The position numbers and the translations under genes were made by a program. DNA of 64,000 nucleotides from Coprobacillus sp. (lineage in GTDB: Bacteria; Bacillota_I; Bacilli_A; RFN20; CAG-826): assembly GCA_021203905.1 (NCBI GenBank), contig JAJQAG010000001.1:1-64000 (forward strand), given 5' to 3'. The notes beneath the pieces were generated by a model. It worked only from the letters and a program-made list of their open reading frames with translations, did not search any database and was not told where the DNA came from. This document shows positions 1-64,000 of the stretch, one piece after another (position 1 is the first letter of the stretch; each line of letters begins with the position of its first letter).

Positions 1-71
1 TATAATTTTATTTTTTTATTTTGTAGTTTTTTGGTTTTTTGCCTTTGGGTCGTGTAAAATTATTTAGGGTA

Positions 72-109
72 TTTTTTTTTTTTTTTATTTTTTTTTTTTT
101 TTTTTTTTT
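72..109. repeat. Homopolymeric T tract (T15-A-T22)
   Basis: Read directly: T at 72-86, A at 87, T at 88-109; lies ~95 bp upstream of a large exported-protein ORF. Confidence 0.95.
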
Positions 110-202
110 CAATAGTGAAAAAAAACATTGCATATATGTAGTTTATATGACAATATATAATTTCCCGATTTAATCGGAAAATAGAGAAAGGTTTTATCAT
201 CA

Positions 203-2737
203 ATGACAAAGGGCGCTATTGTTGGCATCGTTGCCGCAATTATCTCAGGTACAACTGCGATATCTCTTGAGTTCACCTATGATCATCACTATTTTGATGT
301 TGTTCCTGAGAGCAGGAGCGAGACTAGTGATGGTGATTTTAATTTAGAGGGAAGTGGAACCTTTGGTGATTCTTCTTCAAGTGATTCTAATGTCCCTGTA
401 GGGGATGATCCATCTACGGCGGTAAAACCTGATCCTGAACCTGAAATTGTCTACGATAGTGTCTTTACCACTGTCTTACCTAATACCGACAGATTCATCT
501 ATCGAGTGGGTAATGAAAACCCATTCGCTCTTAAATATATCTTTAAAGCCAATGATACATACGAGAATTGTATTATTGATTCTCATGTTTTTATTGATGT
601 CACTCCTTATGAAGGCAATGTAGTGGCCACCACTGATTACACTAACAATAGTGAGAACTGGTTAGAAAGCACCGTGCAATTAACAGGTACTGGTCTTATT
701 AAGATGACTATCTCTACGGATGAACTCAGAGAAGAGGGAACCACTCTTACGTACTCAGTGAGACAACCTCAAAGAGAAACTGTGACGGAGATTATTCCGG
801 AGTATACTCTCTATCTTGAAGTTGAGAATGGTTACAATGTCACTGAGATTAGTGATTTAGGCTCGAGAGAAAGTGGATCAGATATCTTACTCACTGATGT
901 CTACACCGATAGTTGGAATGGTGGCGCTATATCATTTAGAGGAGAAAGCGGACTCTATGGTAATGGGTTTAGCATCACTTGTGATGCTACAAGCCACTAC
1001 GACAATGGATTCATTGAATTATATGATAGTGCGACTCTTGACCATGTCACTATCATTGCTAAAGATCATAACAATGTTTATAACTTCGATTCCAGTGACA
1101 CTTCCAATCAGTTTAATAGTGCAGTGGAAGCGAGAAGTGGAGATGTGAGTATCACCAATAGCTTCATCCAAGGTGGTCGAAGCGCTTTAAGAACTAGAGC
1201 GGACTCTCTCACCCTTAAAGATTCCATTCTCTATGGTGGAGCGTATGCTAACTTACTTATCTCTTCTACCTCCACAGTTATCCTTGATAATGTCACGACC
1301 GCTCAATATGTGACTACGACCACAACAGGAGATACTGGAGTAATGGGACTCGGTGTCTTAATTGAAGCCACTGCCCCTGATTCTACTATCATCCTCCGTA
1401 ATGAATTTAAGCAATATAACTGGATTTCCTATGATGATGCCTCCGCTTATTTCACCTATTCTTATGAACAATTTGGTGGGAATCTCACAGATTTATTTAC
1501 TGAGCACACAGATATTGAAGATTCCGCCAACGAACTCAATACAGGGATTGTGGCGATAGAGTGTAGCTTCACTTTCGATACGAGTGCGCTTACTAGTAAT
1601 GTTGAATATGTCGAATTAGATACTTCCACGAGTGGAAGTAGTTGGCCATATAATTCTCTTTCTGGTTATACAGTCAATGGTCAACACGATGGAGATTTCT
1701 TCCATGACTTTGATCCCAGTCAAGCGGATATCACCGAGTATGGTGTGGTCGCTCCAACATTTAATATGAACCTTACATCTGATGCCAATGATGCGGGCTC
1801 TACCTTCTACTTTAATGAAGATACCCAGTCCGTCTTAGTGACCATCCAAAAAGAAGATGAAGATGGATATACATGGATTCCCGAGCCCACAGCGGTTAAG
1901 AATGGTATCAGCCTTGATGTCTCCGTTACCATTGATGGCGAGGACATCTCTCAAGGTATTACTTTTAAGGGACCAGAAGATCAAGACTACACAGTCCTCT
2001 ATGAATACATAGATCCATATAACTACATCCACAGCGAAAGTGGGGAGGTAGTGAGTTATCCTCTATCCTATGAGAAGACTCTTCATATCTCTGTCCTTAT
2101 TGAATCTGAAACCGTGGGTCACGCACAATTCTCTTATCATAGCAGTAACGGCACAGCCTATCCCACTAAGGTAGTCACCATTAACTACAAGAACTATGTG
2201 ACAATCGATGTTAACGATGAAGGATATACTAGTGGTGATAATGTCTTTGAGTGGCCCATTACCGATGAAGAAACAGGAGAAGTAACGACTCTCTATATTC
2301 CTAGTGGCACCACAGACACAATCAGCGATCTTGTTGGAAAATTAGCAAATAGCTGGTATTGGTACTATTCTCTCTTCTCATCAATCACGATTTCTGATTA
2401 TGCGGATGGTCTTACTACTGGAAATGTTCAAACCTATGATTCATCGATTAGGAGTAATGTAGATCCGTATAATGATGGTGGCACCCTCTTTAGTTGTGGT
2501 GAAGAGACCAAGTTCGATGTCTTAACTCCATCTGATGATTATTGGAGCGGGCCATATAATGGCAGTTCCATTACCTTTACCACTCACTCATCATCTCTCT
2601 ATATTCAGAGTCACGAAAGACAGTACACACAAAGCTATAGTGAGCTTAACTTCAATGGAGAGTTCTCATACACTGATAATGCTGGTCAAATCTACTACTA
2701 CGCGATTAACTACACCAGAACCGCGCACATAGTCTAA
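203..2737 (+). CDS. Large exported/surface protein with probable parallel beta-helix region
   Basis: 844 aa ORF; hydrophobic N-terminus MTKGAIVGIVAAIISGTTAIS; Ser/Asp-rich linker; repeated short beta-strand-like stretches (residues ~230-400). Confidence 0.7.
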   Translation: MTKGAIVGIVAAIISGTTAISLEFTYDHHYFDVVPESRSETSDGDFNLEGSGTFGDSSSSDSNVPVGDDPSTAVKPDPEPEIVYDSVFTTVLPNTDRFIYRVGNENPFALKYIFKANDTYENCIIDSHVFIDVTPYEGNVVATTDYTNNSENWLESTVQLTGTGLIKMTISTDELREEGTTLTYSVRQPQRETVTEIIPEYTLYLEVENGYNVTEISDLGSRESGSDILLTDVYTDSWNGGAISFRGESGLYGNGFSITCDATSHYDNGFIELYDSATLDHVTIIAKDHNNVYNFDSSDTSNQFNSAVEARSGDVSITNSFIQGGRSALRTRADSLTLKDSILYGGAYANLLISSTSTVILDNVTTAQYVTTTTTGDTGVMGLGVLIEATAPDSTIILRNEFKQYNWISYDDASAYFTYSYEQFGGNLTDLFTEHTDIEDSANELNTGIVAIECSFTFDTSALTSNVEYVELDTSTSGSSWPYNSLSGYTVNGQHDGDFFHDFDPSQADITEYGVVAPTFNMNLTSDANDAGSTFYFNEDTQSVLVTIQKEDEDGYTWIPEPTAVKNGISLDVSVTIDGEDISQGITFKGPEDQDYTVLYEYIDPYNYIHSESGEVVSYPLSYEKTLHISVLIESETVGHAQFSYHSSNGTAYPTKVVTINYKNYVTIDVNDEGYTSGDNVFEWPITDEETGEVTTLYIPSGTTDTISDLVGKLANSWYWYYSLFSSITISDYADGLTTGNVQTYDSSIRSNVDPYNDGGTLFSCGEETKFDVLTPSDDYWSGPYNGSSITFTTHSSSLYIQSHERQYTQSYSELNFNGEFSYTDNAGQIYYYAINYTRTAHIV

Positions 2738-2759
2738 TTTATCTATTTAATATAAAATA

Positions 2760-3197
2760 CTATTCACTAATGTTATCGTCGTTATCAAAGATCTTTTCGA
2801 TGTCTTCTTTTGAGAGAGAAGACATAATCGAACGGCGAGTGATAATACCGATAAACATGTTTCTATCATCGACGACTGGGACAAAGTTTTGTTTTGCCAT
2901 TAAAGACATGACATCATCAGGAGTGGCGTCAATCTTGACGGACTTCACATCTCTTTCAAGAGGAACATTAGAAACAAGTTCACTCTCGATAAGTTTCATA
3001 TCGAGTTTCTCATTCTTAATATAAAAAAGGAGATCTGCGGTGGATATCACCCCAAGATACTCCCCAGTCTCTGATAAAATGGGAACCGCTAAATAGTGGT
3101 GGAACTCCATCTTCTCAATAGCTTGTCTAATGGTGGATGTATTATCAATAAAACCAACGTCTTTCTTTGGAGTTAAATAAAACAATATACTTGTCAT
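2760..3197 (-). CDS. CBS-domain pair protein
   Basis: MTSILFYLTPKKDVGFIDNTSTIRQAIEKMEFHHYLAVPILSETGEYLGVIST... two CBS-like repeats. Confidence 0.85.
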   Translation of the reverse strand: MTSILFYLTPKKDVGFIDNTSTIRQAIEKMEFHHYLAVPILSETGEYLGVISTADLLFYIKNEKLDMKLIESELVSNVPLERDVKSVKIDATPDDVMSLMAKQNFVPVVDDRNMFIGIITRRSIMSSLSKEDIEKIFDNDDNISE

Positions 3198-3207
3198 AAT
3201 CTCTACC

Positions 3208-3924
3208 TTAGGCGTATTTCTCTGCAAGGGTAATTGCAGCGTCTATCATCTTGCCAAGGCCGAGTTGTCTCTCTTCTGTGGATGCCTTCTCGCCCTTATT
3301 AACAAAATGATCCGTGACTGTTAAAAGGGTTAATGCTCTTTTTTTAAGAGTAGCAGCATTAACATATAAAGCATATGATTCCATCTCCACTCCTAAGACA
3401 CCTAACTTGACCCATTTCTTATAGTACTCTGGATCAGTATCATAGAAGACATCCGCGCTAAGGATATTTCCAGCATGGTAGGGAATCTTTTTCTCTTCAA
3501 GAATCTTTGTGGCCTCCACAGCGAGTTGGAAGTCACATCCAGCGGAGTATTGAGGGACCTCATATTGATAAGCATAGTTACTATCTGTGGACGCAGTAGT
3601 GCAGACTAAAACATCAAATAAATTGATGTTTTGCTGATACGCTCCACAAGTCCCAACACGGATTATGGTCTCCACTCCAAATTCTGTATATAGTTCATGT
3701 GAATATATTCCAATAGATGGCATCCCCATTCCTGACGCCATCACAGAAATTCTTTTTCCGTTTTTTGTCATGCCTGTATAGGCATAGTTTCCACGGACCT
3801 CATTTACGACTTTAACATCACTTAAATAAGTGTCCGCGATCCATTTTGCTCTAAGAGGATCTCCTGGCATAAGGACAACTTTACTAAAATCGCCTTTATT
3901 TGCGTTGATGTGTGGTGTGGCCAT
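3208..3924 (-). CDS. deoD: Purine-nucleoside phosphorylase (DeoD type)
   Basis: MATPHINANKGDFSKVVLMPGDPLRAKWIA; GVEMESYALY motif. Confidence 0.95.
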   Translation of the reverse strand: MATPHINANKGDFSKVVLMPGDPLRAKWIADTYLSDVKVVNEVRGNYAYTGMTKNGKRISVMASGMGMPSIGIYSHELYTEFGVETIIRVGTCGAYQQNINLFDVLVCTTASTDSNYAYQYEVPQYSAGCDFQLAVEATKILEEKKIPYHAGNILSADVFYDTDPEYYKKWVKLGVLGVEMESYALYVNAATLKKRALTLLTVTDHFVNKGEKASTEERQLGLGKMIDAAITLAEKYA

Positions 3925-4016
3925 AACTAACCTCCTCTAACTTTATATATTTTAATATATAGTCTCTCTCTTTTCAATTATTCGCCCCCTAGGGAGGAAA
4001 ATAAACCGCCCCAATC

Positions 4017-4035
4017 AGTGATAATATTTATCACT
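4017..4035. promoter_or_regulatory. Perfect inverted repeat AGTGATAA-TAT-TTATCACT, candidate operator
   Basis: 8-bp perfect arms in the divergent deoD/cdaA intergenic region. Confidence 0.45.
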
Positions 4036-4088
4036 CGTTGAATATAAACTCTCCTTTTGGTATGATAAATACACAAGGCAGAAAAAAG

Positions 4089-4874
4089 ATGAATTGGGAT
4101 TTTATTTGGAATGCTTTACCTACTTGGGCTTGGATCGTTTCTCTCGTAGCGATTTTAGTTGTCTTTGCCTTTGTTTATTACTCATTTATTCGAGTATTAA
4201 ATAGAAAGAGACCTCTTGTTATTTCCTCTGTGGTTTTTGTTTTGGTTGCCCTCTCCTTCTTGTTTAATCTCATGTATGTCTTTGTCACTATTGTGGCATT
4301 CTATGTTGTTTATATTCTCTTCTTATTGTACACAAATGTAGGAGACTTCCGTCGCTTCTTTGCTAACCCCTTTAAAACCTCTGGTGTCAGAGGAACGCAT
4401 GGAGTGGCAAGACTTATTGATCGAGAAGCTCTTTATGAAGAGATAGATAAAGCGGTAAAAAGCCTTTCTAGTAGCAAAACCGGTGCGATTATTACTTTTG
4501 AGAGAAATACTAGTCTTAGTGATGTCATGAAAAATGGGGTTCCTGTAAATGCTCCAGTGAGTAGTGATTTACTTCTTACCATCTTCTATCCTGGCACCCG
4601 TCTCCACGATGGAGCGGTTGTCATCCACGACGATGAAATCGTCGCGGCCTCTGTTTTCTATACATTATCCACTCGTCCTTTTGCGGTTAAATATGGTTCT
4701 CGTCATCGAGCGGCGATTGGTATTAGTGAGATTAGTGACGCTGTGACTGTGGTGGTTAGTGAAGAAACCGGGAGAATCTCTATTGCGGCTAATGGTCAAT
4801 TAGATCTTGTCAGCAGTGAGAATTTCCTTAATGTCTTTACTAATTATATGGCCGCTGAAACAACACAAAATTAG
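4089..4874 (+). CDS. cdaA: Diadenylate cyclase, CdaA/DacA type
   Basis: N-terminal TM segments then DisA_N domain with LHDGAVVI and RHRAAIGISE motifs. Confidence 0.93.
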   Translation: MNWDFIWNALPTWAWIVSLVAILVVFAFVYYSFIRVLNRKRPLVISSVVFVLVALSFLFNLMYVFVTIVAFYVVYILFLLYTNVGDFRRFFANPFKTSGVRGTHGVARLIDREALYEEIDKAVKSLSSSKTGAIITFERNTSLSDVMKNGVPVNAPVSSDLLLTIFYPGTRLHDGAVVIHDDEIVAASVFYTLSTRPFAVKYGSRHRAAIGISEISDAVTVVVSEETGRISIAANGQLDLVSSENFLNVFTNYMAAETTQN

Positions 4875-4914
4875 CAATTAAATTGCCTTTTTACCTAGAT
4901 TTTAAAAATTTGTA

Positions 4915-5358
4915 TTAAACATTTGTGGAGGCTCTCTCCACTTTTATATACTCTAAACCAATCTCTTGGAAAGCCTCTCTAAACAGCTGGTCATCAAGGT
5001 CATCATTGTTATTGACGACATCCATGAGTTTGTCGAATACCTTAATCGCGGTATAGTGGTATTTCGCGACATCTGCGATACGATAATATAGGTTAATAAC
5101 ATTTCCATTATTTAAGTGAAATGTTTGGACTTGAATATCGGTTTTATACCAGGCTCGACGATGGTAGACGAGGGGCATAAAATAGTACCATCCTGGTTCA
5201 AGGGTTTTATAGTATTCATTGTATTTTTCAATGATGTAGATTCTTCCTTTTCTCACATGATAAATTCCTGTGGAGAAAAATATTGCTAATCCCACGACAA
5301 TAGCGATAGCAAGAACAATTAAGAACCAACCGATAAAGCCCATGTAAATCGTAATCAT
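4915..5358 (-). CDS. Short membrane protein resembling an SPFH/band-7 N-terminal domain
   Basis: TM + GIYHVRKGRIYIIEKYNEYYKTLEPGWYYFMPLVYHRRAWY, stomatin-like spacing; only 147 aa. Confidence 0.5.
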   Translation of the reverse strand: MITIYMGFIGWFLIVLAIAIVVGLAIFFSTGIYHVRKGRIYIIEKYNEYYKTLEPGWYYFMPLVYHRRAWYKTDIQVQTFHLNNGNVINLYYRIADVAKYHYTAIKVFDKLMDVVNNNDDLDDQLFREAFQEIGLEYIKVERASTNV

Positions 5359-5418
5359 AAGATATATTGTATCTTAAAATATTTCACAAGCAATGTGAAA
5401 CAAGTTTAAAATGAGTTT

Positions 5419-6024
5419 ATGGACTCTAAAGAAGTTTATGACTACATTATTAAAATTCAATCTATTGCCAAGATTGGTTTAGTGTGTTCTAAAGACCCCT
5501 ATGCTTTGACAAATTATCAAGAGATTAACGATCTATCTAGAGAATTTTTAGAGAAGTTTCAAGATGTCAAACTTGAGCGCAACAACTACTTTGAAAGAGA
5601 TGTCTATCCCACTCCTAATGTCAGTGTCAGAGTGGTTATCCCTAACAAAGAGAGAAATAAAGTTTTAATGGTGAGAGAAGCCAACACCCAGACTTATTCT
5701 CTTCCTGGTGGTTGGAGTGATTTATATAATGCTCCTAGTGAGACCGCTCATCTCGAATGTGAGCAAGAAGCGGGGGCCACGATTAAGATTAAGAGATTAG
5801 TGGGAGTGTGTAACCGCACTCCATTTAAGAAACCAACCTCCGTTCCTGAATATGTCATTATCTTTGAAGCGGAACTCGTTGGAGATCTTCATGAACACGA
5901 ATATGAGACAGACGAAGTGAAGTGGATTGATGTGGATAACATCCCCGTCTCTCATAAGGTGAGCGAAGAAGAGATTAAGAGGTTTATTAAAGCCACATTA
6001 AGTGGTGAGACAATATATGACTAG
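5419..6024 (+). CDS. NUDIX hydrolase with N-terminal NUDIX_N-like domain
   Basis: Nudix-box region LPGGWSDLYNAPSETAHLECEQEAGATI; N-terminal helical domain. Confidence 0.85.
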   Translation: MDSKEVYDYIIKIQSIAKIGLVCSKDPYALTNYQEINDLSREFLEKFQDVKLERNNYFERDVYPTPNVSVRVVIPNKERNKVLMVREANTQTYSLPGGWSDLYNAPSETAHLECEQEAGATIKIKRLVGVCNRTPFKKPTSVPEYVIIFEAELVGDLHEHEYETDEVKWIDVDNIPVSHKVSEEEIKRFIKATLSGETIYD

Positions 6025-6065
6025 TCTTGTAGTATCAAGACTAGAAAAAGTGTATCATACTAAAT

Positions 6066-6707
6066 ATGAATGTTTTCTTAAGCACCCTTCAAAATACCTT
6101 TATTATCATCTCCGCTGTGATTGTGGGGATTCTTATTATCTCCCTCGTTGTGGTTTTAGTGAGAAGAAGTGTGACAGAAAAAAGATATCACGAACTCTAC
6201 TATCAAAGAATCTATAAGACCGCCTTATATAAAGACTACTATCTCATCAATAATTTCACCTATTTATCCGATGATTCTTTATATGTGACCATTAATCATA
6301 TCCTCTTTGGAGATAAATGTATTTATCTCATTCTCGATATGTATTATTATGGAGACTTGTATGGCACAGAAGACGACCTCTCTCTAATTTTAGTGCCACA
6401 CAATCAGAAAAAGTGCTATACTGAAAACCCGTTAGGTTTAATATCCAAATATTTAGAGGATATTAAACGCACTATGGGTCTCGATGACATCAATATGAGA
6501 GGTTTAGTGGTCGTCAATAATGACTGCTACTCAGAAGTCACTGATACTCATCCCGAACTTGATATTGTTAGGGTGAGGCGACTAAAGAAGTATGTTGATT
6601 CCATCGAGAAGGATGAGAGTATCCCTAAGATTGATAGCACACAATTAAAAAACATCGTGGATAAATTTGATGCCACGAATATCAAGAAGGAGCAAACGAA
6701 TGGCTGA
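6066..6707 (+). CDS. Membrane-anchored protein with NERD-like domain
   Basis: N-terminal TM then NNFTYLSDDSLYVTINHILFGDKCIYLILDMYYYGDLYGTEDD, NERD-like pattern. Confidence 0.45.
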   Translation: MNVFLSTLQNTFIIISAVIVGILIISLVVVLVRRSVTEKRYHELYYQRIYKTALYKDYYLINNFTYLSDDSLYVTINHILFGDKCIYLILDMYYYGDLYGTEDDLSLILVPHNQKKCYTENPLGLISKYLEDIKRTMGLDDINMRGLVVVNNDCYSEVTDTHPELDIVRVRRLKKYVDSIEKDESIPKIDSTQLKNIVDKFDATNIKKEQTNG

Positions 6708-7860
6708 CGAAAACGACAACATTATCGATAACGATCAAGGTCCTACAAGAGGTGGCATTTGGCCACGCGCTCGAGAAATCTTGAGAAGTCAATGGATGGT
6801 GGGAATTGTTCTTGCCTTCATTTTTGCGATTGTCTGCGCTGCCGTTTTTTTGATTGGAGCAATTACTAACTGGACCTTCTGGTTTATCTTCCTTTGTATT
6901 CCTCTCATCATGCTTCCAACATTCTTTGCTTGCCTGTCAACCTTCTTTAGTGTCTTTATGAATGGTAATCAATTGAAAGCGGGTTCCTTCTTTGGATCCT
7001 TTGGTTCTTTCTTTACTCGTAAATATCGAAGTAGTTTTCACTTCTGGAGAAGTTTACTTTGGTTTATCCTTTTCTATCTAGTGGGTTCTATTCTTATGTA
7101 TCTTATTGCCATGCTTGTTTGCTCTTCCCTTGATAGTGGTGTGTACGATGCCATGATTACTAGTGTGAGTAATAGTAGTGCAGCGACATGGAGTGAACTT
7201 AAAGCGGAGATTGGAGATGAGCAATATAACATGTACATGTTATATCTTGCTATTCAAGGGTTGGGCACAATGATTATTGGTGTCCTTGCTTTCTTATATA
7301 ACATTTGTAAGAATTCACTTTCTGTTTTCTATAACATTACCCATCCACAGGTTGCTCCCCAAACAGTCTTTACTCTGACATCCTTTACGATGAGACAATC
7401 TCGTGGGAAGTATCGTAGTGACTTGTGGAAACTCGTTGGACCTTTCTTACTAGTCTTTTTAGCGGGCTACCTCTTAGTCTCTATTCTTCTTACTCTCTAT
7501 GTTCCATATTTTGAGGGCTACTACTATGTTCCCGCTTTCATCGGTTTAGCCGCTGGCTTTGTCGCTCTGATTTTCTATATGCCTTTCTATTTTTCCGGAT
7601 CCGTATCTTTCTTTGAAAAGTGGAAAGACCAATATGACAAATCTGGAGTGGATTATAACCAGATGATGTATGAGAGAGCTACATATCAAGCTCGCATGGC
7701 TGAAGAGCAGAGAAGAAATATGGAAGAGCAGATGCGCCGCAATGGTGAATTTAGGGATCAAGATGATCATAACAACGATAGTGATAATGACTATGGTGGC
7801 TTTGATGGCGGGTATAATAACCCCGATGATGATTATCGTGATCCAGGAGATGACGCATAA
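6700..7860 (+). CDS. Multi-pass membrane protein, unknown function
   Basis: Several hydrophobic segments; acidic Asp/Asn-rich C-terminus; start overlaps preceding gene. Confidence 0.75.
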   Translation: MADENDNIIDNDQGPTRGGIWPRAREILRSQWMVGIVLAFIFAIVCAAVFLIGAITNWTFWFIFLCIPLIMLPTFFACLSTFFSVFMNGNQLKAGSFFGSFGSFFTRKYRSSFHFWRSLLWFILFYLVGSILMYLIAMLVCSSLDSGVYDAMITSVSNSSAATWSELKAEIGDEQYNMYMLYLAIQGLGTMIIGVLAFLYNICKNSLSVFYNITHPQVAPQTVFTLTSFTMRQSRGKYRSDLWKLVGPFLLVFLAGYLLVSILLTLYVPYFEGYYYVPAFIGLAAGFVALIFYMPFYFSGSVSFFEKWKDQYDKSGVDYNQMMYERATYQARMAEEQRRNMEEQMRRNGEFRDQDDHNNDSDNDYGGFDGGYNNPDDDYRDPGDDA

Positions 7861-7862
7861 AA

Positions 7863-7885
7863 AAAGAGATACTCTGTATCTCTTT
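7863..7885 (+). terminator. Hairpin AAAGAGATAC-TCT-GTATCTCTTT
   Basis: 10-bp perfect stem directly after CDS stop. Confidence 0.6.
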
Positions 7886-7894
7886 ATAAACAGC

Positions 7895-7968
7895 TGGAGC
7901 AAGTGACGGGAATCGGACCCGCATAACTACCTTGGCAAGGTAGTGTTCTACCACTGAACTACACCTGC
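7895..7968 (-). tRNA. tRNA-Gly(GCC)
   Basis: Reverse complement GCAGGTGTAGTTCAGTGGTAGAAC...CTACC TTGCCAA GGTAG...CCA. Confidence 0.95.
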
Positions 7969-8025
7969 AATTAGTATTGTTATTATAGCAAATAAGGAAA
8001 ATTAAGCAATAGGGAAAAGAGACAT

Positions 8026-9699
8026 ATGGTATCTGATAAAGAACTCGCAAACATCATTTTTCCTGAAGTCACTATGACGGTAGAGGATCTTGAAAAGAAG
8101 TATCCTTCTCGTAATTTAATGCCTGGAGCAGAAGTAACGAGGTTTGCTCCCTCTCCGACAGGATTTCTTCATACTGGTTCTTTATTCACCGCAATGATTT
8201 GTCGTAAGGTTGCGACACAGAGTGGTGGAGTCTTTTTCCTTCGTTTAGAAGATACCGATACTAAGAGAGAAATCGAAAACTCGAAGAATATTATTGTGGA
8301 TCAACTCCAAGCTTTTAATGTCATACCTGATGAGGGATTCTTTGGAGACAAGCAAATTGGAAACTATGGTCCCTATGTCCAATCTGAGAGAGCGGACATT
8401 TATAAAGTGATAGTGAAGCATCTTATTTCTATTGGTCGCGCTTATCCCTGTTTCTGCACTCAAGAAGAGTTAAACGAAATTCGCGCTAAGCAAGAAGAAG
8501 CAAAAATCATCCCTGGTTATTATGGCCAGTTTGCTAAGTATCGTTTTATCAATAATGATGAAAGAGTGGAGTTAATTAAGAGTGGTAAACCATTCGTTAT
8601 TCGTTTTAAGAGTCTTGGAAATCACATCAAAAAAATTAGAGTTCACGATCTCATTCATGGTGATTTTGATATTGCGAGTAATGACCAAGATATTGTCATT
8701 TTTAAGAGTGATGGACTTCCCACTTATCACTTCGCCCATGTCGTTGATGACCACTTCATGAGAACCACAACTGTGATTCGTGGAGAGGAGTGGATAGCTT
8801 CTCTTCCTATCCATCTCGACTTGTTCTCCGCTCTTGGATGGGAGCCTCCTAAGTATGCTCACCTACCTCTAATCTTGAAACAAGATGAAGATGGTAAGAG
8901 AAGAAAATTATCTAAAAGACTTGATGCCGAAGCTGCGGTTAGTTTTTTCCTTGAGGAGGGTTATCCCACTGATGCTCTTATCATGTATTTGATGACCATT
9001 GCAAATTCAAACTTTGAAGAGTGGATCTTTGCTCATCATTTCCGAGATATGGATCAATTTGAATTCTCATTTGATAAGGTTTCACTCGAAGGAGCGCTCT
9101 TTGATATGGGTAAACTTAACTTCTTCTCACGTGAAGTTCTTGCAACCTTAAATAAAACACAAATTACTTATCTTACATATGAGTACGCAAAAAAATACAA
9201 TTTTGAATTAAAAAATTTAATTGATCAAGATAGAGACTATTTTGAAGAAATAATGAATATTGAGCGAGAAAGGGAAAATCCACGAAAAGATTATGCAAAA
9301 TATTCAGAAATCTATGCAAATATTGCCTTTTTCTACGATAATTTGTATGCAAATATTGTAAAAGACGTTCATGCCCTTCCGTTTAATTTTGAAAAATTCA
9401 GTATCGACACCATTAAGACAGTTTTGAGCAACCTTGAAAAATCTCTTACCCTACCAGATGAAGAATCTGCTTGGTTTGAAATTGTCAAAAAAGTTGGTCA
9501 AGATTGTGGCTTTGCGGCTAACAATAAACAGCTTAAAGAAAGTCCAGATTCGTATATTGGAGTAGTGGCAGATGTTGCCGAAATGTTAAGAATTTCACTT
9601 ACTGGAAGAAAAAATGCCCCCAATCTCTATAGTGTGATGAAAATACTCGGTTTAGAGCGTTCAAAACAAAGAATTGACCGAATAATCGCGCTATTATAG
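8026..9699 (+). CDS. gltX: Glutamyl-tRNA synthetase
   Basis: FAPSPTGFLHTGSL (HIGH-type), KRRKLSKR (KMSKS-type), GIPTYHFAHVVDD-like region. Confidence 0.95.
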   Translation: MVSDKELANIIFPEVTMTVEDLEKKYPSRNLMPGAEVTRFAPSPTGFLHTGSLFTAMICRKVATQSGGVFFLRLEDTDTKREIENSKNIIVDQLQAFNVIPDEGFFGDKQIGNYGPYVQSERADIYKVIVKHLISIGRAYPCFCTQEELNEIRAKQEEAKIIPGYYGQFAKYRFINNDERVELIKSGKPFVIRFKSLGNHIKKIRVHDLIHGDFDIASNDQDIVIFKSDGLPTYHFAHVVDDHFMRTTTVIRGEEWIASLPIHLDLFSALGWEPPKYAHLPLILKQDEDGKRRKLSKRLDAEAAVSFFLEEGYPTDALIMYLMTIANSNFEEWIFAHHFRDMDQFEFSFDKVSLEGALFDMGKLNFFSREVLATLNKTQITYLTYEYAKKYNFELKNLIDQDRDYFEEIMNIERERENPRKDYAKYSEIYANIAFFYDNLYANIVKDVHALPFNFEKFSIDTIKTVLSNLEKSLTLPDEESAWFEIVKKVGQDCGFAANNKQLKESPDSYIGVVADVAEMLRISLTGRKNAPNLYSVMKILGLERSKQRIDRIIALL

Positions 9700-9715
9700 A
9701 ATATTTTCGAGTTTT

Positions 9716-9790
9716 GGTCCCATGGTCAAGAGGTTAAGACGAGACCCTCTCAAGGTCTAATCCCGGGTTCGATTCCCGGTGGGATCACCA
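9716..9790 (+). tRNA. tRNA-Glu(CTC)
   Basis: GGTCCCA...AGACC CTCTCAA GGTCT...CCGGGTTCGATTCCCGG...CCA. Confidence 0.95.
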
Positions 9791-9975
9791 AAAATCGTTA
9801 AAAATTGTCAGTTTTTGTCCAAAAATAAGGAAAAGACTGATTTTTTTATTTTCAAAATTCATCTTTTTCTTTAATTTTTCATAAAAAGTAGGGTTTTTGC
9901 TCTTATTTTTCAAAAAATCCTTTTAATTATGCGCGTGTTATGTGTATAGTATTGTTTGTAAGGAGATTACATAGT

Positions 9976-11748
9976 ATGGAAGATCAAATTCAAACTCTCC
10001 CAGAAGAATCTGGGAAAAACGTGAAATGCGTTAACAAGTTCCACACTGCTCTTTTAACTGTTGGTATTCTCGCTCTTATCTTTGTCGTGATTTGGGCGGC
10101 CGGATATTTCTTACAATATCTTGCTACTGATGTGGGCTTTGTGGATCAACTTAGTGCGCAATTCGACGTTGTAAAAGACTATTTAAACTGGGATGCTATT
10201 AAGACATTCTTCACAGATTGGAATAGTGCAGCCTGGATTGATATTGGTATTTACAACTGCGTTATTGCGTTAATTATCTGCCTCATTCTTGCTATTATTT
10301 TTGCAAGTGTGAAGAAGAGACCAATGGTATTTGTAAGCTACATTTGCCTTATTGTTCTTGTTTATGGTGTCTTTGAAATGGCTTATTATTGCGAAGCCAC
10401 AATTGACATTATTAATGATGTTTCTAGTGATTGGGCAAGCATCTATAATGTTGCTTATTTAGGTGCATGGTTAGTTGCTTGTGCTCTATCTGTTTGTTTC
10501 TGGGTCATCGAATGCTGCTCCGCATTCTCACCATGTGTCGAAAAGACCTGCAAGTGTGTTTGTGAAGAAGAGGGTGAAGAGGAAACATTTGTTAGCACCG
10601 AGGGCGTTGTCTTCACTGCTGAAGATGTTGAGCCTGAACCAGTTCCTATGTTCTTAGCGGAGCCTGAACCAGAAGTTGAGTCCGTTGAGGAACCTGTTGA
10701 GGAACCTGTTGAGAAACCAGTTGAGGAAGCTCCAGTCGAGGAGACTCCTGCACCAGAGCCAACACCTGTCCCTGCTGCTGGACCTACTCCAATTGTAGTG
10801 ACTGCTCCAGCATCACCTGCTCCAACGGTGATTGTTACCCCTGTTCCTACACCTACTCCAGCTCCTGCTACTGATTCTAGCAGTGTTGGAAATCTCTCTA
10901 GAGATGAATTAGTCTCTCTCCTTAGAGAAATCGTGAGAGAAACTGTGAGAGACGAAGTTGCTCGTTCTAACGAGAATGAAGAAGAAGTTACTGCTGGTAG
11001 CGTTAGTGATAGCAGCACACAGAGTCATTCTCTTACCGGTGCATCTTTTGGTGGACCATTAGTGGTTCAATATTTCAATGGACCAGTTCCTGGACCTCAT
11101 CCATGTCCAGATGAATGCCACGAGGAGCCTTGCGAAGAAGGTACTGAAGACCCTTTTGCAAGTGACGCACCTGCCCCAACTCCCGTGGTGGTAAATGTCT
11201 ATAATACAGGTGCGCCCGTTGCACAAGATGCTGTGGTCAAACAAGTAGTGGCCCCAACACCTGCGCCAAAACCACAGCCCAAACCTACTCCTGTGGTGGC
11301 CCCTGTTGTTGCTCCATCTGAGGACACCAACAAGATTGTGCGTATTCCATTTACAGATCGTATCCTTGTCGCTGACGAGGAAACGAAATCTAACTACAAT
11401 GTTCTTAAGAACACCCTTCTCTCCTATGGATTGAAGTCTAGAATCTCTAATAGTGGTGATACTTTCCGTCTCCATAGAAAAACCTATGTGAAGATTACTG
11501 TTGCGGGTAAGAGCTTAAAACTCTACTTCGCTCTTAATCCTGAGGATTATCGTGAGAGCACCATCCCTGTGCAAGATGCAGGCGCCAAGGGTGTGTATGA
11601 GGATATTCCCCTAGTGTTCAAAGTCAAATCTTCTCTCTCTTTAAGAAGAGCCATTCAACTCATTGCTGATTGTGTGGAGAAAGACGACTTAGAACAAGGC
11701 GAAGTTGGTGAAGTTGACTGGGTTCACGAAATCAAAGTCAGCCAATAA
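9976..11748 (+). CDS. Membrane protein with Pro/Glu/Val-rich low-complexity linker and conserved C-terminal domain of unknown function
   Basis: Strong SD (aaggagat) before ATG 9976; ~4 TM segments; EEPVEEPVEKPVEE and TPAPEPTPVP repeats; C-terminal RIPFTDRILVADEETKSNYNVLKNTLLSYGLKSRISN... Confidence 0.8.
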   Translation: MEDQIQTLPEESGKNVKCVNKFHTALLTVGILALIFVVIWAAGYFLQYLATDVGFVDQLSAQFDVVKDYLNWDAIKTFFTDWNSAAWIDIGIYNCVIALIICLILAIIFASVKKRPMVFVSYICLIVLVYGVFEMAYYCEATIDIINDVSSDWASIYNVAYLGAWLVACALSVCFWVIECCSAFSPCVEKTCKCVCEEEGEEETFVSTEGVVFTAEDVEPEPVPMFLAEPEPEVESVEEPVEEPVEKPVEEAPVEETPAPEPTPVPAAGPTPIVVTAPASPAPTVIVTPVPTPTPAPATDSSSVGNLSRDELVSLLREIVRETVRDEVARSNENEEEVTAGSVSDSSTQSHSLTGASFGGPLVVQYFNGPVPGPHPCPDECHEEPCEEGTEDPFASDAPAPTPVVVNVYNTGAPVAQDAVVKQVVAPTPAPKPQPKPTPVVAPVVAPSEDTNKIVRIPFTDRILVADEETKSNYNVLKNTLLSYGLKSRISNSGDTFRLHRKTYVKITVAGKSLKLYFALNPEDYRESTIPVQDAGAKGVYEDIPLVFKVKSSLSLRRAIQLIADCVEKDDLEQGEVGEVDWVHEIKVSQ

Positions 11749-11779
11749 GACTAATTAGTCATTAAACTTATTATTAATT

Positions 11780-11804
11780 AATCCCTCCTAGTGAGGGATT
11801 TTTT
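11780..11804 (+). terminator. Rho-independent terminator
   Basis: AATCCCTC-CTAGT-GAGGGATT followed by T run. Confidence 0.85.
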
Positions 11805-11840
11805 AATGCTTAGTTTCTATTTTGTTATATAATATAGTCT

Positions 11841-12008
11841 ATGCCACTAAGAGACGATCACTTAGAAGAGAGAAGCGAGGATGAACCTAAATACAACCCT
11901 CACAACAAGACCGATAGAAGATTGCTTATGATGCTTCTATCTATCGCTTTTATTGTCCTCGTGATTGTTGTTACCTTGATTGTTTGCTATTACGAATTCT
12001 GGAAATAG
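11841..12008 (+). CDS. Small single-pass membrane protein (55 aa), absent from ORF track
   Basis: MPLRDDHLEERSEDEPKYNPHNKTDRRLLMMLLSIAFIVLVIVVTLIVCYYEFWK; immediately upstream of the next CDS. Confidence 0.6.
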   Translation: MPLRDDHLEERSEDEPKYNPHNKTDRRLLMMLLSIAFIVLVIVVTLIVCYYEFWK

Positions 12009-12013
12009 AAAGT

Positions 12014-13219
12014 ATGAAGAGTGATTATATTCATGCGATTCTTGTCATCGAGAACAGAAAGAAAGGTTTCAGTACCTTCCTTTTAGAAATGATGTCTTAC
12101 TACTACGCACCTCTTGATGTCATCTTTGTGGGAGAAGAAGATGAAGAGATCTATACAGGGGATGAGAAGTACCGCTACGACAAAGATGCCTTTGATGCTT
12201 TAGTGGATGAGATTAATAACATGTATCCCACAAGTGAAGATGAGCCCATGGAAGTGGTCTTTTCTTTTGACCTCACCCCAGAGCAGAGAATCTCCTTCTC
12301 TAAGGCTCTCTATTATCCCTTTAGTGAATATAGTGATCTTCTCTGCTCCTATTTCTACGCTATTAATAGAAGCACCTTAAATCGCTTTCTCTGTGAGAAG
12401 ATGTATAACGAAATAAGAAAGAACACCCTCTCTTTAGCCAAGATGAGTGCCAAAGAGATTAATAGTGAGAGAAAGAGTATTGAAGAAGAAGATAAAGCCC
12501 TAGATAAACAACTTCTTCCTCTTATAAGGAAGAGAAGTGAGAAGATGGAGAAAATCTATAATAGTGGGACTCCTCTTGTGGCCATCTTTGGTTATCCCGA
12601 CAGCGGGAAGTCCACTCTGTTCGCAGAATTACTTCTCAGACTAAAAAATGAAGAGGTAAAAAGAGAATCTTTTACCACTGATAATAAAGTGAAGCTTATA
12701 AGAAACTACCGCTACCCAGACTTCTATCTCATGAATGGGATTGGATATCTAGAGACGAAGCCTAACCTTGTCGATACCTACTTCGATCTCTTCTATCAAG
12801 AGTTTGCTCTTGCGGATATGGTTATTGATGTTGTGGATGTCACTGACCCTCACTACCTTGATCACATTGAAACCTGTGAACAGTTTATTAAGAGTATCTC
12901 TCGTCATAAAGATGTAAAGATTATTCATCTTCTCAATAAAGCGGATGATGATATTGAAGTGAAGAGACTCCCAAGGAGCAATGAATTGCTCGTCTCTCTC
13001 CTTGATGAAGAGAGTTTTGATGAGACGCTCTCTTTCATCTTCTCTTCTCTCTATCAAGATTGGGAGAAGAAGACCTTTATTCTTCCTTATGAGGTTCCGA
13101 TTGAGACTTGCTATAAACAAAACTATGTCGAGAGTGTTGAAATAAAAGAAACAGGTCATCTCGTTACCTGTTATCTCAATCCTAAGTATTTACCTTTATA
13201 TTTAGATTATATTTCGTAG
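12014..13219 (+). CDS. HflX-like GTPase, divergent
   Basis: GYPDSGKST P-loop, LADMVIDVVDVTDPHYLDH and NKAD in HflX order; canonical DTVGF replaced by NGIGY. Confidence 0.7.
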   Translation: MKSDYIHAILVIENRKKGFSTFLLEMMSYYYAPLDVIFVGEEDEEIYTGDEKYRYDKDAFDALVDEINNMYPTSEDEPMEVVFSFDLTPEQRISFSKALYYPFSEYSDLLCSYFYAINRSTLNRFLCEKMYNEIRKNTLSLAKMSAKEINSERKSIEEEDKALDKQLLPLIRKRSEKMEKIYNSGTPLVAIFGYPDSGKSTLFAELLLRLKNEEVKRESFTTDNKVKLIRNYRYPDFYLMNGIGYLETKPNLVDTYFDLFYQEFALADMVIDVVDVTDPHYLDHIETCEQFIKSISRHKDVKIIHLLNKADDDIEVKRLPRSNELLVSLLDEESFDETLSFIFSSLYQDWEKKTFILPYEVPIETCYKQNYVESVEIKETGHLVTCYLNPKYLPLYLDYIS

Positions 13220-13761
13220 TGGCGTTTCTCTAGCTCTTTTATATAGTCAGCATATATTTCATTAGTGACCTCAAGAGCATTGAGATTCTGAGAGTTGACC
13301 ACATAGTCAACTTTTTTTATAAGCGCGGCTTCATCAAAGGCGGTACGGTCATGTAAGATTCTCTTTTCCGCGTCTTCTAGGTTATCCCCTCTGGTCATCA
13401 TCCTCTCAAACCTTGTTTCCTCACTAGAGATAAGTAGGAAGGTGACAATCGAGTTATCATTCAGCGCGAGATAGCTCTCTAACCCCTTGGGATCAATAAC
13501 CACACTCTTATTGAGTTCAATGGAGTCTTTCGTGCTTCCATAGTAGTTCTCATTAAAGATAGTGTACTCGATGAAGCGCCCCTCCTGAATCATTTCTTGA
13601 AAGCGCTGCTTCGTCACAAAGAAATAGTCCACTCCATCAATCTCCCCTTTTCTCATCGGTCGAGTGGTGGTGGTAATGACCTTATTGATTCCGTACCTTG
13701 TGGACAAAAGTTTTGCGACTTCTGTCTTTCCCGAGGCACTAGCGCCCGCTAAAACAATCAT
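13207..13761 (-). CDS. gmk: Guanylate kinase-like P-loop kinase
   Basis: GASASGKTEVAKLL, TTTRPMRKGEIDGVDYFFV, FIEYTIFNENYYGS. Confidence 0.85.
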   Translation of the reverse strand: MIVLAGASASGKTEVAKLLSTRYGINKVITTTTRPMRKGEIDGVDYFFVTKQRFQEMIQEGRFIEYTIFNENYYGSTKDSIELNKSVVIDPKGLESYLALNDNSIVTFLLISSEETRFERMMTRGDNLEDAEKRILHDRTAFDEAALIKKVDYVVNSQNLNALEVTNEIYADYIKELEKRHYEI

Positions 13762-13876
13762 CGGTTATTAAACTCCTTAAAAGAATTATAGAAACTTTTT
13801 TATCTTTTTTAAATTTTTTTGTCCACGAAAAGAGAAATATTCCCCTAATGAATATATAGACAAGGAGGAAAGTAGC

Positions 13877-14203
13877 GTGGTTTTAGAAAATTATTACGAA
13901 TTAATGCAAAACGTAAAAGAAATTGCCGCAAGGTATTTCTTATACCAACAAAAGCTCAGAAAGAGCGACGATGACTTAGTCGCGGAAGATGTCTCTAACT
14001 ATGAGAAATTTATCAACCGCACCAACGAATCATTTAACAATCTCGACGAGATTGATAAGGAGATTATCAATAATGAATTCTTCTATCAAGAGCATCCCAA
14101 TTGGTGGAAGAAGTATTACAGCAAAGGAGACTTTGAAAAGAGAAAGAAAGTCGCGATGAAGCAATTCGTCCTCAACTTTGTGGAGGCGGGAAAAGATGAC
14201 TAA
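13877..14203 (+). CDS. Small helical protein resembling Mollicutes MG284/MPN403-family proteins, possibly sigma-region-4-like HTH
   Basis: LDEIDKEIINNEFFYQEHPNWWKKYYSKGDFEKRKKVAMKQFVLNF; stop overlaps start of next CDS. Confidence 0.5.
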   Translation: MVLENYYELMQNVKEIAARYFLYQQKLRKSDDDLVAEDVSNYEKFINRTNESFNNLDEIDKEIINNEFFYQEHPNWWKKYYSKGDFEKRKKVAMKQFVLNFVEAGKDD

Positions 14204-15215
14204 TCAAATAATCTTAGGCCTTGCCTGCACCCTCTCTCTTATTGCTCCTTTAGCAGTAGTGGGTCCTAGTGAAGATCTCGTCATTGAACTTGAGCCCATT
14301 GATCATGTCACCACTAACAGTGGGAGTCAATCTCTCTCTATCAATGTTAAAACGACAAACGGGACACAGAGCCTTCGTATCTATGCTCGCCCAACGTCTG
14401 AAAAGAACAACGGGAACAAATTAAGCAATATTGATAATGCGGACTTTGGAACTTATGAGTTCACAACCACCACAAGATATCTTGATAGTAATAAGGTTGA
14501 TCTTGGAGCGATGTGTGCACAAAGCAGCACCGCCTATTTCCAGTTCTATTCGGAGGAGGCAAAAGTAACTAACCCCACCTCAGAAGCGCTCTTTCAGACC
14601 CTACCCTTTGGTGGCACCGCTCAATACGACACCTACACGGTCACTGAACCAGAAGAAGTCAAAGTCAGTGGTCATAGCATCGCTACCGACTATGAATACT
14701 ATGACTTTACTAATTCCAAGTTTTTTGTCACTGAAGATGGGGGTTATATGGACACGAACTTCACCTTCTCTTATAAGACTTGGTATAGTGAGGGATTTAG
14801 TAAAAACACCCATGTGTGGATGGAAATAAAGGATCCCTATGATGCCTTTAGTCAGATTACTAGTAAAGATAGTGATGGAGTTTTTACCATTCCTTGTCAG
14901 GTCTCAAGTAGTTTTAATTCCTCTAGCGGTAGGGGAAGTGTTTCAATTATTCCTGTTTTAGATGGCTTCTATGTCAATCCCTATACCCTAGAGATGTCTG
15001 ATAAACAGATGATTAACTATATCAGTGCGGATCGTTTCTACTTCGCAAATAAATCTAATGATCTCTTCTCTGAGTGTGAGTACACGATTTACATGGAAGA
15101 TTGTATGGGTAATGGAGCGGCCTTTGCCATCTCTTTAGAGTACACCTCCACTCTTTCATACTTTGGCCGTTGTAACTCTAGTTCCTACTGTATCATTGGG
15201 GGAAGATATGCTTAA
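14196..15215 (+). CDS. Exported protein, first gene of Tad-like locus
   Basis: Signal-like MTNQIILGLACTLSLIAPLAVVG; overlaps neighbours on both sides. Confidence 0.65.
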   Translation: MTNQIILGLACTLSLIAPLAVVGPSEDLVIELEPIDHVTTNSGSQSLSINVKTTNGTQSLRIYARPTSEKNNGNKLSNIDNADFGTYEFTTTTRYLDSNKVDLGAMCAQSSTAYFQFYSEEAKVTNPTSEALFQTLPFGGTAQYDTYTVTEPEEVKVSGHSIATDYEYYDFTNSKFFVTEDGGYMDTNFTFSYKTWYSEGFSKNTHVWMEIKDPYDAFSQITSKDSDGVFTIPCQVSSSFNSSSGRGSVSIIPVLDGFYVNPYTLEMSDKQMINYISADRFYFANKSNDLFSECEYTIYMEDCMGNGAAFAISLEYTSTLSYFGRCNSSSYCIIGGRYA

Positions 15216-15621
15216 TCTCCTCATCGCTATCTTATTTGCAGGCATGATGGGAGAGTACTGTCTCATCTCTGTCAAAGTGGAGAACTATAACTATGTCATT
15301 GAGAATATTCCCCTCGCTCTGGTCCAGCAATCAGTCTATCTCGTTAACGACCCCCCATTCTTTAATTTTGAGAAACTAGAAGACAGTCTTAATGATTATT
15401 TTAAAAACTCCCTCACCAATAACGGAAATCAAGATTATGAGGTCTCTTATTACTACTATGACAAAGATAGTGGAGACCAAGTCTACCCTTATGATGTTGG
15501 AGGAGATGATGTTTACCCCACTAAAGTTGTGGTGACACTAGACGCTGACATCTCCGTCCTTTACACCTATTTCAAAAGCATGTATTACCAAATCGAAGGA
15601 GGGAGTGTCACCCATGAATGA
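15208..15621 (+). CDS. Pilin-like/TadE-like small exported protein
   Basis: Hydrophobic N-terminus MLNLLIAILFAGMMGEYCLISVKVENYNYVIEN; position in locus. Confidence 0.5.
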   Translation: MLNLLIAILFAGMMGEYCLISVKVENYNYVIENIPLALVQQSVYLVNDPPFFNFEKLEDSLNDYFKNSLTNNGNQDYEVSYYYYDKDSGDQVYPYDVGGDDVYPTKVVVTLDADISVLYTYFKSMYYQIEGGSVTHE

Positions 15622-16675
15622 TAAAGCTATTGAGTATCTTGAGAATTCCTTTCTCTCTCCTCTCATCTCTGTTTCTTCCATTACGGATATTACCTATAAC
15701 GGGAAAGCAATTTACTACCTTGATAATAACCGGGGGAGAGTCCGCTCCGATATTGAAGTTACCCATGAAGCAGTGAGTAACTTCATTCGTCAAATTGCTA
15801 ATCTCACCCAAAGTGTCTTCTCCTTTAATGACCCAGTTCTTGATATTTCCATCGGTGTGTATCGACTCAGTGCGGTCCATCATAGCATCGCTCGTTATGG
15901 AGGAGAAGAGGTTATTACCTTCTCTATTAGAATTGCAAGGGATCATCTTCTCATCACGGATGATTGTGATTTCTTCTCACCAGAGGTGAGAGATCTCTTA
16001 CTTCTCGCTCTTAAACACCACATCCCCCTCGTTATTGGAGGAGAGACCTCCAGTGGGAAGACAGAGCTACAAAAGTATCTCATCTCCAAGATACCCGCTA
16101 ACGAGAGAGCAATTATTATCGACCAAGTCAGTGAACTCGATTGCTGTCAAAGCTTCTCTAGTTGTGATGTCACGATCTGGAATACTGATGCTAAAAAGCC
16201 AAAGTGTGATATCTCTTATCTTCTTCAAGTGGCTTTAAGGAATAATCCTGACTGGATTATTGTCGCGGAGACAAGAGGAGAAGAGATGGTCAATGTCCTC
16301 AACTCCACGATGACAGGTCACCCCATTATTACCACTCTCCACTCCCCAGATGCTTATTCCATCCCGGAGAAGATGGTGATGATGATCATGATGAATGACA
16401 AGAAGTTTGATTATGAAAGTGTCCTTTGTGATGTTTACTATCACTTCCCTCTCTACATCGAAGTGGAGAGAGTTCAGAAAGGTGAGAAAGTGATTAGACA
16501 TCTCACCTCAGTCGTCGAGGTCAATAAACAAGGGGCCAAGAACATCTTATACGAGAGAAGGAGTCACAAACATGTCTATGGACAGTTAAGAAGTGATAGT
16601 GTCCTACTCCCCCTTATCACTGATAAGCAAAGCAATCTTTATAAAACTTTTATAGGAGGTATCGATGAAAACTAA
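15614..16675 (+). CDS. TadA/VirB11-type secretion ATPase
   Basis: VIGGETSSGKTELQKYL Walker A, IIIDQVSELD, ALRNNPDWIIVAETRGEEMVNVLNSTMTGHPIITTLHSP. Confidence 0.92.
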   Translation: MNDKAIEYLENSFLSPLISVSSITDITYNGKAIYYLDNNRGRVRSDIEVTHEAVSNFIRQIANLTQSVFSFNDPVLDISIGVYRLSAVHHSIARYGGEEVITFSIRIARDHLLITDDCDFFSPEVRDLLLLALKHHIPLVIGGETSSGKTELQKYLISKIPANERAIIIDQVSELDCCQSFSSCDVTIWNTDAKKPKCDISYLLQVALRNNPDWIIVAETRGEEMVNVLNSTMTGHPIITTLHSPDAYSIPEKMVMMIMMNDKKFDYESVLCDVYYHFPLYIEVERVQKGEKVIRHLTSVVEVNKQGAKNILYERRSHKHVYGQLRSDSVLLPLITDKQSNLYKTFIGGIDEN

Positions 16676-17387
16676 AAAGAAATCTAAGTACACAAACTAT
16701 CTTTACTATTTGCTCATCTCTCTCTTACTCGCTTTATGCGCGTACCTATCTTGTAATAATCTCATTGTCTTAATTGGGGTCTTTGTCGTCTTTCTCTTCT
16801 ATTTCTTACTCCGCACACAAAAGAGTTATACCAACATTACAAAGCGCTATCAAAAGATCCACTTCGTCTATAACTTTGTTAACAATGTGGTCACCTCTAT
16901 CAGTGTCTATAAGAATGTCGATGTCAGTGTCGATAAAACCTTAGAGAACATCGACCTTACTCCTTATAGGGAGATTGGAGATATGTCCTCTATGAGTGGG
17001 AGCGATAAACTCCGTTATTTAACTAGTTATTTTTCTCTCCCCATCTATGACACCTTTATGAACATCATTGATCTCTATATAGAGAATGGTGGAGATATCT
17101 TAGAGATGACAGAGCATTTGCTCGCTCAACTAAAAGATATTGAAGGAGAAAGTATCTCCGTTAAGACCTTTGACCGCTCCAAGAGCATCTCTATCGGAAT
17201 CCTTTGGATTGTTGCCCTTGTTATCCCTGTCTTTATTCGCTTTGCGCTTTCTGATTTCTTTGCTTCTTTATGTAGTAGCGCTATCTATGTCGTTGGCATT
17301 GCGGTCATCTATCTCTTCCTCTTACTCACCATCGAGATGATAACCTCTCGTATTTCGCATCAAAGAATTAAAGGAGTGGACTTATGA
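16665..17387 (+). CDS. TadB-like inner membrane platform protein
   Basis: TM architecture with GxF-like cytosolic domain; immediately downstream of ATPase. Confidence 0.7.
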   Translation: MKTKKKSKYTNYLYYLLISLLLALCAYLSCNNLIVLIGVFVVFLFYFLLRTQKSYTNITKRYQKIHFVYNFVNNVVTSISVYKNVDVSVDKTLENIDLTPYREIGDMSSMSGSDKLRYLTSYFSLPIYDTFMNIIDLYIENGGDILEMTEHLLAQLKDIEGESISVKTFDRSKSISIGILWIVALVIPVFIRFALSDFFASLCSSAIYVVGIAVIYLFLLLTIEMITSRISHQRIKGVDL

Positions 17388-18046
17388 GTAGTAATGAAAA
17401 TACAACAACTCCAAAGAAGAAAAGTTCCCCGCTTTTCACCGCGGTAGTTCTTAATATCCTTCTTCTTGTCTTAGCGGCGATTATTCTTATCTATGCTTTC
17501 TCTTGGGCCATGTTAGTAGTGGTTCTCGTCGTTATCGCTCTTATTGATTATTATCTTTACTCTAACAACCGCGCGAAGAAGAGACTAGAAGTCACTAGGC
17601 ACGATGATGAATTTGTCTCTCTTATCTCTTATTTACAGATCTATATCTCTAATGGAGTGAATGTCTATCAAGCCTTTAAGATGACCGAACCCTATCTCTC
17701 AGAGTGGATGAAAGATAAAGTGGACACTCTTCTTAATGACATTGATCAAGATAAGACCGTGCAACCCTTTATTAACTTTGCCACCAACTTCACTCTTCAT
17801 CACTACGAAGATATCTTAATTGTCATTTATCAAATGGTGGATCAGGGTAACAACAATGAATTCGCTCAAAAATTTATGTACATGTTTGAAAAAATCAATG
17901 AGGAGAATACCAGAGCCACTCTTGAAAGTAATAGAAACAGTCTTGATATGATGGGTTCTCTTCCATTAATTGGAGCCGCCGTCTATACAGTGTGTCTCAC
18001 CTTTGGCATTATCTCCATGTTAGGAGGTGTCATCAGTGTCCTCTAA
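17384..18046 (+). CDS. TadC-like inner membrane platform protein
   Basis: Similar TM architecture; overlaps the previous gene by 4 nt. Confidence 0.7.
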   Translation: MSSNENTTTPKKKSSPLFTAVVLNILLLVLAAIILIYAFSWAMLVVVLVVIALIDYYLYSNNRAKKRLEVTRHDDEFVSLISYLQIYISNGVNVYQAFKMTEPYLSEWMKDKVDTLLNDIDQDKTVQPFINFATNFTLHHYEDILIVIYQMVDQGNNNEFAQKFMYMFEKINEENTRATLESNRNSLDMMGSLPLIGAAVYTVCLTFGIISMLGGVISVL

Positions 18047-18377
18047 CCTTGGTCTTGTCTTATCAATGTTCTTTGTCGCTCTCACATTTCTTTTTGGAGC
18101 GGACCTTATCGTTATTCAGTCAGCCTATACCGCTTTACAAAACGATGCTAATGATGTGGCCTACTTCATCATGAAGAATGGTTATAACCCCGATGATGTC
18201 TTAACTTATGTGGAGACATATTGTCCATCGGATACCTATCAAGCCACTGATACGGAAGGTATCGCTGATGGTGATACGGTGTGGTTCTCCATGACGAGAG
18301 ACTTATCACTCTTTCTCTTCCCATCTTCGTTTTCTGTGACTGTCACCCGCGGAGCAGTCATTGGATATTATGACTAA
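18027..18377 (+). CDS. TadE/pseudopilin-like protein
   Basis: LGLVLSMFFVALTFLFGADLIVIQSAYTALQNDANDVAYF, pilin-like N-terminal helix. Confidence 0.55.
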   Translation: MSSVSSNLGLVLSMFFVALTFLFGADLIVIQSAYTALQNDANDVAYFIMKNGYNPDDVLTYVETYCPSDTYQATDTEGIADGDTVWFSMTRDLSLFLFPSSFSVTVTRGAVIGYYD

Positions 18378-18402
18378 CAACACTAAAAGAAAGGAGGTAT
18401 AT

Positions 18403-18621
18403 ATGGGAGAACTTAATGGTCAAATACTAGGCATGGTCATTGTGATTGCCATCTTTGCCGCGATAACCCCGCTTCTCATTAGCATGTTTAATGATCTTAC
18501 CGAGGACATCTCTACTAGCATCACAGAAGTTGAAACTAGCATCGGTGATCTCAACGACTACACCAATAATGCAATCAAGATTGGCAATCAAGAGTTTACA
18601 CTCTTGTCCTATGCCGACTAA
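18403..18621 (+). CDS. Flp-like major pilin candidate
   Basis: Strong SD (aaaggaggtatat); MGELNGQILGMVIVIAIFAAITPLLISMFNDLTEDISTSI. Confidence 0.6.
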   Translation: MGELNGQILGMVIVIAIFAAITPLLISMFNDLTEDISTSITEVETSIGDLNDYTNNAIKIGNQEFTLLSYAD

Positions 18622-18642
18622 TAATCCATAATTCTCTAATCT

Positions 18643-18676
18643 AACGCGAGAGGATTTCCCTCTTGCGTTTTCTTTT
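18643..18676 (+). terminator. Rho-independent terminator of Tad-like operon
   Basis: AACGCGAGAGG-ATTTC-CCTCTTGCGTTTTCTTTT. Confidence 0.85.
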
Positions 18677-18737
18677 ATTGATATTGTTATTATTTCTTTC
18701 GTTGTTTTATAATATATAAAACAGCAGGTATAAAAAA

Positions 18738-18965
18738 ATGGATGTGGAAAAAGTTTTAACTGACATTCTCGCAAAGAGAGTGGACACTACTGGAGTGACC
18801 GATGATAGTGTTTTAACTGACTTAGGGCTCGACTCTCTTGATCTTGTTGAAATCGTCCTTGAGATTGAAGAGGCTTTAGGAGTGGAATTTGAAAATGATG
18901 AAATTCTCTCTGTGAGGACAGTGGGGGATGTTGAAGCTCTCGCTACTAAGAAAGTTTCTAAATAG
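18738..18965 (+). CDS. acpP: Acyl carrier protein
   Basis: LTDLGLDSLDLVEIVLEIEEALGVEF phosphopantetheine site. Confidence 0.95.
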   Translation: MDVEKVLTDILAKRVDTTGVTDDSVLTDLGLDSLDLVEIVLEIEEALGVEFENDEILSVRTVGDVEALATKKVSK

Positions 18966-19020
18966 TTGATATTTATTCCCCGTTTTGTTAATATCTATCT
19001 TGCTCTAAATAAGCACTTAT

Positions 19021-19097
19021 GCCTACTTAGCTCAGTTGGTTAGAGCAATCGGCCGTTAACCGATCGGTCGGGGGTTCAAGTCCCTCAGTAGGCGCCA
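19021..19097 (+). tRNA. tRNA-Asn(GTT), with C33
   Basis: GCCTACT...ATCGG CCGTTAA CCGAT...AGTAGGC G CCA. Confidence 0.92.
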
Positions 19098-19102
19098 CAC
19101 AT

Positions 19103-19178
19103 GGCCAGTTGGAGAAGCGGTTAACTCATCACCCCTTCACGGTGACATTCACGGGTTCGAATCCCGTACTGGTCACCA
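19103..19178 (+). tRNA. tRNA-Glu(TTC), with C33
   Basis: GGCCAGT...TCACC CCTTCAC GGTGA...ACGGGTTCGAATCCCGT ACTGGTC A CCA. Confidence 0.92.
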
Positions 19179-19264
19179 ATTATATATAAAAGATCAGCAA
19201 TGGTCTTTTTTTGTTTAAATATGATATTCATCATATTTCTCTCTTTTATGTTAGAATATAGCAA

Positions 19265-19759
19265 ATGAAAATATTAAATGACGAACTTGATAAGTCTTTA
19301 AAGAAGAAGAATCAAATCAATCTCTGGGTTATCGTTGGATCCACGCTTTTACTTGGAGTCATCCTTTTTCTTTTAATCTTTTATCAGTCTTCTAGTAGAC
19401 AACTTCTTTTTAGTATTCTCTGTACCCTCTTTACTGTTATCTATCTTCTTGTCATCTGGATATTGATATATGCTTCGATGACACCAATCCATAGATATCG
19501 TAAAGTTATTAGAATATATAACTCTCGTCCCTCACAGCACCTTGTTCTTCAATATATATCCACAAAAGAAGAAGTGGAGACCATTAATAGAATTAGTTGT
19601 CACTGCCACGTCTTTCTTATGGAAGATGGAAGAGATGGCAAGACCATCTTCTTTTATACAGAAGAGAGCGAGAAACCAGATTTTATAGAAAACGAATTCT
19701 ATGATATTTATTACTATCAACACTTTATAGGAGAGTATGACCTATGCAAGCGGGAGTAA
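19265..19759 (+). CDS. Small membrane protein (2 TM), unknown
   Basis: 164 aa ORF with two hydrophobic segments. Confidence 0.6.
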   Translation: MKILNDELDKSLKKKNQINLWVIVGSTLLLGVILFLLIFYQSSSRQLLFSILCTLFTVIYLLVIWILIYASMTPIHRYRKVIRIYNSRPSQHLVLQYISTKEEVETINRISCHCHVFLMEDGRDGKTIFFYTEESEKPDFIENEFYDIYYYQHFIGEYDLCKRE

Positions 19760-20302
19760 ATAAAAGGGGAGTTCGTAGCTTCTTTACTTACTTCACTGTG
19801 CCCTTTATCATCGCTATCGTTCTCATCTATGTCGCTTGGTATTATATCTTTCAGTGGATTAATAATGTCCATGATTGGGAGAAGATCACCATCTTTGCGG
19901 AGTGTGAGGGGGTTAAAGAGAGTATTGGTCATGACTTACTTAAATATATGAATGAAGAGTGGATCACAGAAGATGAAAGATGATATTGCGACTTATGAAG
20001 AATATCTCAAAACAAAGAAACACCCTATTCTCTTTGGCATGAGACCAGAAGATATCCATCTTGAGGGTGAACCTTCTTTGGCCACAAACTTAACCAAGCC
20101 CTACAACCTCAATGTGCAGGTTGCGGAACTTCTTGGTAACGAGTACTATCTCCATCTTCTCTTTGATGCAAACACTAATGAAGAGATTATTGCCAAGACC
20201 AATGCTGGCGTGGAGATTGCCCGTGGTGAAGTTGTCTCCGTTTCCTTCGATTTAGATAAGGTCACATTATTTGACGATATCTCTGAAAAAGCCATGAGAT
20301 GA
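19744..20302 (+). pseudogene. Decayed sugar ABC transporter locus: N-terminal membrane/solute-binding-like fragment joined to C-terminal TOBE fragment of a UgpC/MsmK-type ATPase
   Basis: Frame 1: MQAGVNKRGVRSFFTYFTVPFIIAIVLIYVAWYY...; frame 2: HPILFGMRPEDIHLEG...VAELLGNEYYLHLLFD...VSFDLDKVTLFD; no ATP-binding cassette present. Confidence 0.65.
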
Positions 20303-20479
20303 TTCTAAAATCGATATTTTTTCGAGAAAAAAAGTCCTAAATTAGTCATACATTTAGTTTGGTTTGCTTGTTTTTTATTTTTTAAAGTGATATATATTTT
20401 AATGTGTATATAATATACACATAATAATTATTATATTTACTAAGTATTTTCCAACAAGACGACGATATAAAAATTCATT

Positions 20480-21355
20480 ATGAAAAAAACTCTTACTTTA
20501 GTTATTGGATTAGTCTTAGCTCTATCTCTCTCTGGATGTAGTTTCAACCAAGATGTTACTTGTGATCCCGAAGAGGATGAGGATTGTTTTATTATTGATG
20601 ATGGAGACGAAGATGATGATAGTGGAGAGGAAGAGACCACTCCAACACCTGTTCACGATTATCAATATGTCGAAACTATCGCTCCCACTTGCACAGTGAT
20701 CGGTTACGATGTCTATGAATGCACGATTTGCGGGGCTCAAGAAGGTCGTAATCGTGTCTCCCCTCTCGGTCATGAAATTGACTACACCACTTATTATTTT
20801 GATAGTTCTGTTCACTATTGTCCTTGTATTCGTTGTGATGAAAAATTTGCTATCACCCAACATGATCTCGTTCAAGTCCTTGACGATGATCCTACCTGTG
20901 TCACTCTCGGAGTAGTTCGTTGGGAGTGCTCAGTCTGTGATTATTGGCGTGAAATCTACACCGATATGGTGGATCATGTCTATGATTTATGTCATTCTAC
21001 GGTTATCCTAGAACCAGGTTGCACTACAGAAGGGCAAAGAGAGTACACATGTGTTAATTGTGGTGGCGCACCAGTGGTAGAAGATATTGCCCCACTTGGA
21101 CATACCTTCAGTGATGATAGTGCATACGCCGCTAATACCACTCACCATTGGAAACTCTGTGATCGTTGTGGTGGTACCGATTTAACTGATTCCGCTGCCT
21201 GTTATGAATCACACACCATGGTGGATTATAGTCATGACTTTGATCAGGATGAGATATGTTACTATTGTCACTGGGATAAAAATAGTAGTGAAATAATCGA
21301 AAATCCAGAAGAAGAATATTTAGTGCTTCCAGACGAAGAACAACCAGATGCTTGA
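20480..21355 (+). CDS. Lipoprotein with Cys-rich (CxxC) repeats
   Basis: Lipobox LSLSGCSF; repeated PTC...Y.C..CG...LGH motifs. Confidence 0.75.
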   Translation: MKKTLTLVIGLVLALSLSGCSFNQDVTCDPEEDEDCFIIDDGDEDDDSGEEETTPTPVHDYQYVETIAPTCTVIGYDVYECTICGAQEGRNRVSPLGHEIDYTTYYFDSSVHYCPCIRCDEKFAITQHDLVQVLDDDPTCVTLGVVRWECSVCDYWREIYTDMVDHVYDLCHSTVILEPGCTTEGQREYTCVNCGGAPVVEDIAPLGHTFSDDSAYAANTTHHWKLCDRCGGTDLTDSAACYESHTMVDYSHDFDQDEICYYCHWDKNSSEIIENPEEEYLVLPDEEQPDA

Positions 21356-21461
21356 TTTTGAGACAAAAATCTAAATTAAATATATGACACTGGTGATCCC
21401 AGTTCTAGAGCAATATATAATAAAAAACGGGACAAACGTTCCCGCTTTTTATTTCTTTTTC

Positions 21462-21552
21462 TGGCGGAGGAAGTGGGATTTGAACCCACGCGCACTGTTA
21501 CATGCCTACGAGCTTTCCAAGCCCGCCCCTTCAGCCCCTTGGGTATTCCTCC
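21462..21552 (-). tRNA. tRNA-Ser(GGA)
   Basis: Reverse complement GGAGGAATACCCAAGGGGC...CGGGC TTGGAAA GCTCG...long variable arm...CCA. Confidence 0.93.
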
Positions 21553-21622
21553 AGGATAGAGATGCTGTGAGATTATTATAGCAAAGTTTATCTAACTATT
21601 TAAATGTTATTTCATATACAAT

Positions 21623-22600
21623 ATGTATATGCGTGAGTTTGTTATCACTAAGCCAGAGAGTGGTCAAACCTTAGAGAAGTATGTCCGTAAATTACTTAAG
21701 AATGCTCCTCTTAGTTTTATCTATAAGACCTTTAGAAAAGGGGATATTAAGGTCAATAATAAGAAGGCAAAAAAGGATGTGATTCTTCAAGATAATGATG
21801 TGGTAAAAATCTACATTAACGAAGAAGCCTTTGACTCATTCTTACCTAATAGTGATATTATTCCAAGCGATGTCATTAGGGAGTGGATAGTCTATGAGGA
21901 TGAGAACATTTTAGCGGTTAATAAACCCAAAGGGATCTTAGTCACCGAAGCGGACACTACAATAGAGAAGTCTCTTGACCAACTCGTTTTAGAGTATCTC
22001 TATCTTAAAGGAGAATATGATCCAAATAGTAGTCCCACTCTAAAACCCGGACCCGCTCATAGAATTGATCGAAATACTTCAGGGATTGTTTTATTTGGAA
22101 AAAACATCAGCGCTCTACAAGCCCTATTTACGATGATGAAAGATAAAAAAGCTCTCTCAAAGAAGTACTATGCCCTTGTAGATGGCGTCATCCTTAATGA
22201 AGGAGAAGTGGACGCTCCCCTATTAAAAGATGCTGAAACTAACACTGTGAGAGTGGCCTCTTATAAAGAAGGGGCCAAATCTGCGACCACTAAATACAAA
22301 CCTATAAAAGTGTATGGGAATTATACCTTATTAGATGTCTCTCTTCTCAGTGGTCGTACCCATCAGATCAGAGTGCACCTCTCTTATATATCTCACCCCA
22401 TAATTGGGGACTCGAAGTATGGTAATTTTGAGCGGAATAAATTCTTTAAGGAGAAGTATGGTTTAAAGAGTCAATTCCTTGAAGCCTACTCCCTCACTTT
22501 TAATCATCCACCCATGCCACTAGAGTATCTCTCTGGTCAAACCATAGAGGTTCCCCTTAGTAAAGAGTATCAAGAAATTCTTAACCAAATCGACGAATAA
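21623..22600 (+). CDS. RluC/RluD-family pseudouridine synthase
   Basis: S4-like N-terminus; HRIDRNTSGIVLFGKN; SGRTHQIRVHLSYISHPIIGDSKYG. Confidence 0.93.
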   Translation: MYMREFVITKPESGQTLEKYVRKLLKNAPLSFIYKTFRKGDIKVNNKKAKKDVILQDNDVVKIYINEEAFDSFLPNSDIIPSDVIREWIVYEDENILAVNKPKGILVTEADTTIEKSLDQLVLEYLYLKGEYDPNSSPTLKPGPAHRIDRNTSGIVLFGKNISALQALFTMMKDKKALSKKYYALVDGVILNEGEVDAPLLKDAETNTVRVASYKEGAKSATTKYKPIKVYGNYTLLDVSLLSGRTHQIRVHLSYISHPIIGDSKYGNFERNKFFKEKYGLKSQFLEAYSLTFNHPPMPLEYLSGQTIEVPLSKEYQEILNQIDE

Positions 22601-22662
22601 ACTATTAAGTTTATTTCTTAAAGGGTCTATAATAGTGTTTAAGCGTGACAGAAGGTCCATAT

Positions 22663-24363
22663 ATGAGAGTTATTGATAACTATAATAGATGGCTTAATTC
22701 TCCTAAAGTCTCGAAAGAAACTAAGACTATTTTAAAGTCAATGACCAGCGAAGAAATTGATGATGCCTTTTATAAAGACATTGAATTTGGAACCGCTGGA
22801 ATGCGTGGTGTTCTTGGACCGGGCACCAATAGATTAAATGAATTTACGATTACTAAAGCCTGTGTGGGCTACGCCAAATATCTTTTAGAGAAGTATCCTA
22901 ATGCCAAGAGCATGGGAGTGGTCATCTCTCACGATAATCGTCATATGTCGAGAGAGTTCACTTTATTATGCGCCAAAGTGTTAAATGACTTTGGGATCAA
23001 TACCTATATCTTTGATAGCCTTAGACCCACTCCTGAACTATCTTTTACTGTTCATTATCTTAAGGCTTGTGGTGGGATTATGATTACCGCCTCTCACAAC
23101 CCCAAAGAATATAATGGCTTTAAGGTCTACGATGAGAAGGGTTGTCAATTAGTGCCTTCTAAGATTGGTCGTCTCTTAGAGATTATCGGTAGTTTACCTA
23201 ATGAACTAGAAGTTGACTATAAAGCGGAGAAGAAGAGTGGAGTTAATACCCTCCTCAGCAAAGAAGTAGATGATGCCTATGTCAAAGCCGTGGAAGCGGT
23301 CTCTCTTCATCCTGAACTCGATAAGAGTGATTTTAAGATTGTCTTCTCCCCTAGTCATGGAACGACCTACCGCAATATGATGAGAATCTTTAAAGACTTA
23401 GGCTACTCTGTCTTCCCAGTGAGAAGTCAATGTAACCCTGATCCTAACTTCTCTAATACAAGAAGTCCTAATCCTGAAGATCCTAAATCTTTTGAAGAGG
23501 GAATTAAACTTGCGGAGAAGATTAATGCGGATCTTATTATTGTCACCGATCCTGATGGGGATAGAGTGGGACTTGCTTATCACTCCCGCACTGGAGTGTA
23601 TAAACTCTTTAATGGAAACGAAAGTGCTTGTCTCTTATTTGAGTATCTCTGTAAAGAGAGAGCAAAACAAGATAAGGTTCCAAAAGACCCTGTGATGTAC
23701 ACCACTATTGTCTCTTCTCCTTTAGGAGAAAAGATTGCCCAACACTACGGGGTGACCACAAAGAAATTCTTAACTGGTTTTAAGTATATTGGTAACCAGA
23801 TAGGACTTGATGAAGAAGCGGGTCATCCCACCTTCTTCTTTGGTTATGAAGAGTCCTATGGTTGTCTCCCCTCTCCAATTGCGAGAGATAAAGATGGACT
23901 TCAAGCCGCGCTTATGTATGCCGAGATGGCGGTGTACTATCGTAAGAAACACGATATTAACCTTGGTCAAGCTTATACTTCAATCTGTGAGCACTACGGA
24001 TATCACCTTGATGTTGTGAGAAGTGTGGAGTTTAAGGGAAGTACTGGAGCGAGTGAGATGGAAGCGATTATGACCGCTCTTAGAACTCGACCCTTTAAGG
24101 CTTTACTTGGTTATAATGTTACTTGTATCGAAGACTATCAATCCTTAACCCGTACTAGTGGTGGTAAAAAAGAGAAGATCAATCTTCCTAAGAGCGATGT
24201 CTTAAGATTCACCTTCTCCGATGGTAGTGTTCTTGCGGTGCGTCCTAGTGGCACCGAACCAAAGATTAAATTCTATGTGTCTATTGTCGACACCGAGCGA
24301 GAAGCGGCACTTGAGAAGTGCGACATGTTCTTTATGAAGCTCAATGCCTTTCTCAATCTATAA
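22663..24363 (+). CDS. pgcA: Phosphoglucomutase/phosphomannomutase
   Basis: FGTAGMRGVLGPGTNR, GIMITASHNPKEYNGFKVY, DPDGDRVGLA, RPSGTEPKIKFY. Confidence 0.95.
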   Translation: MRVIDNYNRWLNSPKVSKETKTILKSMTSEEIDDAFYKDIEFGTAGMRGVLGPGTNRLNEFTITKACVGYAKYLLEKYPNAKSMGVVISHDNRHMSREFTLLCAKVLNDFGINTYIFDSLRPTPELSFTVHYLKACGGIMITASHNPKEYNGFKVYDEKGCQLVPSKIGRLLEIIGSLPNELEVDYKAEKKSGVNTLLSKEVDDAYVKAVEAVSLHPELDKSDFKIVFSPSHGTTYRNMMRIFKDLGYSVFPVRSQCNPDPNFSNTRSPNPEDPKSFEEGIKLAEKINADLIIVTDPDGDRVGLAYHSRTGVYKLFNGNESACLLFEYLCKERAKQDKVPKDPVMYTTIVSSPLGEKIAQHYGVTTKKFLTGFKYIGNQIGLDEEAGHPTFFFGYEESYGCLPSPIARDKDGLQAALMYAEMAVYYRKKHDINLGQAYTSICEHYGYHLDVVRSVEFKGSTGASEMEAIMTALRTRPFKALLGYNVTCIEDYQSLTRTSGGKKEKINLPKSDVLRFTFSDGSVLAVRPSGTEPKIKFYVSIVDTEREAALEKCDMFFMKLNAFLNL

Positions 24364-25167
24364 TTGATTCTTAATAATATATTTGATTGCGCCTTTTACT
24401 CCTTGGTGGTTGCAATCTTTTTTTGTGGTGAAGGTAGCAATCTCTTTTAAGGAGTCCATCCCGTTTTTCATCGCCACGCCCACACCGGCTTCTTGTAGCA
24501 TCTCTTTATCATTAGAGGCATCCCCAATACAGACAATGTTCTCTTTAGGGATATGATAATAATCCGCAATATACTTAATGCACTCTCCTTTAGAGATATT
24601 TTTATTAAAGACTTCACAGTATGCTGCCCTAAACCAAAAACGAAGTTCATAATCTGGGTATTTACTCACAACGTTAGTTATCTTTTCTGTATCTTCTTTA
24701 TTCGTGCGGCATCTCATAAGAAGAGTCCAGGGATCGTGGGAGAGGGTCTCATTGATATCCCCAAGGATGAGATTCATATCTTCCACTCCAAAGAAAGAGG
24801 CGAGAAACTCATCATACTCACTCGCCCAGATAGTATCGGTGTTTTCACACATGATGCTATAGACACTATCTCCACACGCATTATATATTTCTTTGACAAT
24901 CTCTTTTGGGAAGATGTAGTGGGTTTGCTTAAAGTTATTATCAAAGGGGTGGAGACAAAACGCTCCATTATAGCAAATAAAAGGAGCTTTTAATCCTATC
25001 TCATCCCCAAAGTGTTTGAGGGATCGATAAGGTCTTCCGCTCGCAAGGACTATAAGATGTCCTTCATCTTGTAATTTATGAAGATAGGAAATAGTTCTAT
25101 GGGGAATCTTTTTCTTATCATTAAGGAGAGTGCTATCCATATCGATAGCAAATAAATACTTTTTCAT
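24358..25167 (-). CDS. Cof-type HAD-IIB hydrolase
   Basis: FAIDMDSTLLNDKK, LASGRPYRSLKHF, IGDASNDKEMLQEAGVGVAMKNG. Confidence 0.92.
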   Translation of the reverse strand: MKKYLFAIDMDSTLLNDKKKIPHRTISYLHKLQDEGHLIVLASGRPYRSLKHFGDEIGLKAPFICYNGAFCLHPFDNNFKQTHYIFPKEIVKEIYNACGDSVYSIMCENTDTIWASEYDEFLASFFGVEDMNLILGDINETLSHDPWTLLMRCRTNKEDTEKITNVVSKYPDYELRFWFRAAYCEVFNKNISKGECIKYIADYYHIPKENIVCIGDASNDKEMLQEAGVGVAMKNGMDSLKEIATFTTKKDCNHQGVKGAIKYIIKNQL

Positions 25168-26150
25168 TATAAGGTCACTAAACCGATTTTCTCTTTTACT
25201 CTTAATAGAGTCTTAGAGGCTACGGCTTTGGCTTTCTTAGCCCCCTCTTCTAAAGCTTCTTTATAAGCGCCAGAAGAGAGAATCTCTTGATATCTTTCTT
25301 GGAAAGGAACAAGTTCCTTAACTACGACCTCGGCGACTTCTTTCTTAAAGTCTCCATATCCACAACCGGAGAAGTGCTTCTCAGCTTCCTCTATTGAGCA
25401 ATCACTTAGAGCAGCGTATATCGTAAGGAGATTAGAGATACCCGGTTTCTTATTAACATCATACTTAATCGTGTTATCAAGATCTGTGACCGCGCTCATA
25501 ATCTTCTTTCTGATGGTCTTCTCATCATCTAAGAGATAGATATCTCCTTTCGAATCACTCTTACTCATCTTCTTCGTAGGATCTGAAAGAGACATTATTC
25601 TTTTACCCACTTTATTGACGAGAGGTTGAGGGAGAGTAAAGGTGTCCCCATATCTCTTGTTGAAGCGGTTAGCTAAGTCTCTTGTAAGTTCTACATGTTG
25701 GACTTGATCCTCTCCTACAGGAATGGTGTCCACATCATAGAGGAGGATATCACTCGCCATAAGAACAGGATACGCAAAAATACCTAAACCAATGGCGTTT
25801 TGATTGAGTTTTATAGATTGATCTTTATATTGGGTCATTCTACTTAACTCCCCCATATAGAGATAATTTTGTAAAATTATGGCGAGTTCAGCGTGTTCGC
25901 TGACACTAGATTGGAGAAAAATGGTGTTTTTCTTTGGATCAAGACCTGCGGCAAGATAAAAACAGGCAATATCAATACTATTTTTAGTCAATATACTTGG
26001 TTCAATAGGCAATGTTAAAGCGTGCAAATCGGCAATAAAAATAAACATTTCGCCTTCATTTTGCAGACTTTTTAGATTTTTAAGCACTCCAATATAGTTT
26101 CCTAATGTCAAAGTGCCCGTTGGTTTCACACCAGTAAGGATTCTTGCCAT
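25167..26150 (-). CDS. trpS: Tryptophanyl-tRNA synthetase
   Basis: GVKPTGTLTLGNYIG, PVGEDQVQHVELTRDLA, KKMSKSD. Confidence 0.96.
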   Translation of the reverse strand: MARILTGVKPTGTLTLGNYIGVLKNLKSLQNEGEMFIFIADLHALTLPIEPSILTKNSIDIACFYLAAGLDPKKNTIFLQSSVSEHAELAIILQNYLYMGELSRMTQYKDQSIKLNQNAIGLGIFAYPVLMASDILLYDVDTIPVGEDQVQHVELTRDLANRFNKRYGDTFTLPQPLVNKVGKRIMSLSDPTKKMSKSDSKGDIYLLDDEKTIRKKIMSAVTDLDNTIKYDVNKKPGISNLLTIYAALSDCSIEEAEKHFSGCGYGDFKKEVAEVVVKELVPFQERYQEILSSGAYKEALEEGAKKAKAVASKTLLRVKEKIGLVTL

Positions 26151-26230
26151 AATCTCATTTACTCCAGATATTAAGTTTATGCTATAAAACTAAGTTTTAC
26201 AATAGCATAAAATTGTGTATACTTTTAGTT

Positions 26231-26938
26231 ATGAATATTGTCAGCATGGAAAAAATGTCCCTTGTGGACTACCCCAATAAGATTTCCACAGTCTTGTTTA
26301 TGAAAGGATGTAATTTTTGTTGTCCTTTCTGTCATAACAAAGATTTAGTTCTTCATGGTGACACTATTCCCGTGATGGATGAAGATGAGATATTTACCTA
26401 TCTTAAACGCCGTCAAGGAATGATTGATGCGGTGGTCATCACTGGTGGGGAACCCACTCTCGATCCCGATCTTATTGACCTCATCAAGAGAATCAAGGAC
26501 ATGGGTTATTTAGTAAAACTTGACACTAACGGCAGTAATAGCCTTGTCTTAAAAGAGATTGTTTCTAATAAACTCGTGGACTATATTGCGATGGATATAA
26601 AAAACTGCCCCGCCAGATATGATGAAACTGCGGGAGCAAAGGTTGATTTAGAAGAGATCAAAGCGAGTATTAGAATCCTTCTTAAAGGTTCAGTGAACTT
26701 TGAGTTCCGTATGACCATCATGAAGGAATTTCATCAACCTAATGCGGAGGATGTAAAAGAGCTCGCCCACCTCATCGATGGAGCGAAGCTCTTAATGTTA
26801 CAAAAGTATGAAGATAGTCCTAACTGTATTGTTGGGGGCTTTCACGCCCTAAACGAGAGAGAAGTCAGAGAATATCGTAAGGCTTTATCTGTTTATTTCC
26901 ACGGGGCAATCTATTGCCGTGGATACGGATTTAGTTAA
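26231..26938 (+). CDS. nrdG: Anaerobic RNR-activating radical SAM protein
   Basis: KGCNFCCPFCHNKDLV CxxxCxxC; VVITGGEPTL. Confidence 0.88.
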   Translation: MNIVSMEKMSLVDYPNKISTVLFMKGCNFCCPFCHNKDLVLHGDTIPVMDEDEIFTYLKRRQGMIDAVVITGGEPTLDPDLIDLIKRIKDMGYLVKLDTNGSNSLVLKEIVSNKLVDYIAMDIKNCPARYDETAGAKVDLEEIKASIRILLKGSVNFEFRMTIMKEFHQPNAEDVKELAHLIDGAKLLMLQKYEDSPNCIVGGFHALNEREVREYRKALSVYFHGAIYCRGYGFS

Positions 26939-29318
26939 TCGTGGCTTTTCTCTCTTCAAGATATCTTCTAATCTCACTGGGATTATTGTAGAAAGCAGTT
27001 TTCCCATTTTCTTTTACCACAAGCGTTGGCGCTTGTTTTATTTTATAGGAATTAGTGAGATCAACATTCTCCTCCGCATCTATGGTCTTATATTCCACTC
27101 CTTCGGAGTCAAGCATAGTTTTGGCGGCGAAGCACTTTGGGCATGTCTTTGTGGTAAAGAGGAGAAGAGAATCATCATCACTGATTTCCATCACCATATT
27201 CCCATCTCCATCTTTGGTAATGGTTCTTGGTTTTAAGACGGAGTGTTCAATGACATACTCTTTTCGATCTTTAAACTCTTGAGTCTTACCCGCATTCCAG
27301 TTCTGCACTGGTCGGTAGTATCCCGTAATACGAGAGTAGACTTCGGTTCTCTCCCCACAGACTGGGCAGATATATTGCTCCCCTGTAAGATAGCCGTGGT
27401 GGTGACACACAGAATAGGTGGGGGAGATAGTGTAGTAAGGTAAACGATAGTTATGGGCAATTTTACTCACTAGTTCCATGGTTGCCTTCCAGTCTGGCAT
27501 CTTTTCTCCAAGGAACACATGGAACACGGTTCCAGAGGTATATAAGGTTTGGAGTTCATCTTGAATATCTAAGGCCGCAAAGACATCATCTGTGAAGGAG
27601 ACAGGGAGATGACTACTATTGGTGTAATAGGGAGTCTTATTGTCATCACTGGCGGTGATAATATTAGGATATTTCTCCTTGTCATGCTTGGCTAAACGAT
27701 AAGCCGTAGATTCTGCGGGAGTGGCTTCAAGGTTATATAAGTCCCCATATAACTCTTGATAATCAGAGAGTTTGTTTCTCATAAAGTTAAGGACATCTTT
27801 AGCGAATTGTTGAGCCTCAGGATCAGTAAGATCTTTCTTAAGCCATCTGGCATTAAGGCAGGCTTCATTCATCCCCACAAGACCAATGGTGGAGAAGTGG
27901 TTATTAAAGGTTCCTAAATATTTCTTAGTGTAGGGATATAGTCCCGCATCAAGGAATTTGGTAATAACATTTCTTTTAATCTTAAGAGATCTCGCGGCAA
28001 TATCCATCATCTTACTTAATCTCGCATAGAAGTCTTTCTCATCAGTTGCAAGATACGCGATTCTCGGCATATTGATCGTGACCACACCAACGGAACCTGT
28101 GGACTCACCGCTACCAAAGAAACCACCAGATTTTCTTCTTAATTCTCTAAGATCAAGTCTTAACCTACAGCACATACTACGAACATCAGAGGGTTCCATA
28201 TCGGAATTGATGTAGTTTGAGAAGTAGGGAGTACCGTATTTCGCGGTCATCTCAAAGAGTAATCTATTGTTTTCAGTATCGCTCCAATCAAAGTCTTTAG
28301 TGATGGAATAGGTGGGGATGGGATATTGGAATCCTCTTCCATTGCTATCGCCTTCAATCATGACCTCGATAAAGGCTTTATTTACCATCGCCATCTCTTT
28401 AACACAGTCTTTGTATTTAAAGTCCATCTCCTTATCACCCACAAGAGCGGGAAGCTCCGCCATATCATTAGGAACCACCCAGTCAAGGGTAATGTTGGTG
28501 AAAGGAGCTTGGGTTCCCCATCTAGAAGGAGTGTTGACTCCATAAACGAAAGATTGAATGCATTGCTTCACTTCATCATAGGAGAGGTTATCCACTTTGA
28601 CATAAGGAGCAAGGTAAGTATCAAAAGAGGAGAAGGCTTGAGCGCCCGCCCACTCATTTTGCATAATCCCAAGGAAGTTCACCATTTGATTGCAGAGCGT
28701 AGAGAGGTGTTTTGCGGGGCAAGAGGTAATCTTACCTTCCACTCCTCCTAAACCCTCTTGGATGAGCTGTTTGAGGCTCCAGCCCGCACAATAACCAGTG
28801 AGCATGCTTAAGTCATGGAGGTGAAGATCTGCATTCCTATGGGCATTAGCGATTTCTTGATCGTAAACTTCGCTTAACCAGTAGTTTGCGGTAATCGCTC
28901 CAGAGTTAGATAAAATGAGACCTCCCACAGAGTAGGTCACTGTGGAGTTCTCTTTCACTCTCCAATCCATATTCTTTAAATAATTATTAACAGTTTGTTT
29001 ATAGTCCAAGTCAGAGGTTTTCATCTCTCTTAAGGACTCATGTTGTTTTCTATACACCATATAGGATTTACACACATCCACAAAGCCACAACTGAGAAGG
29101 ACATTTTCGACAGAATCTTGGATGTCTTCCACACTGATGACCTCATCAACCACTTTGCTTTCAAAATCCGCGGTGGTCTTTAAGGCAAAGGTTGAAATCA
29201 TCTCATCAGTAAAGGACTTGTGTTCCGCGATAAAGGCTCTCTTAATCGCGTTCTCAATCTTTCTGATGTCAAACTTGACGATCTTCTCGTCTCTCTTTTT
29301 TACTTGTAGCATAAGCAA
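26931..29318 (-). CDS. nrdD: Anaerobic ribonucleoside-triphosphate reductase with C-terminal glutaredoxin-like domain
   Basis: ATP-cone N-terminus; RITGYYRPVQNWNAGK glycyl radical region; C-terminal LLLFTTKTCPKCFAAKTMLDSEGVEYKTID. Confidence 0.93.
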   Translation of the reverse strand: MLMLQVKKRDEKIVKFDIRKIENAIKRAFIAEHKSFTDEMISTFALKTTADFESKVVDEVISVEDIQDSVENVLLSCGFVDVCKSYMVYRKQHESLREMKTSDLDYKQTVNNYLKNMDWRVKENSTVTYSVGGLILSNSGAITANYWLSEVYDQEIANAHRNADLHLHDLSMLTGYCAGWSLKQLIQEGLGGVEGKITSCPAKHLSTLCNQMVNFLGIMQNEWAGAQAFSSFDTYLAPYVKVDNLSYDEVKQCIQSFVYGVNTPSRWGTQAPFTNITLDWVVPNDMAELPALVGDKEMDFKYKDCVKEMAMVNKAFIEVMIEGDSNGRGFQYPIPTYSITKDFDWSDTENNRLLFEMTAKYGTPYFSNYINSDMEPSDVRSMCCRLRLDLRELRRKSGGFFGSGESTGSVGVVTINMPRIAYLATDEKDFYARLSKMMDIAARSLKIKRNVITKFLDAGLYPYTKKYLGTFNNHFSTIGLVGMNEACLNARWLKKDLTDPEAQQFAKDVLNFMRNKLSDYQELYGDLYNLEATPAESTAYRLAKHDKEKYPNIITASDDNKTPYYTNSSHLPVSFTDDVFAALDIQDELQTLYTSGTVFHVFLGEKMPDWKATMELVSKIAHNYRLPYYTISPTYSVCHHHGYLTGEQYICPVCGERTEVYSRITGYYRPVQNWNAGKTQEFKDRKEYVIEHSVLKPRTITKDGDGNMVMEISDDDSLLLFTTKTCPKCFAAKTMLDSEGVEYKTIDAEENVDLTNSYKIKQAPTLVVKENGKTAFYNNPSEIRRYLEERKATIN

Positions 29319-29554
29319 TACCCCCTGTATTGTTTGGTGTATAGATGTTGGCCCCAGAAATGGGCTATCTAAGTGAGTGTGAGAATATATTAATACAACT
29401 TACTAAAGTAAAGAAACAAAAAAATCATTTATTTAGACATTGTCTATATTCTCCAAGTTTTCTCTTTTACTATAGTTTCTATAGGAGTATGGAGAGAAAA
29501 AAATATGATGTATATTAATGGAACTCATCAAAAGAAAGGTCTTATAATATAGGC

Positions 29555-30004
29555 ATGCTCAAAATCTATACCACTCCGAGTTGTTCATCTTGTAAGAAAG
29601 TCAAACAATGGCTAGAAGAACAAGGAATCCCCTATGTAGAGAAGAATATCTTTGCGTCCGCTCTCAACGAAAAAGAGCTCACAGAGATTCTTTCACTCAC
29701 AGAAAACGGGACCGACGATATCATCTCTAAGAGAAGTCGTATCATCAGAGAGAACAACATCGATATTGATTCGATGTCGATTAAAGAACTCATTGAATTT
29801 ATTAAAGCGAATCCCTCAGTTCTCAAAAGACCCATTATCTTAGATGATAAGAAATTTCAAGTTGGTTATAACCCTGATGAGATTACAGTGTTTCTCTCCC
29901 GCGCAAAAAGAATTGCTCTCTGGGAGTGCCAGAGAGGGCAGTGTGGAGAGTGTGACCAATGTCCTATTGGTCTCACGGATGAAGATTTAAAAAGGAGCGA
30001 CTAG
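29555..30004 (+). CDS. Spx/ArsC-family protein with C-terminal Cys cluster
   Basis: MLKIYTTPSCSSCKKVKQWLEEQGIPY; C-terminal CQRGQCGECDQC. Confidence 0.85.
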   Translation: MLKIYTTPSCSSCKKVKQWLEEQGIPYVEKNIFASALNEKELTEILSLTENGTDDIISKRSRIIRENNIDIDSMSIKELIEFIKANPSVLKRPIILDDKKFQVGYNPDEITVFLSRAKRIALWECQRGQCGECDQCPIGLTDEDLKRSD

Positions 30005-30592
30005 TTAAAGCGTCGCTCTCTGATATTTTGTTTTATATTCTTTCGAGATCTCAAAGCCGAAGTTAGTGGAGATCTTTTTTAATAGGTCGAGGGCCTTTTC
30101 TTTCTCTGGACACTCCACCTCGATATCGTAGTCCTTTACTTCTTCTTCCTCAACGAGGTAACTATTGGAGTCAATGACAATCTTAGCGTCCTCCTCAACA
30201 ATCTCGAATCGCTTCGTGTGCATCTCTCCCTTTTTCGTAAAGGTAATCATTGATAAGTCTTTCTCTTTAAGAGCCTCTTTAATCTCTCCTTCTGGGAGAA
30301 TGTGATTATCTAAGAGATCACTTTTTGTGAGAACATCAATCGCTTGAGTGTACTCCTCAGACTCCATCTCACTTAGAAGAATCTTTAAAGATAACTCCAC
30401 AGAAGCATCAGTGGTTCTTAGCCTTAAAAAGCAATCATGATCCGCTAGGTCAGAAGCCTCACTATCGAGATAGATGTTATCCATATCTATAAATGGAGTC
30501 GCGGGATGCGCGCGTAGATAAGCCGCGCAAAGAGAAATATAGGTCTCTTCACTAATAAATGATCTAGTTTCAATTTCGTTTATTTTTGACAT
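30005..30592 (-). CDS. CYTH domain protein
   Basis: N-terminal E.E.R motif (INEIETRSFI), FLRLRTTDASVELSLKI, alternating charged strands. Confidence 0.8.
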   Translation of the reverse strand: MSKINEIETRSFISEETYISLCAAYLRAHPATPFIDMDNIYLDSEASDLADHDCFLRLRTTDASVELSLKILLSEMESEEYTQAIDVLTKSDLLDNHILPEGEIKEALKEKDLSMITFTKKGEMHTKRFEIVEEDAKIVIDSNSYLVEEEEVKDYDIEVECPEKEKALDLLKKISTNFGFEISKEYKTKYQRATL

Positions 30593-30749
30593 GCCCCTAA
30601 TTTTAAACTAAAGGACATAATTTTTCAATAAAAGATGGGTTAAAAGAGATTAATATTTAACCCACAATAAATGAAGAGAGATATACGAAAAAGAGCAAAA
30701 ATTCTTTCTTTTATTTATAATGTTTTTAAAACATTTTAAAATAGTGGTT

Positions 30750-31520
30750 ATGAAAGTTGCATTTTATAGTAAAGAAGATCGAGAGGATGCGAGAGCAATT
30801 ATCTATAGTCTTGCTCTTTCCTTAAGAAGAAGTGGTTATGATATCGTAGAGGAGAAGCCAGATATCGTTATTGTCATCGGTGGAGACGGAACCTATTTAA
30901 AGGCTATTCAACACTACGCTAATGACCTCGATAAAGTCTCTTTTGTGGGTATTGGAATCGGGGAGCTTTCCTATTTCTATGATTTTACAGGAGAGAATTG
31001 GGAAGATATCACCTACGCTTTAACATCTAAATTTTTAGAAACTGTCGAGTATCCTCTTCTTGAATGCACACTAAATAAAAAGAAATATTACGCCTTTAAT
31101 GATTTCAGAATCATTAACCCCACCAGAGTTGAGAGTATTTATATCTCTATTAATGGTGAAGGCTTTGAAAAGATTGTTGCCGATGGAGTGTGTGTGGCCA
31201 CTCCGATTGGAAGTACTGGTTTTAATAAATCTAATCGTGGAGCGGTTATCCATCCTTCTCTAGATGCTTTCCAATTAACGGAGATTAATTCTATTACAAA
31301 TAGAAATGCTTCTAGTCTTGGATCACCACTTGTTCTCTCTGGTCGTGATTCTTTAATTGTCGCGGTGGATGGACCCTTTAAGTTCTGTTATGATTGTCTT
31401 GATATCGATGTCAAAGATGCCACAAATATTGAGATCACTAAATCAAAGAAAACAGTAAAGATTTTAAGGATTAAAGATTATTCGTTCTATCAATCCCTTA
31501 AAGAAGGATTCGTGAAGTAA
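30750..31520 (+). CDS. nadK: NAD kinase
   Basis: VIVIGGDGTYLKAI; VADGVCVATPIGSTGFNKSN. Confidence 0.93.
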   Translation: MKVAFYSKEDREDARAIIYSLALSLRRSGYDIVEEKPDIVIVIGGDGTYLKAIQHYANDLDKVSFVGIGIGELSYFYDFTGENWEDITYALTSKFLETVEYPLLECTLNKKKYYAFNDFRIINPTRVESIYISINGEGFEKIVADGVCVATPIGSTGFNKSNRGAVIHPSLDAFQLTEINSITNRNASSLGSPLVLSGRDSLIVAVDGPFKFCYDCLDIDVKDATNIEITKSKKTVKILRIKDYSFYQSLKEGFVK

Positions 31521-31912
31521 TGGAAGATAAAACCTGGATTCAAAATAACTGGTGGACGCTTGTGCTCATCGGTTTTATTATCCTTGTCCTTATCATCATT
31601 TTAATCGTAGGTGTTTATCTCTTGAGAAGAAGAAAACGAGTTGTCCCTGTTCAACAAAATGATTTTGAGAAGGAACTCGTTCAAGCCTTTGGTGGGGATG
31701 AGAATATTATCGCTGTCACCATCTTGGGTAATAAGCTTCAAGTGGAGGTCAATAACTTCCAGATCATTGATAAAACTTCTCTTTCTCGTCTTGGAATTAC
31801 CCACACTGTGCAAAAGGCACACCTGTTAACCATTTCTTCTTCTAACTCTAAAAAAAGTGTGCAAGAAATAGAGAGTCTCCTCTCTAATCACATTAAAGGT
31901 GTCAAATATTAA
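31520..31912 (+). CDS. Membrane-anchored degenerate PTS EIIB-like domain protein
   Basis: TM then ELVQAFGGDENIIAVTILGNKLQVEVNNFQIIDKTSLSRLGITHTVQKAHLLTI; EIIB pattern without active Cys. Confidence 0.6.
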   Translation: MEDKTWIQNNWWTLVLIGFIILVLIIILIVGVYLLRRRKRVVPVQQNDFEKELVQAFGGDENIIAVTILGNKLQVEVNNFQIIDKTSLSRLGITHTVQKAHLLTISSSNSKKSVQEIESLLSNHIKGVKY

Positions 31913-31914
31913 AA

Positions 31915-32514
31915 TTAGTGCAAAAACTCGATTTTTAAATCAAAATCACTGCAAAACTTCTTTAAATCTTTCAAAATCTCACTTGTGGGGAACCCCATGA
32001 TATTAGTGTAGCTCCCCCTAAATGAATCAATAAGAGGATATTCCTTACTCGACTCTTGTATCCCATACGCCCCCGCTTTATCATAGGGAGCTTTTTCTTT
32101 AACATATCTCTCTATGAGTTCATCATCGAGCTTATTAAATTTGACAAAAGAATGAACCTCACCATCGAGTTCATGATCTTGATAAATAAATGTATAAGCG
32201 GTAACCACTTCATGAGTCTTGTCTGAAAGAGTATGAAGCATGTCTAGTGCCCTATCATAGTTATAAGGTTTACCAATGATTTCATCTTCTAATATGACAA
32301 TCGTGTCACACCCAATCACTAAATCATCTGGATATGATTTTGCCCCTAACTTGGCTTTTCGTTTCGCCAGGTCTCTAACGCACTCTAGGGGTGCTAGCTT
32401 CTTTGATTCCTCTTCATCTATCTCTGTATCTATACACAAAAAAGAAGAGCATATCTCTTTGAATAGCTCTCTTCTTCTTGGTGATTTACTAGCAAGGGTA
32501 ACTTTCGTGTCCAT
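31915..32514 (-). CDS. maf: Maf nucleotide pyrophosphatase
   Basis: LASKSPRRRELFKEI; GCDTIVILEDEIIGKP; GAYGIQ. Confidence 0.95.
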   Translation of the reverse strand: MDTKVTLASKSPRRRELFKEICSSFLCIDTEIDEEESKKLAPLECVRDLAKRKAKLGAKSYPDDLVIGCDTIVILEDEIIGKPYNYDRALDMLHTLSDKTHEVVTAYTFIYQDHELDGEVHSFVKFNKLDDELIERYVKEKAPYDKAGAYGIQESSKEYPLIDSFRGSYTNIMGFPTSEILKDLKKFCSDFDLKIEFLH

Positions 32515-34187
32515 TATTCAACTGCATTCATGATTAGGGGGATAACCATCGGTGTGCGGTGAGTGGTTTCTTGGAAGTAGTGAGTGGCGGTGGCCTTCAT
32601 CTCGTTCTTTAACTCCGCAAAGGTGGTCTTGCGGGCAAGAAGTTCATTAACTCTATCTAAGACTAGCTGACGACAGATTTCCATTCTTTGGTCGTTAGCA
32701 CTGAATAAAAGTCCTTTCCCAACGAGTTTTGGGGGCACAATTAATGTATTGGTCTTTGGATCAAGGCCAATAGAGATAGTCAACATTCCCTCTTCTGTAA
32801 GAGCGATTCGATCTTGAATCACCGCTTCCGCTAGACCGGAGATATCTGTTCCATCGATATAGGTATTACCCGCTTCTACTGGATAACCACGAGACACCTT
32901 ATGATTTACTAATCTCAGAGTGTCGCCATTATCCATGACAAAGGTATTTTCTCTCTCCACCCCAAGAGTGGTGGCTAAGTCCGCATGGGTAAGTAGCATA
33001 CGATATTCACCATGGACTGGCATAAAGTATTTTGGTTTTAATAGCTTAATGACAAGACGAAGTTCTTGTTTTCCTGGGTGACCAGAGGAGTGGATATCCG
33101 CAAGGATGGAATTAGTGATCACTGTGGCTCCACCTCTTGATAGGGTATTAACCACTTTATCGATGAGTTGTCCATTTCCAGGAATTGCGGAACTAGAGAA
33201 GATGACTGTGTCACCTGGGATAATCTTGACATCTTTATGCTCTCCATTAGCAATTCTTGCTAATGCGGACATACTTTCACCCTGACTTCCCGTACAAAGA
33301 ATCACGGTTTCAAATGGACGATAGTTCTTTAACTCTTCCGCTTTAATGAGGTCCTCATCTTTAATATGGATATAACCATATTGTCTGGAGATCTCAACGG
33401 CCTTCTCCATACTTCTTCCTAAGATACAAATCTTTTTGTTTCGATTTGCCGCGACTTCAACAACTTGTTGAATACGAGAGATATTAGAGGCGAAGGTCGC
33501 CACAATAAGTCTTCCGCTTGCACTATCAAAGATTTCTTCAATTGAGGAGAGGACATTTCTTTCACTAGGAGTGTATCCTTCTTGTTCTGCGTTTGTGGAA
33601 TCACTTAAGAGAAGATCAACTCCTTCACTTCCAAGTCTCGCCATCGTGGTCAAATCAATGTCTGGTCCCACGGGAGTGAGATCCACTTTAAAATCTCCTG
33701 TCGAGACCACTCTCCCTTCAGGGGTGTCAATACAGATTCCATAAGAATCTGGGATAGAGTGAGTCACTCTAAAGAAGGTAATATGGAAGTCATCAATATC
33801 TAAGACGGAGTCATCACTATACTCCACAATATTAACCGCAGTGGTGACTTTAAAATCTTCAAGTTTAAATCTAATAAGCGCCGCCGCGAGTTTCGGCGCG
33901 TATATCACTGGAATCTTCACGCTTTGGACGAGGAAGGGAATCGCCCCGATATGATCTTCATGTCCGTGAGTAATCACTAAGGCTCTAATCTTATTACGGT
34001 TATTTTTTAGGTGTGTGTAATCTTGAATGATGTAATCAATGCCCGGGTATTCAGTCCCAGGGAATCTCACACCCGCATCAATGATTAAAAGAGAGGTATC
34101 AGTCTCTAAACAATACATGTTCTTTCCGACTTCTCCAAGCCCTCCTAGCGCATAAATAGAAACAGGGGTAGATCCGCTTTTTGGCAT
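32514..34187 (-). CDS. rnj: Ribonuclease J
   Basis: LGGLGEVGKNMY; THGHEDHIGAIP; SGHPGKQELRLVIKLLKPKYFMPVHGE. Confidence 0.96.
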   Translation of the reverse strand: MPKSGSTPVSIYALGGLGEVGKNMYCLETDTSLLIIDAGVRFPGTEYPGIDYIIQDYTHLKNNRNKIRALVITHGHEDHIGAIPFLVQSVKIPVIYAPKLAAALIRFKLEDFKVTTAVNIVEYSDDSVLDIDDFHITFFRVTHSIPDSYGICIDTPEGRVVSTGDFKVDLTPVGPDIDLTTMARLGSEGVDLLLSDSTNAEQEGYTPSERNVLSSIEEIFDSASGRLIVATFASNISRIQQVVEVAANRNKKICILGRSMEKAVEISRQYGYIHIKDEDLIKAEELKNYRPFETVILCTGSQGESMSALARIANGEHKDVKIIPGDTVIFSSSAIPGNGQLIDKVVNTLSRGGATVITNSILADIHSSGHPGKQELRLVIKLLKPKYFMPVHGEYRMLLTHADLATTLGVERENTFVMDNGDTLRLVNHKVSRGYPVEAGNTYIDGTDISGLAEAVIQDRIALTEEGMLTISIGLDPKTNTLIVPPKLVGKGLLFSANDQRMEICRQLVLDRVNELLARKTTFAELKNEMKATATHYFQETTHRTPMVIPLIMNAVE

Positions 34188-34274
34188 TAGTAACAGTTGC
34201 TCCTAAAATAAGTCAATTGTCTATATCAGTTTTGCTATTTCTTATTATATCAATTACTTCGTAAAAGTTAATCA

Positions 34275-34823
34275 TTAAATTAACTCTTCATTATCTTTTC
34301 TCTTGTTCGGATTGAGTTTATCAATACGGTCATAGAAAAGGACTCCTTCAAGGTGATCAAACTCGTGTTGAAGGACCACTGCCTCATAACCCGAGGCATC
34401 AATAGTGATATCTTGTTTGGTGTGATAGTCATACGCTTTCATCTTGATGGCGTAGTGGCGGTGAGCTAGTCCTGGATGCTCTTCATCCACACTTAAGCAT
34501 CCCTCGCCTTCTTTCATAGCGATAAGCTTATATGATTCCTCAATAATCTGGGGGTTTACAAGTTGGTAGCACACCTCTTCTTGCTTCTCGTCTTTAGGGA
34601 TATAGATAACAAACATTCTCTTTAAGATTCCAAGTTGTGGAGCGGCTAAACCCACACCCGCACGAACATTGTGTTTTGTCGCATACTTCTCATCTTGACT
34701 CTTAATGATATAAGAAAGCATGAAATCAAGAGTCTCACAATCTTCCTTATCTAGGGGGAGAGTTAGTGGTTCACTCTTCATTCTTAACTTCGGATTTGGG
34801 TCTTTAATAATCTTATATTTCAC
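34275..34823 (-). CDS. def: Peptide deformylase
   Basis: GVGLAAPQLG, EGCLSV, QHEFDHLEGVLFYDR. Confidence 0.96.
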   Translation of the reverse strand: MKYKIIKDPNPKLRMKSEPLTLPLDKEDCETLDFMLSYIIKSQDEKYATKHNVRAGVGLAAPQLGILKRMFVIYIPKDEKQEEVCYQLVNPQIIEESYKLIAMKEGEGCLSVDEEHPGLAHRHYAIKMKAYDYHTKQDITIDASGYEAVVLQHEFDHLEGVLFYDRIDKLNPNKRKDNEELI

Positions 34824-34887
34824 AAAGGTTATTTTATCATAATATGATTACTAAATAAAGGTTAACAAAGTGTATAATGAGAGAGAT

Positions 34888-35247
34888 ATGGATGAAGAAT
34901 TACTCACATATGTTGACAAGGTAAAACAGGATTTAAGAGAAGATCCTTCTTTTAACAAGTTAAAAGAACTTGAAGAGATTATGAATACTGACCCCGAGAT
35001 CATCACCCTCTCTAGGGCGATGCAAGAGGCTCAAGCCCTCTATAATGAGGCTTTAGAAAAAGAAGGAGAGATGGGTAGAGGTACAAAGGAGAGACAACTC
35101 GTTTTTGTGGCCGCGAAAAACGCCCTATATTCTCACCCCGTGGTTAAAGAATATTTAGATAATTATTCCAAGTATCGAGAACTACTTGAAACTATTAACG
35201 AAGAGATCTTTGCCCCTCTTAAGGTGAACCTATGCCCAAAAAAGTAG
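34888..35247 (+). CDS. YlbF-family protein
   Basis: Helical pattern DPEIITLSRAMQEAQALYNEAL...NALYSHPVVKEYLDN. Confidence 0.7.
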   Translation: MDEELLTYVDKVKQDLREDPSFNKLKELEEIMNTDPEIITLSRAMQEAQALYNEALEKEGEMGRGTKERQLVFVAAKNALYSHPVVKEYLDNYSKYRELLETINEEIFAPLKVNLCPKK

Positions 35248-35807
35248 AAAGCTTAAGAATCATCAGCGGCACTCTCCGTCATCGAAGAATTCTTTTCCCT
35301 ACCAATGGAACAAGACCCACAAAAGACAAAGTCAAGGAAGCCTTATTCTCTTCTCTTGGAAATATTAATGATAAAGTCTTTTTAGACTTATATGCTGGTA
35401 GTGGACAGATGGGATTAGAGGCCCTCTCTCGGGGCGCCACTCTCTCCTATTTTGTGGATAATAACCCAGAGTGTATCTCTGTCATTAAAAAGAATATTGA
35501 CTCTCTCGACTTAAATGAGTGTTCTTGTGTGTTAAGGACAAATGATAGAACCGCTCTTGAAAATCTCTCTCAAGAAGGTGTTAAGTTTGACATCATCTAT
35601 ATTGATCCACCCTATGAAGAAGAACACTATAGTGAGATCTTAGATGATATCTCTCGTTTATCACTTTTAAATAATAATGGTATAATCATTATTGAATCTA
35701 ATCATCCCCTAGAGGAGAGCGATTATCCAAACTATTTTATTACTAAGAGAAAGAACTTTGGATTTATCAATCTCACATACTTAACAAGAAAAGAAGAAAC
35801 ATTATGA
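35232..35807 (+). CDS. rsmD: 16S rRNA (guanine966-N2)-methyltransferase
   Basis: RIISGTLRHRRI, TRPTKDKVKEALFS, DLYAGSGQMGLEALSRGA, DPPY. Confidence 0.93.
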   Translation: MPKKVESLRIISGTLRHRRILFPTNGTRPTKDKVKEALFSSLGNINDKVFLDLYAGSGQMGLEALSRGATLSYFVDNNPECISVIKKNIDSLDLNECSCVLRTNDRTALENLSQEGVKFDIIYIDPPYEEEHYSEILDDISRLSLLNNNGIIIIESNHPLEESDYPNYFITKRKNFGFINLTYLTRKEETL

Positions 35808-36277
35808 AAATTGCCGTTTATCCTGGAAGCTTTGACCCCATCACTAATGGACATCTTGATATCTTAGAGAGAGCCCTCACCCTTTTTGATAAGGTCATTG
35901 TTTTAGTGGCGCAGAATCCCACAAAAAAGAATAGGTTCTCTATCCAAGAGAGAGTGGAGATGATTAAAGAAGCGGTTAAGGATTATCCTAATGTCAGTGT
36001 GGACGCCACTGATGAGCTCACTGTGGAGTACGCAAAAAAGGTTGGTGCCACTCATCTCATCCGTGGTTTACGAGCGGTCTCTGATTTTGAATACGAGTTC
36101 CAACTCAATAGTGCGAATAATTATATTGATAAAAAAATAGACATGGTCTTTTTCATGTCGAGTGGGAATAAATCATTTATTAATTCTTCCACGATTGTGG
36201 AGATGGCCCAGTCTGGAATTGATGTGTCCTCTCTGGTTCCTGCTGTCGTAGTGGAGAAACTCAAATCACTTAAGTAA
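35804..36277 (+). CDS. coaD: Phosphopantetheine adenylyltransferase
   Basis: AVYPGSFDPITNGHLDILERA; STIVEMAQSG. Confidence 0.97.
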   Translation: MKIAVYPGSFDPITNGHLDILERALTLFDKVIVLVAQNPTKKNRFSIQERVEMIKEAVKDYPNVSVDATDELTVEYAKKVGATHLIRGLRAVSDFEYEFQLNSANNYIDKKIDMVFFMSSGNKSFINSSTIVEMAQSGIDVSSLVPAVVVEKLKSLK

Positions 36278-37003
36278 GATAATAGAGCCCATTCTTCCGT
36301 GGCTCTTTTCTTTTTTCCACGCACTATAGCAGTTAGGATCATCACAAGTATCAATCTCACAAGAATCGATATTCGTGTAGGGAACCCCCGCATCTATTAA
36401 ATCGTTTATATTGGAAAAAGGAGCGTCAAAAAATCCTTTTTCCCCGTTATATCGGTAACTATTTTCGCATTTTGCGTCGAATATTTTTTGTTTATCGACC
36501 TCATCGACCACAAAAGAAAGGTATTGTCTTGCGGGGCCAATATGAACAAAGATATCGCTTCCAGCGACATGGTATTTCTCTTTTAAGGTTTCAATGGTTT
36601 TTCTTGTTATGTGTTTTAAGGTTCCAGGATAACCCGCATGAATAATCCCCACAAGAGGAATCTTAGGGATATAGACAAATAGGGGCACACAGTCGGCATG
36701 GAAGCATCCAAGAGCAATCCCTCTTTCTGTGGTGTATAAAGCATCGGCATCCACTCCCTCAAAAGCATTCTCGCCTTTACCGAGATCTTTGATGGTGACC
36801 TCTTTGCTGACATCACTATGAGATTGGTGGGTCATAATGAGATGAGCGGTATCGATTCCAAGGTCTTGGCAGAGTCCTCTTCTATTCTCGGCAACCTCTT
36901 CGTGATTAGCGTCAGTCAACTGAAAAGCAATGTTACCCACTTCTCTTGTTGTGGTAACGGCGATGATATCATCTTTAAATTTATCCCAAGTAAAGTATTT
37001 CAT
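36266..37003 (-). CDS. pgeF: Laccase-domain (PgeF/YfiH) protein
   Basis: MTHQSHSDV; ALGCFHADCVPLFVYIP; GIIHAGYPGT; HIGPA; DDPNCYSAWKKEKSHGRMGSII. Confidence 0.88.
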   Translation of the reverse strand: MKYFTWDKFKDDIIAVTTTREVGNIAFQLTDANHEEVAENRRGLCQDLGIDTAHLIMTHQSHSDVSKEVTIKDLGKGENAFEGVDADALYTTERGIALGCFHADCVPLFVYIPKIPLVGIIHAGYPGTLKHITRKTIETLKEKYHVAGSDIFVHIGPARQYLSFVVDEVDKQKIFDAKCENSYRYNGEKGFFDAPFSNINDLIDAGVPYTNIDSCEIDTCDDPNCYSAWKKEKSHGRMGSIILLK

Positions 37004-37043
37004 CTTTTTTATAAAGAAAAACCATCATAACGATGGTTTCTTA

Positions 37044-37868
37044 TTAAGCATTCTTATCGTAGTAGTCTTTACCGAAGTATCCATCGTGGTTCCAGCAGTC
37101 CACAATAGTGGTGGCCTTAGCTTGAGGAGTAGTTGTGCTTCCTCCTCCATTCGCAGTTCCTTCATAATCGAAGAGAACTTCACTCACTCCATAGGAGTAT
37201 TCATGTGCCACATTATTCACGGTAAAGTCAATGAGGAAAGTAGTGGGGCTAGAGAAGGTATCAGGAGAGATCATATTCTCTAAGTCGGTTTCTAATACTT
37301 CACTGAAGGACTGGTAATAGTAGCTTTCAGTGTATTCACCAAAGACTGTCTCAAAGATAGTGTCCACTCGATCGAAGATGTAATCCTGGAAGAGGTTCTT
37401 ATCATCATCACTATCGAGGGTATCGATGAAGATAGAATAGAGAGCAAAGTCTCTTCCATCATTAATCTCATAACCGCTTTCATTCCAGTGGGCTTGAGCG
37501 TAGTTAAAGCCTTCATAAGCACTGTCACATCCCACACAATCTTCCTGGACAAAGGTAAGGAAGAATTTATCTGGATAGTCAGCGGAGGTTTCCACACCGT
37601 TATCTTTATCTTTGAGGAAGTCAAAGAGGTTATCGACTTCACTTTCTCCCTCTTCTGCCTTCTTGAGTTTGACTTCAAATTTCTTGTAGTAGTTGTAGGC
37701 GGCATCTGAACTATACCAAGATTTCACCCACACAACGATATAGGGGATAGCAAAAACCACAATGAAAATGGCGGCAACAATTAAAAGAGGTTGCACCCAA
37801 GCGGTGTTTTTAATCCAACGGCCAATTCTCTTGAAGAAGTTACCTATTGATACCCAAACAGCTTTCAT
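37044..37868 (-). CDS. Membrane-anchored extracytoplasmic protein with thioredoxin-like CxxC region
   Basis: Single TM; FFLTFVQEDCVGCDSAYEGFNYAQ. Confidence 0.5.
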   Translation of the reverse strand: MKAVWVSIGNFFKRIGRWIKNTAWVQPLLIVAAIFIVVFAIPYIVVWVKSWYSSDAAYNYYKKFEVKLKKAEEGESEVDNLFDFLKDKDNGVETSADYPDKFFLTFVQEDCVGCDSAYEGFNYAQAHWNESGYEINDGRDFALYSIFIDTLDSDDDKNLFQDYIFDRVDTIFETVFGEYTESYYYQSFSEVLETDLENMISPDTFSSPTTFLIDFTVNNVAHEYSYGVSEVLFDYEGTANGGGSTTTPQAKATTIVDCWNHDGYFGKDYYDKNA

Positions 37869-38050
37869 GTAATTTTTTACCTCGTCCTCGCAATCGCTTT
37901 TTTATTCTAGCACTAGCAATGCGATATTTCAATTAGTATTTATATACTAAATCTTTCCTTCTTTCAAGCACATTTTTTATATTTTTCGTCTTGTTTTTTC
38001 CTTCGTCAATGGTAAGATAATATCGCACTATAAAATAATGCGATAATTTT

Positions 38051-39049
38051 ATGACAAGAAGAGAAAAACTTACAAAGAAGTTTAATGATTATTTATTCGA
38101 TCACATCAGAATAAGAAGTACCCTTTCGCATAGCTGGTGCGCGCTTCTTGCACTTGTGAGCGCTTTTATCTATGCGTTTGGTTTTACTTGCTTCATTTCT
38201 ACCTCTGTTGAAGGGGGGATGACCCTTGTCTCTGGAGGGGTAGCAGGACTCAGTCAAAACATCATTCTCATTATCGATTTAGCGGGTGGCAACCTGGATC
38301 ACTACACCATGCAATCTATTCTCTATTTTGCCTTTAATATCCCCATTATCATCTTCGGTTTTATCTGTGTGGGAAAGAAATTTACTATCTACTCTATCGT
38401 CAATGTAGTGGCCTCTTCCATCCTTATTTCTGTCCTTCCAATGACCGGAATTACCGAAGCCATTCAAACCTCTCCCTTCATTGAGAACTCCGTTATCACT
38501 CGTGCTTTATTTGCGGGTGTGTGTACCGGTACCGCGGCAGCGATTGCCTTTAGAGGAGAATTCTCCTGTGGAGGAATGGATATCATCACCTATTATTTCG
38601 CTCTTAGAAAGTCAACCTCTGTGGGTCGATACATGATGCTTATTAACGGCATCATCATTGTCTTATACACCATCTTACTCCTCTGCTTCCCTAATCCTGA
38701 TTGGGCCACTGCCTTACTCTCTATCTTCTTCTCTATCACGATGTTATTTATTTCCTCCCTGTTGATAGATCTCATCAATGTCCGGAATAAGAAAGTACAA
38801 CTGCAGGTTATTACCTCTAATGATTATCTTGCGGAGATTCTCATCACCTACTTCCCCCATGGCGCCACCGCGCTCGAGGGCAAGGGTGTCTACTCCCACG
38901 CGGATAGGCATGTCATCTACATGGTCGTGAGTACCAGTGAGGTGAAGAAGGTCAGTCAAGTGGCGAAACAAGTGGACCAGCATGTCTTTATCGCCGCCAC
39001 ACCTTTAAACCAAGTCTATGGTTCTTTCTTCATTAAACCCGTGGAATAA
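38051..39049 (+). CDS. YitT family membrane protein with C-terminal DUF2179-like domain
   Basis: GLSQNIILII, RGEFSCGGMDIITYYFALRKS, C-terminal ITYFPHGATALEGKGVYSHADRHVIYMVVS. Confidence 0.9.
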   Translation: MTRREKLTKKFNDYLFDHIRIRSTLSHSWCALLALVSAFIYAFGFTCFISTSVEGGMTLVSGGVAGLSQNIILIIDLAGGNLDHYTMQSILYFAFNIPIIIFGFICVGKKFTIYSIVNVVASSILISVLPMTGITEAIQTSPFIENSVITRALFAGVCTGTAAAIAFRGEFSCGGMDIITYYFALRKSTSVGRYMMLINGIIIVLYTILLLCFPNPDWATALLSIFFSITMLFISSLLIDLINVRNKKVQLQVITSNDYLAEILITYFPHGATALEGKGVYSHADRHVIYMVVSTSEVKKVSQVAKQVDQHVFIAATPLNQVYGSFFIKPVE

Positions 39050-39118
39050 CAAGATAAAAAAATAAAAAAAAGAAGGGCTTTTAAGGCCTTTTTTCTTTTT
39101 TGTCAGGGAATTTAATAG

Positions 39119-39206
39119 TGGTGCTCATGGCCGGAGTCGAACCGGCACGGGCTCAACACCCGACGGATTTTAAGTCCGTTGCGTCTACCTATTCCGCCAT
39201 TTGAGC
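39119..39206 (-). tRNA. tRNA-Leu(TAA)
   Basis: ACGGA CTTAAAA TCCGT anticodon arm, long variable arm; two mismatches at base of acceptor stem. Confidence 0.88.
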
Positions 39207-39211
39207 AAAGA

Positions 39212-39287
39212 TGGTCTCCCGTAGAAGGTTCGAACTTCTGACCCCTTGATTAAAAGTCAAGTGCTCTACCGACTGAGCTAACGGGAG
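39212..39287 (-). tRNA. tRNA-Lys(TTT)
   Basis: CTCCCGTTAGCTCAG...TTGA CTTTTAA TCAA...ACGGGAG A CCA. Confidence 0.95.
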
Positions 39288-39300
39288 ACAGATTTTATTT

Positions 39301-39376
39301 TGGCTGGGGTAGGTGGATTCGAACCACCGGAATGACAGAGTCAAAGTCTGTTGCCTTACCTCTTGGCTATACCCCA
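39301..39376 (-). tRNA. tRNA-Gln(TTG)
   Basis: TGGGGTATAGCCAAG...ACAGA CTTTGAC TCTGT...TACCCCA G CCA. Confidence 0.95.
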
Positions 39377-39379
39377 AAG

Positions 39380-39463
39380 TGGTGGAGGGGGGTGGATTCG
39401 AACCGCCGTACCCGAAGGAGCTGATTTACAGTCAGCCGCGTTTAGCCACTTCGCTACCCCTCC
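39380..39463 (-). tRNA. tRNA-Tyr(GTA)
   Basis: GGAGGGGTAGCGAAGTGGC...CTGA CTGTAAA TCAG...variable arm...CCA. Confidence 0.94.
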
Positions 39464-39480
39464 AAGGGTTATATCTTTCA

Positions 39481-39556
39481 TGGTGGATGCTGAGGGGCTC
39501 GAACCCCCGACCTCCGCCGTGTAAAGGCGATGCTCTCCCAGCTGAGCTAAGCATCC
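39481..39556 (-). tRNA. tRNA-Val(TAC)
   Basis: GGATGCTTAGCTCAGCTGG...CGCC TTTACAC GGCG...CCA. Confidence 0.95.
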
Positions 39557-39663
39557 GCTGTTAGATAGTCTTGTATATTATATTATCACTAGGGATAAAT
39601 ATCAAACATAATTTAAGCAATAAATTATGAGTGTTTTAAGAGAAAAACTAAACAAAGTTTAGT

Positions 39664-40977
39664 TTAATAACCCTTTTTACCTAAGAGATGGAACATATTC
39701 TTCTTATAGATTTCTACCCCTGGTTGATCAAAGGGATTGACATCGAGAAGGTAAGCACTCATGGCCACGGCTCTCATAAAGAAGTAGAGGAGATAACCCA
39801 TATTGTAGGCATCGAGTTTCTCAAGCTCTATAACCACACATGGAACCCCACCCGAGGTATGAGCCTCTAGGGTTCCCTCAAAGGCCTTTCTATTGACATA
39901 GGAGAGCCTCTGTCCTTTGAGATAGTTAAGACCATCAAGGTCATGTCTCTCTTTAGGGATGATGACATCATCTTTTGGTTTATTAACGTAGATGATGGTC
40001 TCAAAGAGAAGAGGTGTTCCCTCTTGGATGAATTGTCCAAGAGAATGAAGATCGGTAGAGAAGGTTCCGCTCGCGGGGAAAAGACCTTTCTTCTCTTTTC
40101 CTTCACTCTCACCAAAGAGTTGTTTTAACCACTCCGCAATCTGGGTGTACTGTAATTCATAAGAGACAAACATCTCCACACTCTTACCATGGTTAAGCAT
40201 ATAGTCTCTCGTGCAGGCATATTGATAACATGGATTGGTCTTTAAATCTCCGTTATTTGTGTCTTTCATCGCCTTTCTTGCTCCAGTTAAGAAAGTCTTA
40301 ATGTTGATTCCAGCGACCGCCATAGGGAAGAGACCGACAGCGGTAAAGACCGAATATCTTCCCCCGACATCATCAGGTAAGACATAGGTTCGATATCCCT
40401 CTTTTGTGGCTTCTTCTTTAAGAGCACCTTTTTCTTTATCAGTAGTGGCAAAGATGGCTTTTCTTGCCGCTTTCTTACCCACTTGTTGTTCAAGCATTCC
40501 CTTCACTAATCTAAAGGCCACTGAAGTCTCGGTAGTGGTGCCACTTTTAGAGATGACATTAATAGCGAATCTCTTGTCTTTAATATAATCGAGAACTTGG
40601 TAAGCATAGTTTGGAGAGAAGGTGTTACCAAAGAAGATGATCTCCACACCATCTCTCTTCTTAATTCCAGTGAGAGCTTCAATAACCGCTCTCGCACCAA
40701 GATAGCTTCCACCAATTCCACAGACGACTAAAACATCGTAGTTTTCTCTCACATATTTCGCGTCTTGGATAATTTGTTCAACTTCTGCTTTGTTATAGGT
40801 TTTAGGATAATCACTCCAACCTAAGAAATCATTTCCTCGAAGAGTTTTATTGTTAATTCCTTCATTAATTTCTTTCACTCTCTTGGAGTATTCTTTAAGT
40901 TCTTTGACATCCACAGCATTTTCAAGATGAAGGGTTAATCCCTTTTTTGTGGTGGTGGTTTTCTTAGTGTTGCTCAT
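39664..40977 (-). CDS. pgi: Glucose-6-phosphate isomerase
   Basis: VVCGIGGSYLGARAVIEAL; VISKSGTTTETSVAFR; GGRYSVFTAVGLFPMAVAG. Confidence 0.96.
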   Translation of the reverse strand: MSNTKKTTTTKKGLTLHLENAVDVKELKEYSKRVKEINEGINNKTLRGNDFLGWSDYPKTYNKAEVEQIIQDAKYVRENYDVLVVCGIGGSYLGARAVIEALTGIKKRDGVEIIFFGNTFSPNYAYQVLDYIKDKRFAINVISKSGTTTETSVAFRLVKGMLEQQVGKKAARKAIFATTDKEKGALKEEATKEGYRTYVLPDDVGGRYSVFTAVGLFPMAVAGINIKTFLTGARKAMKDTNNGDLKTNPCYQYACTRDYMLNHGKSVEMFVSYELQYTQIAEWLKQLFGESEGKEKKGLFPASGTFSTDLHSLGQFIQEGTPLLFETIIYVNKPKDDVIIPKERHDLDGLNYLKGQRLSYVNRKAFEGTLEAHTSGGVPCVVIELEKLDAYNMGYLLYFFMRAVAMSAYLLDVNPFDQPGVEIYKKNMFHLLGKKGY

Positions 40978-41332
40978 TTTTCTCAATCTCCTTTAATTTT
41001 TCATCAATCCATTTTGGTAAACGATTTTTTAAAACCCTGAAGTCCTTTTCTTTTCTTTCTTTCTCTTCTTGGATGTTGTGGATGATTTCTCTCTCCTCAC
41101 TAGGAACTTGTTTTAAAGATCCATGGAGAAAGCCGTTCGCCTCTAATCCAATCACTTTGATGGTGGCGCTATCCCCAACATCGATTATGGTGTGGATATC
41201 TGGAATATAGCCATCATCTAACTCTGAGATATGGATTAATCCAGAAGTCTTCTCCATCTTGAAAAAAGCACCATAAGGACGGATTTCGGTTATTGTTGCT
41301 TTGATAACATCACCGACTTTAACTTCGTTTAC
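40964..41332 (-). CDS. S1 RNA-binding domain protein (CvfD/YugI-like)
   Basis: VGDVIKATITEIRPYGAFFKMEKTSGLIHISEL. Confidence 0.88.
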   Translation of the reverse strand, partial: VNEVKVGDVIKATITEIRPYGAFFKMEKTSGLIHISELDDGYIPDIHTIIDVGDSATIKVIGLEANGFLHGSLKQVPSEEREIIHNIQEEKERKEKDFRVLKNRLPKWIDEKLKEIEKNEQH

Positions 41333-41426
41333 CATACTATTTAAAGTATAGAAGTTAGACCACAAAAATTAAAGCACTCTTTGCGAGTGCTTCATGTCAT
41401 ATAGGAGGAAATATGGAAACAAGTAT

Positions 41427-42260
41427 TTATTTCTTAAGGAGGGATTCTTCTTTCTTCGCAAGTTCATTGTTAAGAGAAACAGAATCAATGAGGAGTTGGA
41501 TAACTTTTTCAATATCACTTCCAGAAGTGTAGTCCGCTTTACAGATAAAGTTCACTCTTCCATCAGTGTACATTTGTTTAATTTCTTCATTGGGTGATTC
41601 ATCAGAGTAGACCGCAATAGCCTTACCGCCATTACGTCTTACAAGAGTCATACTTGCGGTGTCGGTCATTCCATCTCCAATATAGATGATATTGGTGTAG
41701 GGGACACGATATTTAGAGGTCTTTCTGTTAACGGAGTCATCATCTTTAATATCACTGACACCTTTAGCCACTCGAAAGATAAATTGTGTCTTTTGGGTGT
41801 AGTTCATTGCATATTTAGGCCAGACGGCATCTCCGTTGTGGTTGAAATAGTACTCGCATCCAAATAGTTCTGTGAATTCTTTAGCGATAGAACAACCCTC
41901 AACAATCTCTTTTGTGCCACTAGAGATGAGGTAGTGCTCTACCTTAACACCCTTACTTTCACCATACTCATTGATTCTCTTAAACCAATGGGTCACACCA
42001 GGGAAGTATTTGATATCCTTACCACAACTCATGAGGAATTCTTTATCCATCTTAATTCCCTTTTTATTAGCGTAGTGGATCATCATATACATATACGCTA
42101 AAATCTTCTCCATTCCTGTGCGATTACAGAACTTAGTGACCGCTCCCCAGAATTCTGCTGGGGTCATCCCTAATGCCGGGATAAAGGTATAGTTCTGCAT
42201 ATCTGTTGTGGAGAGAGTTTTATCAAAATCATAACAGAGTGCAACAATCGGTTTTGCCAT
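41427..42260 (-). CDS. HAD-family phosphatase
   Basis: ALCYDFDKTLST; LISSGTKEIVEG; YIGDGMTDTASMTLVRRNGGKAIAV. Confidence 0.85.
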   Translation of the reverse strand: MAKPIVALCYDFDKTLSTTDMQNYTFIPALGMTPAEFWGAVTKFCNRTGMEKILAYMYMMIHYANKKGIKMDKEFLMSCGKDIKYFPGVTHWFKRINEYGESKGVKVEHYLISSGTKEIVEGCSIAKEFTELFGCEYYFNHNGDAVWPKYAMNYTQKTQFIFRVAKGVSDIKDDDSVNRKTSKYRVPYTNIIYIGDGMTDTASMTLVRRNGGKAIAVYSDESPNEEIKQMYTDGRVNFICKADYTSGSDIEKVIQLLIDSVSLNNELAKKEESLLKK

Positions 42261-42489
42261 TATTTTCGCCTCAAATGTATTATCCCATAATTTGAAAAAA
42301 TAATCAAGAAAATAGGTTAATAAACGCCCGATATAACAAGTTATCATTTTTTAAGTAGGGGTTTTTGCATCCTAAAAGAATAAGGTATTTTATCTTAATA
42401 CCCCACCTTTTAAATTGTCTTAGATTACATCGAAGGGAAAATTTGATATAATGAATTTGTAATTTTTATTAAATTAAGGAGAATTATAT

Positions 42490-44199
42490 ATGAAAGACAC
42501 ACCTTTAAAATTTGAAGAGTTCAAGGTTCATTCTTTAGCAGTGGATCATGTTGAACCCAAGATGGTCGCTCTTGTAAACGAATTGAAGAAGTGCGGTTCT
42601 ATTACCACCGCCCGTCTTGTCATCAAGAAGTGGAACAAGTTAATGGATGAAGTGGGTAACGATGTTTCTCTCGCAGAAGTCCTTTACACTCTTGATACCA
42701 CCGATAAGACAAACATCAAGAGACAAGAACAATCAGATGAGCTTGTTCCGGTCATTGAGAAGTACGCAAAAGAATTCCACACAGTCCTTCTTAAAGCCCC
42801 ATATCGTAAAGAGCTCACCAACGAAGTTGGTGAATACTGCATCAAGATGTGGGAGCAATCCATGAGAGTGATGGATGATTTCATTATTCCTGATATGGTG
42901 GAAGAGAATAAACTCGTCTCTGAATACACAGCGATATTAGCTTCCTCGCAAATTGAATTTAGAGGGGAGGTTCTCACTGTTTCACAACTTGGAAAATACA
43001 CCATCTCCCCGGATAGAGACACGAGAAGAGAAGCCTCTCTCCTTCAAGCTCAGTTCCTTGGAGACAACGAAGAGAAGATCGGTGAGATCTATGATAAACT
43101 CGTCCATCTCCGCACTGAGATGGCGCACAAACTTGGCTATAAGAGCTATACCGAGATGGCGTATGATCGCCTTGGTCGTACGGACTATGGTCCCAAAGAG
43201 GTCAAGGGTTATCGTGACCAAATCTATGACTCTGTTGTCCCCCTTGCCCAAAAACTATTCCGTACCCAGATAAAGGGACTCGGAATTAAGAATCCACAAT
43301 TCTATGACTACACTATTGAGTTTGAAAGTGGTAATCCTCGTCCTATTGGTAATAGCGAAACTCAAGTGGCCACCGCTTGCGGAATGTATGATGACCTCGA
43401 TCCTGAGATTGGAACCTTCTTCCACTTTATGGTGGATCATCATCTCCTCGATCTTGACGCCAGAGCGAAGAAGGGACCAGGTGGCTATTGTACTTACTTC
43501 CCAAAGTACGGCACTCCCTTTGTCTTTGCCAACAATAATGGCACTCAACAAGATGTCGAGACCCTCACCCATGAGATTGGGCATGCCTTCCAGTTCTATA
43601 CCTCAAAGAAGATTAAAGTTCCTGAATATCGTAACCCAACCTTAGAGACTTGTGAGATCCACTCCATGAGTATGGAATTCTTAACTTGGCCTTATATGGA
43701 TCGTTTCTTTGGGGATGACGCTGATAAGTTTAAATACACCCATCTTAAAGGCGCAATTACTTTCCTCCCCTATGGTGTCCTTATCGATGAGTTCCAACAC
43801 TGGGTCTACGCTAATCCTGATGCCACTCACGAAGAGAGATGTAAAGAGTTCAAGAAACTTCAAGAGAAGTATCAACCCCATCTCAAGTTTGAAGAGAGTG
43901 AAGTCCTTAATCATGGTGGGTGGTGGATGAGACAACATCACATCTTCCAGGCTCCATTCTATTACATTGATTACACCCTTGCTCAAGTCGTGGCCTTCCA
44001 GTTCTTAGCGGACTCTCAAAAGAACCCACAGAAGACCATTAAGAAGTACATCAAGCTCTGTAAGTATGGTGGTCGTTCACCCTTCACTGAGACTTTAGCA
44101 AAGAACCATCTCCGTAATCCTTTTGAGGAAGGAAACGTCGAAAAGTCCACCCGTCCTCTTAAGAAAATTCTTAATGGATTTGATACGACAAAGTTTTAA
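42490..44199 (+). CDS. M3-family oligoendopeptidase (PepF-like)
   Basis: LTHEIGHAFQFYTSKK zinc motif; GGWWMRQHHIFQAPFYYIDYTLA. Confidence 0.94.
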   Translation: MKDTPLKFEEFKVHSLAVDHVEPKMVALVNELKKCGSITTARLVIKKWNKLMDEVGNDVSLAEVLYTLDTTDKTNIKRQEQSDELVPVIEKYAKEFHTVLLKAPYRKELTNEVGEYCIKMWEQSMRVMDDFIIPDMVEENKLVSEYTAILASSQIEFRGEVLTVSQLGKYTISPDRDTRREASLLQAQFLGDNEEKIGEIYDKLVHLRTEMAHKLGYKSYTEMAYDRLGRTDYGPKEVKGYRDQIYDSVVPLAQKLFRTQIKGLGIKNPQFYDYTIEFESGNPRPIGNSETQVATACGMYDDLDPEIGTFFHFMVDHHLLDLDARAKKGPGGYCTYFPKYGTPFVFANNNGTQQDVETLTHEIGHAFQFYTSKKIKVPEYRNPTLETCEIHSMSMEFLTWPYMDRFFGDDADKFKYTHLKGAITFLPYGVLIDEFQHWVYANPDATHEERCKEFKKLQEKYQPHLKFEESEVLNHGGWWMRQHHIFQAPFYYIDYTLAQVVAFQFLADSQKNPQKTIKKYIKLCKYGGRSPFTETLAKNHLRNPFEEGNVEKSTRPLKKILNGFDTTKF

Positions 44200-44218
44200 A
44201 AAACAACGACAAAAAATA

Positions 44219-44246
44219 AAAAAGGAACCCACGCGGTCCCTTTTTT
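44219..44246 (+). terminator. Rho-independent terminator
   Basis: AAAAAGGAACC-CACGC-GGTCCCTTTTTT (one mismatch). Confidence 0.75.
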
Positions 44247-44270
44247 ATTTCTATTTAATGACGCTTTTTA

Positions 44271-44759
44271 TTAAATCTTATCCGCACGAAGGATGAAGTA
44301 ATTGATAATAGCGGATGCTCCAGTAAGGATGCAACAAATGTAGATTCCAGCGTTAGCGGAGAGCATATTGAGTTTCTTGAAGTTATCGTTGATTCCTGAA
44401 TAGAAGACACAGGTAAGAGCGACGAGAGCAAAACCAATAATCTCAGCGACCATTAAGGAGATGAAGACAATCTTCTCTGTCTTATAAGAATATTTGACAA
44501 AGGGAAGCGCCATCACAAGAGTGCCAAAAGCACTAAGGGTGATAAGCATATAACCCACAAAGACTGGCCACACACTTTTTTCTGTGCCAATCCCACTAGC
44601 GAAGAAGTATTCGTTCGCCGAGAAGATCTTATCTCCAGTAAGAGTCTTAAGATTAGGGAAGAACATCATAAGAGCGGCCACAAATAAAAGCACGGTGGCG
44701 ATGATCATCATTCCCACGCTGCTAAGACCGGAGGATTGTGTTTTCTTGTTATCTGGCAT
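44271..44759 (-). CDS. Four-TM membrane protein, unknown
   Basis: 162 aa with four hydrophobic segments. Confidence 0.65.
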   Translation of the reverse strand: MPDNKKTQSSGLSSVGMMIIATVLLFVAALMMFFPNLKTLTGDKIFSANEYFFASGIGTEKSVWPVFVGYMLITLSAFGTLVMALPFVKYSYKTEKIVFISLMVAEIIGFALVALTCVFYSGINDNFKKLNMLSANAGIYICCILTGASAIINYFILRADKI

Positions 44760-44865
44760 AATCTTTACCGCTTAATATATTACAATCAATCTTACTTTTT
44801 GACCATACTTTTTTTATAAGCAATAAAAAAACGAACACAATTATCTATGTTCGTATTTCTCTTTT

Positions 44866-44951
44866 TGGTGCGCGAGATGAGACTTGAACTCACACTGGAT
44901 ACCCAATACGCCCCTCAAACGTACGCGTCTACCAAATTCCGCCACTCGCGC
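44866..44951 (-). tRNA. tRNA-Leu(GAG)
   Basis: GCGCGAGTGGCGGAATTTGGTAGACGC...TACGT TTGAGGG GCGTA...CTCGCGC A CCA. Confidence 0.92.
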
Positions 44952-45060
44952 AAAACTCTGATAATCATTTAATAACTTTTTAAGAGATAATTCAAGAATT
45001 ATATCTTTTATTCGTGAAGCGAGAAAAAAAGAAGACTATAATAAAATCGAGGTAAAAAAT

Positions 45061-45633
45061 ATGAGACCAATTTTAGTAGAAACTAGTGCGCGACATATCC
45101 ATGTCAACGAAGAACAATTTAAAATTCTCTGTGGGGCAGATGCCAATATTGAGGTGAGAGCCTATCTCTCTCAGCCTGGTCAATATGTCTCCACCACAAG
45201 ATTAGACATTGTGGGTCCAAAAAACACCATTCATAATGTCTCCATCCTTGGACCCTATCGTCCAGAAGCTCAAGTGGAAGTCAGTGCCACGGATGCGAGA
45301 ACTCTTGGAGTGAGTGCTCCCGTGAGAGAGAGTGGTGATATTAAAGGAAGTGCTCCTATTAAACTCGTGGGACCTTGTGGAGAGCTTGAACTCTCTGAAG
45401 GTTGCATCGTTGCTAAACGTCATGTTCATATGACCCCAGCGGATGCTGAAGAGTTTGGAGTGAAGAATGGAGATATCGTCTCCATGAAGGTCACCTCTCC
45501 CGAGCGTTCTCTTATCTTTGGAGACTGTGTCGTCAGAGTGAAAGATACCTTTGCTCTTGCGTGTCATATTGACACGGATGAAGCTAATGCCGCGGGACTC
45601 TCTGGTGAGGTCTACGGCGAGCTCATTAAATAA
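45061..45633 (+). CDS. pduL: PduL-type phosphate acyltransferase
   Basis: VETSARHIHVN; LDIVGPKNTIHNVSILGPYRPEAQVEVS; CIVAKRHVHMTPADAEEFGV. Confidence 0.92.
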   Translation: MRPILVETSARHIHVNEEQFKILCGADANIEVRAYLSQPGQYVSTTRLDIVGPKNTIHNVSILGPYRPEAQVEVSATDARTLGVSAPVRESGDIKGSAPIKLVGPCGELELSEGCIVAKRHVHMTPADAEEFGVKNGDIVSMKVTSPERSLIFGDCVVRVKDTFALACHIDTDEANAAGLSGEVYGELIK

Positions 45634-45667
45634 TTGCCTGATATAGTTCTATATCATATAATATTGA

Positions 45668-45776
45668 TTAACTTATCAAGAATCTGTGAGTGGAAGTGAA
45701 AAATCACAGTAGCAACTCTTTAACAACAAAAGTAAGTGCTTCTTCTAGCAGACACCTAGTGTCTGAACGATAAGTT
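45668..45776 (+). ncRNA. SAM-I (S-box)-like riboswitch aptamer upstream of metK
   Basis: P1 AACTTATC/GATAAGTT; AUCAAGA, GUGGAaG, GCAAC, GUGCUnnUUCnaGCA, hairpin GACAC-CTA-GTGTC, GAnGAU core-like elements. Confidence 0.75.
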
Positions 45777-45792
45777 AGGACAAAAGACTTTT

Positions 45793-45821
45793 AAAGCCTT
45801 CCTAACTTGGAAGGCTTTTTT
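45793..45821 (+). terminator. Riboswitch-controlled terminator overlapping antiterminator
   Basis: AAAGCCTTCC-TAACTT-GGAAGGCTTTTTT; alternative antiterminator AAGTTAGGA (45772-45780)/TCCTAACTT (45800-45808). Confidence 0.85.
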
Positions 45822-45833
45822 CTAGGTAAGATT

Positions 45834-47018
45834 ATGAAAACATTATTTACATCTGAATCAGTCAGCGAAGGACATCCTGATAAGATCTGTGACCAGATTG
45901 CGGATCGAGTTTTAGATGCGTGTCTTAAATGTGACCCTAACTCTCATGTCGCCTGTGAAGTGTTGGCCACAAATAACCAGATATATCTCTCTGGAGAGAT
46001 ATCAAGTGAAAAGACACTTGATTTTGATATTAATCAAATCGTCAGAGACACGCTCCTAGATATTGGCTATGACCGAGAGGAACTTGGTACTGATGGCCAC
46101 ACTGTCGAAATCTTTAATCTCATCAAAGATCAGAGTAAGGAGATTAATGATGCGGTAGTTCATAACGACCTTGAGTCTCTCGGTGCGGGTGATCAAGGGA
46201 TAATGTTTGGTTACGCCACAAACGAGACCAAAGGTTATATGCCTCTTGCTATCTCGATCGCTCATAAGCTTGTGAGAGAAGCGACCAGAGTGAGAAAGAG
46301 TGGAGAGTTTAAAGGTGCTCGTCCGGATATGAAAGCCCAGGTCACTGTGGACTACACTGATCTAAAGCACAAAAGGATTGATACGATTCTTATCTCTTGT
46401 CAACACGAACCTGATATTGACCTTGAAGAGTTTAAAACCTATATCCATGATAAAATCATGGTCCCAGTAGCAAAGAGCTTTAAGATGAACACTGATTTTA
46501 ACTATCTTATTAATCCTAGTGGGAGCTTTACTATTGGTGGTCCAAGTGCGGACACCGGTCTCACGGGAAGAAAGACGATTATCGATACTTATGGAGGAAG
46601 CGCCGAACACGGCGGTGGTTCCTTCTCGGGGAAAGACCCCACAAAGGTAGATCGTAGTGGTGCGTATATGGCCAGATATATTGCTAAGAATCTCGTCGCT
46701 GCCGGAGTAGCGGATCGTCTCCTCGTCCAACTCTCTTATGCCATAGGAATTCCCTCTCCTATCTCTATTGGGATTAAGACTTATCACACTGCAAAGTATA
46801 GTGATGAGACCATCCTTGCGCTCATCGATCAAGTCTTTGATTGTCGTGTGGGTCTCATCATTAAACAATTTGGGTTAACCACTCCAACATTTAAGTATGC
46901 CTCTCTCTCTAATTATGGTCACTTTGGAAGACCAGATATCTCTCTTCCTTGGGAAAAGTTAGATAAGGTAAAAGAGATTAAAGACCTCCTTAAAAAAGAA
47001 GAGAAAATCAAAAAGTAA
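45834..47018 (+). CDS. metK: S-adenosylmethionine synthetase
   Basis: FTSESVSEGHPDKICDQIAD; GAGDQGIMFGYA; GGGSFSGKDPTKVDRSGAY. Confidence 0.97.
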   Translation: MKTLFTSESVSEGHPDKICDQIADRVLDACLKCDPNSHVACEVLATNNQIYLSGEISSEKTLDFDINQIVRDTLLDIGYDREELGTDGHTVEIFNLIKDQSKEINDAVVHNDLESLGAGDQGIMFGYATNETKGYMPLAISIAHKLVREATRVRKSGEFKGARPDMKAQVTVDYTDLKHKRIDTILISCQHEPDIDLEEFKTYIHDKIMVPVAKSFKMNTDFNYLINPSGSFTIGGPSADTGLTGRKTIIDTYGGSAEHGGGSFSGKDPTKVDRSGAYMARYIAKNLVAAGVADRLLVQLSYAIGIPSPISIGIKTYHTAKYSDETILALIDQVFDCRVGLIIKQFGLTTPTFKYASLSNYGHFGRPDISLPWEKLDKVKEIKDLLKKEEKIKK

Positions 47019-47115
47019 AATATTTTATTTTATGTCTTATAAATATAAAGGTATTTTGCTATAATAATGGTAGTACTTCCTAACCGACAATATTTGGAAA
47101 GGAGATATACTTATA

Positions 47116-47667
47116 ATGAAATACCAAATTATCGGAAAAAACATCGATATCACCGACTCGATTTCGGCATCGGTGGAAAAGAAATTATCTCGTTTGGAGA
47201 AATATTTCTCCAATGGTCAAGAGATTAATTGTCGTGTAGTGTGCTCTGTTCACCCTCCCAAACAGAGAGTAGAGGCCACCATCTACATGCCCCGCTTCAC
47301 CATTCGAGCGGAGGTCGAAGAGAACGATCTTTACACAGCGATTGATTCCGCTGTCGCGAAGCTCTCTGACCAGATGAGAAGATTAAAGACGAGAGCCCTT
47401 AATAGCAACAACAAGTTCTCGATCGGTGAGTCAATTATCTTTGACAATGTTGAAACTGCACTTAACGCTTCAAAAGACGACGTTGTCGTCAGAGCAAAAT
47501 CATATTATCTAGAAGCGATGAGTTTGGATGAGGCAATTGCGCGTATGGAAGCGCTAGGTCACTCGTTCTTCCTCTATCTAGATGCTGACGATGATCGTAT
47601 CTCCGTAGTCTATGTAAGACATGACGGTGGATATGGGGTAATTGAAGCGGAAAATCCTATTAAATAG
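47116..47667 (+). CDS. hpf: Ribosome hibernation promoting factor, long form
   Basis: YQIIGKNIDITDSISASVEKKLSRLEKYF; C-terminal SLDEAIARMEALGHSFFLYLDADDDRISVVYVRHDGGYGVIE. Confidence 0.94.
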   Translation: MKYQIIGKNIDITDSISASVEKKLSRLEKYFSNGQEINCRVVCSVHPPKQRVEATIYMPRFTIRAEVEENDLYTAIDSAVAKLSDQMRRLKTRALNSNNKFSIGESIIFDNVETALNASKDDVVVRAKSYYLEAMSLDEAIARMEALGHSFFLYLDADDDRISVVYVRHDGGYGVIEAENPIK

Positions 47668-47690
47668 GTTGCCCACATATCGAAGTGGGT

Positions 47691-47717
47691 AAAGGTGTGC
47701 TCTGCACACCTTTTTTT
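47691..47717 (+). terminator. Rho-independent terminator
   Basis: AAAGGTGTGC-TCT-GCACACCTTTTTTT. Confidence 0.9.
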
Positions 47718-47826
47718 CAACTCCAGTAAAAAAGATTTCATAACAATGTATTTTTATGAAATAAAGTTTTTAAAATAATCTCTGGTTAAGTGTATAATCA
47801 TAGAAGCGCTTTATTAGGAGTTAGTT

Positions 47827-48681
47827 ATGAATAACACAAGTCAATATATCTTCCAACTCTATCACTATCTCTTAAACTTAAGAGACACTTTAGAGTTCTC
47901 CCTTGATCACCCTCACCCCCTTAATGCTTATGAGCAGAGAAAGAGAGTGTTAGAGATGGGTTTAGGGGAAGGAACCGCCCTAGGAAACTTCCTTAACACT
48001 AACGGAGAGAACGGAGATAAGATTAGAACCAATCTCCAAACCTTAGTGGATGACTTATATGGAGAGAAGTCCACAATCTTAGTTCCTGAGAAAGAGAATG
48101 TTAGAGTGGACTATTCACAAAATATTCATCTCTTTGATTTGGTCGTCGGTAATGCGGAAGCTTTAAGAGATATCATCTATGGCTATCTTAAATATGCGAG
48201 AGAACACAACGAACTAGAAGAAGATATTACCAACCTTGTCGCTATAGATGAGCACCTCTATCGAGTGGTCTTAGTGAAGTGTCTTCTCAATGAATATCAG
48301 AAGTCTTTCGCGGAATTCCAGAAAGTCATGGGGGAGAGTCAAGGAGCGCCCACTCCTCAATCGAACTACATTGTCTCTAATGAGCTCAATAAGATCGCGG
48401 GGATGATTCGTTTCTCAAGAAGTCACACCCACACTATCGATAATAAGACCCTTGATCATCTTGATAATGTCAATAAAGTCATCGAGATGTGTGAAGGAAG
48501 AAGAGAACGCCCTCAAGGAAAGAACTTTGGAGACCTCTTTAAAGAAGTCGTTGACACAAATGAAGCTCTCATTTCTGAGTTTGAACCCCAGTGGAGGGAA
48601 ATCTTTCAGAAAGTTTATAACCAAGCCGTTGAAGCGGAGAGAGTGAAACAATCTAATCCCGCTCCCGACACCACTGCATAA
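47827..48681 (+). CDS. Helical cytoplasmic protein, unknown
   Basis: 284 aa intact ORF, no recognised motif. Confidence 0.6.
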   Translation: MNNTSQYIFQLYHYLLNLRDTLEFSLDHPHPLNAYEQRKRVLEMGLGEGTALGNFLNTNGENGDKIRTNLQTLVDDLYGEKSTILVPEKENVRVDYSQNIHLFDLVVGNAEALRDIIYGYLKYAREHNELEEDITNLVAIDEHLYRVVLVKCLLNEYQKSFAEFQKVMGESQGAPTPQSNYIVSNELNKIAGMIRFSRSHTHTIDNKTLDHLDNVNKVIEMCEGRRERPQGKNFGDLFKEVVDTNEALISEFEPQWREIFQKVYNQAVEAERVKQSNPAPDTTA

Positions 48682-48696
48682 CCCGAGGATAAACCT

Positions 48697-49512
48697 ATGG
48701 CAAAAATAAAAGATCCTGCTAAAAGTGCACAAAAAAAGAAAACCCGTCGTCCAGGAATAACCCTCTTTGAGATTACTTGGTACACCATTTGTGGTGTCGT
48801 TATGGCGTGGGGTCTTACCTATATGGTCCTTGGTCTCATCGCAGATTACACTGATATCTCTGGTTTAATCCGCTTCTCTGACACTATTAAGAGATGCTTT
48901 GGGATGAGCGCTCTCTATTGGGGAATTCTCATTCTCGCTATTGGAGCCATTGCTATTGCTATTGCTCTCTTATGTGTCGCGAGAGTGGTGGATAGAGAAG
49001 TAGAGAAGAAGTCTCGTCGTGAAGCAAGACTTGCTCACCTTAAAGAGCTTGAAGAAGAAGATCGTCTTGCTAGTGAAGCTCCTATTGTGGACGCAGAAAT
49101 TGAACCTGTTAGTGAAGAGGTTCCAGTAGAGGAGACAATTCCTGAACCAGTAGTTGAGGAAGCTCCTGTAGAGGAGGTTCCAACTGAAGAACCGGTTGTG
49201 GAAGAGACTTCAACTGTAGAAGCCCCGGTAGAGGAACCAGTTGTGGAGGAAGCTCCAGCGGAAGAGCCAGTTGTGGATGCTATAGTGGAGGAACCTACAG
49301 AAGAAGCCCCAGTAGAGGAGACAACTCCTGAACCAGAAGCTGAACCCGCCGTAGAGGAAACTCCAGTGGAAGAGCCGGTTGTGGAGATCCCAGTAGAAGA
49401 ACCAGTAGTGGAAGAGACTCCAGTTGTGGAAACCCCTGTGGAGGAGCCCACACCAGAAGTGAGTGAAGAAGCTCCCACTGAACAAGAGGTTACTAGCGAA
49501 GAGGAGAAGTAA
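48697..49512 (+). CDS. Two-TM membrane protein with long Glu/Pro/Val repeat tail
   Basis: Two TM segments then ~130 aa of PVEEPVVEE-type repeats. Confidence 0.75.
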   Translation: MAKIKDPAKSAQKKKTRRPGITLFEITWYTICGVVMAWGLTYMVLGLIADYTDISGLIRFSDTIKRCFGMSALYWGILILAIGAIAIAIALLCVARVVDREVEKKSRREARLAHLKELEEEDRLASEAPIVDAEIEPVSEEVPVEETIPEPVVEEAPVEEVPTEEPVVEETSTVEAPVEEPVVEEAPAEEPVVDAIVEEPTEEAPVEETTPEPEAEPAVEETPVEEPVVEIPVEEPVVEETPVVETPVEEPTPEVSEEAPTEQEVTSEEEK

Positions 49513-49513
49513 G

Positions 49514-49783
49514 ATGCACTACGAGTATAAGACAAAAGGAACTTGCTCTGTGGTCATCTCCTTTGATATCGATGATGATATTATTACGAATGTGACTTTC
49601 ACTGGTGGTTGTCCCGGCAACACTAAAGGAGTAGCCGCTTTAGTGGATGGACAAACAGTGGAGTATATTGAGAGTAAATTAAAAGGGATCACCTGTGGGC
49701 CTCGTCCTACCTCTTGTCCTGATCAACTCGCTTTAGCGGTCAGAGAGGCTTATAACTCCCTCCATCATATAGATAATAATTAA
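49514..49783 (+). CDS. TSCPD domain (TIGR03905-like) protein
   Basis: VTFTGGCPGNTKGVAALVDG...GITCGPRPTSCPDQLALAV. Confidence 0.88.
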   Translation: MHYEYKTKGTCSVVISFDIDDDIITNVTFTGGCPGNTKGVAALVDGQTVEYIESKLKGITCGPRPTSCPDQLALAVREAYNSLHHIDNN

Positions 49784-49833
49784 TATATAAGAATAAGAAG
49801 AGAATAAAAAACCAGGTTCAAACCTGGTTTTTA

Positions 49834-51579
49834 TTATGGATTCTCGCCTCCACCCTCCCCGCTTCCGGAGCCGCTACCGCCTAAGAGTCCTGATATAAAC
49901 GAGATGAATGCTTGGGCGTCAAAAGTGGACCAATCGTAATCTTCAGGGAAGTATTGACCATAGTTGGAACTAGTAATCAAATCTTCCCAATCGACGTAGG
50001 CGTAGGCATAAAGATAGGTCGAGTCGAGTTGAAGGACCACATCGACATTGATGTCGTCCACTCCAAGAAGATCCATATAATCTCCTAAGATAGAGCTGAA
50101 ATCGAGATTAAGGTCAATGATGAAGGTATCCCCTTCAATAGAGAAGTAGCGGGAGCCTGAGAAGGCATCTGAGAGTTGGTCGATATAATCAGTGACGATT
50201 TGATCACTAAGAGAGTAGCCACCCACTCCATTACCGCTATACTTAAAGGTCATCACCCCTTCGGAGGATTCAACTTCAAAGGAGATAGTAATGGAAATAA
50301 TTTCTCCATCGATGCTTAAGTCAATGGCAAAGACGAATTCTCTATTTCTTGTATTATATTCCGCGGCAATATTAGAAATACCGATATACTTAAGTTCATT
50401 ATCTCTCTGTAAGAAATAGACCGCACCATTGATATCAAGACTTCCGAAATATCTTGAGATATCAGAGATGGGGAGTTTAAAGACTAGGCCATCTGAACTA
50501 AAGATGCCATTAGGATCAAAGTTATTAGTGATTAAGGGAGTGAAGTCATCAATGTAAAGATCTTCCTTTACCCCGCCATAGGTTTCTTTATCATTGTTAC
50601 TAATTCCAATATAGGTGAGATTAAGACGACGGATGATAGTTTGCTGACTATCAGTGAGCTTGCTATAACCCGAACAAAGATAAGCATAAAGTGCATCTCT
50701 CTCTTCTTCTGTGGTAATAACTCCTAAGTCGAGAAGATATTCGACATCTGCTACGACATCATCAATTGGCATCTCATACTCGTTGAATGGACCGGTGATG
50801 AATCCTCCAACATTTGCAGCAAAGTATAAGGAGTTACCATAATCTGTACCTGCGAATAAGAGGTTATTAGTGACCAAGATATCAAGGAAGGATTCAACAT
50901 ATAAAGAGGCATCTCCTTCTCCTAAGAGCCTCGTGATATCATTTGTAAACCCGTCGATAGGATAGACAAAACGAGTATTCTCACTATCGTACTCTAGGGA
51001 GAAGCCCATATCTTGAATGGACTTCATTAGTTCATTCATATCAAGGAGAGAATCAAGTAGAGAGAGCAGTAAGTTCTTCAGTCCAAGATCTCCAATCTTA
51101 ATTGCGAGGATGGTAAAGTAAATCGCAGAGTTATGATAATCGTTGTAATCGATATAAGTTTCAAGGGAAGTTTCAATGATAAGTCTCGTCTTAAAGAAAG
51201 AGATAGAGACCTCGAGGTAGATATTTAATTGTCCATTTTCAATCTCGACATAGTAGTTATCGACATAATCATCAAGTCCGAGTTCAGCGAGATAACCCCC
51301 AAGAAGAGAATGAAGGAGTGAGGAAATATCATAATCTGTGAGTTGATAGAAGAAGTATTTATCGTTGTTTCTGTTATTAGCGTCAAGTAAGGTGATGGAA
51401 TCGTATAGCTCTCCCATAAAGACATCTTCGAGAGTGAGAGAGGTGTCATAGGTGTTATCTGTTCTCTCATCATCGTAGATTGTCGTATAAATAAAAGTGA
51501 TTGGCACCACTAAGATAAAAACAATCGCTAAAATGACAATGATGAGAACGTTATGAGTTTTACGAGTTTTATATGCCAT
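49834..51579 (-). CDS. Membrane-anchored exported protein with Gly/Ser-rich C-terminus, unknown
   Basis: Single N-terminal TM; 581 aa; C-terminal GGSGSGSGEGGGENP. Confidence 0.65.
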   Translation of the reverse strand: MAYKTRKTHNVLIIVILAIVFILVVPITFIYTTIYDDERTDNTYDTSLTLEDVFMGELYDSITLLDANNRNNDKYFFYQLTDYDISSLLHSLLGGYLAELGLDDYVDNYYVEIENGQLNIYLEVSISFFKTRLIIETSLETYIDYNDYHNSAIYFTILAIKIGDLGLKNLLLSLLDSLLDMNELMKSIQDMGFSLEYDSENTRFVYPIDGFTNDITRLLGEGDASLYVESFLDILVTNNLLFAGTDYGNSLYFAANVGGFITGPFNEYEMPIDDVVADVEYLLDLGVITTEEERDALYAYLCSGYSKLTDSQQTIIRRLNLTYIGISNNDKETYGGVKEDLYIDDFTPLITNNFDPNGIFSSDGLVFKLPISDISRYFGSLDINGAVYFLQRDNELKYIGISNIAAEYNTRNREFVFAIDLSIDGEIISITISFEVESSEGVMTFKYSGNGVGGYSLSDQIVTDYIDQLSDAFSGSRYFSIEGDTFIIDLNLDFSSILGDYMDLLGVDDINVDVVLQLDSTYLYAYAYVDWEDLITSSNYGQYFPEDYDWSTFDAQAFISFISGLLGGSGSGSGEGGGENP

Positions 51580-51747
51580 AGTGTTTATTATAACAATTAA
51601 AGAATATTGAGCAAAAATATTCTTTTTAATTGTTCGTCTATATTATGTTATCATAATTCCCAAAGCGGTATAAACAAGGAAAAAGTTTTTTAAAGAATTC
51701 AAAAACTTTCTTGTGTTTATATTTAATGCATATAGGAGGTAGCAAGT

Positions 51748-52362
51748 ATGACTATACTTCGTTATCTCGGACACTCATCATTCCTTCTTGATAGTGAATC
51801 ATCCACTTTAGTGATTGATCCGTATAAGGATGGGAGTGTTCCGGGTCTCACATTCCCAAAGGGAATAGTGTGTGACGCTGTCGTCACCTCTCACAATCAT
51901 GATGATCACAATGCTATAGATCAAGTTTTACTTACAGGACTCGATATTGATTTTACCTATGAGGAGATTCCTTGTTATCACGATAACCAAAAAGGGGCTC
52001 TTCGAGGACCAAACAAAATCTTTATCTTCTATATCAATGGTTTAAAAATTGTGCATTTAGGAGATTTAGGCCACGCTCTTGATAAAGAGACGATTGAGAA
52101 ACTCAAAGGTTGTGATGTTTTACTCGCTCCGATTAATGGTCACTTCACCCTTGGAGCGGACGCAATTTACGATTTAGTGTGTCAAGTGGAACCAAAAATT
52201 ACTGTTCCTATGCATTATTACCGAATGGAAGATAATTCTGGTTATCCCGATGGGGGACAGATTGAAACCTTCCTCAAGCACTTTGACCGCGTAAAAGAAG
52301 TCCATGACTCCTTTGTAGTGGAAGAAGAAATCGGTTTCACCGATGTAATAATTTTTAAATAA
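51748..52362 (+). CDS. MBL-fold metal-dependent hydrolase
   Basis: LGHSSFLLDSESSTLVIDPY; TSHNHDDHN; HLGDLGHAL; VPMHY. Confidence 0.88.
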   Translation: MTILRYLGHSSFLLDSESSTLVIDPYKDGSVPGLTFPKGIVCDAVVTSHNHDDHNAIDQVLLTGLDIDFTYEEIPCYHDNQKGALRGPNKIFIFYINGLKIVHLGDLGHALDKETIEKLKGCDVLLAPINGHFTLGADAIYDLVCQVEPKITVPMHYYRMEDNSGYPDGGQIETFLKHFDRVKEVHDSFVVEEEIGFTDVIIFK

Positions 52363-52433
52363 ATTAAAATTATTCTTTTTATTTAGTCAAGAATGCTTTA
52401 AAGTGTATAACTTGGAAAGAGAAGGAAGGAAGT

Positions 52434-53456
52434 ATGATTGACTTACACCTCCACCTCGATGGAAGTTTGTCTGTCGAGGATGTGAAATACCTATGCGCAC
52501 TTAACGGTGTCGCGGAGCCAAAAGATATCGAATCCACTCTTAAGGTTTCCCCCTCTTGTCAGTCACTTAATGAATACTTAGAAAAATTTGCTTTTCCCCT
52601 AAAGCTACTACAAACAAAAGAAAGTATTGCTTACGCAATGAAGAGCCTCATCAAGAGACTCTATACATCCGGTATTTTCTATGCGGAGATTAGATTCGCT
52701 CCTTTACTTCACCTTGAAGGTGGTTTAAGTATGGATGAAGTAGTGGAGACCGCTATCCATGCCGCAGAAGAAGCCGTCAGTGAAACTGTGAACTTTGATG
52801 TGAACATCATTCTCTGCTGTATGCGTAATGCCTCACTTGAATTAAACAAAGAGACAATCCAGGTTGCCGAAAGCCACCGCAACAAAATCTGTGGAGTGGA
52901 TCTTGCGGGACCAGAAGTCGGTCATCCTTGTGATGACTTTAAAGAAGTCTTTGAGCTCGCTTATAACCGTGGTCTTAATATCACCATTCATGCTGGTGAA
53001 GCGACAGGGAGTGATCAAGTCATTGACGCCATCGAAGAACTACACGCCACACGTATTGGTCATGGTGTCCATCTTGACCTCACACCCGAGAACTTAGACC
53101 TTGTGAGAAACGAAAATATCGGGTTTGAGTTCTGTCCTACAAGTAATGTACAAACTACCGCTATCGAAAGCTATTCAAAGTGTCCCGTTACCGCATTCTT
53201 ATATAACAATGTCTTGGTCTGTCTCGACGCGGATAATCTCACTGTAAGCGGGGTTGATGTTATCGATGAATATCGAAAAGCGGTGAAGGAATTTAATCTC
53301 ACTCAAGGACAAGTTTATCGTCTCCTTAATAATGCGATTATTATGTCCTTTACTGATGAGCCAGAGAAGAGATGGTTAACTTCTATCCTTAATGAAAGAA
53401 TCGACCAATTCTATGCTTCTCTTTGGGAAGATATAAAAGCGGAATCAGAGCAATAA
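52434..53456 (+). CDS. add: Adenosine deaminase
   Basis: MIDLHLHLDGSLS; ITIHAGEATG; RIGHGVHL; CPTSNVQT. Confidence 0.93.
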   Translation: MIDLHLHLDGSLSVEDVKYLCALNGVAEPKDIESTLKVSPSCQSLNEYLEKFAFPLKLLQTKESIAYAMKSLIKRLYTSGIFYAEIRFAPLLHLEGGLSMDEVVETAIHAAEEAVSETVNFDVNIILCCMRNASLELNKETIQVAESHRNKICGVDLAGPEVGHPCDDFKEVFELAYNRGLNITIHAGEATGSDQVIDAIEELHATRIGHGVHLDLTPENLDLVRNENIGFEFCPTSNVQTTAIESYSKCPVTAFLYNNVLVCLDADNLTVSGVDVIDEYRKAVKEFNLTQGQVYRLLNNAIIMSFTDEPEKRWLTSILNERIDQFYASLWEDIKAESEQ

Positions 53457-53485
53457 AAAAATCAAAACTCTGTTTGATTTTAGTT

Positions 53486-53511
53486 AAAAAACTCCCAATT
53501 TGGGGGTTTTT
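53486..53511. terminator. Bidirectional terminator-like hairpin
   Basis: AAAAACTCCCA-ATT-TGGGGGTTTTT between convergent genes. Confidence 0.75.
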
Positions 53512-54550
53512 AATTAAAATAATAGTCTAAAAACGCGATTAAATAAGGATCGTGAATAGTGGAGTATTTCTCCGGATTTTTACTAAAATCCTCTCCATCG
53601 ATAAATAAATAACTAGGGTCGATGATAGTTCCTTCTAGCGCTCCTAAATCATCCGTTAGGTATGAGAGACTACTTAATCTATCTTCGCTATAGAAGCTTG
53701 TGGTAATCACATATTGATCCTCTATCTTTTCGATGGTGTCATTAAAGTAGAGAGCCGCATCTTTTAAGATTCCACTTTCCCAATGCTGGAAAGTAGGAAC
53801 AAAACCAGATCCATAACCAAATGTTGAGTCTCCATCCTCACTTAGATGGAACTCTTTCATATAACCTACATAATTCTCGTTAGTTTTATCTTCATCACCG
53901 TCCACTAATAGGATTCCTTCAACCGCAAGATCAATAACATAGAGGGTATTCTTGACGTCATTTTTAAAGTACGGAACTAAGACATGAGGGAAGCAATATT
54001 TACAGTCCGAACAAGTGCTCCACATGTGAACAACGTTAAAGCTTGATTCTTGGATGTGTTCCTCAAGAAGTTCTCTATCTGTATAAATCATTTTTGGAGG
54101 GATTGTATACTCTTCCATGATCTTAGCGAATTCTCCTCTGGTGGTAAAAATGCTTTTATCTTTCTCGTTTGTGTAGTGCCACGAATATTTGCACTTCCCA
54201 TCTTTATAGATAGCGATAGAGGATTCCCCACTATAAACAGGAAGTCCATAGTCATTCTTCTCTCCCACAGCAATACCACTGATCTTATAAATAATTCTCG
54301 TGTCATCATTGACATAGTCATTGATAAATCTTGATAGAGAAGTCCAACATCCACAGGTTTCACTTGGATAGATACAGACGACAAAGGACTCTTTATTATT
54401 GATCATGGTCTCGAGTTGACTCTCCACAATTAAAGTGGCCTCGGTATCTATTTCGCTTCCATAAGAGAGAGATACCTTCTCACTACTATTGTTACAACCC
54501 GTTAAACATGAGGCACACATAAGTAAACAAACTAGTCCTTTAAATTTCAT
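53510..54550 (-). CDS. Lipoprotein with thioredoxin-like regions
   Basis: Lipobox CASCLTGCNN; FVVCIYPSETCGCW and FNVVHMWSTCSDCKYCFPHV. Confidence 0.6.
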   Translation of the reverse strand: MKFKGLVCLLMCASCLTGCNNSSEKVSLSYGSEIDTEATLIVESQLETMINNKESFVVCIYPSETCGCWTSLSRFINDYVNDDTRIIYKISGIAVGEKNDYGLPVYSGESSIAIYKDGKCKYSWHYTNEKDKSIFTTRGEFAKIMEEYTIPPKMIYTDRELLEEHIQESSFNVVHMWSTCSDCKYCFPHVLVPYFKNDVKNTLYVIDLAVEGILLVDGDEDKTNENYVGYMKEFHLSEDGDSTFGYGSGFVPTFQHWESGILKDAALYFNDTIEKIEDQYVITTSFYSEDRLSSLSYLTDDLGALEGTIIDPSYLFIDGEDFSKNPEKYSTIHDPYLIAFLDYYFN

Positions 54551-54634
54551 ATTTCTTATTATCATTCTTGATGAGTTTTTAGTCAATAAATGACCCGATG
54601 AAATCTCTATAAAATTAGCCTTTAAAAATGGTTG

Positions 54635-54753
54635 ATTTTTCCCCCAAAAAATACCCCCGATTTTTTATTGTTTTTTTAAGCAAAAATTAAATTCAAAAAT
54701 AGAGCAAAAAAATGGGGAAAAATACCCCCAAAAAATTGAAGGAAGAAATCGGG
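54635..54753 (+). promoter_or_regulatory. Candidate structured leader RNA upstream of potABCD (two interleaved inverted repeats)
   Basis: IR1 ATTTTTCCCC 54635-54644 / GGGGAAAAAT 54714-54723; IR2 CCCGATTTTTT 54656-54666 / AAGAAATCGGG 54743-54753. Confidence 0.35.
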
Positions 54754-54903
54754 ACCTATTAACGATTGAATCGCAAGAAAATCATACATAATTTTTCACA
54801 AAAAAAATTTAAGTTTAAAAAAGTTTGTTTTTTTAATTTTTTTACTTTATATTTTTACCCGAAATTTGTTCAAATTTCTAACGTTATAAGGGAGGGTAAA
54901 AAA

Positions 54904-56436
54904 ATGGAAGAAAACAACGTCATCATTTCTTTACAGAACTGCAGTCGTGTTTTTGGCAAATTTACCGCTCTTGATTCTTTTACTCTAGATATCAAGAAAG
55001 GGGAGTTTGTCACATTACTTGGTCCTAGTGGCTGTGGCAAGACAACCACTCTACGCCTTATCGCTGGGTTTGACAAACCAACAGAGGGCCGCATTTTACT
55101 TAATGGTGTGGATATCACCGACCTACCTCCTTATAAACGGCCGGTCAACACCGTGTTTCAACGCTATGCCTTGTTCCCTCATCTCAATGTGTACGATAAC
55201 ATTGCCTTTGGACTTAAACTTAAAAAAGTCCCTGTCACGGTAACAAAGAAAAATGGAACTGAAGTCACCAAGATGAAACACCTCAGTGCCAAAGAAATAT
55301 ATCAAAAGGTCAGTCACGCTCTAAAGATTGTGGATCTTGAAGAGCTTGAGAACAGAGATATCTCCACTCTTAGTGGTGGTCAACAACAGAGAGTGGCTAT
55401 TGCCAGAGCGATTGTTAACGAACCTGAGATTCTTCTTTTAGATGAACCTCTCGGTGCTCTTGATCTCAAGCTTCGTAAGGAGATGCAACTTGAATTAAAG
55501 GAGATGCACCAAAAACTTGGTATCACCTTTATCTATGTGACTCACGACCAAGAAGAAGCTCTTACCATGAGTGACACTATTGTGGTTATGAAAGCGGGAG
55601 AGATCCAACAAGTGGGAACTCCTACAGAAATCTATAACGAACCCATCAATGCCTATGTCGCGAACTTTGTTGGGGAGAGCAATATTTATAACGCCACTTA
55701 TACATCAAAGAATAGACTTAGATTCCTCTCCCACTCTTTTGAAGTGGACACTCCTGGGGAGGTGAATGAGAAGGTTGATGTCGTCATTCGTCCAGAAGAT
55801 ATCACCACAAGAAAAGTCAGTGAAGACTATGAAGGTGATAAACTCGTGGGACGCGTCTCTAATCGAGTGTTTAAAGGCACCCACTTTGAGTATGTCGTCA
55901 TGGTGGGTAAGTCTGAAGTTGTGGTGCAGACTAATAAGCAATACTCTGTAGATGACTTAGTGACCATGGATATCGCAAGTGAGGATATCAGAGTGATGGA
56001 GAAAGATATCACCACTAATCTCTATCCTGAAGCGTGGATTAATAAGACAAATGATGTGGTTATCTCTGATCACCCCTTTGAGTGTGATATCACCCAACTC
56101 TTAGCGGGTTCACATGTCGATGAAGACGATTATCTCATCGGTCCCGATGGGAAGAAGTATGATCTCAATGATGCGGATGTCATCGCCGAGGTCTCTCTAG
56201 GAGACGTTGAGATCATCGAAGATGAGACCGATGATATGCTCATCGGTTACGTCGTTGACCAAGTCTATAAAGGTGATCATTACCAAGTAATGATTAGAAC
56301 AGAACTTGATGAGGACTTTATCCTTGATACCGATTATCTCTATAGTGAGGATGATCGAGTGGGCATTCAAATTGCCAAGGAGAAGATTAAATTGACACTT
56401 AAAGGAGATATCGAGAGATATGAAGTCGAAGACTGA
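54904..56436 (+). CDS. potA: Spermidine/putrescine ABC transporter ATPase with duplicated C-terminal TOBE domain
   Basis: SD gggaggg; LLGPSGCGKTTTLRLIAGF; LSGGQQQRVAIARA; YVTHDQEEALTMSD. Confidence 0.94.
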   Translation: MEENNVIISLQNCSRVFGKFTALDSFTLDIKKGEFVTLLGPSGCGKTTTLRLIAGFDKPTEGRILLNGVDITDLPPYKRPVNTVFQRYALFPHLNVYDNIAFGLKLKKVPVTVTKKNGTEVTKMKHLSAKEIYQKVSHALKIVDLEELENRDISTLSGGQQQRVAIARAIVNEPEILLLDEPLGALDLKLRKEMQLELKEMHQKLGITFIYVTHDQEEALTMSDTIVVMKAGEIQQVGTPTEIYNEPINAYVANFVGESNIYNATYTSKNRLRFLSHSFEVDTPGEVNEKVDVVIRPEDITTRKVSEDYEGDKLVGRVSNRVFKGTHFEYVVMVGKSEVVVQTNKQYSVDDLVTMDIASEDIRVMEKDITTNLYPEAWINKTNDVVISDHPFECDITQLLAGSHVDEDDYLIGPDGKKYDLNDADVIAEVSLGDVEIIEDETDDMLIGYVVDQVYKGDHYQVMIRTELDEDFILDTDYLYSEDDRVGIQIAKEKIKLTLKGDIERYEVED

Positions 56437-57256
56437 AAGAAAGAGAAATAGGAAAGCCTCAATCTTTCACTTCCGTAGAAGAGACCTTTGTATCCCATAC
56501 GCTCTCTTTCTCGTTTTATTTGTCATTATTCCAATCGTTATCATCCTCTTCTATGCCTTTACGGACGCGAACGGGAACTTCTCTTTTAATTCCCTCGTCT
56601 CCTTCTTTACGACGTGGAGTAAAATCAATGTTCTTATTACTTCACTCTTTATCGCTCTTCAAACCACAATTATCTGTTTACTTATCGGTTATCCTCTTGC
56701 CTATTTTCTTGCGAGCAAGAAATATAACAAGAACACCGTCTTAATAACCTTATTTATCGCTCCAATGTGGATTAACTTCGTCCTTCGTACCGGAGCGACC
56801 AGAGACTTACTTACCTGGATGGGAATCAATGGTGGTAACTATCCATACCTCGCTACTCTTATCGGTATGGTTTATAACTACCTACCTTTTGTCATCCTTC
56901 CTTTATATACCGCCATGCTGAAACTTGATCAGAGTCAGATGGAGGCCGCTGCGGACTTAGGAGCGAATCCTTGGCAAGTCTTTACCCACTCTATCCTCCC
57001 CCAATCTGTCCCGGGGATTATGTCGGCATTCCTGATGACCTTTATGCCCACCATGAGTAGCTATGTCATCTCTGATACTTTAAGTGAAGGAAAGATTACC
57101 TTATTTGGTAACTATATCTATCTCGACTTTACCAATAATGCTTGGAACGATGGTTCCTTTATGGCTTTTATTATGCTGGTATTAGTGGGGCTCTCGATGT
57201 TACTGAACCGAGGAGGAGAGAAAACTGATGAAAGGGGGAGTAGTGGCCTATGGTAA
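56420..57256 (+). CDS. potB: Spermidine/putrescine ABC transporter permease
   Basis: EAAADLGANPWQVFTHSILPQSVPGI EAA motif; position. Confidence 0.93.
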   Translation: MKSKTERKRNRKASIFHFRRRDLCIPYALFLVLFVIIPIVIILFYAFTDANGNFSFNSLVSFFTTWSKINVLITSLFIALQTTIICLLIGYPLAYFLASKKYNKNTVLITLFIAPMWINFVLRTGATRDLLTWMGINGGNYPYLATLIGMVYNYLPFVILPLYTAMLKLDQSQMEAAADLGANPWQVFTHSILPQSVPGIMSAFLMTFMPTMSSYVISDTLSEGKITLFGNYIYLDFTNNAWNDGSFMAFIMLVLVGLSMLLNRGGEKTDERGSSGLW

Positions 57257-58110
57257 AAAGAATTCTTGCCCAATGCTATATTTGGGTCATCCTCATCCTT
57301 ATGTATCTCCCTATCTTAGTGCTCATCGCTTTCTCTTTTACCACTGCGACAAACGTTGGGGAGTGGACAGGTTTCTCCTTTGATCTCTACTCCGCTTTAT
57401 TTAAAAACGATGAGATTATGACCGCTCTTGGTAACACTGTTCTTATCGCCGTTATCTCTGCGAGTGTTTCCACCCTCTTAGGAACTGCGGGAGCGATAGG
57501 AAGTTACTATCACAATAAGAGAGTGAGAAAGACCATTGACTTTGTCAATCAGATCCCCATTGTTAATGCGGAGATTGTCATTGCCCTCTCTTTAACTGTG
57601 ATGTTTGTCTTCTGTGGGACTTATATCTTTAGAGGGAATATCTTCTCTTTCTGGACCCTTCTTATCGGTCATGTGGTGATATCCGCTCCATTTGTCTATA
57701 CCAGTGTGAAACCTAGACTGCAGCAAATGGATCCAAGTCTCTATGAAGCCGCAATTGACTTAGGAGCGACTCCCACCAGAGCTCTATTTAAAGTAACGAT
57801 TCCAGAGATTACTCCAGGAATCCTTAGTGGCTTCTTACTTGCGATTACTTTATCTTTAGATGATTTCATCATCACCGCTTTTACAAGAGGAAGTGGACTC
57901 CTTAGTGGTGCGAACACTATTGAGACATTATCCACTCTTGTCCAAGCGAAGATTAAGAAAGGCCCCATCCCCACAGAGATGAGAGCTTTAACCACCCTTA
58001 TCTTTGTCTTAGTGGTCTTAGTGGTGGTGGCTATCTCAATCTATCGCTGGAGAAGGGCGAAGAAAGCTAAGACAGATAACGCGGCAAGAGCGAGGAAGTA
58101 CGCGAAATGA
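57250..58110 (+). CDS. potC: Spermidine/putrescine ABC transporter permease
   Basis: EAAIDLGATPTRALFKVTIPEITPGI EAA motif; position. Confidence 0.94.
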   Translation: MVKRILAQCYIWVILILMYLPILVLIAFSFTTATNVGEWTGFSFDLYSALFKNDEIMTALGNTVLIAVISASVSTLLGTAGAIGSYYHNKRVRKTIDFVNQIPIVNAEIVIALSLTVMFVFCGTYIFRGNIFSFWTLLIGHVVISAPFVYTSVKPRLQQMDPSLYEAAIDLGATPTRALFKVTIPEITPGILSGFLLAITLSLDDFIITAFTRGSGLLSGANTIETLSTLVQAKIKKGPIPTEMRALTTLIFVLVVLVVVAISIYRWRRAKKAKTDNAARARKYAK

Positions 58111-59921
58111 AACGCTTAGGTTCTCTCTTTCTTGCATGTGCTCTTATCGCCGGTATTGGCCTTCCTTTAACGAGTTGCTCTTCTTCTAGTGAAACCTCCA
58201 GCCAAACCCTTAGACTCCTTAACTGGGAAGACTATATCTATGAACAAGATATCTCTAGTGGTTACACGGCGGATGATCTTGTGGATCAGTTTGTGGACTA
58301 CGTTAAAGAGAACTATCCCCAATACTCTAATGTCAGAGTGGTCTATGACACTACTGACACTAACGAAACCATGTATAACGAACTCATGACCGGTAAGAGT
58401 GAGTATGACTTAATCTGTCCTAGTGACTACATGATTCAAAGATTGCTCTCTCAAGACTTACTAGAGCCTCTTGATATGGATTTAATCCCCAATTATCAAA
58501 ACTACGCTAGTAAAAGAATTAAATCTCAACTTGATAACATCACCGCTCATAACAGCGTCACCGACACGGATGAATCTCTCTCTGACTACGCCGTGGGCTA
58601 CATGTGGGGAACTCTAGGATTACTTTTTAATCCTAACTATAAGAATTTCACTGTGGATGCGGAGAGTGCAATAGATGATATGCAGTCCTGGTCAGTCTTA
58701 TGGGATGAAACCTATAAAGGGACAATATCTATTAAAGATAGCATGAGAGATACCTATGCGGCGGCACTCATGTATACCTATGATGAAGAGCTCACTGATC
58801 TTCGTGAGCAATATGAAAGTGGAGAGCTCGATAGTGATACTTATAACACTCTCATCAGTGAGATCTTTAATAGGTGTGATGATGAGACTATTGAACTTGT
58901 AGAAGAGTCTCTAAACTCTTTAAAGAAGAATATCTTTGGTCTTGAAGTCGATAGTGGTAAAGAAGATATCGTCACCGGAAAGATTGGTATCAATCTTGCC
59001 TGGAGTGGCGATGCCGTCTACTCTATCGATCAAGCACAAGATCCAGAGCAAGTCTCTAATCCCTTTGAACTCTGCTATGCTGTCCCTAAGAATGGCGCCA
59101 ATATCTGGTTTGATGGGTGGGTGATGCCGAAACTTGAGAATCGCAGCCAAGAGCAATATGAACTCGCTCATCTCTTCCTTAACTTTATCAGTGATCCCTA
59201 TAATGCCGCGCAGAATATGGATTACATTGGTTATACCTCTTTTATCGCGGGAGATGAGATTTTAGAACTCGTACGAGATTGGTATGACATCAGAACAAAT
59301 CTTATCTGGTATAACGAAGAGTATGATGAAGAAGAAGATGATGAAGAGTATGAGTACTATGACTATGTCTACTACTTAGAAGATAACCAAGAAGTCGAAG
59401 TGGACTATGATGATTGTCACTTTGAGAGTGAAAGTGACCCCGACTTTAATCCTAAGTTATACGCAGAATTTAGTGATGGCACCGAAGCGGGCTTTATTGG
59501 TTACTATAATGAGCGACTCATCATCGATGATGATATCGAAGAGGTCGATCTTACCTACTTTTTTAATGACACTCTCACGGAGTATGAAGATAGTGACGCC
59601 ATCTTCTATAGTGATGAATATCTCCCTTATGAAGATGAGAGTGGAGAAGCAAACATTTGTGTGGGTCGTCAATTCTTCACCCAGTATCCTAGTGAAGAGA
59701 CGATTATTCGCTGCGCGGTCATGCAAGACTATGGGAGTCAGAATGACGCGATTTTAAAGATGTGGGAAGACTTTAAGAGTGATCCTCTCCCCACTTGGGC
59801 GATCGTTGTCTTCTCTATAGAGATTGCCGCCATTATTGCGGTGGTCATCTATTACTACGCTAGACGGCACTACAATAACAAGGTGAGAGAAAACATCAAA
59901 AAGAGCGAGAACCCCTCTTAG
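58107..59921 (+). CDS. potD: Polyamine-binding lipoprotein with acidic insertion and C-terminal TM anchor
   Basis: Lipobox LPLTSCSSS; LRLLNWEDYIYE; WFDGWVMPKLENRS; C-terminal TM WAIVVFSIEIAAIIAVVIYYYARR. Confidence 0.92.
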   Translation: MKRLGSLFLACALIAGIGLPLTSCSSSSETSSQTLRLLNWEDYIYEQDISSGYTADDLVDQFVDYVKENYPQYSNVRVVYDTTDTNETMYNELMTGKSEYDLICPSDYMIQRLLSQDLLEPLDMDLIPNYQNYASKRIKSQLDNITAHNSVTDTDESLSDYAVGYMWGTLGLLFNPNYKNFTVDAESAIDDMQSWSVLWDETYKGTISIKDSMRDTYAAALMYTYDEELTDLREQYESGELDSDTYNTLISEIFNRCDDETIELVEESLNSLKKNIFGLEVDSGKEDIVTGKIGINLAWSGDAVYSIDQAQDPEQVSNPFELCYAVPKNGANIWFDGWVMPKLENRSQEQYELAHLFLNFISDPYNAAQNMDYIGYTSFIAGDEILELVRDWYDIRTNLIWYNEEYDEEEDDEEYEYYDYVYYLEDNQEVEVDYDDCHFESESDPDFNPKLYAEFSDGTEAGFIGYYNERLIIDDDIEEVDLTYFFNDTLTEYEDSDAIFYSDEYLPYEDESGEANICVGRQFFTQYPSEETIIRCAVMQDYGSQNDAILKMWEDFKSDPLPTWAIVVFSIEIAAIIAVVIYYYARRHYNNKVRENIKKSENPS

Positions 59922-59984
59922 TGAGCGATATTGATACTTGAGAATACACTCTTTAGTAGTGTATTATAAATATCGCTATAAAGT

Positions 59985-60059
59985 GGTTCCTTAGCCAAGT
60001 TGGTAAGGCAGTTGACTGCAACTCAACGATCATCGGTTCGAGTCCGTTAGGAACCTCCA
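59985..60059 (+). tRNA. tRNA-Cys(GCA)
   Basis: GGTTCCT...GTTGA CTGCAAC TCAAC...AGGAACC T CCA. Confidence 0.93.
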
Positions 60060-60065
60060 ATATAC

Positions 60066-60142
60066 GCGCCTTTAGCTCAACTGGATAGAGTATCAGACTA
60101 CGAATCTGAGGGTTGCGGGTTCGAGTCCTGCAAGGCGCGCCA
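60066..60142 (+). tRNA. tRNA-Arg(ACG)
   Basis: GCGCCTT...TCAGA CTACGAA TCTGA...AAGGCGC G CCA. Confidence 0.95.
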
Positions 60143-60152
60143 CTAAGAAAAT

Positions 60153-60180
60153 AAAGAACCTCAAATGCGAGGTTCTTTTT
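60153..60180 (+). terminator. Rho-independent terminator
   Basis: AAAGAACCTC-AAATGC-GAGGTTCTTTTT. Confidence 0.9.
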
Positions 60181-60198
60181 ATTTTCTTCTTTCCTGAT

Positions 60199-60420
60199 CT
60201 GACCCCTATTGGGTCAGCTTCGACGAATTCTTGTGGATAGAGTAGAACTGTTACCCCCTTTAACCAACCCCTTGATATTTAGACTGGACCACTTGTTTAA
60301 TATTGACATTGCGCTACTTTTTCGCTTTAATAATCAAAGACAATATCTGTTGCCGACTGCAAACAGCACCACATATTTGCTTTTAGGCTCCTTTCTAAAT
60401 AAAATCAATGTGTAGGCAAT
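60199..60420. other. Unexplained ~220-nt intergenic segment between tRNA blocks
   Basis: Starts with perfect hairpin CTGACCC-CTATT-GGGTCAG (60199-60217); no convincing CDS. Confidence 0.4.
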
Positions 60421-60434
60421 ACTTATTGTCACTT

Positions 60435-60511
60435 CGGGGCGTAGCGTAGCTTGGTATCGCGTCTGCTTTGGGAGCAGAAGGTCGCAGGTTCAAATCCTGT
60501 CGCCCCGACCA
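60435..60511 (+). tRNA. tRNA-Pro(TGG)
   Basis: CGGGGCGTAGCGTAGCTTGG...TCTGC TTTGGGA GCAGA...CGCCCCG A CCA. Confidence 0.96.
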
Positions 60512-60527
60512 TTAAAAGAGATTATAT

Positions 60528-60603
60528 GGGGCTATAGCTCAGTTGGAAGAGCATCTGATTTGCATTCAGGGGGTCGAGGGTTCGAGTCCCTTTAGCTCCA
60601 CCA
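60528..60603 (+). tRNA. tRNA-Ala(TGC)
   Basis: GGGGCTATAGCTCAGTTGG...TCTGA TTTGCAT TCAGG...TAGCTCC A CCA. Confidence 0.95.
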
Positions 60604-60694
60604 AAAGAAAGATAAACTTATCCTCAGGATGAGTTTTTTATTCTTCTTACTAAGTAATGGTTTAAAATAATAAAAAGTATTTAGAGGTAAGTCT

Positions 60695-61147
60695 ATGAAA
60701 ACATTAATGGTGGTCTTTTCCCCAAGAGGGAAGACCTATCGTAAAGCTAGAGAAATAAAAAACATCGTCGACTCTGATCTATATGAGATCTATCCCGATA
60801 AGTCCTATGGTGGTTTCTTTCATAACATCAAGGTGGCGAGTCAAGAATATCAAAGTAGTGAACTTATCCCCATTAAGAAAGAGATTGAGTATGATATCCT
60901 CTCCTATGATCGTGTCTTAGTGGGCTATCCTGTTTGGTGCGCGAGAACCCCGCAAGTAGTGGTCTCTTTCCTTAAGACTCATGAGTTTGCAAATACGAAG
61001 ATCTATCCCTTTATTACCAGTGCGTGGACCAAGCCCGATAAGGTTGTCACCAAACTAAAAGAAGAACTCCCCAACCTTAATATCCATGGTGGTTATAAGG
61101 CTAACCATGTAAAAGGGAAGAGAGTCATTGCGTGGTTATATCACTAA
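60695..61147 (+). CDS. Flavodoxin-like protein (paralogue 1)
   Basis: MKTLMVVFSPRGKTYRKAREI...DRVLVGYPVWCARTPQVVVSFLKTH. Confidence 0.8.
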   Translation: MKTLMVVFSPRGKTYRKAREIKNIVDSDLYEIYPDKSYGGFFHNIKVASQEYQSSELIPIKKEIEYDILSYDRVLVGYPVWCARTPQVVVSFLKTHEFANTKIYPFITSAWTKPDKVVTKLKEELPNLNIHGGYKANHVKGKRVIAWLYH

Positions 61148-61170
61148 TTAAGAAGATATAGAAAAGAGAG

Positions 61171-61192
61171 AGAGGCATTTATGCCTCTTTTT
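61171..61192 (+). terminator. Rho-independent terminator
   Basis: AGAGGCA-TTTA-TGCCTCTTTTTC. Confidence 0.8.
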
Positions 61193-61285
61193 CTTTCTTT
61201 CTTTATGTCCATAATTTCTCCTCTATAGGGGGATGCACGCAAAAACATTTAAACTAAATTTTAAAAAATAGTTTAAAATATATGT

Positions 61286-61975
61286 ATGCCATCGAGTTTA
61301 AGTGAAGAAGAAATCTCAGAAGCGTATAAAAAGATCTACGCTTTATATTCTTTATATGGTTGTAATGGCATCTCGATGGATAAAGTAAGTCAAGAGACAG
61401 GGATCTCTAAGGCCACTCTCTATTCATACTTTGATAGTAAAGAGAGCATTGTCACCAATATGGTCTCTTATCTCATCTCTTGTCTTGATTCCGTGGAGTT
61501 AGAGAGGGTTAATTCTATCGATGAGGTTATCTCTTGTATCGAAGACTTCTACACGAAAAGCGTGATGATCGCTGCGCTCTCAAGAGGGAACTTCTTGCAC
61601 GATGTCAAAGAGAAATTCCCCGAGGCCTATGAGAGCGCCATCTCGGCGATGAAAGACTTAGAGAAGCGCTTTGAGTCTTTCTATAATCTCGCCTCCTCTC
61701 GTGGTTATGTAAAGAAGTTATATCTTCCCTTAGTGACGAGTCAGTTCCGCTCCTCTCTTCCTCTAACAGTCGACGTTGAGTTTCAAAAGGCACATCATCT
61801 CACGCTTACGAGTGCGCTTAAGGAATACTACATTATCTTTCTCTCTGAGATTATTGATACTCCTTATATTCATATCTTAGAGAAGAGTAGCATTTATGAC
61901 TTTATCCCTCATCTTAAAGAGGTCTTAATTAATGACTTCTATATCACCACAGTGAGAAGAAGTGGAGGTCAATAA
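61286..61975 (+). CDS. TetR-family transcriptional regulator
   Basis: N-terminal HTH ALYSLYGCNGISMDKVSQETGISKATLYSYFDSKESIVTNMV. Confidence 0.9.
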   Translation: MPSSLSEEEISEAYKKIYALYSLYGCNGISMDKVSQETGISKATLYSYFDSKESIVTNMVSYLISCLDSVELERVNSIDEVISCIEDFYTKSVMIAALSRGNFLHDVKEKFPEAYESAISAMKDLEKRFESFYNLASSRGYVKKLYLPLVTSQFRSSLPLTVDVEFQKAHHLTLTSALKEYYIIFLSEIIDTPYIHILEKSSIYDFIPHLKEVLINDFYITTVRRSGGQ

Positions 61976-61976
61976 T

Positions 61977-62426
61977 ATGAAAACCTTAGTCATCTATTAT
62001 TCCTTAAGTGGCACCACAGAGATTGTCGCTCAAAGAATCCAAACCCAACTTGACGCGGATCTCTTCCAGATCGTCCCTAAGAAAGACTATGGAGATTACC
62101 ACCACGCGATTGATCTTGCGGGTAGAGAATATGAGAATAATGAACTCCCTGAATATATTGGGGACGTTAAAGATTTTGATAGTTATGAGAGAATCATTAT
62201 TGGTTACCCCTTGTGGTACTATAAAGCCCCACAAGTGGTCCTCTCTTTCCTTCTCTCTCATAACCTTGAAGGAAAGGAGATCTATCCTTTCTGCACTAGT
62301 GGAAGTCAGGATGCTGATAACTCTGTAGAAGTTCTAAGGAGTCAACTACCCACTGCTAGTATCCACGAGGGTATTAGAGTGACTTCCTATAATAGTAGTC
62401 AAATAGAGGAGTGGTTATCTCATTAA
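61977..62426 (+). CDS. Flavodoxin-like protein (paralogue 2)
   Basis: MKTLVIYYSLSGTTEIVAQRI; IIIGYPLWYYKAPQVVLSFL. Confidence 0.9.
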   Translation: MKTLVIYYSLSGTTEIVAQRIQTQLDADLFQIVPKKDYGDYHHAIDLAGREYENNELPEYIGDVKDFDSYERIIIGYPLWYYKAPQVVLSFLLSHNLEGKEIYPFCTSGSQDADNSVEVLRSQLPTASIHEGIRVTSYNSSQIEEWLSH

Positions 62427-62467
62427 CTGCTTCTCCTTAAATAAAACAAACAAAGGAGGTATTAATT

Positions 62468-62917
62468 ATGAAAACACTAGTTGTTTGTTTCTCAAGAGGG
62501 GGCCGCACTCTCAAAGTGGCCAAAGCCATTGAAACTCTTACTGAAGGAGATCTCTTTGAAGTCAAGACTGACAAGAAGTATGGTGGATACTTCAAAGCCC
62601 TTGGTGTGGCTAACAAAGAGTACAAGAGTGGAGAGTTACCCACAGTGATTGGGGATGTCAAAGACTGGGAGAGTTATGACCGTGTTTTTGTGGGCTTTCC
62701 TATTTGGTATGGGAAGTGCCCAATGGTGATGCAATCTTTCCTTAAGAGTCATGATTGGACAGGAAAGGAAGTTCATCCCTTCGCTACCTCAGGTATGAGT
62801 GGAATTGAAGGCGCCGTCCCTCAAGTCACAGAGTGTTGTGTGGGCGCTAACATCCATGAAGGACTCAGAACAGGTAAACCTAAAGAAGCGGAACTTAAAG
62901 CTTGGATTGAGAAGTAA
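62468..62917 (+). CDS. Flavodoxin-like protein (paralogue 3)
   Basis: Strong SD; MKTLVVCFSRGGRTLKVAKAI; VFVGFPIWYGKCPMVMQSFL. Confidence 0.9.
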   Translation: MKTLVVCFSRGGRTLKVAKAIETLTEGDLFEVKTDKKYGGYFKALGVANKEYKSGELPTVIGDVKDWESYDRVFVGFPIWYGKCPMVMQSFLKSHDWTGKEVHPFATSGMSGIEGAVPQVTECCVGANIHEGLRTGKPKEAELKAWIEK

Positions 62918-62943
62918 CATATCTATCTAAGGAGGTCTATCTT

Positions 62944-63672
62944 ATGGATAAAGATGTATTGACCTTAAAAGAGCACCTCGAGAGCTCTCATAAGACGATT
63001 GCTCTCACAGGTGCGGGTATTTCTTATCTCTATGGAGTGGGTCGTCTTAAACAACAGACTAGTAGGGCCCAACTTATGCAATCTCTCTCCCCAGAGTTTG
63101 TAAACAAACACCCTGATGAGTTTTATCAACTCATGAAGAATTCTTTTCTTGACGCCACCTTTGGACTTGGTCCAGGAGAGGTTCATAAACAACTCGTTGA
63201 ACTTGAAAAGAGAGGACATTTGCAGGGAATTATCACTAATAACATGGATTGCTTACATCAGATAGCGGGCTCCACAAATGTGGTGGAGATCCAAAGTGGT
63301 TTTGATGATAGCATCTGTATTAATTGTGGAGCGAGATTTACTGATTATCATATCTGGAACCAAGGTTGTCTTCCTATTTGTCCCCATTGTGGGGGTTATA
63401 TCATGCCCGCGAATTTTGATAGAAATAGTCCTACCCATGATAGGGATTTCGCTCAAAGAATTAATCAAGCCAATGATATGTTAGCAGACGCCGAATTAGT
63501 GCTTATTATTGGAACCACAGGATTTCTCTCAGAGCAGTATATGGCCAGGATGAATCCCCATGCCTATGTCATTCAGATTAATCCTGGATCCACTAAGTTT
63601 GACACGATGGCGGACCTTAATATTAGAAAAGACGCCGCTATAGTTTTTAAACAAATATTAGACGAGGAATAA
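62944..63672 (+). CDS. Sirtuin-family protein with His-to-Gln catalytic substitution
   Basis: ALTGAGIS; GIITNNMDCLHQIAGSTNVVEIQSG; CINCG...CPHCGG; LVLIIGTTG. Confidence 0.88.
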   Translation: MDKDVLTLKEHLESSHKTIALTGAGISYLYGVGRLKQQTSRAQLMQSLSPEFVNKHPDEFYQLMKNSFLDATFGLGPGEVHKQLVELEKRGHLQGIITNNMDCLHQIAGSTNVVEIQSGFDDSICINCGARFTDYHIWNQGCLPICPHCGGYIMPANFDRNSPTHDRDFAQRINQANDMLADAELVLIIGTTGFLSEQYMARMNPHAYVIQINPGSTKFDTMADLNIRKDAAIVFKQILDEE

Positions 63673-63674
63673 AG

Positions 63675-64000
63675 ATGCCTGAGCTTACTCCTGAACAGAT
63701 TGAAATGTATCGCAGACAAATGGAAGAGAGAGAATATCGTGGTCTCTCCCCCGATGAGGTTATGGCCAAAAAGAAAGAGAAAGAAGAGGAGAGACAACAC
63801 AATATCTCTCTCTTTAATGAGACTCTTGAGATCTCTAAAAGGGGTTCTTATCTCTATAAAGGAGTGCCTACTTATCTATCAAAGACTAATGAAGAGAGAA
63901 GTCTCACAACAGTCTTTCTTCCCGATGAGATAGAGACCTTATCTCACTCTCTATCTCTCTCTAATAGTGAAGAATATCCTTGTCCAGTAAGAGTGGAGAA
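63675..64000 (+). CDS. 5' part of a DUF2263/TIGR02452-like (microbial PARG/macrodomain) protein, truncated by window
   Basis: Open frame from ATG 63675 to window end: MPELTPEQIEMYRRQMEER...HNISLFNETLEISKRGSYLYKGVPTYLSKTNEERSLTTVFLPDEIETL, resembles N-terminal region of that family. Confidence 0.55.
   Translation, partial: MPELTPEQIEMYRRQMEEREYRGLSPDEVMAKKKEKEEERQHNISLFNETLEISKRGSYLYKGVPTYLSKTNEERSLTTVFLPDEIETLSHSLSLSNSEEYPCPVRVE

Follow-up and report, generated by a model that had tools for sequence, protein, structure and literature searches.

Leader cleavage by a prepilin peptidase has been described as a required step in the assembly of type IV filaments. The question raised by the operon studied here, located in a stretch of 64,000 nucleotides (the window), is what a Tad-like set of genes could build when neither a peptidase gene nor a canonical cleavage motif accompanies it.

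The earlier note had described seven overlapping same-strand genes at 14196-18621, and these were confirmed. They lie on the forward strand and overlap by 4-11 nt, save that 25 nt separate the last gene from the one before it. A further gene, the eighth, precedes them (13877-14203, same strand) and had been overlooked. It overlaps the gene for the exported protein exp1 by 8 nt and encodes a cytoplasmic protein of 108 aa of the MG284/MPN403 family (NCBIfam NF045770, E 2.6e-17). Of 106 loci, 90 have this gene at the head of the operon; contig ends truncate several of the other loci. The terminator that was said to close the operon was found on the same strand at 18643-18669, with an 11-bp stem followed by a T-rich tail (folding energy -17.3 kcal/mol, z -4.7). 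The acyl carrier protein gene downstream (18738-18965, forward strand) is the same neighbour in many relatives and lies outside the machine.

Synteny across relatives was also confirmed: the order MG284-exp1-exp2-ATPase-TadB-TadC-TadE-Flp is kept in about 80 distinct loci of uncultured gut or rumen Bacilli. For pairs of near relatives, dN/dS was approximately 0.02-0.16 for nearly all operon genes, exp1 evolving fastest. Since gene order is conserved across families and the genes are under such constraint, the operon is not a chance arrangement; its conservation spans an order. One dN/dS value of 3.5, for exp2 in the pair L119/L126, was discarded as an apparent artefact of a local frameshift. 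The named genomes with matches are metagenome-assembled. Most bear the label Erysipelotrichaceae, Bacillales or Bacilli, and two that of Mollicutes. The genome under study uses the standard code and carries FtsZ and methionine aminopeptidase (MetAP); its former description as Mollicutes-like holds in a loose sense only.

The ATPase gene (15614-16675, forward strand) encodes a TadA/CpaF-type hexameric ATPase of 353 aa, which matched PF00437 (E 5e-18), TIGR03819 (E 5e-27) and, among PDB sequences, CpaF (6.5e-30). The Walker A motif GGETSSGKTE is intact and the canonical N-terminal extension of TadA is absent. In the ATPase tree, the enzymes of leaderless systems form one clade (96/92), separate from the canonical Tad ATPases of the same class (99/97). 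It is followed on the same strand by the genes of a TadB-like protein of 240 aa with four predicted transmembrane (TM) segments (16665-17387) and a TadC-like, multi-TM protein of 220 aa (17384-18046). These two are paralogues (hhalign 96%). The TadC-like protein aligned with TadC of the f17 systems (97%) and with canonical TadC (91%), and the TadB-like protein with canonical TadB at only 76%. PF00482 exceeded its cut-off in the platform locus of the relative G028 and reached E 1.6e-4 in another relative; a PDB sequence search with the TadC-like protein returned no match. Two features by which Tad systems are recognized, a TadA-type extension ATPase and two paralogous TadB/TadC (T2SSF) platform proteins, were thus both found. 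Judged by sequence, the ATPase and platform are members of the TadA/TadB/TadC lineage, and profiles, hhalign, tree and PDB match all support the original assignment.

The small proteins are more distant from known families, and none of them gave a significant match in Pfam or NCBIfam. The exported protein exp1 (339 aa, 14196-15215, forward strand) is predicted from its alignment with relatives and an AlphaFold2 model (pLDDT 75) to be a tandem Ig-like beta-sandwich; the best PDB fold matches were Ig folds, with low TM-scores, and the C-terminal motif CxxSxYCxxG is conserved. The small single-TM exported protein exp2 (137 aa, 15208-15621, forward strand), defined by topology and alignment, matched no profile of a known family significantly; with its TadF-like position it is a candidate second minor pilin. 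The single-TM TadE-like protein (113 aa, 18036-18377, forward strand, GTG start at 18036) begins VSSNLGLVLSM. Its AlphaFold2 model (pLDDT 91) consists of a 47-residue helix, a second helix and three strands, and a fold search with this model found no pilin and no PDB match. By hhalign it reached 75% with the f25 TadE-like protein and 6%, which is not significant, with canonical TadE. The Flp-like protein (72 aa, single-TM, 18403-18621, forward strand, ATG at 18403), the candidate major pilin, begins MGELNGQILGMVIVIAIFA; it has no Pfam match and its hhalign value with canonical Flp was 14%, again not significant. Size, place and topology fit Flp and TadE, and the earlier assignment stands on these properties, without significant profile scores; the homology of the small proteins to Flp and TadE is therefore a candidate one.

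The absence of an obvious G|xxxxE cleavage motif, claimed before, proved to be the key point and a clade-wide property. The start of the Flp-like gene is fixed by the Shine-Dalgarno sequence AAGGAGGT at 18391-18398 (forward strand), and in 81 of 82 distinct relatives the start likewise lies directly behind such a sequence of at least 5 bases. All 82 proteins begin [MV][SGT]E, with S, G or T at position 2 and E at position 3 in every case; none contains G/A-x4-E, and an alternative upstream start is absent in 65. The 82 distinct TadE-like relatives begin [MVL][SGA] directly before the TM segment (position 2 is S, G or A in all), and 71 of them have no upstream start. As a control, 10 of 10 prepilins from canonical Tad loci of the class, which match PF04964 and PF07811, showed G|QxxxE behind leaders of 5-15 residues. 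A class III leader with a G|xxxxE site, a further mark of Tad, was thus not found in the Flp-like proteins.

The reading that we consider best, at a probability of roughly 0.6, is a minimal Tad-like type IV filament machine that does without the processing of prepilins. The Flp-like protein would be the filament subunit. Its translation would begin where a processed pilin starts, with an invariably small residue (S, G or T) in second position, so that MetAP alone could produce the final N-terminus. The subunit would insert as a bitopic membrane protein. The ATPase would turn the TadB/TadC platform, and subunits would be drawn outward to build a short filament or pseudopilus. The TadE-like protein and exp2 may start or cap this filament, which would carry or push the Ig-like exp1. 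Its most likely use, at a guess, is surface attachment in the gut.

Part of the operon seems to have a role that needs no filament. One f1 genome, all four f3 genomes examined and one f5 genome lack both the ATPase and Flp and keep exp1, exp2, TadB, TadC and TadE; it is the retention of the rest in three lineages that suggests such a role. In an f3 pair these motorless versions are under purifying selection where tested (dN/dS 0.12-0.24). Their persistence is what a non-pilus envelope or secretion complex would predict, a pseudopilus-type or static platform exporting or displaying exp1 and exp2, and the fast evolution of exp1 is as expected for a surface or cargo protein. This explanation is unlikely, if less so than the other alternatives: the great majority of loci retain the full motor and a strongly conserved Flp-like protein, and the ATPase and Flp were lost jointly, as expected of a motor and its polymer.

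Another alternative is an ordinary Tad pilus. Its prepilin peptidase could be a shared or a divergent one, or its gene could fall in the 3% that the assembly lacks. Peptidases are often encoded elsewhere and common to several systems (Denise 2019, PMC6668835), KilA/PilD being a case of sharing (PMC12075869), and the assembly is 97% complete. The window had been said to contain no prepilin peptidase, and this absence extends to the whole genome: a profile search for A24 peptidases (E<=10) found none, and when all ORFs were scanned for polytopic GxGD proteins, only larger proteins came up, one of them ComEC-like, and no small one. The A24 search works, since the same profile finds a peptidase in 160 of 395 genomes of the class; in the order, 57 of 58 ATPase-bearing genomes lack it and just one has a real A24 peptidase. 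Family f1 has two A24 matches. The one in G289 belongs to a type IVa pilus locus of its own, with FTLVE prepilins; the one in G357, which runs antisense to a prs-like gene, was rejected. In f9, nested beside f1 in the ATPase tree, a TadV-like gene adjoins the ATPase, which indicates that peptidase loss was not one simple event. A non-A24 peptidase of high divergence is conceivable. Signal peptidase I (PF10502), a possible alternative processor, was not found in the genome under study and is present in 30 of 39 relatives. Nevertheless, with no leader available to cut and A24 absent from nearly all carriers in the order, an ordinary Tad pilus is improbable. The claim that TadZ is missing from the window was also borne out: the operon has no gene for TadZ (or TadG), and a motif scan of the genome gave a single ParA/MinD-type ORF, on another contig (C3:2927-3757). 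Secretins belong to Tad systems of diderms, and none would be expected in a monoderm.

DNA uptake, which the earlier note had proposed as one use, is a still less probable function. In its favour, the genome encodes a ComEC-like protein (DUF4131 and metallo-beta-lactamase domains) and DprA and RecA candidates without a ComG-type locus, and Tad pili have been reported to serve DNA uptake in Liberibacter (PMC8513845). However, ComEC was present in 17 of 25 genomes that carry the operon and in 9 of 14 that do not, and this lack of association gives uptake no support. The Com pilus (ComGA-GG) and the type IVa pili of Bacilli share the ATPase-plus-platform principle; unlike this operon, they need ComC/PilD and have FTLxE prepilins. 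Such systems were found separately in G030 and G289. The genome under study has a single T2SSE ATPase and no A24 match, and a motif scan of it gave no N-methyl-type pilin start.

That the ATPase is of VirB11 type and serves type IV secretion or conjugation is very improbable. The VirB11 profile TIGR02788 gives the highest bit score (E 3.5e-30), over the core only. TadA-type and CpaF profiles align along nearly the full length, the T4SS-type ATPase of a relative branches elsewhere in the tree, the conserved neighbourhood has no other T4SS gene (VirB4/VirD4/VirB6 partners), and T4SS do not have two platform paralogues.

The closest known system is the Tad/Flp (type IVc) pilus of Caulobacter (Cpa), Bifidobacterium breve and Bulleidia extructa (PMC12786226), with which the operon shares the TadA/CpaF ATPase, paralogous TadB/TadC, a tiny all-helical candidate pilin, a TadE-like minor protein and the arrangement in one compact operon. 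Among the differences, the TadV/A24 peptidase is missing, the pilin-like proteins carry no class III leader, TadZ was not seen, the operon lacks a CpaB/RcpC gene and the ATPase has no long N-terminal domain; the MG284-family and Ig-like exported proteins are extra. The minimal monoderm Tad machinery of Pelicic (2019, PMC6916266) includes the peptidase, and the present gene set equals that machinery minus it.

The closest ATPase relatives (the 96/92 clade) come from families f17, f25 and f20 of the same class, from Tad-like loci (L229-L238) in which the Flp-like and TadE-like proteins are also leaderless (MKEATGELN..., MKDFLGEYGL...). Unlike the genome under study, these genomes have A24 peptidases, mostly alongside a canonical Tad with leaders or a Com system. 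Their loci retain an RcpC/CpaB-like protein, those of f17 also carry DUF5411, and residue 7 is E, compared with Q in f1.

The first gene of the operon is homologous to the mycoplasma MG284 family (hhalign 98%), whose loci have no ATPase or platform genes. MG284-MG285-MG286 is the gene order in mycoplasmas, and in genomes reading TGA inside the gene a similar order was seen (MG284, then a protein of some 375 aa, with a small single-TM protein next in most). MG285/MG286 were rejected as remnants of exp1/exp2: order and sizes are similar but no homology was detectable (hhalign <1%).

For the lineage, we tentatively suggest, at slightly under even odds, that mature-length pilins and MetAP replaced prepilin processing throughout, and that sublineages then lost motor and pilin jointly, leaving a selected motor-free complex of platform, minor pilin and Ig-like protein with its own function. 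No description of leaderless pilins or of a peptidase-free Tad in Bacilli was found in the open-access literature; one may exist elsewhere. A clade without peptidase and leaders seems to have dropped a step thought universal to such machines. It makes testable what the leader and its removal are for, be it membrane insertion, the holding back of subunits or a free N-terminus. The motorless versions, which keep part of the machine but neither motor nor subunit, may reveal how platform and minor pilins act on their own, and the operon is perhaps the smallest gene set for rebuilding a type IV filament.

The region 13877-18621 on the forward strand was found to be a single operon of eight tightly overlapping genes, with a strong terminator at its end. 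The seven genes of the operon described in the earlier note were all present, but an eighth, the first in the operon, had been overlooked. It encodes an MG284/MPN403-family protein (13877-14203, +; NF045770, E 2.6e-17) and overlaps the gene of the exported protein exp1 by 8 nt. The upstream neighbour is a guanylate-kinase-like gene reading away from the operon and the downstream one an acyl carrier protein gene, both found again in many relatives. A promoter scan did no better than on shuffled sequence, and no promoter is claimed. The MG284/MPN403 family is best known by its mycoplasma names, and here its member holds a fixed first place in a Tad-like operon. In mycoplasma-like genomes that read TGA (loci L281, L282, L284 and L285), the gene after the MG284-family one encodes a protein of about 375 aa, and a small single-TM protein usually comes next; this layout matches that of exp1 and the small exported protein exp2, whereas homology to either was not detectable.

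The ATPase matched the T2SSE and TadA profiles, as well as CpaF structures at E 6.5e-30, and conserves a Walker A (GGETSSGKTE), an EtRG glutamate motif and a TTxHS motif. The TadB-like protein is a paralogue of the TadC-like one (hhalign 96%); the latter matched TadC of related loci at 97% and of canonical loci at 91%, while the former reached only 76% with canonical TadB. A maximum-likelihood tree joined the ATPases of the window's order in one clade with those of families f17 and f25/f20 (support 96/92) and set the class's canonical Tad ATPases apart in a group of their own (99/97). The putative machine is thereby placed, by its motor and platform sequences, in the Tad lineage.

The pilin-like proteins lack a leader. 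The Flp-like gene (18403-18621), which encodes the candidate major pilin, starts at 18403, and AAGGAGGT ends four bases before. Among 82 distinct homologues the start codon was ATG in 80 and GTG in 2, 81 had a correctly spaced Shine-Dalgarno of 5 or more bases, and no in-frame upstream start was possible in 65. Residue 2 was S, G or T in all 82, residue 3 was E in all (it formed part of the search motif, which no homologue failed) and residue 7 was Q in 74; the hydrophobic helix starts at about residue 8. G/A-x4-E occurred in 0 of the 82, bearing out the earlier reading that an obvious canonical G|xxxxE cleavage motif is missing. The TadE-like proteins are alike: residue 2 was always S, G or A, and 71 of 82 genes had no upstream start. 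As a control, 10/10 prepilins from canonical Tad loci of the class carried G|QxxxE after leaders of 5-15 residues, and the sampled ones matched Flp_Fap and TadE.

No prepilin peptidase gene had been seen in the window, and the search of the whole genome likewise gave none: PF01478 had no match even at E<=10, and a scan of all ORFs yielded no small polytopic GxGD protein. Across the class, the same profile picked up the peptidase in 160 of 395 genomes. Among 58 ATPase-bearing genomes of the order, a set combined by hand from several searches, two gave matches. That of G289 lies in a locus for a type IVa pilus whose prepilins carry FTLVE/FTLIE, and that of G357 was set aside as antisense to a prs-like gene, so that the peptidase is missing from 57 of the 58. 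The organism has a methionine aminopeptidase candidate, which from its known specificity would act on M-S and M-G starts. Signal peptidase I (PF10502) also gave no match in this genome, vs 30 of 39 relatives with one; exported proteins may retain their signal anchors here, or a divergent signal peptidase may exist. Two large unassigned proteins of the window (203-2737 and 49834-51579) have exported-looking N-termini.

The operons of the nearest ATPases (f17, f25, f20) also encode leaderless Flp-like and TadE-like proteins, with starts MKEATGELNMTV..., MKDFLGEYGLVVV... and MKEAIGGSWL..., and f17 and f25 genomes additionally carry canonical Tad loci with leaders. By eye, their first residues align gap-free with MSEIKGQLLG (profile scores are weak, the proteins being short), and the canonical E5 would map to residue 7, E in these families and Q in the window's (f1). 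In f9 a TadV-like gene adjoins the ATPase, and therefore the history holds more than one change. In f17 loci such as L230 and L231, the first small membrane protein encoded by the Tad-like operon is leaderless and belongs to DUF5411 (PF17424, E 2.9e-56), a place that suggests a role for this uncharacterised family.

The ATPase was present in 25 of 39 near relatives; the tally reads 26 because it includes the ComGA of G030. In a class-wide sample, 42 of the 44 genomes belonging to the window's family had it. A scan of named genomes gave 198 encoded relatives; the best 80 are from uncultured gut and rumen Bacilli, the closest among them 55% identical. Synteny held across relatives: with per-gene profiles built in this analysis, the order MG284, exp1, exp2, ATPase, TadB, TadC, TadE, Flp was kept in virtually all 106 loci, among which some genomes occur twice. 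Among near relatives dN/dS was about 0.02-0.16 for nearly all operon genes; exp1 had the highest values, the ATPase and platform genes the lowest. A tandem pair of Flp-like genes was observed in one relative (G028, L060 4641-5036).

Motorless operons were found in G011 (f1), in G024, G031, G036 and G188 (f3) and in G038 (f5). They retain MG284, exp1, exp2, TadB, TadC and the TadE-like gene at the expected places and have no ATPase and no Flp in the operon; the ATPase is absent genome-wide. In f3 genomes TadB and TadC are fused, and profile comparison confirmed exp1 (93%), exp2 (78%), TadB (92%) and TadE (94%). In G038 MG284, TadB and TadC were confirmed and the other genes assigned by position. 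Motor and candidate pilin are thus jointly missing from the operon in three lineages, as expected of a motor and its polymer. Where compared (G024 vs G036), the remaining genes stay under selection, with dN/dS of 0.12-0.24.

The TadE-like protein (18036-18377) gave a high-confidence model (pLDDT 91) made up of a long helix (47 residues), a further helix and a sheet of three strands, and is thus predicted to have the general shape of a pilin; no solved structure matched the model. For exp1 (14196-15215; pLDDT 75) beta-sandwich domains were predicted, with immunoglobulin folds as best matches; since the TM-scores are low, "Ig-like" is a statement of class only. In most relatives this fast-evolving protein has a conserved C-terminal CxxSxYCxxG motif, possibly a disulfide or attachment signal. 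Membrane proteins elsewhere in the window (48697-49512 and 9940-11748) carry long low-complexity E/P/V-rich (VEEPVEE) stretches. Three flavodoxin-like genes lie close together within 60695-62917 (60695-61147, 61962-62426 and 62468-62917), with an apparent TetR-type regulator between the first two; these names come from reading the sequence.

Compared with the minimal monoderm Tad machinery as named by Pelicic (2019; PMC6916266), the operon has the same parts minus the peptidase, with exp1 replacing TadZ/TadG. Its most likely use would be a short attachment filament. A complex for secretion or a static one in the envelope comes second. DNA uptake, one idea of the earlier note, falls to third place: ComEC is present in this genome but does not track the operon, being as frequent without it (9/14) as with it (17/25). 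The ComEC-like protein here (L096:16842-18881) is divergent and combines DUF4131 with metallo-beta-lactamase domains; the genome also has candidates for DprA and RecA but no ComG locus. No earlier description of a leaderless Tad machine was found in the open-access literature searched. Despite the Tad-lineage motor and platform, two defining features, leader and peptidase, were looked for and not found, and the system should therefore not be classed as a canonical Tad pilus.
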